A DNA stretch of 64,000 nucleotides from Tubulanus polymorphus (lineage: Eukaryota; Nemertea; Palaeonemertea; Tubulaniformes; Tubulanidae): contig NC_134026.1 in assembly GCF_964204645.1 (NCBI RefSeq), positions 22,524,650-22,588,649 on the forward strand. Reading direction: 5' to 3'. The translations under genes were made by a program, and so were the position numbers. This document shows, piece after piece, positions 1 through 64,000 of the stretch; the stretch's first letter is position 1; each line of letters opens with the position of its first letter. The notes beneath the pieces are model-generated. The model was given only the letters and a program-made list of their open reading frames with translations. It had not been told where the DNA came from and made no database searches.

Positions 1-2261
1 ATCTTGCTCCGTGCTGGTGGGAACAATAGGCCGCACCGCTATCCAATTCACTGTCATGACTAGATCAATCGGATTGAGGAAGGACGATTTTTAACATGGC
101 TAGACCGGTTTCTGGTTATTTCTAACATTAATAGACAAATCAGGTCGCCATTACCATGTACGCTATCGGTGCCCTACTGTATTATTATTATGAAATCGGT
201 TTAGTCGAAATTCTGAATTTCGATTCTAATTTCAGCTGAATTCAGTTATCTTTTCCCACAATCCATACGTATTCATATCTAAAATATATTCCTACTATAT
301 TCAATATGGATGATCATTTAGGAGAAAGTTGGTAAGTTACGCCGAATACTTATCTGATACCTCAGAAGGAGCGCCGAAGGACAGAGTAATATCTTTAAGT
401 TCCATTTTCTGATTGACGCGAAACGGTCTCGAAAAATAAAATCCCGCATAAGCTTTTAAGTGCTATGTGGCGTTGACGAATAATGATCTACAACGACAGT
501 ATGCAGTATATTTATAGTCTTCAATGATATTTATGTATTTCTGGAATACCCGTGGCAGTTCTTTTCACGAATGAATTATAAATGGTACCGATACTTTCCT
601 TAGGACCTGTATATACTTTCATGGTTTCTATTCTAAACGCTGTAAACCGGCCTGTAAAACTACTACGTTTTTTCATTGCCATACGTTCTAATTCAAAATC
701 TACGTACCTATATTTTTCTTGAATTCCATCGTAGTTTGCATAAAAAGGGGGCGTATGATAGTGACGTGGCAATTGGGCGACGAGCGATTAGAATGACCGG
801 TAAAAATGGAATCTCGTTCCGCAAAAAAGAATTTGCCTTTTGGGCTATTGACTCTCGTCCAAAGGACTGCGCTCATCCGACGATCGATATGTTTTCAGGT
901 GTCAGCAGTCGACCAATTCGAATTAATTTTGCAGCTGAACTAAACGGACGCTTGCGTGCGAACATGAGAGATTTATATTTCATCATCCAGACGAGAGAAA
1001 GCATCATGCAACTGAACACGTCAGTAATTGTCTCTCATTAATTATTACGAAAATAAATTATTCTATCCATCGTGACTATGAAGTCTCGTCAACATTTTTA
1101 ACAATCAAATGACGACGTTATGTGATCTTGTTAAGCCTGGTTTCCACGGAAGCAAGCTGGAAACCGTTCATGAAAACCAGTTTTTAGGAAGGGACCGTCA
1201 TTGTCTTTCCTGAAGTAGGTAATTTTACCGTTTTTCTACCAATTTAGAGCAGCGGAATTGAAATTCCCTGGAATCCTTGGAACTTGGATTTGTATAGGCC
1301 CAGTGAACCAGGACGTAAACAATCTCGTGGCGATCTAAACAATCTTATTCAAACCCTGGTGGCGACAGAGTTTCTTGGTCAAAGGTTCATCTCTGGCCTC
1401 TCCACCGTTGGTAAAAAGAAACATCGAACCAGCTTATAATGCCCTGCGAGGCGCTTAGCGGGTTGAGGGTGTTTAAAAAACAATCTAGTGTCTTATTTGT
1501 ACCGTAATGTATACGACAATCGTATATGTATTTTCAAAACTCCAGTGAAACTCAACAACTGATCCTACGAAACAATAGATGCTGTATAACGTTTATTAGG
1601 CTTTGGCTATATAGAAGACTGGTATCATAACTTTAAGCCAGAGGCGAACTAAATTAATGTTTGATAATTGAGTTTATCGTCCTGAGTTAAAGTCTATAAA
1701 ACGCCTCTTTAAGTTAACATTATGACCAGTCTATGAAACCGGATCAACATGTCATAAAATGCTTATCTAACATAGTTTTGAAAGTTAATCAAAACTTCAC
1801 TAAGAAGACTTATATGGGTCGTCAAATTTCAGAGCAATTGCACTTTCCATTGGAATGATTCTACTTCAAGCTCTACATATCGAATCGATGTGATATTATC
1901 ATTTGTCCAAAGGAAATTCAAACATGGCACCATTGTCGAGTTACGTGTTGCCTGGAAACGTGGGACGCGCTGGAAGAGGTGGATGTAGCGTTGGTTGAGA
2001 CGAGCTAAAATAGTAATATCTCATAGCATACGTGTATTTCATATTCGTAGTGTGTGATGCCATAAAACTCATTAAACGATTGAGTTGCAGGACGTTTATG
2101 GTGTCAACTGAGCCAGAAAGCGCATATTAATCCGAAATATCACTCGTGGATGTTGTATCCTGTGTATGTATACTGCGAGGCAACGATACATAACCGGAGA
2201 ATCGTAGAATCTATAATTGATATAATGCTAAGGGCAATCATCAACATTTAGCGTGATTAAA
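1..2261. other. Upstream non-coding region, no supported gene
   Basis: AT-rich sequence upstream of the first TRAF gene. Two open frames overlap on opposite strands around 520-1041: a minus frame of about 80 codons and a plus frame of about 120 codons. Neither shows a domain I recognise, and the minus one has no convincing ATG at its N-terminal end. The stretch just before 2262 probably holds the 5' UTR and promoter of the TRAF gene, but I see no clear promoter motif. Confidence 0.4.
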
Positions 2262-3894
2262 ATGCCCGAACAAACGATGATAAACGGGGAGCTACAGGGA
2301 ATGAGCCAGTCGCCGCCTATGACCGGCAATAGTACGCCACGAACGCCCTCGATGGGCCCGAGAAGGGGTTCAATTCTGTCAAATCTAAGCGGAGCAAGCA
2401 AAAATTCGTACGGCTCATCAGTATCGTCGCGACCGGAGGTTGAAGTGATATTCGTGAAACCGTTGGACAAGAAATACGAATGTCCGGTCTGCTGTCAGGT
2501 CCTCAGATACCCGGTTCAATTTGAAGAATGTGGTCACCGATGCTGCTCATCTTGTTTACCCGAACTACTAAGGTAAGTTACAGTTACAACATTCCTAAAC
2601 CATCCAACCGAACTTAATTCCAAATATGGGTTTGAAATCTTGTGACTGAATTTTTAGATTGAATATGTCGGAATGAGATTAGTCCCGGTGATTGTAGGTC
2701 CGAGGACTAAAATGAAACGGAATATTTTAGAACGGAACTTTTGCTAGTGTGAATGCTTGGTCCGTTCTAAATTGGAACGTTAATGTACTAATAAAGTACA
2801 TCGAACGCGGCTAATTAAAACAACAATTAATAGTTCCGGTGTCATCGAGATATGTCCGTGAAAATGCGAATGTTTCTGGCAACAGCATTGATTAATACCA
2901 AGAATACATAACGAAGAAAGTGTATTTTTGTTGACATCATAAATGAAGTGAAGCACAACTCAATTTTAGCCAATATTAGATAAGTATCACGTTTCTACAC
3001 TTCCCACAATTCATCCCGCCAGATATGGTATCACGAGTACCTGGTCATATTAGGTCGTTATGCATGGCATTGAGTCAGCTGGGGCGAACTTCGGTTTTCG
3101 TAGGTAGTCGACTTGTGGTCTGAGCTAATTAACCGAACGCAATTTAGTTCGGTCGTAACGCACACATTGCCGGCCATCTTGGAACGGGGTCCCAACTACA
3201 GCGACTGTGCTCAATCCCGTGGTCGAGTATTTACGGACCATAGTTCCGACTAACATAGTTCGCTCCGATAACGGAAGTTCGCCTGGGCTTTTGGCCGAGC
3301 GGTCATTATGGAATGCGATAAACGAAAAAATCCCGAGCGCTGCGTCGGCATTAGATTTTTCAATGACAAAGTTTAGTATGACGAAGAAATTAAGTCGCAA
3401 TATTTCTTCGTTTTCTATAGTTAAGTCAGGTCAGGTTTTGGTTTCGAATCCAGGTTTCCCGGGTTTACAAACATCACTGAGGATTTCGATTATTTTTTCT
3501 CATTTAGTTATTGAAATTAATAATAATAATAATAATAATAATAACAATAATAATAATAATAATAATGATAATGATGATAATGATAACGATAACGATAACG
3601 ATAACGATAACGATAACGATAACGATAACGATAACGATAACTATAACTATAACGATGATAACGATGATAACGATGATAACGATAATAACGATAATAACGA
3701 TAATGACGATGATGACGATGATGACGATAATGATAATGATAACGATAACGATAACGATAACGATAATAATGATAACGATAATAATGATAACGATAACGAT
3801 AACGATAATAATGATAACGATAACGATAACGATAATAATGATAACGATAATAATGATAACGATAATAATGATAACGATAACGATAACGATAACG

Positions 3895-3946
<52 letters not shown>

Positions 3947-6900
3947 TAATAATAATTTTAAATTTGTTTCCTCGATATGGATTGATTGATGATGTTAGTG
4001 TTTTATCAAACCAGTTACCCCGAAAAGATAAATTCGTATATGCGTTGATATAATAGCGTTGAGTCCAGGCGAAAGATCTGCTGAACAAACCTAACAGCAC
4101 TGTTTGTTATATATTTCTACACAAAGTGATTGTTAAAACATGAAATGATTATGAAAAAAATTGAATATCAATTCTTTATTGACAGAAGCTGTTGTCATCG
4201 GAAGCGCATTGCACCTTACCGCGGACAATCATGTATTAGCCATTAACGTCACAAACTCATTAGAATTCCCACGAACGGAAACTGATCAATATCATATACG
4301 ATGAGTGTTCCGGTAGAGAACGGATTCCGAGAATTGTTTTCAATATTCCGATGGCAATTCGATTGTGAAATCAACTAGATAGAATTGTCACATCTCTCCA
4401 GCGAAGAATTCATGCCACAATGATACCATAAATTCAATTTGCATACTGCCAAACTCGTATTATTATTGCACCGAATGACCAATGACCTTCATTGAATGTT
4501 GGACCGTTGATATAAATGGATCAGATTGATAATCACGTGTTTGTATTCTAAAACAATTTCAACACCGGTCGATGAGTAACGACAGTTTTTTTCGCCATCT
4601 TTGATGTCTACAGAATTCAAGTCAATATGTGCGATTGCGAGGTAGACAGGTTATGATAACACGCTGACTCGAAACAAGCAATGAAATTCGAGATTTAATC
4701 GTTTTAAAATTACCGTTATTTAACCGTTAGTTTCACCGACTAAAAACAAAAATTAGTAGTGGTGATGTTTCGACTAAAATTCTATGAGCCATTTCCAAAA
4801 CTGTTATTGTTTAATTCATGGATTTTCTTCAATATTCTGACGATGTTTGATAGGTTAGAATTCGTTCCCTGCATTACGATTCACCTCATGTCCTGTCGGC
4901 CGATTTCCATGGGAACCAAAGCACGTGTTTAATCATAATAATATTCAAATTTTACACGTGATCGAGTGTGTGGATTTTTCCGAAATGGATATCTTGCTGA
5001 AGCGGCATTTGCCATCATTTAATTTTCATGAATTCGTGTCGGTTTTTCCGTATGATATACCTATACTTCGGTGACGTTTGTGAGAGTACTCCTGATCGAA
5101 TGAAACATCATCGACAAGTTTCGCAGTCATTGTGTTGACGCCGCTCAGTAGAATAAGTGAATTCAGTCGACAATCTAGAAAAATTCAATGGCTGTTGAAT
5201 GAAATACGTATCGAAGTCATTTTGTAGATTTCGATCTCGTTAATTATATATCATACCCACAAACTGCAACTCAAGATCATCAAACCGCACATTAGATACG
5301 TAAGAACGATAATTACACCCTTCGATGAATACGTAACGGCGAACAAGATTGCACTCTCAAAAACAAACGTGTGCATTGACTCCTTTAGATTCGATATTTT
5401 TTCTCAGATGTGTTACTTCAGGATGTAAAATAAAGTGATCATTTTTCAACAAATATTTTATCAGAAAATTTAAAAAGAATAATATCGATAAAGGTCATTG
5501 AATTTATAGGGATGGGATTAATGGATAATAAAAGATGAAAAAGTCCCAAGATTTTAAAAGCAGTTTAGCTTCCATAATGCTGTATACGCGAAATAGGAAT
5601 TTATTCTCGACAAAACTTCGTTTACTCTTCAAAAACCGAAGCACGTCATCATCATCACTAAAGCCCGCGTTATCAAAAAGAATTGGAGTGGTCGGTCATT
5701 CGTTCCATTAAACATTACAACAGCACAAAATAGTTAATTATTCACAACTAATTTGTTTTTCAGGCAGCGTTGCCAATATCTAGCATATGATCCGTGTCGC
5801 AACTGGTAAATTTGATATTTCACTTCCGAATCGAGAGTACCTATACCGTGTCAAGATATATATGCTTGTTAACTTACCATGAAAGCCCGCGAACACTCAT
5901 GGAATTGCTAGAAGTGTAGCATATTAAATGTGTATGTAGCCGGGAAGGTGCGAGTACCTCTGATGTAACTAAATAACTAAGAATTTGCACTCGTAACGAG
6001 GCGAAATAACATATCAGTCGTTTAGTCAAGTAGACTTTGTCGTTGATGGCTTGATCGGTGAAGTTTCTTCAACAGCGAAATCTCTTCGAAATCTGACTGC
6101 TTTTTCCGCCCGATACGAGACGCTAAGTGGAAGCCATTAATGTTGCGAAACTTCAGATTTCATGTCACAATGCGTCAAGAGCGTCGGAAAATAGCGAGTA
6201 TGTGAAATTTTAGATTCGGCTGTTCGATCGAACAGGTTGGTACGACACTCCTGTCCTGTGCCTGCGAAAATAACTGTTTCAATCGAGCGACTCAGATTGT
6301 AATCGCATTTATGCCAATTAAAAATGATTCGATGGTACTTGGAAGAAATTCAAATTTGAATTATGATCGTTGATTTTGCTAGTTTGAACGCGGCCGTCTA
6401 GGACGATCGAAACATCATTATCAACGGATGATCCTATGTACAAACTTGAACCTGTCGAGCGGTTTTTCATCTTACAGTTAATTTCCTGATGTTTTCGTCA
6501 CAAATTGGCATCGTATTTTCATAAGATGGACGTATTATTCTCTTCAAATAGAAGTAGAGATGCCATACTATATGACACTTTACAATGTAGCCGGTTGGTA
6601 TACGAATACTTTTGATAACTGTTTCCGGCATACGTGGTGGGCCGAATATTACGCAGAATCGGACGGTGCTTACGATCAGTATTGTGATGAGGATGAAAAA
6701 AGTTTACCAGATGACAAAAGTGTTCTCGTCGACTTCGAGTAAGTTCTTCACCTTTTTCGAGGGTACCTGGAGATTTAAGATTATGCAATATTGGAAAAAA
6801 TCCGCAAAGTTTAACGTAGATTTATGATGGATTTTATCCGATTATTTAGATACTAATTTTAACGTCTATCGATGTTGGTGTTTGGTTTCATTTTACAGAA

Positions 6901-9900
6901 GACCAAAAGTCATACTTTTTTTCTAGTACATAATATCATAATCGATATTTATCGATAGATGTCGTTGGTTTGTTTTTTGGCCTTTTTTAAACTTTAATCC
7001 GAGTCAAATCAAATCAGCCATGATTTCTCATCATTCGCTAGGATCAAGTTTCATTATGCAAATGCTCACGCGAAAGCGATTTCTTTTTCATCGTTGTCCG
7101 TTGCTTTCATCTCAGATCGGTTAGTCAATACTAAACAGAAAACTGTGAAAGTTATCGTCATAACTATAATGAATAATAAATGATTTAAGAAGTGTCCTGA
7201 ATTTCACCATTCCGTTCTAAAAAACATGTTTAACATAAAGTATCCATAAACAAAAAATTCATCGGAAGGTATTTTATCTGGGATTGATGAAAAAACTAAC
7301 ATCATCACTAAACTGCAAATTTCAAAGCCTCTTACGGATTATCGTGATCGGGGCTGTATTTTTCTACTTTCGCCAACGCGTTTTAACAACGAATGTAATA
7401 ACGTGTAATTTTGAATTTCATTACTTTGAATTTCATTACTGGTTTTGTTTGAAAAAAATCGTTGCTAACAACAGTTCCCCCTTGGGGGTACTGGACGTAG
7501 TCTAGTGAAGCATATCTCCAGTTGTCACACTGGTAGGACATTATAGCATTAATTGTTTTGTTCCATTCGTCGCCATGGGAACCCATCAAGTGGTGCAATA
7601 TAGTTTCCTTTTGTTCACAGCTCGTTGACAAACATATATACATCATACTAACGGTGGATGTCGCTGTCACAAGCGAAAGCCAATGGTCCAGAACTATCGG
7701 AAAATTCTTGAGTTTGAAAAAACCCATAATTCTATATTTTTGTACTTGCAGGGTTGCCCCACGATGCCCTATTGACCAAGTCCATGTTGAAAGAGACAAG
7801 GTGTGTTATCAAAGGTTGTGTAGGATGTATCGTCAGTCCGTTCGTAATAGTTCATGATTATCATTAAAAATCATTAATTTCAGATATGCGTGGACAAAGC
7901 CTTTCAAAAGGAGACCGACAATCTTGCGGTACAATGCTCAAATCAATCACAAGGTTGCGAGTGGGAAGGATGTTTGAAGGACCTTGGGGTAAATTATGAT
8001 AGATTACGAAATATTGAATGCTTTTTTTGGAAGCTATTTGTAGCGCAAATTTCAATTTTTCAGGGACACGTCGAAGAATGTGGTTATTCAATGACGTCTT
8101 GTCCGAATCAATGCGGCGTCGACTTTCAGAAACGGTTTTTGGACAAACATATGGAAAGTGATTGTCCTAAGCGGCCGGTCGAATGTGATTTCTGCCAGCA
8201 GCCAATTTTATCCGGTGATGAAGTCGACCATCTAAACGAATGTCCTAATTTTCCCATACCGTGCCCGAATAACTGTGGCGTTAAGGATATTTTAAGAAGT
8301 GAAGTAAGAACGATTCTATTCAACACATACAAAACGCCATATGTCATTCATTATTATTCCATTTCGCTTAAGTTATATGTAATAAAATTTTCTTTCACTT
8401 AATGTCAAATATGCCTTTATTTTCTACAAGCAATGTTCAAAATTTATTCATTTTACGAAACGTTTTTGCAATTTCAGCTCGATAACCATACGAAAAATGC
8501 CTGTCCGTTGCAGAACATTGACTGTCCATTCGCTCCATTCGGTTGCGAGAAAAAGGTAAGCTTCATTACTGAGTTTGAAACAGCAACAATTCAATGAATT
8601 GAATTGAAATGCAATTTGGTTTGTGAATATGGTTAATTGTATAATTATAGTTTATTATTATGCATACTTATATTCTAGTGCCTCCGCCGTGAAATAGATG
8701 CCCACTTACAAACCACTACCCAAGATCATCTTACAACTGTCTGTAACGCTATGGTATCCCACAAAAGCATATTCGAAGAACAGGCACAAGTACTCGACGA
8801 ACATATTCAAAAAGTTGAAAAAATGGAGAAAAAGGTAACAATAACTTATCAGCTCACGGGAATAAAGTAGTTTCCAGTTTGTAGGCGCCATTTTGTGGCG
8901 GTCCCTCGAGGTCCCTATTGTTGTGATGATTTGCACTCATTTTCAACACATAAGTTTAGATTGAATATCATCCTTGCTGGATGAACTTAATTTATACACC
9001 ATTACACCATTTTAAAGGAAATGAAATGCAGATAATTGTTGGTGATTCTTGGATTTTTTGAACGCAACAATAACAGTGACGATGTGAAACCAAGGACTGC
9101 ATATCCTAACCGCGCGTAAAAGAAATCGCGATATTTATTAATTCTACACGGAGATTCATCGAAATATAAATATGCGGAAACAGCGAGTGACATTTCGTCT
9201 AGAAAAATTCTAAGAATGTTTGATTGCTTTTAAAAATAGGTGGACAAGCTTGAGAAAATGTACGGAGTCCAGTTTCTTTGGAGAATTGACAAATACGAGG
9301 AACGACTAGCAGATGCGAAATCCGGCAAGAAAACGACCATATTCAGTCCGCCATTTTATTCACATAGACACGGCTATAAGATGACAGTCTCGGTTTGTCT
9401 TTACGGCGACGGAAGAGGTAAAAACGGTTATACACATTTTTAACTGATCTTACAAATACCAAATCTAATGTTTATCTATATGTCTTTCGAACGAAAACTG
9501 TCAATATCTAAGTAATTTGCTAAATAACCCTGGACTTTCAGCTTTCAATGGGGTACACGTACAAATTTCATATCTGCCGTATTGCAGCTGTTTCCTTTGA
9601 ATAAGAACTTTCGAGCTACGAATAACTTTCAATAATTTCCGCACTTCAATCTCGTTAAAAGGCATGCCAATTAATGTACATCAATTTTCCTTTTTAAATC
9701 GTATAGCGCGCGGAAAGCACATGTCTTTGTTTGTGTGCATCATGCGAGGCGACTACGATCCGCTCCTGACTTGGCCATTTTCACACCGTATCACATTCAC
9801 GCTGATCGACCAGTGTCAGGACCCAGCCGCCAGACGTAACATCCAATACAGCATCAAACCGAACACGTGCAAGGAGAACCGGCCATTTCTCGGTCGGCCG

Positions 9901-10035
9901 TCGTCGGAAAGGAATGCTAGTTTCGGCGCCCAGAAGTTTATCGAACTAGACATCATGAACACGTTGGACTACATTCGAGACGATACGATATTTATCAAGG
10001 TCTCTATCGACACTGAAGAAATAAGTATGGTGTGA
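2262..10035 (+). CDS. TNF receptor-associated factor (TRAF), full-length adaptor / RING E3-type protein
   Basis: TRAFs couple TNF/Toll-family receptors to NF-kB and JNK signalling at the membrane and in the cytosol; many carry a ubiquitin-ligase RING. Coding exons: 2262-2572, 7752-7800, 7884-7988, 8064-8303, 8478-8555, 8679-8834, 9240-9417, 9707-10035. All phases agree and give 481 residues. The N-terminal 70 residues are Ser/Pro-rich. The RING starts at ECPVC (Cys74, Cys77), continues with CGH (90-92) and Cys95/Cys98, and ends CPID, where Asp replaces the last Cys as in some TRAFs. TRAF zinc fingers follow at about 121-290, with HVEECGY, CPNQCG and CPNNCG. A short coiled coil lies at about 285-322. 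The MATH/TRAF-C domain (about 324-478) has FLWRIDKYEERL, GYKM, SLFVCIMRGDYD, WPF and IRDDTIFIK. The start is the ATG at 2262; an upstream in-frame GTG at 2253 is ignored. I do not assign a TRAF number; the TRAF-C resembles the TRAF2/3/5 class more than TRAF6. Confidence 0.92.
3515..3957. repeat. AAT / AACGAT / GATAAC simple-repeat array in TRAF intron 1
   Basis: About 440 bp of trinucleotide and hexanucleotide repeat. It begins and ends with AAT runs and has a core of AACGAT units interspersed with GATAAT, GATGAT and ACTAT variants. It is readable without stops in several frames because no repeat unit makes a stop in them, giving Asn/Asp, Ile/Val and Ile/Thr homopolymer-like peptides. It lies inside an intron and is not coding. 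Confidence 0.9.
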
Positions 10036-11815
10036 AATTGACATTTCCCATCAAAGATGAGATATATAACGTTTGACGGGAAAAGCTTTGCATGATACGT
10101 AATAACGTTCGAAATTTATACAAAAAAAAAATTCATATTCTATTGTGTTGTGTAAAGTTTTACGTAACTGGTTTAAATGATTCTGTAAAAGAGCCAGAGA
10201 GGTAATTAAAATGGAAAGAAGGTTGGATGGTAGATATCTTATTTTTCATAACGGTCCTGGGCATATATTACTCATTCCTAATTTCATATAATCGATAACG
10301 TTAAAGGTTCTTTGTGATATGAGCCGTTATATATTTTGTATTTCGTTTGAATATAAACTGCTGCATGAATGTCATTATTCAACAACGCTTTGTTCCGCAA
10401 AAAAAAATAAATCCGTCCAATTACTTTCCGTAGTTTTCCACAAGATATCCACAAATTACACGTAGAGCACATCTGTTATATCCATATTAACCCGCTTTCC
10501 GACAAACAAGGTGATAAATGTCCGTGAATAAAAAAGTCCAAACGGTTGAAAATGATGCAAAATCACTTACTTACGTTGTTGTTTCAAATAAGATCACTGT
10601 TTTTGAATTAATATTAGTTTGTCTATATTAAGGCTATGCTAACGGATTTTTTGTCGTTTCGGCGCGGTTATCAAATGCGCCCACAAATTATCAGCGCGCT
10701 AAAATGAAAAATAATTCTACTGTAGTTGAAAATTTATTCCGGCGTTCTGGTGCCCTCATTTGCATATCAGGAATTTACGTAATGGCTCGAATCAGCCACG
10801 ATACTATACACTGTGATCAAGCATTTCCGTCCTAACTTGGAGTAAGCAACTACATCGATATGAAAGTTTTAGTGAAATTAATGATTCCCAGGTATTATTG
10901 GAAACGTATGTGTTGTTTGTATATCTAAAAGAAATTCATGCTATACGGCTACGACTGTGATTTAACATTAGGAACCGCCATTTAAATCTACCCATCTTCT
11001 ACATGAAGCACTTAATGTTGTATTATCATGCATCAATGTATCAATACATGAACATAAAAACAATGTCACAGATTTTGCAGCCATGTTAATATAGTAATCA
11101 GGTAGTGTCGTATACAAAAAGGTTTTGTGTTTTTGTTGTACCACCTGTTGCGTAGAAAATTAAACGGTGAACCGTCATTTGCACACGTTTACTTATTTAT
11201 TACACACACAAAAATATACACACATAATATGAATTAAGGAAAAATCTATTCGCATCAAGGACCCGAGACTGTGAATGATAATCCGTTGATAACACAGCAT
11301 TTGCTTTTCGAATTGGGTGATGCCATGAACTGAGTGATTTAACATGATATGATAGTTATTTCAGATCTCTATCCATATCACATTTATCATTATTGAAATC
11401 CTTATGTACGCAACAACGAAATATATCTCTTCATATAAATCAATGCGTTTCTTTTTTTGATTGTCGCTATTTCATTGACGTCGAGTTCTATTCAATCGTT
11501 GCTGTTCTTATTCTTAACAATTAAGAGAAGCTTTCAGTACTTCCGATGTTCTAAATCATTGATTCATGCGTGTGTGTTACCATGGGATATACAGATAAGT
11601 GAAATGTGAAAAAAATCAAGAAAAAATGGTGCATCTAGATACAGTTTTACTATTCTAAGAAATTCATCCATTAATTTCGTATTTCGGAACAAAGACCCGC
11701 CGGGTATAGATACTGCGAAACGTCTCTAAGAAACAAACCAAATAAAACCATAACAAGCAGTCGAGTCTCTATAGCAGCCAAGGAATAGGAGTCTACGTTC
11801 AAGGAATTTCAAAAT
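10036..11815. other. Intergenic region between the two TRAF-type genes
   Basis: AT-rich spacer of 1.8 kb. It should contain the 3' UTR of the upstream TRAF gene (an ATTAAA lies near 10205) and the 5' region of the next gene. No open frame with recognisable content, RNA gene or repeat was found. Confidence 0.5.
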
Positions 11816-14126
11816 ATGTTACCCAGTCAGCGGGAACAGTCGCCTGGAAAAGCAAAGGGTGAGGTTGATAGGATTTTGCACAGACCAGAGGCTGTACATG
11901 AAGCTATTAAGAAATTCAAAGCTAGAAAAGGGAAAATTTGTTCGAAAGTGAATAAATTCGGAATAAAAGATGGGAATACGGAATGCTATCAAGAATACTT
12001 AGACGTAGAGATGTCAGCTGTCACGAACCTTGTAACAGATACAACTTATGAAAACCCCCGAGAGCCAGAGTCTGATGAGGAGGATGTTGGAGCACTTCTT
12101 GGTGGTGGGATATCTCTGAGTGGTGGGACACATCTGGCCAATAGAATATCTGTGGGTGATGGAGAGCCGCTGGGTGATGAGGTGCATCTAGGTGATTGGA
12201 CAACCTTGGATGGTATGGTGCATGATAATGGGACAACTGTGAAAATGGATGATCAGGCAATATACGAAGCCGATGGCGAAAACTCAATGTTGAGAGAAAA
12301 ACGTGACTGTAACAAAAGGTAAGATGATTGCAATAAAGCAGTACCGTATACAATGAAAAACAAATGACAAAATTAGTAAAATTCATCAGGATAATGCGGT
12401 ATACGTCGGTGGAAACTCAATGGTAAACCTTGGGTTTGACGAGGTTAATTAAAAATTCAAGAACAATGAATTTTCTGGATTGCATTCAGAAAAAGCTCAT
12501 TGGTTAAACAAACGTGTCAAGAAAAGAATGAAAGCCGGAGACCGGATATTCGAGAAGTTGAGTAGTTCTAGATATATTGAACTGTTTCATAAGGTCTTGA
12601 ATGTTTCGAAAGTTCATGAAGGTACACTGATACTTCAAAGTATACACTAGGGATTCAATCGAGTAAAGCTTTTCATCATTGGATTTTGCTAGACAACTGC
12701 CTCGGTTTATGTCGTATATAGACGTAACTTGGTAGCAATCAGAAATTTTTTCAACTACAAACTCTTTAGACACTAGAATATGGTGACAAATTTATATGAA
12801 ATCAAAAATCTTGGAATTAATTTCATAGTATATGTAGATTCTGGAATAGTATGGCGGAGATTTGCGCCGAAAAACATACGAAAAACGGTGACACAAAGCG
12901 GTATGTGGGAATGTAAATATTTCATCAGGTCGCGATAATGAAATTTATCACCGTGAGGAATATCTAATTTACTACCTTTAGATCAAATTTTGTATTGTTA
13001 ACTTGTAAAAACATGGTATATATGTTTTTCAAAATTTCTGCTATGGTGATATTCTTTTCCAACAGCGGTACGTTGTCCACTGATCAACTAAAACAGCTAA
13101 CATCGATGTCCAGAGGGTTAGCGGAAAATCGCGGAATTCTGGATGAAAACAAAAGAACACGAACAAAAGTCAACGACCTCATATCTACGGTAACTCTTTT
13201 ATTTTCTACTTGTGTCACAATCGATAAATCCTCTTCATAAAGTCTATCGTCGCCAAAGTATATCCACCTTCGTTAATGTAGCGAAACATTTAGGATAAAA
13301 ATTCATCATTTTGTAGCGAATTGTCTATCGCTTAATATGATTCAGATTGACAACAAGATCAAACACTTTCATACTGTGTTTGGAAAACATCAGTACATCT
13401 GGCGAATAAACAATATCAAATTGTTGCTCTTGGAGTCAGAGCAAGGTACCAGACGAATTATCTATAGTCCCCAATTCTTCAGCCACCCGCGTGGCTACAA
13501 GATGATCGTTAGTCTTTGTCCGCATGGTGAAGGAAAAGGTATACCAACCAGTTCATTTGATGGTATCAATAATATATCTTTTCTCATTCATATATCATAA
13601 GTAAAGTTTCTGTTTAACAAATTATTTTCTTTTACAATTTCTAAAACTATTACTGAATTTTCTTTTATTCTGTCATGATATTCACAGTGATTATCTTATA
13701 AATTACTGGGTTAGTGTATCTATTTTCTTTACACAGCTCAAGGAAAGTACGTATCGCTTTTCTTCTGTTTAATCAAAGGCGAGTACGACCCGACACATAT
13801 CTGGCCCTTCTGTCACGAGATAACGTTCTCCCTCTTGGATCAGACATACGACAGAGACCACGTGACGAAAACATTTACTCCCAATCCATGTCGTGAAAAT
13901 GAACCATTTCTTGGAAGACCAACGAAAGAAAGAAATCTTAGCATAGGTGAATAAGATGCCATTTCAAAAATATTTACTTCTTGATGCGCCGTGTTTATTC
14001 GATTTTCATTTTTCAGGTTTTCCGAAATTTGTTTCACTACAGAAACTAAAAGAAGGCTGCTACACTGAAAATAATACGCTTTTCATAAAGATTGCTGTGA
14101 GCCAAGAGAAAATGGATCCCATGTAG
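11816..14126 (+). CDS. TRAF-C/MATH-domain protein lacking RING and zinc fingers
   Basis: Coding exons 11816-12318, 13066-13189, 13346-13538, 13737-13946 and 14017-14126 join in phase to give 379 residues. Residues 1-167 are a novel N-terminus: a basic start, then an acidic stretch and a Gly/Leu/Asp-rich imperfect repeat (for example GGGISLSGG, SVGDGEPLGD). Residues about 170-222 are a predicted coiled coil (LTSMSRGLAENRG...). Residues about 224-376 form the MATH domain, with YIWRI, GYKMIVSLC, SLFFCLIKGEYDP, WPFCHEITFSLLDQ, ENEPFLGRP and NNTLFIKI. This TRAF-C is clearly related to that of the gene 1.8 kb upstream, including the shared ENxPFLGRP and ERNxS(I/F)G segments, so tandem duplication is likely. 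No RING or TRAF zinc finger is visible, so it may act as a decoy or partner of full TRAFs; that is inference. An AATAAA lies at 14567. The first exon is least certain, although its phase (AG + C) fits exon 2. Confidence 0.8.
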
Positions 14127-14992
14127 AAAGTAAAACGATCTGCTAAAAGTAATACATTGTATATCGTCTGTGATTTAGTATTTAATCCAATGATAAAAAT
14201 TTCTCAACGACTTTTAAATGTTGTACCCCTACTAGAATTGATTGAGTCAGCTATCGTTGATGTGGCATGTGTCTGTAAACATGAACGAGTATAGCTTCAT
14301 TAAAAATGCCATATATGAATTGTTGTAGTTTTTACGTGAAATACGAATCTTCTTCATTTTATTGTTTTAGACCGTAGGCTACAAATTGCATATTTTCAAT
14401 TAAGAACACGTGTGAAATTGGCATGGCGAGTGAAAATCATATGGATGGGATACCTCAACGTTTTCCTAAGTAATTCATACAAAAGGCATTAGTTCGCTCG
14501 CTCTGCATGACCTTCCTTCATCAAGACAAAAATAACAAGTCGTACCAAATAGTATTCCATTCGATAAATAAATGTATTTGTGCCTCAATCAGACTACCAA
14601 ATATAGTTAAAACATAAATTCGCAATATTAAACTGTTTTTAATGACAAATCACAGAAACAAAATACCAAACATAATCTATATACGCAATACTTAATTATT
14701 CAATAAACAAAACTCGCAAAATATGAGACCGAAGTGCATCAAAACGTGTATGAAAAGAGATGAATCATCCGTTAAACTCTAATGAAGAAATAAATACACA
14801 AAGATGTATGTTTTCCAGAAAATCATACAATAATTTTTATGAGAAAGCATTAGACTAGAGATAATTCGAAATTTAAAATTAAAAGGGAGCTCTTGTAATG
14901 TACACTTTTCACTAGGAATGAACGTCATTATAACAATAACATGTAGCACCATTTTGTGTAGATGGAATAAATTTCACATAGCGAGCAACTTT
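14127..14992. other. Convergent intergenic spacer
   Basis: AT-rich region between the 3' ends of the RING-less TRAF-C gene (+) and the C11orf54-like gene (-). AATAAA on the plus strand at 14567 and TTTATT (minus-strand signal) near 14358 mean the two 3' UTRs may overlap. Nothing else is seen. Confidence 0.5.
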
Positions 14993-16890
14993 TTAATTTC
15001 TTCCCAAAGAGTTTGTGTGAACCGGAGGATCTATTCTGTATAGGTGTGCGGCAACATTGAAATATCCCCGATAGGCAACTTCTTCAGGAGTGGTATCGTA
15101 ATGATAATGTCCACCTTCGCCAAAATCGTTGTAACCATGGAAATGTTCTACCCGTAAATCTAAACCCTGAAGTATTGAAATATGCAAATTTCAAGCTGAA
15201 GCACATTATTGCTTTAAGTAAGATATTTAATGTGAGCGGTTTTAAAACTTACTGGGTCATGAGACACAAGTTCTCCAACGCACAAAAATGGAGTTTTCAT
15301 TTCGTAGAACTGTAGCCAGTTATTTACATCCTCTTCACTGTTCAGTGGGTTACAACAGAAATCTGGCTAAAATGATTGAAAAAATATTGAAAATATTGAA
15401 TAAGTTCTTGCGTATCATGCATTTTAAATGAAATCGGATTAATTTCGTATAGTCTTAAGTTTACCATAACATGAATTTTCACTTTGCCTTGATCAACTAC
15501 AAATGCGCCCCCGAGGCCCACCGGTTTGTCACCATAGTGATCAGACAAGCACTTGCGGATACATGACACAAAATTCAATGGCCCAGTTCTTTTACTGGCT
15601 TTGACTTCAAGAACCTGTGGAATGTAGCGAAAAGGTATCAATTTATTCTTCAATATAAATACAAACAGACAGGGACATATGTATGAAAGCATAATAGCTA
15701 ACTTGTCCAGGATTGCCGTCTGAGCAGAAGAAGTTTCCCATCAAAGCAAAGTCAGCAGTATCTAGCTTTTCTAACAACGGATCCTGTGGAAATCAAATAC
15801 TGGTATCAGGGCAAGTGATAGAAGTTTACATGCTGTTGTTTGAAATGTGACTCGACACACTTACATTATTTGATAATTTGGAAATATTCGACATTATCTC
15901 ATTTGGACCGTTTTCGTTGATCTTTACATTAGCAATTAACTGCAAAACAACACAAACAGACATCGTGTTATAGCCAGGTTCATTCAGAACAAAGAACACA
16001 GAACAAAGAAGCTTATCCAAATAATCAGACCCAGGAGAGCATATTCAGGATCAGTTTGATGCAGTTTTTGATTTAGTTTTAAAAATTCCAAATACAAATG
16101 ACATTTCTAAATGCAGATTTTCTCAAACAAACAATTCATTTGATTCATTCTGTACGAGTTGGACTTTGTGGTGTTCTTTATGACCCATACCTCCGAGTTA
16201 ACGCCCACAACATGGAAAGGACCAGCTCCTGCACCAATGATTGCACCACTCTTCAAACCACAGTCTCTGCCGACTTGTTCTAAATTGTACTTCTACAACA
16301 AATCATGAGTCGATTTAGGAGAACATTTCTACGGTTAATGACAAAAGTTTTCCACTTCTGTTATTTTGACCCACAACAGGGAGCAAAGTAGACCAGCGGT
16401 GTATTATTCCAATAAGCAAGCCCAAGAAACCTTTAAAGCTCTTAACTTCTAGGCCTACTACTCTCTTCTATTTACCTTTTCTTTCATTACAATAGGAACA
16501 AGGTGGGGAGGTCCGCCAACATCAACAAGCTTTGTATCACCAGACAAACCTTTCAAGCATGCATGATAAATACAATAATCATTCGTGAATTCAATAGCGA
16601 AGCGCTTTAAAATTTACCAATCATAGGCCTACCTTGTGAAGTCAAAGCAAAAGGTTTCTCTGTTAGATTAGGACAATCAACAACTTTTACTGACACATCT
16701 GCAAAGTTTTTTAGTAGTCCTTCTTGCAGTACTACAATAAAAAAATATAACATATTTCAGAATTGATTAACTTGGTTGTCCAGTGTCCACAACCCAGCAA
16801 TTATCAAACTCAAATCCACTCACCAGCAGCCAATTCAGCCAGGTTAGGGCTAAAAAGTGTTGATTTAGTTACTTTTTCTACACCAGCCAT
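14993..16890 (-). CDS. C11orf54: Ester hydrolase C11orf54 / PTD012 homologue (DUF1907)
   Basis: The human protein is a zinc-dependent ester hydrolase of the DUF1907 family, about 315 residues, nuclear/cytosolic. Coding exons, read on the minus strand: 16824-16890, 16633-16731, 16476-16549, 16191-16292, 15865-15939, 15703-15783, 15465-15614, 15253-15366 and 14993-15166. All phases agree and give 311 residues. Family landmarks seen: NFADVSVKVVDCPNLTEKPF near the N-terminus, IIGAGAGPF, LEVKASKRTGPLNFV, HYGDKPVGLGGAF, NWLQFYEMKTP, and the C-terminal EHFHGYNDFGEGGHYHYDTT, which carries the histidines (about 262, 264, 274, 276) expected to bind zinc in the PTD012 structure. The C-terminus SLGRN also matches the family. 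The ATG at 16890 is followed directly by the conserved N-terminal segment. The fifth exon (15865-15939) is the least conserved part. The gene is divergently arranged with the tRNase Z-like gene at 18075. Confidence 0.93.
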
Positions 16891-17592
16891 TATTCTATGT
16901 CAGTGATTTTCTTATCACCACTGAAAAAAAATACTAGGTTGCATGTAATCAATGTCAATGACAATAAATGTTGGTCAGTGGGGTTAGGTCATCAAATGTC
17001 TAAATGTTAGAGTAAATGTAACATTCTAAATAAAAACTAAGACGATAAAGAATACGACGCTGGGGACTTTCATTCATCGTGTGAATACCAGATGTACGGG
17101 TGGTTTCAGGAACAACGGATTGCCCGAACACCGCAAATAAGATTATTGAACCCGGTTTATGGCGATAATTAGTGAAACAATATTCATCCTATTCGACTTT
17201 TTAATACAAAAGCATCGATCTAATAGCAATCTGTGAGTAAAACAATAATTTGTAGGCTAGATAATTGATCTGAATTGATATATCTTCAACTGTCAGAATT
17301 GGAATTTTTATAATAAAAGCAAAAAATACTCAAGTACCGGTAACATACGCTTCAACGGCTGAGAGTGCGGTTTCAGTGACATCGAGTTCTCAAGGTCGCA
17401 GACTGGTTCGTTCCGCTCCGCTGATTCTAGTGCACTGGGAATGGGATGAAGAGTACGTGTGTGAAAGATTTCCATGTGGAATAGACAGTTAGAGACAGAG
17501 AGGAGGTATATAGCTAATAATCAAGGACCCTTGACATACAAGGATGCACCGGCCCCAATATCCCTGTCATGTGTATAGTGGTCATTGACATT

Positions 17593-17849
17593 GCACAGGG
17601 GTTTGGCGATGGGCTTGGATTTTATTTCCGGGTTGTTGATAATCTCGCGAGAAAAGCGTGACGACCGTCTGATAATGATTCTTAACGACCAATTGTTTAT
17701 CGAAACTTTATAGCGGATAAATAAACAATATAAACACAAGGTATTTCCGTGATATTTTGAATTTATTCGCAGTTCATATTTAGCGCCATTCTCGCGAGAT
17801 TATCAACAACCCGGAAATAAAATCCAAGCCCATCGCCAAACCCCTGTGC
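17593..17849. repeat. Foldback element with perfect 61-bp inverted arms
   Basis: Left arm 17593-17653 and right arm 17789-17849 are exact reverse complements over 61 bp, separated by a 135-bp spacer. The arms contain a CTCGCGAG palindrome at their inner ends. Perfect identity suggests a recent insertion or ongoing arm homogenisation. No transposase-like frame fits in the spacer. Confidence 0.9.
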
Positions 17850-17864
17850 TTCTTCATTCAATAA

Positions 17865-17925
17865 ATCGGCCACAATCAATTAGATTGATATTGAATCAAT
17901 ATCAATCTGATTGATTGTGGCCGAT
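17865..17925. repeat. 61-bp near-perfect palindrome
   Basis: Outer arms ATCGGCCACAATCAA (17865-17879) and its reverse complement (17911-17925) surround a second perfect stem, AGATTGATATTGA / TCAATATCAATCT (17882-17894 / 17896-17908). It lies 15 bp downstream of the 61-bp foldback element. Confidence 0.85.
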
Positions 17926-18074
17926 TGTGACATTGTCCTCTGCAAAATATCAGTGACAATGCATTATCATAGGAGTCAGGAGATCCTCAACATCATGATA
18001 ATCATTTTTTCAATAATTATAAATATCAATAGGCATAGTTGTTCATTTTTTAAGTTATACACAAGACTGAAGAA

Positions 18075-20995
18075 ATGTCTGCATGGTTGAAAATTGGTGA
18101 CTTTTTTGTGCTTCCATGGTCCTGTTCTGGGTTAGAGTCTTCGATTGTTGTAGTAAGGGATCGGATGAGGATTTGTTTCGATATAGGCTACGCTCATCGG
18201 GAAACTGTCGAGGCTGAACATGTTTGCATAACGTATGTTGAAATAAATTCTGGAAACTATAAGCGGAGAGGGTTCAATAATGACTTATCTATTAAATGAA
18301 TTTAAACCTTCCTTCTACTGTATAGGTACATCTAATGTCTATTTCAACCTGACTTGAGAGCATTCCGGGTGGCCTAGCTCAGTCAGTCTTGGTAGTACTT
18401 ATGGAAGCCCTGAAACGACATTACGAATTACGTTTTACGAATTACATTTTAAGTTTTACAAATTACGAGTTACGTTTTACAAATTACGAGTTAGGTTAAC
18501 GATTTACCATATAAGCTCCCTGCATTTCGTATGTCGCGCGAGGTCAAGGTCTTATACAATTACGTTTTACGACTTACGTTTTCCATTGACTTATTGGCTA
18601 TTGCTTAAAAAGGTTTTTGGAAAAACACGGGCTTGCAATGAGTCGAATCATGACGAAGAATGAATCTGACTGAATTTATTTTGCATTTCGAAATATATAC
18701 ATGTATATTGTGAAATTGAGGGAGTTTCGTACGCATTTTTTATTACAAATAATAATAAGACCAAGGAAGTCAAAAAGTGACAATTTCAAATGATCAAAAG
18801 TATAGAGATTCAGCCTGCATACGCCCGGATTCATTAAATAATAAATTACAAACACTGACACTGTCCTGTTTGGCAAGGAAGGGCACAATGATTAAGACGA
18901 TACAAAATTGGAAATTATTCGGGGTTCATGGAAATAAAAAGAAATTGGACTCCATATCGGTGCAGATACAATTCTTCAATTGTAACAAATGATCATAACA
19001 AGTCTTAGCTTTTAATAATGAAAATATATATTTTTATTTGAAAGAAAAGCATTTGTCATCCATCATCGTTATTAGTTGAAGTATTCGGCAAAAAATTACA
19101 ATCGATTTCACCACAGTGCTGCCTTCTGCATGCTACCCAAAGTTTAATATTCACGACACGGAGAGTGCACCACAACCTTGACCTCTTGTGAAAAATTGAA
19201 CCGAAATGTAGTGGTAAATCATTGCCCAAAATAAGTCGTAAAACGTAACTCGTAAGACGTAATTCGTAAAACGTAATTCGTAATGTCGTTTCAGGGCTTC
19301 CATAGTCAGTCTTGGTAGTACATACCTGATAAAGGTCTTAATAGGACCAGAAAGGACTGGCAGTCGACCTAAATCATCATTTTTTCATCCATTTGAAACT
19401 GTATTGAAGGATATCCAAAAAGTCTTCACTGAAAGGGGTTAAATGAAGAGAAGTGACTCCATGATTTGAAAGTTTAACAATATGTTTCCATGCCTACGTA
19501 TCAAATTTCAGTTGGTAGGCATGGACACATATTGTTAAACTTTCTAATCAGGAGTCTCTTTTCTCTCAGGAACCCCCCTCAATGCAGATTTTTTGGATAT
19601 CCTTCAATACAGTTTCAAATGGATTAAAAAATGATGATTTAGGTCGACTGCCAATGCATTCTGGTCCTAATAAGACTTTTATCAGGTATGTACCACCAAA
19701 ACTGACTGAGCTAGGCCACTAGGAATGCTCTCAAGCCAGATTGAAATAGAGATTAGAAAGATATTTGTCTATTTTCGTTGTAGACATGGTCATATCGATC
19801 ATATAGCCGGTATTGCCCATCACACAGCTAAACGAGATTTGTATGGAATGTCGATGCCAACATATTACGCACCGAGTCATCTCGTTGATACTTTGAAAGA
19901 TGTCGGGAAAGTTTTTGGCAAGATGCAAGAGAGGTCTTCATCTATGAACAAGATGAATGTTCAAGGTATTGATTATGATGGAGAAGCAATACAGGTAGGC
20001 TATTAGACAATTGTATTTTCCCTGCTTAACAATATATCTAAGACATCTGGACCCAGTTCCACAGTTGTGAGTTAAGAGTTAACTCTGAGTTAAAGTTAGT
20101 TCATTTTCAATGTTTTAACCCAGGGTCAAATCTTAACTCGGAACTGTGGAACTGGACCCCGGACCCAGTTCCACAGTTGTGAGTTAAGAGTTAACTCTGA
20201 GTTAAAGTTAGTTCATTTTCAATGTTTTAACCCAGGGTCAAATCTTAACTCTGGAACTGTGGAACTGGACCCTGATGATAAGTTGAATTGAATAAAAAAA
20301 TGAAATGTTTTTCAAGACCGCGGACCTATTTTACTTCAATTAGATCATTCGTTGAATCATCTAAATCTTTCATCATCTTTTTCAGCTACCCTGGAATCGT
20401 AAATTAAAAGCCATTAAAACTGAGCATACGGTAAAAAGCCAAGGTTATATTATATATAAGGTCATTAGAACATTGAAACCCGCTTACATACATCTTAATC
20501 CACGTGAAATAGCAAGATTGCATAAAGAAGGACACGTAATACATGACATTATGGAAATTCCGGAAGTGGCTTACACAGGTGAGAACATCTATCTGATTGA
20601 ATCAATAACGAAATGAAATAAGATTCATGCAGGTGTGGCTTTGAATTGATTTTTCGCTTGTCGTTAACCTAGGGGATACTACTATCGCTGCCTTCCTGAA
20701 TCCATCTCAAAACCCGGATATCTTCAAAGTGAAACTGTTGATAACCGAAGCGACTTATATTGATTATATGGATAATGGAAGAAAAGTGAACATGGCTTAC
20801 GATCGTGGACATATGCATTTATGGCACATCGCAGAAAATGCCGAACTATTTAAGGATGTAGAAAACATTTTACTAGTACATTTCTCCGACAGATATGACA
20901 TTACATCTATACAGCAGTATGTTAATAGTTCAGTGCCACCATCATTGAGACATAAAGTTCATCTAGGACTTTGTAAAGGTGCTTTGCGCGAGTGA
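18075..20995 (+). CDS. Short-form tRNase Z (ribonuclease Z), plant TRZ1-like, metallo-beta-lactamase fold
   Basis: tRNase Z cuts the 3' trailer from precursor tRNAs. Coding exons 18075-18232, 19784-19994, 20386-20578 and 20673-20995 join in phase to give 294 residues. Exon 1 encodes the N-terminal strand region (SGLESSIVVVRDRMRICFDIG); exon 2 opens with the zinc motif HGHIDH (residues 54-59, HxHxDH). Later segments are KAIKTEHTVKSQGYIIY, PEVAYTGDTT (the GDTT metal-binding Asp motif), LLITEATYID, the GHMHLWHI histidine region and LLVHFSDRYD (the HFSxRY motif). Length, the absence of the long ELAC1 exosite loop and the PEVAxTGDTT block match the Arabidopsis TRZ1 class better than ELAC1 or ELAC2, as I recall those families. 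The exon 2 acceptor (19784) lies only about 30 bp past a foldback element that occupies most of intron 1. Selenoprotein M follows 670 bp downstream on the same strand. Confidence 0.88.
18332..19756. mobile_element. Palindromic MITE (copy A) interrupted by a second inverted-repeat element
   Basis: Terminal inverted repeats begin CTAATGTCTATTTCAACCTG at 18332 and end in its imperfect complement at 19756. The whole element folds back, with its centre near 19480-19530 where two copies of a CATGCCTAC motif face each other. Removing the nested insert (18399-19321) leaves about 502 bp, the size of copy B at 53556-54060. It has no coding capacity. It sits in intron 1 of the tRNase Z-like gene and ends 27 bp before the exon 2 boundary. 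Confidence 0.85.
18399..19303. mobile_element. Nested inverted-repeat element with TACGAATTACGTTTTACG arms and 18-bp flanking duplication
   Basis: The element has inverted ends TATGGAAGCCCTGAAACGAC (left from 18400; right reverse complement ending at 19303). Subterminal runs of degenerate ACGAATTACGTTTT units follow. It is inserted in MITE copy A. The 18 bp AGTCAGTCTTGGTAGTAC occurs immediately on both sides (18381-18398 and 19304-19321). A related fragment with the same TTACG-rich units lies near 46505-46645. Confidence 0.8.
20049..20272. repeat. Two tandem copies of a palindromic MITE (TIR GGACCCAGTTCCACAGTTGT)
   Basis: Two nearly identical 112-bp units (20049-20160 and 20161-20272) lie head to tail. 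Each starts with GGACCCAGTTCCACAG and ends with its complement, with internal TTAACTC / GAGTTAA inverted motifs. They lie in intron 2 of the tRNase Z-like gene. A third relative is at 62672-62764. Confidence 0.9.
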
Positions 20996-21666
20996 ACCTT
21001 ATTGTTACTTAAACTGTTTTTGTTGTTGATTATTGATAATATATTCGTTTATATAAAAAATGTTGGTATAGATTTACTTTCGTCTCCATGAGTCTTTTGA
21101 AGTGTCTCTATATCTTTATCCCTTGTTATCACAGATGAATATGTTTTTGTCCTTCGCTTGAAAAGAAAGTTAAGTTTCAGATGTGTTTTGAGTGGCAGGG
21201 CTTCTTTGACACACATTAGGCCTATGTATGTATACACCTGGTTGTCGTTTTTTTTTTTCTTTTTCATAGAATTTATCTTTGTTACGTAAATTTTAAAATG
21301 GTGTAAATCGACCAAACTTGGGTCTTTGGCGGGTGAGACTAACTCAATAGGCCAATTACCTATTTCTTAGCCATTCGATGCATAATTACGTGTAGATTTA
21401 AATCAGGAAAGAAAGTCGTGGATTAAAATCGTCCAGCTCCTTATGTTTATAGATTAACCAATAATAAATCATGGTGCGAAGTAAAAAAGGTGGAATTGAA
21501 TTAAATAGGAGCGCTGGCAAGTGAGGATAAAACTAGCAGTAGACTGGTTGCCGGTCGCTACCTTTATTGGACAGGCGAACAGTCTAAACTAGCAGTAGCG
21601 CCCTCTACTACATGTATAAATACATGTGAATGCGTGGAGCGTGTCGTGTTACATGCGGAAGTAAAC
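20996..21666. other. Spacer between tRNase Z-like and selenoprotein M genes
   Basis: About 670 bp holding the 3' UTR of the upstream gene and the promoter and 5' UTR of selenoprotein M. A phrase containing CTAGCAGTAG is repeated around 21531 and 21588. No gene is seen. Confidence 0.5.
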
Positions 21667-23546
21667 ATGAAGGCGCGTTGGTGGTTTGCTCGGTTTGCTA
21701 TTTTAGCGTTGTTTGTAGCAGCCGTAATTGCTCAAGAAGATGATGAAGATGACGATGGCCAAGTGCATAAAAAGTACGATGTCTCGGACAAAGTGATTGT
21801 ATCCGCAAGAGTAGAGGTAAGTAGGCCTAATAGACTAATTAGCGCGCAAATGTGTAGTGTTAAGTACCGAAATATAACATCTGATGAAATTACTAAAATT
21901 AGTAAATGCATTGTTAACAATTTTCTTCAGAGTTGCGACGGATGATTATTGAATAGCCTTCCTAAAGTGAAGGCTTTCATATTTGCTGATGTTCCTCGAT
22001 AGTATCCTTCTTATCATTTTTATTTTCTTTCCTTTCTATTGATATGATTTTTAGTTTTCACATTTTTCTATTCTATTCTATTCTTATCTACTATTATTAC
22101 CTCTCTATTGACCTGAAGTTTTTTTCAGGGGCCTATAGCATAGTTTGCCACACCCGAAATCTGAGCATATGTTTAGGAAAAGCGAACGATTTTGGGTGTG
22201 TCTTACATAAGCAAGAGGCCTCCGAAATCATTTTAGTTTCGCTGTTTAAGTGTTGGTTAAGATTTTCTATTTTACTACTTCTTTCAAAGCTTTCTTTTCT
22301 TTTGTCTATTTTTCTTTATATCTTTTTCTTTACATTTTCCTTGTATTTTTTGGTTTTATATTTTACCTGCATATACGATAGACTCTGCTTCCATTTGGGC
22401 ATGTATAACCCAGGACATTCTAAGTGACAATGGGTCATGATCACTGATTAATTAAGTAGAAAAACTTTCAATATTTGGTCTGGGGAATGTGTAAGGTAAT
22501 CGGCTCAGTGGCAAGCAGAATCTAGGGTAATGCTTCTTATGTTACAATTGGAATGCTTAGAATTCCCTTTTTTATATTCCAGAGCTGCGGAGGATGACGA
22601 CTGAATCGCCTTCCACAAGTGAAGGCATTCATTTATCAAGATATTGAACATTAGTATCCTTAGAATAGTAACCAGTCAAATTTGCTTTTTTCAAGTCAGG
22701 TGTTGGAAAAAGGAAAAATTACAGATAGTGGGTAATGGCATAGAATTCATCCTGCTCGCATGAATGAAAAGTCATTTACTCGACGTCATAAGCAATCACA
22801 TTATGATTAGGTCTATTAAGGAGCAAGATTGCACAGACACTCTGAAGTGATGTGGTTTGACAGATACAATGGAACCTCATTGTAATGACTGAGGACATAA
22901 TGATTTATCAGTTATAGCAAACATGGTTCGAATTTTGTCCCAGTCAGGGCAATTTTTTCATTTTCATACTAGATACCACACACTATCGGCTATGATGGAC
23001 ATATTTTATGGTCCCTGGGGTTCATTGTAATGTGGTTCCACTGTTTGATTAATTATCAAAAGAATGAAATTATATTGACCTGAACAAATTTTAGTTCAAA
23101 ATTGATTGATTTCCCATTCTTTTGAACAATTAACACCGTGCATGAAGCCCACTCATAATCTGAATCCGCATGTTTTGAAAATTGTATCCTACATTCATTT
23201 AACTCACGACTTTGACTGTAAATGGATTGCGGTAGTAAAACCCTTGACAATTTTTCTAGCGAAAATGTTCAGTTCAAAACAGTTCCAGGTCTCGATCCTG
23301 TCATCTTTTTCTTGAATAAAGCAGGGGATAAAGTTGAGGTACGTTTTTTTATTAAGTCGCTTTTGATATGTTGATTAGCCACCTCACTTAAAAGCGATCA
23401 TTAAATGTAAACTTGTTATTGCTGTATTTCAGCGAGTCCTGTTGGCCGAGAAGAAAAGAGAAGAGTGTAATAAAGCACTGACGGATAAAGGCTTTAAAAT
23501 GACCAAACCTGAAGTACCATATGAGGAAGATAAAGAAGAGCTTTAA
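21667..23546 (+). CDS. SELENOM: Selenoprotein M, with two alternative selenocysteine exons
   Basis: Selenoprotein M is a thioredoxin-fold ER-lumen oxidoreductase with a CxxU redox motif. Exons: 21667-21816, then either 21931-22001 (2a) or 22583-22653 (2b), then 23260-23338 and 23433-23546. Using one exon 2 gives 137 residues, close to the vertebrate length of about 145. Residues 1-22 are a signal peptide (WWFARFAILALFVAAVIAQ), followed by an acidic stretch. With 2b the redox site reads SCGGU, where U is the TGA at residue 55, followed by RLNRLPQVKAFIYQDIEHY, matching the family's CGGU-x-LNxLxxVKAF block. The C-terminus KEEL is a KDEL-type ER retention signal. A SECIS element must lie in the 3' UTR, but I could not identify it by eye. 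The TGA is a recoded Sec codon rather than a lesion: splice sites, frame and sequence on both sides are intact, and conserved sequence continues after it. Confidence 0.9.
21931..22001 (+). other. SELENOM: Selenoprotein M alternative exon 2a (CDGU form)
   Basis: A 71-nt exon after a TTTTCTTCAG acceptor and before a GTATCC donor. It encodes SCDGU LLNSLPKVKAFIFADVPR plus two bases (TA) of a Tyr codon. Its phase and length equal exon 2b, and about 15 of 24 residues match. The TGA sits at the same codon. The active-site motif is CDGU instead of CGGU. Confidence 0.85.
22583..22653 (+). other. SELENOM: Selenoprotein M alternative exon 2b (CGGU form)
   Basis: A 71-nt exon after a TATATTCCAG acceptor and before a GTATCC donor, encoding SCGGU RLNRLPQVKAFIYQDIEH plus TA. 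It matches the canonical selenoprotein M redox motif. If 2a and 2b were both included, the joined TA+A would make a TAA stop at once, so the two are expected to be mutually exclusive. Confidence 0.88.
22868..23042. repeat. Short inverted-repeat (MITE-like) element in selenoprotein M intron
   Basis: The left end reads CAATGGAACCTCATTGTAATGA and the right end is its imperfect reverse complement (TTCATTGTAATGTGGTTCCACTG), about 175 bp in total. No coding potential. Boundaries are approximate. Confidence 0.6.
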
Positions 23547-26500
23547 AATCATTTCGTTTTAGTTTTAGTGCTCAATCATCATTTATATGTATACGTATTC
23601 AATTTTTCTTACCTTTACGCATTGTATTTGAATCATATAACTAATTAATATACCTCAAACCCTATACTGTTTTCTACATCGCAAAAACTGCTCTACGATA
23701 TTGTAGAGATTTATGTGTTTAATTTAACCTTAAAATGATTGAAGTGTTAATTTAGTGCGTGTAACCAGATGAATTTTTTCCATTTTATACACGATAAAAC
23801 GTGCTTTTGCGATATACCAATACTTGATCTGGATCTTGCTGATACCTATAGTGAGGTTTCTTTTTTCTAAATGGATTGCTCATTATCGAATGAGGAATTT
23901 GTTGGTCACAACTCAAGATAGACTGGAAGTCAGCACGCGTACCGCAGTATGGGTTTGGTTTAACCCTAATATGCGGTACTCTAGCTTCAGTATATATCTC
24001 ATTCTACGTGTCAAACACTTAGATTGAGAGTGGTCTGAGATCCGTGCTCTATTGTGCTAAAAAATCGTTAGCAAGCACAGCTGGTTATTTTAGCTGGATC
24101 CATCACCGAATAAGATCGTGTACACTGACATGTATATCACAGCTGGTGCTGGAAGACAATGAAACTGTATGTCAGTAAATTCATATCCTGCAATATACTA
24201 ATTATACTATTTTTTAACACCTGTTATCATTCAACACGTCATCCTTAAATCAATACACATCTTAATACACATAAATTTGCAGTTAAACAGGCCAGTTTTA
24301 ACTTTAAACAAGAAGGTAATTCAACTAAATCAGTGGAGTTAACCCAGAAAAATTAAGTTAAAACTGGCCATCATTTCAGCGACTAGGTACAAGTCAATAC
24401 TTGAACACTAATATGTTTATCATATAGAAATTGTTTGCTCACCAAACATGTATTTACTGATCAAGTCCGTATTCTTATCCCGGAATGTTTCTCTTCCATC
24501 ATCCTAGTGGAATGTGTTAGTGGTTATCTCAATTGTATGGTTCATTTATGATGGGTAGATGGTGGCATTGTTGAGAAAATCCTCTCCGACTTTAACTAAG
24601 TTTAATGCATCGTTGTCAATGATTAATTGAAAGCTGATTGTATGATTTTGTTCATCGAAATATTGCAAAATATGATGGACATTTGATGAAAATTAATAGC
24701 AGCCGTTCAGTTATCTTTACAATAATGATCAATTGCTTTGTATTAGATCGCACGACTTGGATTTTACAAGCCATAAATTTATTTTTTTGGTTAATCATCT
24801 TATGATCTCACCATTTCCTGTACTCTATCTATCATCAAGTCTAACTACTATCAATGACTTTTGAAGTCATGGCAATTATGTTATATGCAAGAAGATTTTC
24901 GATTGAATGAATAAATTCTTATGAAAATTATATTTCAGTTATCTTGGTTAATCTTTACTTCCATTGTACTCCACAGTGCATTCCAAAAGTTACTTCAACA
25001 TTTGACTCCCCTTGATGGGGAGAACAAAAAGCTGGGTACCCTAATTCAATGTATTATAAGGAGATGTGTTATATGAGAATGCTGACAATTATCAAATATC
25101 ACGACCATGAATTGAAACTTTTATGCACATATAACCATGAGGACTGATGAGACTAAGATGGCTGCCGATTGACTGATCATGGCATTCTGATATGTTAAAG
25201 CATAGAACTACAATGGAAGGGAAGGCCTTTCGTTATAGTTCTATGGTTAAAGGTTCCTTCCCAATATATACCCATCACAAATTTCGATGAATAGTAATCT
25301 ACAGGTCTTAGAATTCAAGCCAAAAATTACCTTTTTGGACTCAAAAAAGGAGGTCACAGGACAATCGTCTTGTGTCAAGTAAATCCAAATGTGATGATGG
25401 GCCCGGGGGGGGGATACATATACATACGGAACATCAAGAAAATTGATCGGGCATCTTCAAAATTTCAAACATAGTCGGGCATCTTGCATCCGATTGGCGC
25501 AGTTTTGGGCTGTAGAAGTAGTATCTAGGGTAGATAACGTAGAAACCAAATCAAGACAATTCATTGAAGCGTCTTCAAAACTTCCCAAAATAACTGGATT
25601 GTTCCCTTTTTGTCCACCTGTCGTTCCATAGTCCATAGATGGACGAAAAATGAACGCAATAGCCTGCTGAGACTAGGCCAAAGTGGGCTAAAATGGAATT
25701 GTATTCTACTCATTGATCATGTTAATTTATGTATCAATAATACAGCGTATTTTATCAGATCCTCATATATCTCCAGACATGCCCGATTCTAGTTACTTTT
25801 GAGACTGCATGGTTATCGTTTCATTATTCAACAAAAATAAGATGAATCCTAAATTTGCAGCACTTTCTATTTAGGGAAAATGTCCACATGAGGAAAATCC
25901 TTGAGAAGTCAACAAGAATGGCTAAAAGATTTTATGAAATGCTGGAATTCCAATTTATTAATTTTCTTCATAAAATTAACTTATTGAAACATTTTATTCA
26001 TCTCCTTTTCGTGAATATTATCACCATCAAGCATCTACGTTATCAGTGAACTGTACATCATTGTATTATTATCCACACGGTAAACATGCTCTTTGTTTTA
26101 CTTTTAAATATAATAATAACATACAAAGAATGTAGTGATGAGAGAGCAATTGCTAATGACATAACAAATTTTGTAAATTCACACATTGATAAACATACAT
26201 CGTGTACGAACCCTACCTATTTTTGCAACATTTTTCAATTAAGCATGAATTTAATTTCACATTTTATTAAATAGGGTCATATTATGTACAATACTTTTTA
26301 ATAGTAGTTAGCAAATTTCCATGCATTTGCATTTATCGATTTATATAAGACCAAGCATCTATGAAGAAAGCATCGCCATTGCATGGGCCACTGCTGTTAA
26401 CTACACGGTTTCCGATTCCATCCTGGATGAACATGTACACATCATACTTTAACTCGCACAAAGAGAATCAGTGGTGCCAGTTGGTGTAGCTTTAAGGTCT

Positions 26501-27516
26501 AGATATTCAACATTTTATTATTTAACTAAAGCCTAAGTTGCCAAACGAGGCTACTGCGTGCCAGGCTGCGTGCACCTGATTTTCTAGTTAGGCTTAACAA
26601 AAAATTCTAGGTTCGTTGTTCGGGACGTTGATATCCTTTCGTACATTGTTCATATTAAATGTTAAGCGTTCAATCATTTCCAAGGAAAACTAACTTACAA
26701 ACCATGTTTATTACTACAACGTATTCAAAATATTTTCACTTCACCATTAGATTACGAAAAATGCTGTATTCATGTAGATATACATGTATATTGTATTACT
26801 TAAAGCACCACAATGCTAACACCATTCAATTGGCATTTGCAATATAATGAGATGTCGTAAGATCAATCAGAACACATGTTCTAAGTCAGCCACAAAGAAA
26901 CACTCACACTGCATTGTAAAAGCAGAACCTTTTACATTTCTACATTCGTTATCAAGATGTTTGTCATGTATATGAATTCAAGTTACGAGAGCGTGGAGAC
27001 AGAAATGTAACTACAGAAATGTAACTTGCTGAGGGTTTTAGCCGTACGTGACAAGAAATCTTACAACAGATTCGATTGAGAATAAGGTTAAAATATACTT
27101 GTACCACTGAATATCAAGCAATGTAAGTTTCGTTTACATCCATGATGACGCCAATACACGCATGCTTAGGGCGAGAGAACACTGCTGCTAGTTATATTGT
27201 TTATTCATTTCATTGATATTATGATATTGGTAATAATAATGTTAGAAGTGTTGTGGCGCAGACATGTCAAAGGTACAAAAAATCTCGATGATGATTGTTA
27301 CAAAGGCCTGATAGTTCTGGAGATGGTAAGATAGATAGTAAATTGATGATACAGACAGAGATGATAAGAAAATCATAATAATCATATCGAGTTCAGAAAC
27401 AAAACAAATTTCTCAGAAATCTCTGCACAAAATAATGTCATTATTATTAACAATACACAAGCTCAAAACACCTTGTTTTTTGTACACAGTACGTTACGAT
27501 AATTTGATGAATTTCA
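23547..27516. other. Convergent intergenic region, 4 kb, long 3' UTRs and repeats
   Basis: AT-rich DNA between the 3' ends of selenoprotein M (+) and RAD23 (-). An AATAAA near 24908 could end a long selenoprotein M 3' UTR; a TTTATT near 27200 could serve RAD23. A 15-bp inverted-repeat element lies at 24290-24369, a stem TGCTAA/TTAGCA around 24051-24070, and a G-run near 25402-25412. A segment at about 25443-25680 resembles 29280-29460. No gene was recognised, and the required SECIS was not found by eye. Confidence 0.5.
24290..24369. repeat. 80-bp inverted-repeat element (GGCCAGTTTTAACTT ends)
   Basis: Perfect 15-bp terminal inverted repeats at 24290-24304 and 24355-24369 flank 50 bp with GAGTTAACCC. 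The design resembles the GTTCCACAG palindromic family at 20049-20272, but the ends differ. Confidence 0.75.
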
Positions 27517-30500
27517 TCAGCTCCTCTCTTCAAAGTTGCCATCGTCTTGCAGGATAAAATTTATCGCCAATTCTTCGTTCTTGTCGCATGCGAAATATGC
27601 CTGGATACAAACATCTTCCGGAAATCCCAAACTAACCATCTAAAATCGCGGAATGAAAAACATGACAAAACAATGTTTCAAAAAAATGTTTATTTTTAGG
27701 ACATTTTTATGTTTACACATAGATCTGTAAGGGACGAAATATGTGTCAAATCCTAATAATTATACGCCTTGCACTGAAATAATAGAGTCAACAGTACTTT
27801 TTTTTCAAGTTTATAAAATTTTCATTGAAATGTAATGTGTACTGACCATTAAACTTTTCAGTAACACAGCTATTTTTGGATTTTTTGGATAAGGTTCCCA
27901 ATAACTAATTACATTACAGTTTCAAACACCCGAATTGAAATACACAGTATTGATTACTCACGCGATCAATGGCAGCTTTTTCGGTCGGAGTAACTTGAAT
28001 CGTTTCAAAACCAGGCGCGGGAGGTGCAGCTTCAGACATGTCGGCTGGTATGCTAGCGCTGTCCGCATTCAACATTTCAATAAACTGTTCTTGATTCTGG
28101 GTGATTAACTGCAAAAATACAAACATATACATGTATACCAAATCTCAGCTCAAATTTACACAATGAATTGAATTGATAAAATGGCAATGAAGATGATATT
28201 AAGCATCACGGATATTTTGCTGTTTTTGAATTATTTGACGGGAGAAACAAACAGAAACTCACTTGTAATAACTCGGGATTCGATTGGCCGATACTTTGAA
28301 GGAGCATTGGTAAATTTTCTGGGTTAGATTGAACCATTCTTCTCATCGTCTGAAACTGGGGTAGATTTAGTAAGAAACCAAGCTGACCCATACCTGTAAT
28401 AGGAAAAATAAAAGCATTTACATTGTAATCAGAAGTTAAGCAAACGAACCAGAGTAAAAACTATTGATAATTGATACTCTAGCAGAATTTTGTGAACCTA
28501 ACCCCACAACACAAGGATTTTGTCAAGGATTCCAGGGACACCATACCAACTTGGAAGGTGGTTTGAAATGACCTTGACATTCACCACAGTAATAGACCAT
28601 GTCATAATTTACGGAATTGAATCACGAATCACACCACCTCAACAGAAAGGAGGTTTCGGACTCTCCAAAAGGTCACGTGACCAATGATATAGCACAATTG
28701 GAGGCCAACGGATTCCTCAATTCGATAAAAAGTACAATCGTCCAATTTTCCATGAAATATTCGATAAAGGACCATGGATCCAGTAGGATCAAATGAGTAC
28801 GGTTTACTTTTGAGCAGAAAAATCGAATTGTTATGGGATTTGCAATACGTATAAAGATGAAATCTTGGTAAACATCAACACTAGTAAGCAGGTTCAACTA
28901 TGATGATATATACATGCTCATGTAAAACCGGTAGGTTTGACTCACTAGCATGTGGCTAAACAATCAATGCAATATTTGTTCAATATACATTGAACTTGGA
29001 TATTGAAGGGCTCTCCCAGTGACATCAAGCACCGATTAGTAGAATGGGGAAAAATTCATTGAAATTTTGCTCATTTTCTCCCAATACTTCCGAATGGCAA
29101 ACAGCTGACAGACGAAAATTTCCATTCTAATTCTAACACCGAATTCCCTCCTGACCACAAAATATCAGCTTTGTATATCCAGTGACTACAATATGTGTGA
29201 CGAAGAGCTAACAGAAAGTTACTCTCAGAACCATTCTATAAGGATAAACACTGTTGATCCAAAAAAAGAATATGCTAGAGTGTTGATATTGCCGATCCAA
29301 ATTGAGCGCAATTTGGCCGTCTTGATTTTGATCTGGGCTACAGATGCATCTAGGGTAATACATATAAACCAAATATCTAGACCATATATCAAAGTGCAAT
29401 GAAAACTTCCCAAAGAAACTAGATCCTGTCCACAGAAGGACGAACAAAACAATAGCTAATAAATAAAATCAAGCCATTGATTTGAAATGGTTACCTCCGC
29501 CTCCTCCACCTTGTGCAGCTGCAGGTGTACTTGCAGCAGCTGGTGTACTGGAAGGTTGAGATGATGCCCGTTGACTGCCAGTGGCTGGTGCTGCGGCAGC
29601 CGGGGGTTGCCCCGCTTCCGGTGCGGCAACAGGTACAGCTGGAGCTTCAGGTGCAACAGTTGGTATATTTCCCTAGAAAAATCATATAATCCATTTTACA
29701 CTGATTATATTGAGTGAATATTAGGAAATCAGTACGTAACTGTACTTACCATACACAGATATTCGACTGCTCGGTCAGGATTATTAAAACTAGCTCTCAA
29801 CGCCCGTACCACCAATTCTCGTTGGAATCCCATGCTCATTATTTCTGTAACAGTATTCTCGTATGCGCTTCCAGTCACTAGTGCACTCTCCGCATTGACT
29901 ATTTCACCAGTATCACTACCAGCCACTTCATCAGTTGTGCTGTAGAAAAAATGCGAATCTCATTAAAGACCAATAATAACATATAGGCAGTGAACATCTG
30001 CAACCTAGTAACTCACCACACTCAAGTCTGCTAACTTCGTAGCTCATAAATTTGTATATTCATTAATCATTTTTATCTTTAAATTACCTTTCACTTTCTG
30101 TTTATTTTCCCTGGTCAACTCACAACTTAATTCATAATAATCATTTGTATTGTAACTTAATTCCTTATAGTATTTTTAAGTTGACGATCTCTAGCACTTC
30201 ATAACAGTGAGTCATACAACAATATTGATATATTGATTATTTGTAGTGTACACAACACCAGTCATCATTCTCTTGTGACCTGTATTGTCTAGAGATGTAT
30301 GTTACACGCACTTTTAACTGTTTGAAACCAAATACTTCGATTTCAAGAAAAAATATTTGATTCTGGATCCGGGAAGCAGTCAATGCACTATAGGGTAAAA
30401 GAATTAGCAAAACTTTGCAGTCACATATCTTGTATTAATTCGTATGAAAATTGCTACAAATTAAAAGGAATTGACTTTACTATTTGTAATAACAAAAACA

Positions 30501-32448
30501 ATTTACCTTAGAAACAACTAAAACATTTCTACATGATTACTGCACTGGCCTGCCGTATTAAAACTATCCTAATAATACAATTTTCTTACATTGCAGATGC
30601 AGCTGTACCAGTCGCACCGGTAGCCGAGGCTGGCTTATCTTCTTCTTTTGCTTCCGTTTCCATCGGGTCATCTTTTTTCGGTTCAGGCTGACTCGCAGCA
30701 GGAGTTTCAGCGGCAGGTTGCGGAGCCGCTGCTGCAGCTGGGGCAGTAGATGTCGATTCCATACTCTCTGCTGCAGGCTTGGGCGTCGCTTTCGGCTAGA
30801 ATGAATCAACATACTTTATTCAAAACAATTTTTCCGTGAAAATTCCTAAACAACAGAGTACTACGTAGTTGCTTAGTTTATGTTAGATATAAGTTTTGAC
30901 TACCAGATAGGCAGATATGAATTGAGAAATGAATACTAGCAAGTATTGTTCAAAAACCTATGGTATAGTAAGATTAATCAGGCTTTTCCTGGCTTTACTT
31001 CAAATTCCATGATTTACCTGGCCAGAGCTACAAAATATTCATTTCAGGCTTTTTTGGATCGCTATTAACATTTCAGGTTCTATAAATCCCAGCCGAGGAT
31101 GAGCAATGGAAGCAGTAAATGATCTCAAGGATAAAAGAACTAATCAGGGGTGGTTTTATGGACCGCGTGCTAGGATTAAGTCGTCTATAGATAATCATTC
31201 TCTGTGGCTACTATACAGTACATGAAATCGCTCAATCAATATGAACTACGTATGAATTGATATTTCCATTTCTTCCCATTTACCTTTGCCACCATTACAA
31301 CAATGAAGTTCTTTTCATCAATTTTGTATTCCGATATGATTTTGTCATCTTCAAGAATTCGACCTACAAAAAATACCCTGTACATTACATTTTTTAAAAT
31401 CATGATCAAGCTAACAATGACAGACCCGGCAGCTTTAGAAATGAACTGATAACAAATTTTAATGCAGGTTACAAAATTACCTGGCTGATTAGAGAAGAAA
31501 CAATGTGGGCCCCTATTATTTAATTTTTGCTTATCATCTCAAAGGTCTAAGAACCCCTGCATCAGTTTTGACCCAAGAGACATTTCATTCAAACTGAAAT
31601 TGTTTCAAAAAGCATGGATCAAGGGAATCTATTAGGTACCAAACCAAAAAAGAAACGTACCAGCATAGATCAACTTTTGACCGCCAACAGGAAAATCATT
31701 TCCACGCTCAGATGCGATTTTCTCTTTCAAATCTTTGACCTAGAAATAATACAATGTAATAATATCATTAAAGCAAACACCAGGTATAAAATGTTACGCA
31801 ATTTCAGGTTAGGCCTAAGGCATGTAATGATGCTTTTTCTGATTGGATAGCGATTCATTCTGCTCAGGAGGTTAAAGTTGAAGGGAGTAAATTTCTTAGA
31901 AGGCTTAATTAAAAACTAGTTGGCATGCTTTGATGCGATTTTTAGTGCGACATTTCCACTTTTGACTTTTTACACAAAGGCTCAATCAATTTACAAACAA
32001 GTTAGGAATTAGGGGCCTATCTTAGTGTCATCCGTCTCACCTTGCGCTTTAAGGTACGGACACTAACTCAGAAAAATTTTGATTTTGGTCCCAACCGGGG
32101 CACTTAAACTATAATAACAGGGACAGATTTTCAAATTTGGATCATTTTATCAAATCGACTATTCCATAAATTTTCTGTACTAAAATTGGGTACGTTCATT
32201 GGATTAGACCAGCAAAATCTCTAAAAATATATGATCAGCACTATTATAAGACGGGGAATTTGCCCTGCCTCCCCATTACGGGCACATGTGTAGTGGCGAT
32301 TGGCGATTCCCAATTTTCAAATATGCCTGGTTAGTGGTGAATTGCAAAATTCGAGATGTCTCCCCACCACACCGCCGCATACCTTCGCCGTCTCTTCTAT
32401 TTCAATTTTGAACGTCTTCTGTTGAAGGGTTTTCAGTGTGATGAGCAT
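27517..32448 (-). CDS. RAD23: UV excision repair protein RAD23 homologue
   Basis: RAD23 delivers ubiquitinated cargo to the proteasome and stabilises XPC in nucleotide excision repair. Coding exons on the minus strand: 32383-32448, 31661-31739, 31284-31363, 30590-30795, 29750-29939, 29495-29672, 28263-28393, 27962-28108 and 27517-27639. All phases agree and give 399 residues (human RAD23B 409, RAD23A 363). Domains in order: ubiquitin-like 1-75 ([43 protein letters not shown]); an Ala/Pro/Thr-rich linker; UBA1 about 166-206 ([30 protein letters not shown]); a second Ala/Pro/Gln linker; XPC-binding/STI1-like about 270-325 ([29 protein letters not shown]); and UBA2 about 347-393 ([33 protein letters not shown]). 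The order UBL-UBA-STI1-UBA is diagnostic. The start ATG matches the family N-terminus. Confidence 0.95.
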
Positions 32449-33071
32449 ATTGTCGTTTTGTTGCTCAATTAAAAACGATCGAAATGGGTTCAGCTCGCGG
32501 CACCGCTTACAGAATAGAGCAATTTACATTAATTTATCACTCGAAAATTCGAGCCGACTTGGCCGTCCTACGATCGCCGCCATTAAATGTGACGTCATCA
32601 TCGAAGCGGGTTCGAATCCCACCATAATCCTAGGCGACTACGAAGCGTCAGTGACGCGGGAACTTTTGAAATTTACTAATTTCTGTGAACAGCTAAAAAT
32701 CGCAGAAAAGGGCATAGAATTTCACTTGATGTAAAAGAAATTTGGACTGTGTGAAAATGAATCTAGCTTTCTATGGCACAGGAAATAAATCTTACCAGAG
32801 GCCTACAAAATTCATTTTCCAAGACTGAGCATCACGAAATGTTAATTATATTCCTGCCGATTCATGTTTCATGATTCCACCTCTATAGTAGCCTTCTGGT
32901 GACATTATATCAATAATTAACTCGGGGAAAAAAGATTTATTTATTTCAAAATATTTATTGAATTTTTATTTTCAGATCATAGCACAAAAATTAAAATAAA
33001 CACCACCGGTTAATTATTTACAAATAAAACGATTTAACTGTGCGTCCTTTCGTTGCGCAGTAGGCCTACGT
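32449..33071. other. Spacer between RAD23 and linker histone genes
   Basis: About 620 bp holding the RAD23 promoter and 5' UTR and the linker histone 3' UTR. TTTATT motifs (minus-strand poly-A signals) occur around 32936-32958. A T-arm-like GGGTTCGAATCCC lies near 32610 but no complete tRNA can be folded around it. Confidence 0.5.
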
Positions 33072-33959
33072 TCATTTCTTCGCCCTTGCTGCTTTAGCCT
33101 TCTGTAAAAGAAAATCGATTAACGTTATTTTGCAAATTGGCATAATACATTAATAGGGCTATTATAGCTGAAAATTGCTCACTGACCGCTTTCGATGGCG
33201 TCTTCTTGGGACTTCTCTTTGTTCCTCGTTTCGCTGCCGTTGTCTTAGAATCCGCTTTTTTGGTTTTAGTAGTTTTACTTTTACCGTCGGCGGCAGCTTT
33301 ATTGGCCGTTTTCTTCGTACCGGTAGCCTTCGTCGGGGTGGCTATCTTTTTTGTTGTTTTTGCTTTAGTTGCTTTTACTGTAGCTTTCACCGTGACCTTC
33401 TTTGCTATTGGTTTCTTACCGGATCCCTCTTCATCGTTCTTCGGTTTCGGCGATTTTTTAGCTTTGGCTTCTTTCGTAATCTTTACCACTTGTTTCTTCT
33501 TAGCTGCAATCGATTTCGGTTTCGGTTTGCTGGCTACTTTTTCCTGTTTTGCTAATTCCGCCTTCACAATTTTGATCCTTCCGCTTAAACTAGTAGGATT
33601 GTCTGCCTGGGTTTTAGGCCGGGAAAGTACGCCACTTTCAAGACCTGAAAAAAAGACAATTGTTCAATTCATTACAAATATATCATATGTTTCAATAATG
33701 TCCCACTAACATAAACAATATCAAATTCAAACCATTTACCTTTGGTTAAGGCTCTCTTAATACGGTGTTTTACGAAGGAGGGATCAATACCATGTTGTTT
33801 GACCAGGTAATCTTTAATGAAATTCACTGATGCTCCCTTCGGATCGTCATTATGCCGGATGGCTTCGATCATCATTTTCAGCGTATCCGGACCGCTAGAA
33901 CGCTTCGGTTTCGGTGGAGATGCATGGACACTTTTTTCAGAATCACTTGAGTCACCCAT
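33072..33959 (-). CDS. Linker histone H1, oocyte/embryonic-type-like
   Basis: Linker histones bind nucleosome entry/exit DNA. Coding exons on the minus strand: 33740-33959, 33187-33644 and 33072-33101, in phase, 235 residues. Residues 24-100 form an H15 globular domain (TLKMMIEAIRHNDDPKGASV, NFIKDYLVKQ, FVKHRIKRALTKGLESGVLS). It continues into SLSGRIKIVKA and a Lys/Ala/Thr-rich tail with repeated KATKAKTTKK-like blocks. The block ALTKGLESGVLSRP is closer to the H1.8/H1oo/B4 oocyte class than to somatic H1, which has LVSKGxLVQTKG there. Replication-type H1 genes normally lack introns; two introns and downstream TTTATT signals suggest a polyadenylated, replication-independent transcript. The donor of the middle exon (GTCAGT) is unusual but acceptable. 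The gene is head-to-head with the MAM/LDLa gene, 975 bp between starts. Confidence 0.87.
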
Positions 33960-34933
33960 GATCACAGGTCTAAATACACTATGAATTTTAGCGAGCGAAG
34001 TCTGATCTATTACTCCTATATAGATCGTTGAACCACCGGTTTAAATAGTCCATGTATCCGCAACGAGCCGTGACATGTTTGACCGAATGTCATGTGATTA
34101 CTAAACGGTTTCGATACGAAACTCTAGTTGGCCCTCGCGGTGTGTTTTTTTCTTATCAAAATGCTGTCAAAATACGAAATACGTGCGCGTTTAAAATTCT
34201 ACGAATAAATTTGACATATTTTTTCATAATGGAATTGTATGATTGAGTGAAATAATTCGGGTAGATTATTTCCAGTCTTCGGCATTGCGCAGTTTTGTCG
34301 ACAGAAGTCCATCCAGAAATTGCTTCGTGAATTGGAAAATCGTGGCTTTATCATTTTTGCAGTCAAGTATGCTCACGAAGTTTCAGAATTCACAACCACA
34401 AACCGAAATCTAGATGCTTTCCCAAAAATCTTGATAGAGTCCATCGAAAATATGGGATTAGGTTGGCTTTGAAGAATCGGAACGAGCACACCTGTATCGA
34501 CGAACGATGTTTTCATTTTACTACGAAATAAATAAATTAGGAAGGGTGTATCGAACGAACAAAAGCAATGAAAAATGATTTCCAATAATATACTATCATA
34601 ATCAGATCGCAGACTAAAAATACGCGCACGATACGTTATGGCATCGCGGGGTGTCGGAATGAGTCTCGATGTATTGACAAAGTTGCTGCGAGTCATTAAC
34701 GTTAGACTATTATATCGACACAAGGCTCATATGTAAAACGCTCATTTGCCATAGAAATTGATCAGAATACATATCAACAGTTATATCACCGTTTCAATGA
34801 AGCTTCACAATTTTACAACAACCACGTTGATCATTATTTTCGATTGGGAATCATGAAAATCTCCATGGCCACGGGTGTTGTCACTTCAAGTGATAATTTC
34901 ACATGGTGGATCGTTGGTTGAGTAAATACGGTT
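33960..34933. other. Divergent promoter region between linker histone and MAM/LDLa genes
   Basis: About 970 bp of AT-rich sequence between two divergent start codons, expected to contain both promoters. I see no repeat, RNA gene or coding exon. The minus-strand open frame around 34373-34723 shows nothing recognisable. Confidence 0.5.
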
Positions 34934-37062
34934 ATGGGAGGCAGTGATCGGGATAATTCTTTACATTCGAAAATATTATTAGGAATATTTCTAATTTTCG
35001 AGATGAAAATAACAGGAGCAATTGCATTTGAGAGTGAGTTTATATTTTTGATATAAGATAATTTTCTAAAACTTGGGATATAAATATATGATATTTTTCG
35101 TAGATGCTATAATAAAAACCCCTGGAACCGCGATGCGCTTAAACTGCGACTTTGAGTCAGCATGCCGATTATCTCTTTCCGAACAATTCGAAATAGTGCC
35201 AGCCCGGAAGATGCCTCCTTTCAAGGACCATACGCTCAACGGTAAGTATTTTTTAACTTTCGGCAAATTTTCTGAACCTATTTCTAAAGATAAATCATCA
35301 ATTCAAGCTAAGACAGGTAAATGGCAGCCTTATATGTTCGTCGCAAATATTCTATTTGAAAATATGCACCAGTTCACACCCTTTTTGGTACATTTTGGTA
35401 CGTGTTCAGTAGAAATCTTATATAGTTAACCAGTGGTAATCTAATCATTTCCAAATTGTTTTTTTTTTCATATTCTTGAATTTTGAGATATCATATAATG
35501 CATGCTAATATTGTGCATATTGTGCATATGCATGCGATTCTTACAAATCTTTCATTTACGACCCATTACGAATTTCAGACGCAAGCGGGACTTTATTGAA
35601 TGTTGACACATCTCGCAGCGGTGAAATGTCAATTAAATCTCCATGGCTCTCGTCATCCGAAGTTGTCAATGCCACTACTTGCATTAACTTCTGGTTTTAT
35701 TCGAAAATCGTAAGAAGTACGCGACGAGGCCGAACCCGTCCGATCTCTCTGAACACCTCAGTCATCACTGCAGATGGCGAACACGTTTTCTATGAAATCG
35801 GCATCTATGGTATCTTGTCCGAATGGCGGGAATTCGACTGGAACGTGCTTCTTGGTGGCCGAGATTATATGGTAAGAATTATGCGCACTTTTTTACTTTT
35901 TAGATTAGATATATACTACAGATTCAAATAATGTCATTTCTTAGCAATTATTACTTGGCAACTTAGCGGATTGAATAATGGACAACGATTCCTTTTCAGG
36001 TAGTATTGACTGTATCATGGCCATCTTTCCTGAAGGTTAATTTCTTGGTGTTCGATGATTTTCAATTCGCAGATGAATCCTGTACAGAGTTAAGTAAGCG
36101 AAAATCATTTTTCTATCTTGAATGGATTTAAACCAGTTAATCAATGAAATAATTTTGTCGTGATCGGCTTGAATTCAATGTTTTATGATCTCTTTACATG
36201 ACGCCGAGAGAGGAGATGTCATTTTATCAGGATGTTCCAGTGTCCGAACGGAACCTGTTTAGACCACCGGCATATTTGTGATGGTAGCGATGACTGCGGG
36301 GATGGAGCCGATGAAGCCGACCATTGCGGTAAGGACAACCAGCAAGCAGGTTGGAGCATGGACGTAACTAGATCGAAGATGCCGACTTAACGTCGTCACT
36401 CCAGCTACACCGTGGAACTGTTCTAAAGGCACTTTTCCGACTGTCACGCCAAGGTGCAGCTAACCCGTTTTTTGCAGTCTTCCTTTGAACTAGTCTGGTG
36501 CGCCGTCCTTCTACTAGTTTATACGTCCACAGTAATCATTTGACAAATGATAACTGCAAGCACAAGTTATTAAGTTACAACTGCAACATGTTTGTGATGC
36601 CATTAATTACTGGTGATGAAAGAGGTCATGAAATGATGAAATTGATGCCGGCATGATGGCTCTCAACATGACCCGATTGCCAGGCTAAAATGCTTGAAAT
36701 TGTGGGGGAACCACAATTCAGACAACGGAAGCTTGTTTTACAAAATACTAAGGAAAAAAAACGAAACAAAAAATTGTGCCTAATTTCTTGTTTTAATTTC
36801 AGTTGTTGCATCGAACTACATTTTCGTCGCAGTCCTTTTGGGAATTAGCGGTTCGATGGTTGTAACATTTATTCTTTACCGTCGAAGACTCAAAAAAATT
36901 GAACACAAAGGGTATTATTCGGTATTGAGGCAGCAGAACTCTTCCAGACGAACTTGTAAAGCGAGAACCAGTGAACCGGACACTCAAACCCATTTACTTG
37001 CTTTATATCACCAGTACTATATACAATCTCTGTCATCCAAACACAATTCGACTTACGTATAA
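34934..37062 (+). CDS. Single-pass membrane protein with MAM-like and LDL-receptor class A domains
   Basis: Exons 34934-35033, 35104-35241, 35579-35871, 36000-36093, 36209-36328 and 36803-37062 join in phase to give 334 residues. Residues 13-30 ([18 protein letters not shown]) form a signal peptide, which favours the ATG at 34934 over that at 35003. Residues about 43-208 resemble a MAM domain: [10 protein letters not shown] at the start, [21 protein letters not shown], and [16 protein letters not shown] at the end. Residues about 212-248 are an LDLa module with six Cys in the right spacing and a calcium-binding tail ([17 protein letters not shown]). A transmembrane helix follows at about 254-274 ([21 protein letters not shown]), then a basic Tyr-containing cytoplasmic tail of about 60 residues. 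The exon 5 acceptor at 36209 is weak in pyrimidines, but it is the one that keeps frame and supplies the first LDLa Cys. The ligand is unknown. AATAAA at 37117. Confidence 0.82.
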
Positions 37063-39130
37063 AAATCTCTGAAAAAGATATACTAGCGAGATGTCCGATG
37101 TTAGGTTTGAAATGGCAATAAAGAAATCAAATATTGAAATTTACTGTTTTTGATATGACATTACCCAGTTAAAAGGCACGGGTGGACATTGAAGTCAGTT
37201 TTTCTATCGATGGAAGTTTTCACCTTAGCACCAGAATCCGCCGAAAAACGTGGAGAAGCTATTCAAGCACCAAAACCGTTTGGAATCGTGCATGGAAAAA
37301 TCGAAAATCGTTCGGATGCCTTCTTGAAATGATCTATCTGTCTATCGTGCGTGCTCCAGTCTGGACGGACACTTTCGATTGAAAGATCTGTCAATGTATA
37401 CCCGAAATTCTCCGGGTAAAATGTCAGAAAATGCCCTGAAAGTTGTTACAGAAGATAATAAGTTAAAGAAAGATATTTTCTGTGATCAATTCTTCGCAGC
37501 GTAAAATTGAACAAGAAATTCACGTAGATGCTTAGAACACAGGAAAGAAACACCGGTGCCTGGCCTATATGGGATTCGAAACCAATTTATATCATGTTGA
37601 ATTGAATAATGTTGAATTGAATTGTTGAAGTCTTCGGGTGCCGCTAGGTAGTGCTGTATTCGTTCTACGCGATCGTACTTTCGATTTCTTGCTTAAATTC
37701 ACGGTTGCGAAATATATGAATTAGCATGTTAATGAGCTCTATATAAAATCTAATACATGTTGAATATTTTTGTAAAAGTTTATACGCTCTAAACTATCGA
37801 AATTTTGTGGATAATATCCAAAATGAATCAAATGACAGTTACTTCCGGGTTTTTGACAGTCTGGGTTTAATATAGTCAGTAACCTGTCTGTGGTTTAGTT
37901 TCACGATCGGATATTTTCACAAACCACAGTCAGGAATGGGAAGGTCATTTTTGTATGAAATCTTCGTCAGCCAATTTGACTGACGAGTAATTTGCCTGGC
38001 ATTTCATTGTCTCTTAAGATATCTGTCTAATTTTTGTTGTAATCGACGCACAACAGATTCGTAGTTTGTCTGATACCTATAACACCTCACCTGACGATCT
38101 TAATCCATGTGCAAATCGGCCGTAAAGTGAGAGTAAATTTCCGTCCAGTCAACAGCTGCCATTTCGAAAATTACTGGAGGTGCTGGCACCTGTGGACTGA
38201 GGCCAGGACAACAGCACAAACTAACGAAGCGAAACGACGAAATTAAAAAAAATTAAGAAATCAATACTTATTTACATTTTGCTTTTACCATAAATTTAAT
38301 AATTCATTATTTGTTATGGAAAACACGAAGATTTGAAATAAAAGTTGGAAAACCATCAAAAATAAAAATTGTCGTTTCGTCTTGAAAGTTTTATATAAAT
38401 CCTTGTAGGTCCCCTTGTCTTATCATGCAACATGTGCAATACAGAGAAATGGCGGCCAATGGCGAAATTTGTGGAGAAATTAATCAATTTCTCAAAATAA
38501 TGTTGATTAATCACTCGAAACATACATAAAATTGGATTATTTCGAAAGGTACCTGTGTTAGTTTGTGAATTAAGCCATTAATTGTGGACTGAAGTGAATA
38601 GAAAGTATATTTTTGAAGTGTTACTTTTTTCAACCGTGTTTTGGTCCTTGTCATCCCTAACGTTGGTATAAGCCCATCCGATTATAAAAAGCTTACCACC
38701 AACGATTAGGTAACTAACTAGGTTTAATACGTTCCGCATCTACAGAAATGTAATTTTCACATTTTCCACCAAGGCGCAACAATATCTATTTCTATTTGTC
38801 GAGTCCATTCCTCCACAAAACTAATTTTACATTCCAAATAGGTTTATAGAAAGTTAAATGGTCAATAAAAAATGGAAAATGTATAAGATGGCGGTAATAT
38901 TGCCATGCCACCCTAAAAATCCTTGCATATAAAGGCCTCTGCTAGGAAAAATGTTCGACCCCTATGTTGAAAGAATTATGTGATAAAGCTTTGCTCGCTA
39001 CAAATGCTTTGATAGAACATTTTCAAAACTAGTTCGTGAAATTAGTCACAGAAATCGAGACTTATCTAAATCTACAACTAATGCTAATATGCATTTTCTT
39101 CAAATTTCGAGAGTTTCAGTAGACGTCGCT
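37063..39130. other. Intergenic region upstream of WASHC5
   Basis: About 2 kb of AT-rich sequence. The AATAAA at 37117 ends the previous gene. A small inverted repeat pairs TCTGTGGTTT near 37889 with AAACCACAG near 37921. No coding region or RNA gene was recognised; the promoter and 5' UTR of the strumpellin gene should lie at its right end. Confidence 0.45.
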
Positions 39131-42100
39131 ATGGACTTTCTAGCCGAGAACAACCCGTGCGGTCAGAATATACTGCGTCTCGTTTCAAGGGGAAACGCTA
39201 TTATTGCGGAATTGCTTCGTTTATCAGATTTTATCCCGCCTGTTTTTAAACTAGAAAACAAACAAGACATTCAAAAATATGGCGAGCTGATGGCAGACTT
39301 CAGCTATTTCCAAAGCGCTGAATATTTCGATAACAAAATCGATTCGAAGGCAGTGAGTTCAAAATTTCATACGTGTATGATCTCAATGATTGGAATATTC
39401 GTATAAATTTTGTGATCATTTTTGTTTTCAGGAGCTGCAAGATTTAGACGAAGAATTTCGTGAAAATCATATTGAAATTTTAACGCGGTTTTACCTGGCG
39501 TTTGAAAGTGTGCACAAATATGTGGTCGATTTGAATCACTACATCAGTGAATTAGACGAATGTGTCTATGTTCACCAAACCCTTGAATCTGTCCTGCTAA
39601 ACGAGGATGGCAAGCAACTACTGGTAAGATATGATAAGATCCGCTAATCTTTGCTTATCATCGATGAATTGTGACCATGAGGCTTAGATCCTATATTGCA
39701 TGTTCAGTCGCGGTGGCAAGATTCTGTTCCCTGGCTATGACTTGATGCTTTGATTTGTATGTCTGCAAAGAAGTCTGATCCTTGCTGAACAAATTATAAA
39801 TTTGTATAATACATTTCAGTGTGAAGGGCTTTATCTCTATGGAATTATGTTAATCCTTCTGGATCTTAAAATTGAGGGGCCTGTTCGAGAAAGAATGCTG
39901 GTTTCCTATCACAGATACAGGTGTGTTTTCGATATCTTCAGTTCCTTTGAAGACTTGGAAGTTTCATAAGATCTTCTTCCACTTCTGAATATTTCAAATA
40001 ATTCCAGCGCTCAAAATGCAGCCATCAATTCTAATATCGATGATGTCTGCAACTTGTTACGAAATACTAACTTTTCCAATACTCCTGGAACAAGAAGACC
40101 AGCCAGTTATCCTGAATCTTATTTTGGGTAAGTATCTGTTAGGAACTGTAATACCAAGATATCTTGCATACAGCAAATGATAATTTGATATTCATCATTT
40201 TATTGTAAAAGAGAGCTTCATATGCAGCTCACATATCAAATAATATAAAAATATAAAATGTGACGGGGCGTTATACAGGAGGTTGACTGTAATAGGATCA
40301 TCAAAATCGTAATACATTTCAAGGGCAGAATTCTAAATGAAAATGTCCACTTAATTACAGACGAATACCAATTGATAATGATTTCGTCAGCATGGTAATT
40401 GGTCGCCTTCGTTCCGACGATATCTACAATCAGATATCGGCTTATCCGATGCCGGAACACCGCAGCACAGCTTTAGCCAATCAGGCGGCTATGTTATACG
40501 TTTGCTTGTATTTTGCACCATCGATTCTACACAACCAACAAGCGATTATGAGGGAGATTGTTGATAAACACTTCCCTGATAATTGGGTGAGTAATTCAAT
40601 CCTGTATTCTTTTACTAGAGATAATTTTTGGAAAAGCATGTTATACCAATAATGATGAAAGATCCACTAATTTGAATGCAAAAGGAAAATTTTTAAAATC
40701 TTTAGATTGTCATTAATTTATTACGTTATTTCATAGAGTAAAAAGTGATGCTACACTTATTGTACAATTTGTACGTCATATTGCAGGTTATATCAATATA
40801 TATGGGTATAACAGTCAATCTGCTCGATGCCTGGACACCGTATAAAGCTGCTCTGACTGCTCTCAGTAACACACTGGATACAAATAACATTCGCCAGTTA
40901 GTAAGTGTCTACGTTGATAAACATTACTAACATTGTTGTATGGATATGCATTAAATCTTTATTGATACAAAATTGTAGTGACAGTTCTTAAAAAGGGCGT
41001 TTACCACCGAATAAAAAGGTTTGGACCCCTCCCTATGGATATGAAAGCTAGATATAGTCTTGATAATAATACATTCATCCATGGAGCATACATCATAAAA
41101 TATGAGTTTTTAGTTAATCAGCACATTTATATCATATTTTTCTTTCAATACCAAAACTGTTTCATTATCAACAGGCAACAAGGTTTGCTGGTAAGGTACA
41201 GAAATTGATGCCCGCTGTTCAGAAATACCTGAAAGAAGGTGTTTTAGAGGATGAGTTTGTATTGGATAACGTACCAAAACTCATCAATGTCCTACGTGAG
41301 GCGAATGTTACCATACGCTGGATGATGTTACATACATCAATCCTTAGTTCGAGTATGTCTGCTTTTCATAGAATCATTCGATCAATTTTGCGAAATGTTT
41401 GACGCTGGAATTGTTTCTTATACTGATTGAATTTGTTTTCAAAGGTGCCGAAGCGAACAAGCGCTGTCGTCAGATAAGAGATCAAGTTATCGCAGACAGC
41501 AGATACAGTCCATTGGTGGTATTCAATTTACTCCTGAATACAGGACAGTTCGAATTCAAACTGAAAGAGGTAAAATTTATTGTTTTTGTCCCGTCAATTT
41601 TAGTAAAGAGTTTATGCCGAATAGCACTCGATCTTACCTTTACTGTAGTTATTCAAACGTATGTTGCTTGAGAAAAAGGAGAACTGGGAGAAATATAAAA
41701 AGGAAGGCAGTGAGAGAATGCAAGAGCTCAGTGAAGTGTTCTCCGGGACAAAACCTCTTACGAGAGTTGAGAAAAATGGTATGTAATTTGAGTTAAATCT
41801 ATTTTTAACTGACTTAAGGTTAAAGCTCCAGTGGACTATTGCATTCACTTTTCGTCTGTCTGTTTGGTTGTCTGTTGTCAGATTGTCAAGCATTTCATCA
41901 AGTGGCCATGGTGTCCCTGGATCCCTAGTTGTTATCTGGAGTTTGCTATCAGTTTTATTTGTTAATTTCTAGATAATCTGCAAGCATGGTTTGGTGATAT
42001 GAATAAACAAATTGATTCCCTTGCGTATGATGATTCAACTTCTGTGGGCAGGAAGATTGTTCAGCTTATTCAAGCTTTAGAAGGGGTTTGTTTCATTTTG

Positions 42101-45100
42101 AAAGTCACATGAAATGATCACACTTTATTGTCCCTCCCTATAATATAATATATTGTCCCTATATATCCTCCTAGATAATTTGAAAGGCTCTACATATTTA
42201 ATGGCAGTATTCATTGACAGGTGCAAGAATTTCACCAGTTGGACAGTAACATGCAAGTTATGCAGTTTCTGTTGGACACTCGGAAATATCTGAATCAGAT
42301 GATCCGTACTATTAACATCAATGAAGAAGTGCTTATCACTATTCAGATAGTGGCAGATATATCATATGCATGGTGTATCATCGATAGGTATGTAGCCGAA
42401 GATTTTTTAAATCAATTAAGAATGATTGCTAAAACAGCAATCCATCACTGAATGTAAAGTGAAGATGATTTAGTTTTACCAGCGACTACAAGTGATTAAA
42501 ATAGACAGTGGTTTGATTTCAGTTTCACTCAAGAAATGCAGAATGGTATCAAACAAGATCCATCATTGGTGATAAAGCTTCGTGCAACATTTCTTAAGGT
42601 AAGTACAATGCTTATTAATGGATAAAAACGAGACAATACCCCATAACCAACACAGTATTTGATTTCTCTCTATTTGATGAATGTTTTAGATGTCATCTGC
42701 TCTTGAAATTCCTCTACTGCGAATAAATCAAGCCAATAGTCCCGATTTGATAAGTGTGTCGCAGTACTATTCTGGAGAATTGGTTGCATATGTCCGAAAA
42801 GTCTTACAAGTGAGTTGTATATCCTCAAATGTGGAACTGGACCAGAATTTTACTTGAAGTAGTACACAAACCTATTCACAGGAAAACTTTTTTTTTTAAC
42901 AGATCATTCCACAAACAATGTTTGCCCTTCTGGCAAAAATTATTCATATTCTGACACATCAGATGCATGAACTACCAACAAGATTAGAAAAAGAGAAAAT
43001 GCGTGAATATGCTCAACTGGATGAAAGATTTGAGGTATTGTACATTTACCAGTACTTTAAATTAATCTTTTCATAAAGAATGTAACTATGTGGTTGGAAG
43101 AGGACTAAAACTTCTCTTAATGCTTTAAGATGCATACGGACTAAGGGACGCCTACATCTGTTATCTTTGTAATTAAATAGGTGGCGCAATTGACTCATTC
43201 AATATCTGTATTTACCGAAGGGATTTTGATGATGAAAACGACCTTAGTTGGAATAATCAAGGTACTACTAGATAGAAGACCTCCTACTATGGAGAAGCCA
43301 TCACTTATTTTACATTCAACCGATTTTTTCCAATGCAGGTCGATCCGAAGCAACTTTTGGAAGATGGAATCAGGAAAGAACTGGTTCAACGTGTAGCTTT
43401 AGCTTTACATCAAGGACTTATTTTTAACCAGAAAGCGAAGGTATCGTCAGAAACTATTAGTGTTATCAACCAGATAGTACCTCATAAACTTGTAGCTTGC
43501 ATCTAGTTTTGATGCATTTACAGTAGCTCCTTGTTAAAACAATTCAATATGAGAAACTGAAATTTCAGCCGCGAACAAGATTTCATCGAAATTATATGAG
43601 ATGGTGGATTAAATTTTGCAACCTTTATTACTAGCATAATTGTTGAATACTTACAGTCGAGTGAATTGATTCCGAGACTGGAAGCTTTAGGAGCTACGAT
43701 GGATGGATTCAGACGATCGTTCGAGTATATACAGGATTATGTCAATATTTCTGGCTTGAAAATATGGCAAGAAGAAATGTCCCGAATTATCAACTTCAAC
43801 GTTGAACTCGAGTGCAACAGCTTTCTTCGAACTAAGGTAGATTGACACAATAAACTGATCTCACAACTTTGGAACACTTAGTCCAGATCACATTTTTCCG
43901 CTATGACAATCGGTCTAAGATTTTACCTTGGCCAGAAATTGTATTCTTAACTAACTCCTTTGTTCACAGATTCAAGAATGGCAAAGTGTCTATCAATCCT
44001 CGACAATACGCATTCCAACGTACCCGCCTGTCGATAACCAGTCTGTAAACTTCATTGGACGTTTAGCTCGGGAAATTATTAGAATTACTGATCCGAAGTA
44101 AGTGATCTTAAGAAAACAAGATAAGATCTGCAGAAATTGAAAGTTATGGGTATAAGCTACAGGTAAATTGCATGGCTAAAGATGACTGTTGATATTGATC
44201 AATTCAGGACTACTAGTTATATCGATCAGATGAACAACTGGTACGATTATCGATCAAAACAGGAAGTCATGAATATGAGGATGTTCCGTCGATTAGAGGT
44301 GAATTAACTGTCTTATTACCTCTTACCCCTTAGCATATCTAAAACTGTCACCGAGCACTCCTTACTGGATCATGAGCGTTGTTAGCAAATCAACATTTCA
44401 CATAACACCATAATGTTTGTTTCTTTCAGAGAGGTGTTGGTACATTCGGTTTGACAGGACTTGATCGATTGATGAGTTTTATGATTGTTCAGGAATTGCA
44501 GAACTTCATATTAAGACTCAAACGTAACGTGTTCAAGGACAAAATGACCATGGAGGTTTTTGGCACACTGCTCAAATCGGTTGCACCAGTCAAAGGAATC
44601 ATAGGTAAAAGGATAAATTTAATCGGGCTCGATTGCATTAAAAGAAAGATATTTTACAAAGCATTTAGGTTGTGCCTTCATGGAAATATCAAAGCTGATG
44701 GCTTAACAGATTAAAGTTCACATCTCTTTAACATAGAATTGTTTACGAACTTAGCCCTAGATGTGTGAGAGGATATACTCCAATATTTCTGTTTTTTAAG
44801 CACAACCTCAAAGAGTTTACTCGGCTGCTTCCTCAAAGATAACAAAAATCTGGCCCTTATTTCTGGATATGATATTGAAGGTGAGAATTGCTGTTAATTT
44901 GTTATTATTTGTGTTCTAATTTCCCTTCTACGTGTGTTCATATTGCAATCCTTCATTGTAGGTTGGACAAATGCAGTTATTAAGAAGGCAAATCATCAAT
45001 GAGCTCAATACAAGCTGTAAATTTGATTCTAAATTCCTTGCCAGCTCACTACAAACACTGAATGAGTAAGTATATTTGTGTATTGTAGGTACTTTTATCG

Positions 45101-46151
45101 GTAGAAGGTATCTAGAGAGTGAGAAATTGGATTGTTGATACAGAATATTTACAATATTTTGAATATATTACAAATTATCATTTTAGGGCACTTTTGGCCG
45201 ATATCGAAAGGCATTATCAAGATCCTACAAAACCGTATCCAAAAGAAGACAATCCCCTTATGTATGAGTTGACTTCATACTTGGAAAATGCTGGTATTAC
45301 GAAACCACTGACCAAGATTTACATCACTACTGAGAAAATGCCATACCTCGCCATCTTCCTGTTCATGCTAGTCATTTCGCAACTGCCAAAACTAGTCTAT
45401 ATGAAGACAGTAGGTAAGAGTCGATACACAAATTTCAAATGATACAAGTGGTACTGGTAAACCATTTGACCTATGTGTCCGCTATAGCTATGAATAAAAG
45501 CATGTTGCAGTCTGTATGCATACGTATGGTATTATTTTTAGGGAGCATGGTGTGTAAGAAGCCAGCAGAGCCGCTGGATGGTCCCCCATTTGTTGTAGGA
45601 GTGCTGACTCTACTGCGTCAATTCCATCCAGAGAACACAACGCAGTTCATTTCCTTATTAGGACAATTTGTACGATCACATGTGGAAACTTGTCAAAGCG
45701 CTAAAACTCCCGAACTTCCCCAGGACGTCGTCAACGCTTTAGTTTTCATCGACGATTTTATCTACTACAGTGGAACTTCGAAAAAGGTCAGTAGTAACAT
45801 ATAATTTTTTGTGAAATCAATAATACCAGCGTTTTGACACAAATAACGAGAGAAATCCCACAATAAATTCAGCTAAAGACTATTAGCCATCATCGTACGG
45901 ATGATGGCTAATAGTCTTTAGCCGAAACGTTGCGCAATATATATATATATACTCTTCTATTCAAGTTTCACGTTTTGACTGAATTTATTGTGGGATTTCT
46001 CTCGTTATCATCTTACACGGATATTGTGTATCTTCTCGACTTGACACAAATATTTTCCAATTTTATTTTTGTTCATATTTTGTTTCAGATGGTTGAAAGT
46101 CACATTCCTAGTTACATTATGGACCAATTCAAAGCACTGAATGCTCAGTAA
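39131..46151 (+). CDS. WASHC5: WASH complex subunit 5 (strumpellin)
   Basis: Strumpellin is a core subunit of the WASH complex, which activates Arp2/3 on endosomes. 25 coding exons join in phase: 39131-39352, 39432-39623, 39820-39920, 40008-40127, 40361-40586, 40787-40900, 41175-41352, 41445-41569, 41649-41778, 41973-42085, 42221-42387, 42523-42598, 42690-42809, 42903-43034, 43181-43261, 43339-43440, 43657-43836, 43970-44097, 44208-44298, 44430-44604, 44801-44880, 44962-45065, 45187-45413, 45542-45786 and 46089-46151. The total is 1163 residues; the human protein is 1159. It is recognisable end to end, for example [19 protein letters not shown] at the start, then [93 protein letters not shown] and [13 protein letters not shown], with a short last exon ending LNAQ. 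No frame break is seen. The last intron carries a hairpin-containing insertion (45846-46040). Confidence 0.97.
45846..46040. mobile_element. 195-bp inverted-repeat insertion with 12-bp flanking duplication and hammerhead-like core
   Basis: The 12 bp TTGACACAAATA occurs at 45834-45845 and again at 46041-46052, bracketing the insert. Inside, ACGAGAGAAATCCCACAATA (left) is the complement of the segment ending near 46006. The centre is a nearly perfect palindrome around CGTACG. On the plus strand it reads GGATGATGGCTAA, loop, TTAGCCGAAACG, close to the CUGAUGA-stem-GAAAC core of hammerhead ribozymes. It lies in the last intron of WASHC5. Penelope-like elements are known to carry such motifs, but assignment to them is inference. 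Confidence 0.65.
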
Positions 46152-46504
46152 TTGATTCTGTCATAATCGATGAACATACTGTCTTCTGATACTGGAGCCA
46201 GGTATTGCGGTATTGCGCTCAGGAGATTTTATTGATTGAAAATGAAGTCAAACATAAACCGCAACTGTGGATTTGTTACCAGACGGCTTATATACAAAAT
46301 GTGTAAACATTTCTAATTTTGTGTTAATGATTACTTGTAAAGATACATATATAATGATATCCATGGTGCTATAATTGAAAATATTATTGATAATATCACT
46401 GTAATTACATCACCTCAATTCGTACCTATTTGCAACCATACATGTGTTATAGAATATATAAAAATATAGTCTATGATATCGCGTAATTATGGAATTCCTC
46501 AAGG

Positions 46505-46645
46505 GCCATATGACTTACGAATTACAAGTTACGTTTGACAAATTATGACTTACGTTTTACGAGTTACTAATACATTTCCTTCATCAATATGTTACGATTT
46601 ATGATTTACGTTTTATGACTTATGTTTTACGAATTACACGTTTCA
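46505..46645. repeat. Fragment of the TTACGAATTACG repeat family
   Basis: Degenerate TTACGTTTTACGAATTAC units, in the same style as the arms of the nested element at 18399-19303, including a GTTTCAG(T)CCC end. It looks like a decayed relative. Confidence 0.6.
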
Positions 46646-47845
46646 GTCCCGGAGTTATTTTAGATATATTATAGGCCAGTGTGTGATAATTTTCTGAAGG
46701 GCCTGACCTACCCAGTCAGCGTTAGGATCCCGATTCTATTGTCTCTGCTGTTGTTTTCTGTCATTCAACTTGTCAAGGACTCCAGACCTAAGGATCCATC
46801 ACACATCATTGGAGCCGCTTTCCTTTGAACCCTGGATAGTTTTAAATAACCCCAAGTCCGGGTGGAGTAAAGACATCCATAAGACACATAGTAGAATCAG
46901 CTCTTATTTGTAAAACTTTCGAAATCCAACTTATCTACCATCTCCGGCCACATCAATTATTATCTAGAGACATCAACATGATCTCTACTAGATTATGGTT
47001 AATGTCAACGGGTCACACTGCTTTCTCCGTCCTCTTCTACCCCCCCCCCCCCATTACATAATTTGTATTCATCCTGGACTGTTCATATCTTGTGGTTTCT
47101 ACGGTACCGGTACCCCTGGTTGTTTTCATTTGTCACTTGTTCTGTTAACATTTATTCTGACACATTGCTTTTGTTTATGTCCTGTCAGTTTATATGCTAC
47201 GTAACTTCCGTTTTCTGGTCATTCCATCTGATGATGGCTGTTAGTCAACAGTCGAAATGTTGTGGTTGGTTTCGTTTTAATAGATTATTTCATATAAAAT
47301 TCGAATCATGCGACTTTTTCCGTCAACAACTGTCAACGGGCCCAGTGTAATGTGCAAAGTCGCATTGGTTTTGCCATTGAATCATGTAATCACATAATCA
47401 TGTCTTCCGAACGTGTAAAAGTTTGCCAGCGGACCAACCAGTTGGTGGGATTATTTATTGGGTTGAAAAAAAGAAGTACATTGCAAGAATTAAACACAGG
47501 AGCTCGTATCAGAGTTTTAGGTAGTATAAAAACTGTTGATTAACAGACACTAGATTGACAGATTATCTTTTTTACACTACCTACAACTCCATTGGGATCC
47601 CTGGGTGAAACTGATTGGACAACAGCGATGCCCACCGCACAGTTTGATAAAAATGTTTAACACTTAAATCGATTTAATTTCTTCACTAATTCAGTTTAAC
47701 TTAAATCGATTTAGGCCTTTATCCAGGAGTTGCTATATTAAACTTAACAAATTTCAAAATCAATCATATTTATCCTCATACAACAATTATACAAAATGCC
47801 AGGAGTGCTCGAGGAATTATATATAATGTATGCTCCTCAAACACG

Positions 47846-47979
47846 TGGACTTTCAAAAACAACTAGTCCAACCACCATAGGCGTATAAACTATAAACAAG
47901 AGTTTATACGCCCATGGTCCAAACATAGACTCTAAAACAAAAAAGTCTATGGCCCAACCATGGACTCAATTGTCCATGG
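47846..47979. repeat. Four consecutive perfect hairpins
   Basis: Stems: TGGACT/AGTCCA (47846-47851 with 47865-47870), GGCGTATAAACT/AGTTTATACGCC (47880-47891 with 47901-47912), CATAGACT/AGTCTATG (47924-47931 with 47944-47951) and CCATGGAC/GTCCATGG (47958-47965 with 47972-47979). Each stem has a different sequence. A-rich loops of 6-13 bases close them, and CCA-containing linkers of about 10 bases separate them. Confidence 0.8.
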
Positions 47980-48827
47980 CCCCCGCACTAAAACAAGAGA
48001 TAACCCTGGCCAAATACTCTGGAAAGCGTAGGATTAAGTAATCAATCTAATTTACATTTTTACATCATTTTATTTCACATATCAAATTATTAACTTTTAG
48101 CTTATTTTCTCAAATTTTAATAGTAATTTTATTTCTATTGAAAATGTACTATGTATGAAATTGTACTAACTTTAAAACCACAAAAGTTACATGTAAGGTA
48201 TTTATAAGTCTTTATATATGATACATTTCCACTACAGCTGATTTATACAACTTGCATCAATAGGAAAATAACAAAAATACACAAAGAATTGTAAACCTGA
48301 TTATACCTAAATGACAGGTATTTATGTACTCGAGGAAGTGCCTCAGTCATTTACAAAAACATGACCTGTATTTAGAAAAAGTCTCCAATATAAAATATAA
48401 AAACATTAAAACCAGAGATAAAAACACAAATTCAAACTGGAAAGCTTATGATTAACTAAACAGTCTTTGATTAAATTTTCATCAACTTTATTTTACAAGA
48501 TAACTAGAGTTTTGCCACCTTTGCTCAGACATGATTAAATTGGTTATTTTCTCACATGTTACATTTAATACAAAGTATTTTGGAGGTATCCTCTTATATG
48601 CAATCAACAAGATAAAATTGTTCACCTGTCAATTTGAATACAGCTGGCACAATCTACTAATTAACACTTAATATCAATAACTTAAGTTTATAGCTGTTTT
48701 ACATTCTTTCTAAAAAGTAAAATGTATGTACCAGATTTTAGATAGTAAGTCTACCTCGTATAACAATCAACGGTCACAGCAGTGATTGAGCGTGGCTAGT
48801 TCATAGGACGGTCGATCTTTCATCACA

Positions 48828-48948
48828 GTTTATTCAAAGCATTCTATCATATCAGTTATTTTCTTTAAGTGTGTTCGATTTAGTTAAGGTTTATGGTTAT
48901 TTGTTTCTGTTCATTACAATAACCGAGTCCGATAGAATGCTTTGAATA
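48828..48948. repeat. Short inverted repeat
   Basis: TTATTCAAAGCATTCTATC near 48829 and its complement GATAGAATGCTTTGAATAA near 48930 flank about 80 bp. No coding content; probably a small foldback element. Confidence 0.6.
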
Positions 48949-49555
48949 ACAACAGAAAAAATCTCGGGTTTTCGCTATACTTAGGGAAGATTGTTAGGTT
49001 AACTCAACAGACCTATGAGTCCAATCTAGGTCTCGACGCGACCATTAACTCCTAGTGACTAACCTAACTTGACTTATCTATCGACCAAGGATCGAAGACC
49101 AATATCGTTAATAAATGGAGCTTAGCTTTTATTAGACTCTCACATTGCATAAAACGTCATAAAATAATATTCTTGAAAACACTATAACCAGACTGGTTTG
49201 AAAAAGGGTGATAAGTAAAAAAATCAATACTTTACTACAGAAGTCCGCTATTGTCTTTGGCGCTCCTGGATCTCAGTGTTTATAACATGCACTATTGTCT
49301 TTGCTGCTTTTAAAACAGTGTTCATCCTGATTCAGTGTTTGAGATACGGTAATCCATTAGCATTGTCGCTCGAATCAGTGTTTATAAGATTCACTATTGT
49401 CTCTGCTGCTCCTGGTAAAATGTTTTATAGAAATCAACCACCAATTGTAGAAGAATCCATCGTTGAGTGATTAATCTGTCGCTGGCTCCTCAGCTTATCA
49501 CCTGGGCTTCGGCAGTTTTCATCAGCAAATGGGTCACTCAGTATTCATCTACTTG

Positions 49556-50720
49556 TAGATTTTCTGATGAGTAGTTGATCTCAAGCTGAGCTTTTCTTAT
49601 AGTTGAAATTTAGCTGCAATGATTAAAAGAAGATATCCCGTAATGACAAAATATTTCAATAAGAATTGTTCGTAATAATTTCATGTATATCAAGTTACCT
49701 TTTATGATTGCTTGGTTCGTAATCGGCGTGGATGATCTAAGTTGGTTGGTTAAATGAGTTGGATTCTAATTGGCCTCATCTGTATGCTGTTCCAGTTGGT
49801 TGATTTTGATGATGAATAGTTGATCTCAAGCTGGGTTTTTTCTTATAGTTGAAATTGAGCTACAATGATTAAAAGAAGATATCCTGTAATGACAAAATAT
49901 TTCATTTAGAATTTATCGCAATAATTCCATATATATTAAGTAACCTTTTGTGATTGCTGGGTTCATTATCGGCGAGGGTCTCCCAAGTTGGTTGTCTAAT
50001 TTTACATGATTTTTGTCGTTTTTCTGTGTAATTAGTCCGAAAGTTTACAAGGTTGAAGATAATTTTGTCGAATTTTAAATTTTTTTATAGTTTTCTCCGT
50101 GTAAAGTTTTTTCAAATCGGAAATCAAAGTACAGATATAGTTGTGTGATCGGCGGTCGATTTTACATAATTTTTCTTCGAAATCGATGTACTTCTTTGTC
50201 TTCTTAGGTTTCGTCGAAGCTGAAATGAATAAAAGGACAACATTCTGTAGTCAAACATTTCTTCATTAATCCTAATTAACATGTATATCAACTTGACTTT
50301 CAAGATTGCAGAGTTCAGCAGCGACTAGGATTTTCTTGACGGCGGTTAAATCTTCAGAATCACTTCTTTGTCTTCTTGGGTTTCATCGAAGCTGAAATGA
50401 ATAAAAGAACAACATTCTGTAGTCAAACATTTCTTCATTAATCCTAATTTACATGTATATCAACTTAACTTTCAAGATTGCAGAGTTCAGCAGCGACTAG
50501 GATTTTCTCGACGGCGGTTAAATCTTCAGAATCACTTCTTTGTCTTCTTGGGTTTCGTCGAAGCTGAAATTGAGTCAAAGAAAAACATTCTGTAGTCAGA
50601 CGTTTCTTCATCATTAATCCTAATTTACATGGGTATCAACTTAACTTTCAAGATTGCCGAGTTCAGTGTCATCATCTTCTGTCGTCTTGGGGCACCGTCG
50701 TCTTCTGGGGGAGTCCTGAA
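49556..50720. repeat. Diverged tandem repeat; 172-bp period in the right half
   Basis: Two older copies (about 49556-49745 and 49805-49995) share GTTGATCTCAAGCTG and GATTAAAAGAAGATATCC. Three younger copies start with CTTCTTTGTCTTCTT at 50191, 50363 and 50535, exactly 172 bp apart, with a truncated fourth near 50699. Each younger unit, on the minus strand, carries a TTTCAG acceptor followed by an open segment encoding FDETQEDKEVILKI. This could be repeated exon cassettes of an unseen minus-strand gene or simply a satellite-like repeat. Confidence 0.75.
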
Positions 50721-51202
50721 ATGAAAAAAAAACAGAGATAAAAACCTGGTACGGAACAAAACTAATGTCCGAAAGCGTCGGCTCCCCGGCGCCGGTCATG
50801 TGCAGAAGATACCAGAAAAAGAGTCAGCCAGGAATTCGCTGCCCTCTACACGCCCTCACACAGAACGCGAAAACCTGAATGACAACGCCTCACGTTCACC
50901 ATCTAACCACCAGGATGAACTGGGCGACGTAAGTAACTGACAAACCTGTAAGATTGCTCGAAACACAAATAGCGCAGTACAACCAGCTTGCCCGAATTGA
51001 GATTCAGGATCTCAACTAGCACTCAAAGGCGTGACAAGAGACTTCATCCCTGCCCGAGGTGGTCACAAGGACTCAATGAAACTAGCACTCACAAGCCGAC
51101 AAGAGACTCGTACTTTATAAGTCGTATTTTCACATAAGTCGTATCAATTATAAATTCCAAATCTTCTGATTTCATTCAAAATACCTCGCGTAAGTCATAG
51201 CC

Positions 51203-51806
51203 TACGGAAGCCCCTAGGTGACATACGAGAAAACTTTTTCACAATTTCGACTTATTAAGTCGAATTTCGACATAATAAGTAGAATTTCGTGTTAATTAAG
51301 TCGAATTTCGACTTAATACGTCGAAATTCGACTTAATAAGTCGAATTTCGACTTAATAAGTCGAATTTCGACATAATAAGTCGAATTTCGTGTTAATTAA
51401 GTCGAATTTCGAGTTAATTAAGTCGAATTTCGAGTTTTATTTTCATGTCGAATTTCGACTTATTAAGTCGAAATTCGACTTAATTAACACGAAATTCTAC
51501 TTATTATGTCGAAATTCGACTTCGACTTATTATGTCGAAATTGGACTTATTAAGTCGAATTTCGAGATAATAAGTCGAATTTCGTGTTAATTAAGTCGAA
51601 TTTCGACTTATTAAGTCGAAATTCGACTTAATTAACACGAAATTCGACTTATTATCTCGAAATTCGACTTAATTAACACGAAATTCGACTTATTATCTCG
51701 AAATTCGACTTATTAAGTCGAAATTCGACTTATTATGTCGAAATTCGACTTAATAAGTCGAAATTATGAAAAAAATTATCTCTTATGTCACCTAGGGGCT
51801 TCCGTA
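51203..51806. mobile_element. Foldback element made of palindromic AAGTCGAAATTCGACTT units
   Basis: Perfect 23-bp terminal inverted repeats (TACGGAAGCCCCTAGGTGAC..., 51203-51225 and 51784-51806) are flanked by the 6-bp direct repeat ATAGCC (51197-51202 and 51807-51812). The interior, about 51237-51765, is a minisatellite of TTCGACTTAATAAGTCGAA-type units with TTAATTAACACGAA variants. Each unit is itself palindromic, and the left half is roughly the complement of the right. No transposase. Related TAAGTCGTATTT phrases flank it near 51115-51150 and 52020-52130. Confidence 0.88.
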
Positions 51807-53197
51807 ATAGCCCGATATGCCGGCAACAGATAAATAAAAAATACGCTACAATATTGTCTGTGTAAGTGTTTAGACTGTTACAATGTAACTTTCTTGGGGT
51901 AGGGCACGATATATAGGACCTGCACGGTCAGCTCGGGATACGACTGGGCCGGGGACTTAACCACGCTGGAACTTGAGAATCGTATATCGAATTTTCACGG
52001 GTTATTCGCGGAATTCGTATAAAACCACGACTTACAGATAACTCGTAAAAATATGACTTACACATAACTCGTACATCACGTAAGTCGTCGCAAAATCGTC
52101 AGTCCCGAGGGCTTCGACTTATGCGGGGTTGACTGTATATGGAATTGAATTTTTAGTCAGTTTTGCCAAGTCCTTCGCAATTATTTTCTCACAATATAGG
52201 CCTATGTTGTTTCATAAAAGGTAAACCCAGATAGTTAAGTAATATGTTATTAATAGTAATGAGTCACATCATTTTAAGTTGGCAATGATGAATGCTAGTT
52301 TTACGCTATGATGTCAATAAAGTAGTACGTAATTGTGCAAGCGGAAACTTCAATAGTTCATTATTTATTTATTTAACGTTCACACTATTTTCGTGGAGGT
52401 AATTGGAAATATGGCAACAACGGTTCAGAATGAAGATTACCCGGTATTCTGAATCCGGTCGTTCTTAGTTGCGATGATTTATTTAGGTACCGGTCGTTCT
52501 TAGAAAAGAGATAATTCTGAAATCAGTTTTTCATGAAGTAATCTCTATAAAAGGTAAGTAGGTTAGCGTCATCGATGATACATCGTCAGGTGCTGACACC
52601 TATTGACATCATTTGTAACTCAATGGCGGAAGTAAATGTGGGAGTATATGTCAAAATACAAATTGTTTTTGAATAAATCGAAGAATTACCAGCAGTGCTG
52701 GGTGTGTGAAGGTGCGATAATTATACAGATCTGAAAGTCTTAAACTGGGGCAATAGGAAGATGCGATAGTATAGAATGTAGTAGGCCTCTAGGCGCCGTT
52801 GGATATATGAATTAATTAGTTGCTAAAACTGTGCTGTCACTACTGTCAGTCAGTGTCAATTGACAATTGTCATGTCAGAGTACTGTCATAGGGATTTGAC
52901 TTAAAAAGTTTATAGTACCTAGGATACTGGGGTCAAAACTTTTTGTAACAAGTCCCTGTCTCAAAGTAGGCTAAATAAACCTACTGTAGAAGGCTGTTAG
53001 AACCATCGTTTTACTTTCATTTCTTCATAAATTACACATTGATTTAAGGCAAGGCTTAGGTCCAACAAATTTTTCTTTTCACTGGGAAAAATATTGTTTT
53101 CTAGGTCTCCTGAGTAGTTTGAAATCAAAACGAATTGATTGCATTGAAATACTACTACTACTGCTATAATCTGACGTACTACTACTGATCAATCATC

Positions 53198-56100
53198 ATG
53201 TCAAATTATAACCAAACTCGAGGATCCTACGAAGAGGGATTCACATCTTATCATTCAGGAGGTAAGTGACGGTTTTCTTAGTCCTCTATAAAGGCCTAGT
53301 CAAATCCGCCTGAACCACATTTTTCCTAGTGCTGTTTCTTTTTTGGCAGGTCGTGATAATGCAAATGATTTCAACAGATTATCTCAAGCTATTGGGTCGA
53401 ATATACAAAAAATTACACAAAATGGTAAGTGGAGGTGCTATGGAAAAAGGGTGAAATCCTATAATCCTGATTGGGCATATCTTATCCACAACCGCTCTCC
53501 CTATGAAGTTCATGCAAAACAGATCAAAATTGAGATGTTAAAATTGTAATTTGAACTAATGTCTTTTTCAACCTGACTTTAGAGCATTCCTGGTGGCCTA
53601 GCTCAGTCAGTTTTAGTCATACATACCTGATAGAAGTCTTATTAGGAACAGAATGCAATGGCAGCTGACCTAAAATATCGTTTTTTAATCCACTTTAAAA
53701 TAAACTGTATTGAAGGATATCCAAAAAATCTGCATTGAGAGGGGTTCATGAGAGAAAAGAGACTCCATGATTTGAAAGTTTAACAATATGTCTCCATGCC
53801 TACCAACTGAAGTTTGGTATGTAGGCATGGAAACATCTTGTTAAACTTTCAAATCATGGAGTCACTTCTCTTCATTTAACCCCTTTAAGTGAAGACTTTT
53901 TGGATATCCTTCAATACAGTTTCAAATGGGTTAAAAAATGATGATATCGGTCTGCCAGTCCTTTCTGGTCCTACTAAGACCTTTATCAGGTATGTACTAC
54001 CAAAAATGAACGAGCTAGGCCACCCGGAATGCTCTCAAGTCAGGTTGAAATAGACATTAGGCGCTGAAATCATTGGGAGCAAATTTTTTCTCGCAGTTTC
54101 TTCGGTGCAACGAATGGTTGGTCAAATCGGAACATCGCGTGATTCAGAACATCTGCGAGAAGAACTGTGAGTATCTAAAAACATTTATTTCTCTGATCGG
54201 TTGATTTTCGCTATCATTTGACCCTAGAAAAGGCAGAAATGATATGCCTACAATCAATAGTACCAGTATATAAGAAAATTAAAGAAATTCTGCAAGTCAT
54301 ATTTGGCTTAAACTATTGAAATCCAAAATGTGAGTTATAATTGTGTCTATATCATTTTGTCATCTGTACATTAGGCCTACCGTATATATTTTTAGCCACA
54401 AAATTGAACACTACACAAACCAACTTGCCAAAGATACAAATAAACAGTTGAGGGATATGGTTAATCTATCAGCTCCAGCATCATCATCAGAGCAGGTATA
54501 GTGTCAAATTTACCTATTGATAAACACCTTTTCGAGAACCAAGAGTGGCTGAAGGATTTCTTCTTACCCTCATCCTCACCCCTAGCAGATGAGGGTCTCA
54601 ACTGAAAGTGCTGTCTGCCGCTTCAAAAGCCAGTGAGGCCCGTCTGATTTCTAGGTCCTTCCCTTTTGCTAGGAGGGCTTTATAGAATTTCCCGCCAGAC
54701 CAAACAGGTACTATACAGATTCGAAAACAATGCTTGATGATCAGTTAGCTTATCACTATATAGTATCTAGTTAAGTTTCTTTGGCCTGTTTCGGCGTCCC
54801 GGAGTTAGAATTGTCATTAGAAAAAAAATCATTTATTCTTGAAGCGACAACGGAAAATGCAGAGGGAAAAACTCACCGATGATTTTTCAAAATCTTTGAA
54901 CAACTTTCAAGTGGCATTACGGAAAGCTGCTGAAAAAGAGAAAGAAAGCATTCGTCGAGCTAGAGTCAACTCAGGGTATGGACCAGTAAGTATATTTGGA
55001 TTTTGTATCTCAGTAATACGTATGAAATATTTTACATTGGATTTATTTTGGTTTGATTGATTTCAATTTGTTAATCGTTGCAGACAGATTTTGAAGGTCT
55101 CCGAAGTACGAGCGATGATCAGTTGATAGACATCGGGTATGTTATTTTAAAACGGGTAACAGAGGATTGTAGAGTTGGAAATTAATACTGAAGATCAATG
55201 AATTGATAGGCCTAGTTGAATGTATGGATTTGTTTCGTTTAGACGCAGCAGCACTTCACAAACTCAGCAAGTTCTGCAAATGGAAGAAGACGTCAATTTA
55301 CAGTTAATTCAAGAAAGGGAAGAATCTGTTAAAAAGTTAGAAGTGAGTTAGAACTATTTATATGGAATCAATGACCCCTTGATATTTACAATATCTTGAC
55401 GTGTAATTTCTTCTTTTTTCCGACAGAGTGATATTATTGGCTTGAATGACATTTTCAAAGAACTGGGCATGTTAGTTCATGAACAAGGAGAGGTTATAGG
55501 TAAGACAAAGAATGACTGGTGGTCAATTTTAATTTTCGTTGCAAAAAATGTTTTTGGACAACTAATTATAAACTTAAATTAGCTATATTGTGTTAAACAT
55601 GCATATTACAAGCTACATAGTCCTGCCTTCTATAATGAAAAATATGTGTGTGGTATTGTAAATTACAGATAGTATCGAAGCAAACGTTGAAAATGCTCAA
55701 ATTCATGTACAAGAAGGAAACACGCAGTTAGAAAAAGCAAGAGATTATCAGGTACATTTTCATATTTGATTTCCACTATTGAAATCTTTGAAAAGTCACT
55801 GTGTAAGAGTAGATAGATATGCTGGTGGCATGTATTTCTAATCTAAACATACTAACTTTCGTGTATTTGGTTAATTCTATTTTCAAATTATTAATAGAAT
55901 ATCATTTTTAGCCCATTTAGGACTTATAGAATCCCAGTGTATATCTTCCCTAGACATATCTGCTGCCCAAAAACTAATCCAGTCAGATTCAAGGTGGCCA
56001 ACTGGTGGCCATCGTTTTTCGCCAAAATCAGCACTTTTTACAGATTTTTGGGAAAGTTTTCAAGGGAAATTTTGAAGATGCTTCAATCAATTATCTTGAT

Positions 56101-57283
56101 CTTTCCTATGTGTATGTATCCTAGGGCCCATCCGCATAAGAAAAATTGGGTTGATCGGCACAAGATTGCTGTCCTATGACTTTTCTTTTTTGGCCAAAAA
56201 TTTCAATGAAATCCGTAATGGGTGTACTTTGGGGAGGGACCTTTAACATTTCAATCAGTCAATTTTCATGCAATTGGTAGCCATCTTATTGTCATCGGTC
56301 CTCATTCGCAGATGAAAAAAGGTTTTTTGGAGGAAAATATCAACAGGTTTTAACTTAGTGTTGATATTTGATAATTGTTAGTACTGTCATAGGATACATC
56401 TCTTCACATGGAATTGGTATCATCCAGGTTTTGTTCTCACTACCAGAGGAGTGGAATATTGAATTCTATTTCTTTTATATTGGTACTGATGCATATTTTG
56501 TTACGTAGCTCATCTCATGTTCTATGAGTATGGCGTGTTTCAAGGTAGTTGGTTTCTGTATATGTACACCAGGGGTGTTGAATATTGAAAGTGTCAGATT
56601 GTTGAGCATTTCGAACCACTTCCCAAGTAGGCATAGAGTCCCTGGACCCTTAGTTTATTTACTAGTTGACACTGTTGAATATTTGCGTTGGTTTTTTTTG
56701 TCACGGCATGTATTGTTTGTTTGTATGTTTAGTTAGTCTGTTTGTACTTGATTTTTTCCTTGTTTCCTCTGTGCATTTCAGTCAAGTGCGCGGAGAAAGA
56801 AGTGCATCCTTGTTTTGATTCTGTTAGCCATATTAATTGTTATCGGTGTAATCATCGGTATAGTTTACGGAACAAAAAGTGGTGGAAAATAAATCAAAGG
56901 TAGAGATCAAGAAATTAGTTTAATGATTTAGATAAACGAATTGCAGCCAACATGAGATGATTGACTCTAATATAGTCAATATTATTGCAAAGACAATGGC
57001 TTCAGCCTGAGAATTTGACTGAAACCATTAAGTAAAAGTACACTTTCACAACAGCACCTAGAGCAAAAATGGGATTTAGGTTTAGTCAATGTCGGTCATG
57101 AAATTGTGGTGAAAATGTCTTGGAATTTCAAGCCCCGAAAAAACCTCCATATTTGATACGTGTATTTGATACGATTCTATTTTTCAGAAACGCTATCGAA
57201 AGAGAATATTCATCATTATTGCAGTTCTTGTCATCGTGATAACGATTTTGGCGCTCATCATCTGGGGGGCGACAAAAAACTAG
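53198..57283 (+). CDS. Syntaxin 7/12-like endosomal Qa-SNARE with two alternative C-terminal anchor exons
   Basis: Syntaxin 7 and 12/13 drive endosome and lysosome fusion. Coding exons 53198-53261, 53350-53424, 54097-54166, 54396-54495, 54845-54985, 55084-55136, 55243-55342, 55427-55499 and 55669-55751 are followed by either 56782-56892 (289 residues) or 57188-57283 (284 residues). All phases agree. The N-terminal Habc region (about 22-150) has [49 protein letters not shown] and [17 protein letters not shown] Ser-rich linker (SSTSQTQQ) precedes the SNARE motif, with [20 protein letters not shown] and [20 protein letters not shown]; the Q of HEQG is the zero-layer glutamine. The chain then runs into a membrane anchor. 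Human STX7 and STX12 are 261 and 276 residues. A MITE (53556-54060) lies in intron 2. Confidence 0.93.
53556..54060. mobile_element. Palindromic MITE, copy B
   Basis: A 505-bp element with inverted ends CTAATGTCTTTTTCAACCTG / CAGGTTGAAATAGACATTAG. Both arms carry GGCCTAGCTCAGTCA-like and CAATACAGTTT-like segments and meet at facing CATGCCTACC motifs near 53797-53830. It has the same family and length as copy A (18332-19756 without its insert). It lies in intron 2 of the syntaxin gene. Confidence 0.88.
56782..56892 (+). other. Syntaxin alternative last exon A (membrane anchor)
   Basis: Acceptor GCATTTCAG; encodes SSARRKKC followed by a 20-residue hydrophobic helix ([20 protein letters not shown]) and the tail YGTKSGGK, then TAA. 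It joins exon 55669-55751 in phase 0. The anchor resembles STX12 in the KKC-I-LVL start. Confidence 0.85.
57188..57283 (+). other. Syntaxin alternative last exon B (membrane anchor)
   Basis: Acceptor TTTTTCAG; encodes KRYRKRIF, a hydrophobic helix ([18 protein letters not shown]) and GATKN, then TAG. The phase is the same as exon A. The LIIWG ending resembles STX7. Exon A has its own stop, so use of B requires skipping A. Confidence 0.85.
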
Positions 57284-59932
57284 CAGCAACGTTACTGTAA
57301 TGGAGATAAATGCAAGTCGTTTCGTCATCAGAATTTTAATTTATTACAATATACTTCAAAAGAGGCTTCACGAATCCATTTTTGTTGGTTCCATTCTATC
57401 TAAGCTTGCTTCATGTTTTCTTGTTTATTGAATTGAATCCTCATTACTGTACAGTAAATAACAGATACACCTTTTCAAAGACTTTGATGTTATTTATGCT
57501 TGAATTAATGAAATTCTGTTTGGGACACTTGTGTAAATGCAGCATTACCATCATAGTTTTTACTGCATCAACCCTAGGATGGAAATATTTGGCTTTCCTT
57601 TGGCTATTGGTCTAGTGAAGATCGCAATGATAGAAGTAATTCAGTGCCACATCAGTGTGCAGACCTCTCCTGAGCAATGCAACATATCCATAGTTTACTA
57701 TGTTAACTATTGTAGGTAGGAGGCTTGGATGAATTTTGATGGTCCCCAAATATAATGATATTTCTAGTTCAAGACACCTTCCTGTATATATAAGGTATCA
57801 CTTTTTGACATATGTACATTTTCCTTGCACTTTCAATAATTTTTTCTTCAAAAATCATTGTTTACGCATTCCAATACAATATTCCTGTATTTTGCAATGA
57901 TTTAAAAAAAATGTTTTTACATAACTGGTATGCGTCTTTTGTGCTTGAAATGCATTTGGTTCTTGTTTTGTTAGTTGACAATTTGTTTGATTCAGCCTGT
58001 ACAACACGCACCATGGAGTTTCATATTTTGAATAATCTAATGTTTAAGAAACAATTAATTCGTATTTAATTTTGGAATGGGCTTCCACTATTTCAAGACT
58101 AACAATATTTCTACTAGTAGACTGTCACGCTCGGTCAAATTAGGACCGTTAGAATTCTACTGATTTGCCACAAAGATCAAGTTAAGAAGAGATAAGCGTT
58201 GATTAGTACATAGGTATCGAACAGTCTACTCTATTTTTGTGGTTTCTTAACCGCATTTGCTTGACTGTTATTTTAGGGATAAATATTTGAATGTGAACCT
58301 AGTAATGAAAAATACACTTACCCGGTATACAATGTATTTCAATGAGAATACTTTCAAAAATGTTCATTTTAATATTATTGGATGTTGTAGTGCCCAGTAC
58401 CAGCAATGTGCAAAGTAATGTACCATAATACGTAGAAAAAAGATTTGTGCTAAAATAAATCCTGCATATATGTTATATGTACATAATATTAATCATAAAT
58501 TACTAGAAGTAATTGAAAAATGCAGTTAGAATAATCGCCTCGATAAATAGCTACTTTGAGATCTCAATTCTGTCTCATTTTGAAGAAGTCCTAGGACACC
58601 TGGTAGATAACCAACCCATAAATTCGTAGATGTATATACCTTTAATCTGCCTCTTAGCGTGAATCAGCGGGGTTGGGGCTGATTAGTTGGAATATTTGCG
58701 TAAGCGTACTTCGCTAACCCAGAAACTGTCACTAATTCATAGATTGTCGAAGCTAAAACGTAGATTCACCTATTCTATAGACTATACTAATAATAAAATA
58801 TTTGTCACAAAATCGTGTTGCCAACATTTTCTTAATGTGCTGTAAATTATCGAAGTAAAGGAATTGATAAATTTCTTTTCGAGTGAACGGCTATTTGTTG
58901 TTTATGTGTGTAATAATGAATAGTACTGGGCCAGTTTTATTGACCAAGAACTATTAGTCGAAGCTGAAATAACCTGGGAAGTTGAAACAACTATAAAAGT
59001 GGCCACTGTGTTTTATGCTAGACGAATAGAGCTTTCAATCTGTACATAATGTATAGCATTTTGTGGAAAAATAATATATAAATTGCGCAAATTGTAGGTC
59101 TATTAATTAAGAAGAATATAATAATTTATGTATATTATATTATGATGACAAATCACACAATAAAATTGAAGATGATGTATTGTTGAAATGAAATTTTATC
59201 ATATTTCTTATTTCTGTTTTCAAGCAGTAAGACTTATAGTAACTAGTTTCGACTCATTTTAAGGATTCAAAACTTAGTACACAACTACGAGACCTGAAGT
59301 GCCTAGAATACCATAGCTGCATATGTCATGATACGCAGCTATGACCAAGACTTCTGTTTATAGAGTACACAGTCATTAAGCTGTAGTCATAGCTTGCAGT
59401 ACTGTCTCATCAATTATTTATCCTAATTCTCCACTCCTCTGATAATGAGAATAACAGAAAACAAAATTCTTAACGCTAATTGATATTTATGATGATATTC
59501 ATTTATTTGGCTCATCTTAAATTGGTATAAAATCTAAGAGTATACATGTATACTACCCATATATAGCATATCAAAAAATATATTTACTTTCATCTCAAGT
59601 ACTGATACTGGAGTAAGACAAACATGGACGGAATATTTATTTGAAGCACTTATTTCATATTCTAACATAAAATAACAGATTTTATGACAAAGATGCTAGC
59701 TAAAACAGAAAAGCCTATCCTATACATGTATATCGATAAAATTTACATTTTTATGGTTTTACTTGGGTAAAACCCTATTATCAATCTGCCCCAATGCCTA
59801 CATACTACGATAGATAATTTAGCGGAGACAGAGATATAATATACATCATCATATTAGTAAAGCAGTTTGTTATATTAATACAGCAATGTAATCAAATGCA
59901 GTTTTTGACTGGTTCCACATCCATTCTGTCGA
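57284..59932. other. Convergent intergenic region / long 3' UTRs
   Basis: 2.6 kb between the syntaxin (+) and the C19orf44-like gene (-). An AATAAA near 59159 could end a long syntaxin 3' UTR; TTTATT near 59636 could serve the minus gene. AT-rich, with no recognised gene or clear repeat. Confidence 0.5.
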
Positions 59933-63422
<3,490 letters not shown>

Positions 63423-64000
63423 CTGTATAAAGAAGATAACTTTCAATTATACATAGGCTCCCTACATATGATGGCTCAATAACCAAACTAAACAACATAT
63501 TTTTTGCAGTCAAAATATCATTCCCATATCCAACCCAAACTGTGCACAATTTTCTAGAAAAATACAAATCTATAAATACTGTATCAATTTGGCACCTGCA
63601 ACAAAATCGATTAAAAAAATCGGATTAAATCTCACAAGCCATGATTGATTTTTATCAATATTGTTTAACCAACAAAAAATGCATCATCGATAGTTCTAAT
63701 TATTATAAGAGTTCTTTACTCGTATATTTGCAATCTGTTCGCGCCAGGTGTTTCGACATACACATGCTCGATGCTGATTGGTGAAACAGGAAAGTATCAA
63801 CTGCTGCTACTATTTAACCAGAAGTCTGATTAATCCGTCAATCAATAACCACTATATGAATGAACCGGTTTAAACGCACATAACCAGACATGTTTGCTGT
63901 TCATTGATGAAAATATGATGACAAATTATTCAGATTTAAGTCCACGGCAAAATAATAACTTCTCCAAGCAGTCACTCTCAAATTTCACCGTTTATTAGAG
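63423..64000. other. Window end, no supported exon
   Basis: About 580 bp upstream of the first visible C19orf44-like exon. Upstream coding exons or the promoter may lie here or past the window, but I could not identify a start codon or further exon with confidence. Confidence 0.4.

Follow-up and report, generated by a model that had tools for sequence, protein, structure and literature searches.

A tandem pair of selenocysteine exons in a nemertean selenoprotein M gene, predicted to be mutually exclusive through U2/U12 splice-site incompatibility

The selenoprotein M (SelM) gene of Tubulanus polymorphus lies in the window analyzed here, by which we mean the whole stretch of DNA under study (64 kb), and contains an active-site exon that appears to have been duplicated in tandem. 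The two copies, exons 2a and 2b, are probably alternatives that are kept mutually exclusive by the incompatibility of U2-type and U12-type splice sites; both the splicing pattern and the insertion of selenocysteine (Sec) are predicted from the sequence. It is also likely, with somewhat less confidence, that this one gene makes two selenoenzymes with the active-site motifs CGGU and CDGU from one SECIS, their exclusivity being hard-wired by the same U2/U12 incompatibility. The initial annotation of this DNA had proposed that one or the other exon is used; the exon anatomy, the family match, and the constraint on both copies support this reading better than any other. The argument for alternative use is drawn from the exons and their splice sites, and is independent of the SECIS controls described below.

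Gene structure and family identity

The coding parts of the gene are as follows.

21667–21816, + strand: SelM exon 1, coding part; translation gives 50 codons with the start codon, ending in phase 0
21931–22001, + strand: exon 2a; 71 nt, CAG before and GT after; peptide SCDGU-LLNSLPKVKAFIFADVPR
22583–22653, + strand: exon 2b; 71 nt, CAG before and GT after; peptide SCGGU-RLNRLPQVKAFIYQDIEH, a canonical-looking SelM active site
23260–23338, + strand: exon 3, common to both isoforms; its first base, C, completes a Tyr codon (TAC)
23433–23546, + strand: exon 4, common to both isoforms; ends with the stop codon TAA

Because exon 1 ends in phase 0, either exon 2 contributes 23 codons plus TA, and the Sec TGA is codon 5 in both (21943–21945 in 2a and 22595–22597 in 2b). 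Exons 2a and 2b are homologous, lie in tandem between common exons, and agree in length and phase. Two such 71-nt exons with intact AG and GT borders had been annotated, in the same phase and with a TGA at the same codon; the coordinates were exact and were reproduced base by base. The exons are identical at 50 of 71 bases with zero indels. Their peptides have 14 of 23 residues in common when Sec is counted; including the junction Tyr makes it 15 of 24, in agreement with the CDGU and CGGU motifs and the approximately 15 of 24 common residues reported initially.

Joining exon 1, either exon 2, exon 3, and exon 4 gives 138 codons including the final stop. The protein has 137 residues, and one TGA lies within its frame. 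The sequence is VESCGGU-RLNRLPQVKAFIYQDIEHY in isoform 2b and VESCDGU-LLNSLPKVKAFIFADVPRY in isoform 2a. The N-terminus encoded by exon 1 resembles a signal peptide, as judged by eye. The two remaining joinings do not give a complete protein: 2a joined to 2b ends in ...DVPR followed by a TAA stop at the junction, which reproduces the immediate TA+A stop described in the initial annotation, and exon 1 joined to exon 3 is frameshifted and stops after 19 codons.

Assignment of the gene to SelM, as originally proposed, was supported by matches of both isoforms to the Pfam family Sep15_SelM (PF08806) and to mouse SelM. The Pfam scores were 78.9 bits for isoform 2b and 67.8 bits for isoform 2a against a cut-off of 26, and the E-values of the two full isoforms were 2.9e-22 and 8.4e-19. 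For each isoform the best solved structure was mouse SelM, 2a2p (3.8e-18 for 2b, 7e-15 for 2a), followed in both cases by Sep15, 2a4h. The redox domain of mouse SelM aligns with both isoforms, and isoform 2b has the C-G-G-U, the LNRL, and the VKAF region. The in-frame TGA lies at the conserved position of a CxxU motif, and CGGU (2b) and CDGU (2a) both align to the CGGC of 2a2p; the CDGU given by the second Sec exon is a difference from known SelM.

The genome searched comprises 267.8 Mb in 77 contigs, the window being part of contig C2 (31.9 Mb). Of three matches in a genome-wide search for the Sep15_SelM family (E<=10), two were exons of this locus, 2b at 23.1 bits and 3 at 15.3 bits, which as single exons are below the cut-off; the third was a locus on contig C7 (71.5 bits), which is over the cut-off and whose sequence we read as Sep15-like. 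Exon 2a, unlike 2b, was absent from this list of matches at E<=10. In the same search of 14 control genomes, a match was found in one (Bacillus subtilis), and it was below the cut-off. The SelM gene is probably single-copy, as judged by a family search that works exon by exon. When the peptides of both exons were compared to the 64-kb window with tblastn, only 2a and 2b were found at E below 0.1, and a third copy of the exon within the window was ruled out. The DNA of each exon, compared to the 267.8-Mb genome at E<=0.001, matched only itself, and a near-identical copy elsewhere in the genome was likewise ruled out; diverged copies could escape these DNA searches, because even the sister exon was not returned. 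A protein database search with isoform 2b covered 66 candidates and found none at E<=10.

The genes near SelM are animal-like, with Pfam matches to strumpellin, a TRAF-type zinc finger, and linker histone. Directly upstream of SelM are exons of a metallo-beta-lactamase-fold protein (19710–20995, +), for which Pfam gave a weak match (0.005) to the first stretch and none to the second; the protein presumably resembles tRNase Z. Exons of strumpellin (WASHC5) on the + strand match PF10266 at 45116–45439 and 45418–45801, and open frames farther upstream, from 38987 on, seem to belong to it as well. The linker histone match (PF00538) is at 33675–34040 (−), and an adjoining lysine-rich open frame at 33094–33663 may, by eye, be the histone tail. 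RING-type and TRAF-type zinc finger matches at 2232–2573 and 7878–8399 (+) may be exons that belong to a single TRAF-like gene. A 21-base sequence (ATATCCTTCAATACAGTTTCA) occurs identically at 19597 and 53904 (+), with TTTTTGG before both, and is probably a dispersed repeat; its start resembles a U12 AT donor by chance. The sequence TAGGCCTA is present nine times in the 64 kb compared to approximately 0.7 expected from the 36% GC content. Motifs like it are common in echinoderm and hemichordate DNA.

Similarity and constraint of exons 2a and 2b

Local alignment of the two exons scored 50, whereas the highest score among 300 shuffles was 21; the similarity between them is not due to chance. For the introns flanking 2a and 2b, the observed score was reached by 122, 233, 209, and 81 of 300 shuffles in the four comparisons. 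A gapped alignment of the two exons with short flanks added nothing further.

The proportions of nonsynonymous and synonymous differences between 2a and 2b (NG86, with the TGA codon left out) were 0.26 and 0.52, respectively, giving a dN/dS of 0.35 that rests on 22 codons and 15.3 synonymous sites. Neutral evolution was simulated 20,000 times with all 21 changes placed on a copy of 2b, that is, on the 2a side. Frame and TGA were retained in 15.6% of the simulations, and only 0.45% retained the frame, the TGA, and the Cys with nine or fewer residue changes. Of the 14 residues common to 2b and mouse SelM, 11 are kept in 2a, compared to three of the nine other residues (one-sided Fisher p 0.04). 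Over the 23 residues, 2b matches mouse SelM at 14 and 2a at 11, and no residue is common to 2a and mouse SelM yet absent from 2b. By these comparisons 2b is the more conservative copy and 2a the more diverged one. Both copies are judged from sequence to be under constraint, and 2a does not look dead, because its frame, TGA, and splice sites persist while the flanking introns have lost their similarity.

Splice-site classes and the proposed exclusive use of the two exons

The splice sites on which the proposed exclusion depends are listed here.

After 21816, + strand: exon 1 donor, GAG/GTAAGT; strong U2-type, outscoring 0.999 of the 3524 GT sites on the + strand
22002–22009, + strand: exon 2a U12-type 5' splice site, TA/GTATCCTT; 8/8 to the consensus
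22654–22661, + strand: exon 2b U12-type 5' splice site, TA/GTATCCTT; 8/8 to the consensus
After 23338, + strand: exon 3 donor, GAG/GTACGT; U2-type
23241–23248, + strand: U12-type branch point, CCCTTGAC; 7/8 to TCCTTRAY, with the A at 23247
22002–22582, + strand: hybrid interval between 2a and 2b, with a U12-type donor and a U2-like acceptor; predicted to be unspliceable as one intron

The excerpted text of PMC10853781 gives RTATCCTT and TCCTTRAY as the consensus U12-type donor and branch point, argues that AG at −2/−1 is incompatible with U12 splicing, and states that both spliceosomes act on some introns. In the 64-kb window, with both strands counted, GTATCCTT occurs twice, exactly at the donors of 2a and 2b, and both of these are preceded by TA rather than AG at −2/−1. 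Ranked as U2 donors among the 3524 GT sites by a simple weight matrix, for which U2 donor frequencies were taken from general knowledge, the 2a and 2b donors fell at the 48th and 33rd percentiles and those of exons 1 and 3 at 99.9 and 99.0. The sequence [CT]CCTTRAC occurs at two places on the + strand of the window (17528 and 23241) and three on the − strand, and the one at 23241 is just before exon 3; exact TCCTTRAC was found zero times on the + strand. The branch-point A at 23247 and the final base of the intron before exon 3 are 12 nt apart. By eye, the acceptors of both exon 2 copies have CAG and stretches rich in pyrimidines, and lack a full U12 branch point; TTGTTAAC at the 2a acceptor partially resembles one, and we read it as U2-type. 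The exon-2 acceptors thus look U2-type. The minor spliceosome is present in the host genome, as judged from U6atac, for which three loci were over the cut-off (96.5, 93.5, and 40.5 bits) compared to none in 14 control genomes. The U6atac loci are on contigs C8 and C6; two are strong, and the weak one (40.5 bits) is possibly a divergent or decaying copy.

In the mechanism that we propose, tandem duplication of the SelM active-site exon would have taken along its U2-type acceptor and its U12-type donor. The resulting order of sites would be U2 donor (exon 1), U2 acceptor of 2a, U12 donor of 2a, U2 acceptor of 2b, U12 donor of 2b, and U12 branch point and acceptor (exon 3). The major spliceosome could then join exon 1 to either 2a or 2b, and only the minor spliceosome could join 2a or 2b to exon 3. 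Because the exon-2 donors are U12-type and the exon-2 acceptors look U2-type, 2a–2b joining and 1–3 skipping would be blocked; each would pair a U2 site with a U12 site and is not expected to splice. Any 2a–2b or 1–3 products that leaked through would stop early, making the reading frame a second barrier. Spliceosome class would forbid the wrong products without choosing between 2a and 2b, because each isoform needs one U2 and one U12 event. Each mature mRNA would contain one Sec-UGA and the common SECIS, and would encode the redox protein in either its CGGU or its CDGU form. Docking and selector RNA pairing between introns was rejected as the exclusion device, the best duplex of each intron pair being matched or beaten by four, six, and five of six shuffles. 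Steric exclusion appears unlikely: 2a and 2b are 581 nt apart, far over the donor-to-branch-point criterion of <50 bp given in the excerpt of PMC5740500.

The same exons could be read in other ways. If exon 2a were a relic, never or almost never spliced in and slowly decaying, the gene would make the CGGU form only, and the greater divergence of 2a and the change of its motif to CDGU would be expected. It retains, however, the frame, the TGA, the Cys, the acceptor, and the full 8-base U12 donor between introns that have no detectable similarity. Without selection, a relic would also need a duplication that ended almost exactly at the splice sites, and the dN/dS and the rarity of equally conserved neutral simulations given above speak against it; we consider a relic improbable. 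Less probable still, and in our view very unlikely, is a role for 2a as a switch-off exon whose TGA is read mainly as a stop, lowering SelM output with no second enzyme made. Any Sec exon becomes a premature stop when Sec insertion fails, and the codon after the TGA does differ (TTA in 2a, CGA in 2b), but the residues past the TGA (VKAFI and D) are kept as in an exon that is read, five of the 14 changed codons are synonymous, and the same 3' UTR would be common to both mRNAs.

Another view accepts that the exons are alternatives and attributes exclusion to frameshift and nonsense-mediated decay alone, with the GTATCCTT donors used by the major spliceosome. Double inclusion gives TA+A and skipping shifts the frame, as this view predicts, and the excerpted text of PMC10853781 describes three introns with GTATCCTT donors that were reclassified as U2-type. 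Each of those was preceded by AG, which both exon-2 donors here lack; moreover, these donors are at background level as U2 sites, they match the U12 consensus in full, and a U12-like branch point lies 12 nt from the intron end at exon 3. We regard use of these donors by the major spliceosome as doubtful, about as much so as the relic, and favor exclusion by U2/U12 incompatibility. The initial annotation had assigned the enforcing role to the TA+A stop; that stop does arise at the junction, but it is probably a second safeguard to the U2/U12 incompatibility.

Selenocysteine decoding and relation to known systems

The initial annotation had implied a SECIS without locating one. Candidate elements for Sec insertion downstream of the SelM stop codon were judged by the layout rules for SECIS elements, and the preferred one consists of the following.

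24633–24636 and 24700–24703, + strand: lower helix arms of the candidate SECIS, GCUG and CAGC
24642–24686, + strand: candidate SECIS core, with AUGA, 12 nt, AA, a small apical helix, and UGA
24910–24915, + strand: first AATAAA or ATTAAA past the stop codon, lying 224 nt downstream of the candidate core

This candidate lies approximately 1.1 kb past the stop codon, and on its layout and position we rate it a plausible to likely SECIS. Its 3' arm pairs up to nine bases with the 5' arm (G-U counted) and is followed by the UGA. Plain folding drew the lower arms, the helix, and the apical helix (AUAUU-GCAA-AAUAU), with part of the AUGA core paired and a z of −1.5. In a loose scan of the 9.5 kb downstream (23547–33000) it was the sole candidate; applied to 11 control stretches of equal length, the same scan gave 26 candidates, and in six of these stretches the top score equaled or exceeded that of 24642–24686. 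A tighter descriptor, defined once the candidate was known, fitted two places in the window (both strands), one of them the candidate itself, and 30 of 2000 shuffled 3' UTRs. An earlier scan had missed 24642–24686 and gave only 23851–23927 (−12.5, compared to −7.4 and none in two controls). In our judgement 24642–24686 is to be preferred over 23851–23927 on layout, having AUGA rather than GUGA, 12 nt to the AA, and one small apical helix. The Rfam search reported no SECIS, and a tRNA scan of the 64-kb window found zero genes.

We know of no alternative exon in the JNK genes that carries a recoded stop codon, and these genes, which encode kinases, are unrelated to SelM. The JNK genes, which also have mutually exclusive splice sites, are similar in the arrangement of these sites, as the excerpt of PMC3584512 describes a hybrid intron with a U12-type 5' site and a U2-type 3' site, flanked by an upstream U2 and a downstream U12 intron. 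Human clusters of mutually exclusive exons, as described in the excerpt of PMC5740500, also consist of tandem homologous exons in the same phase with a length often not divisible by three; U2/U12 incompatibility is given there for five of 629 clusters (0.79%), and that excerpt does not mention a selenocysteine exon. Among selenoproteins, the excerpted text of PMC3473315 presents amphioxus 3NSelP, in which Sec-containing exons are duplicated within one gene to give three repeated Sec-bearing domains; in contrast to 2a and 2b, these repeats are parts of one protein and not alternatives. The same excerpt tabulates one SelM in four of six invertebrate genomes, with no mention of an alternative Sec exon. 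Among the matches listed from the open-access literature, with most subscription papers falling outside it, there was no earlier report of a selenoprotein with mutually exclusive Sec exons. That limited search is in line with the remark in the initial annotation that no selenoprotein with duplicated alternative Sec exons had been described. SelM, mutually exclusive exons, and U2/U12 incompatibility are each known; as far as was searched, no earlier case combines them on a recoded active-site exon.

Similar cases may go unnoticed in other genomes, because annotation can fail twice, by reading the TGA as a stop and by missing the U12 donors. Since Sec needs special decoding, the retention of two Sec exons suggests that each version of the active site is of value. 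Between the two exons, the residue beside the catalytic Cys changes from G to D, and the stretch past the Sec changes as well, with the remaining protein identical. The function of SelM is poorly understood, and the pair offers a comparison ready for its study. If the proposed use of 2a and 2b is true, it would extend the rare exclusion by U2/U12 incompatibility to a recoded gene, and splicing would be a natural way of tuning the chemistry around Sec.
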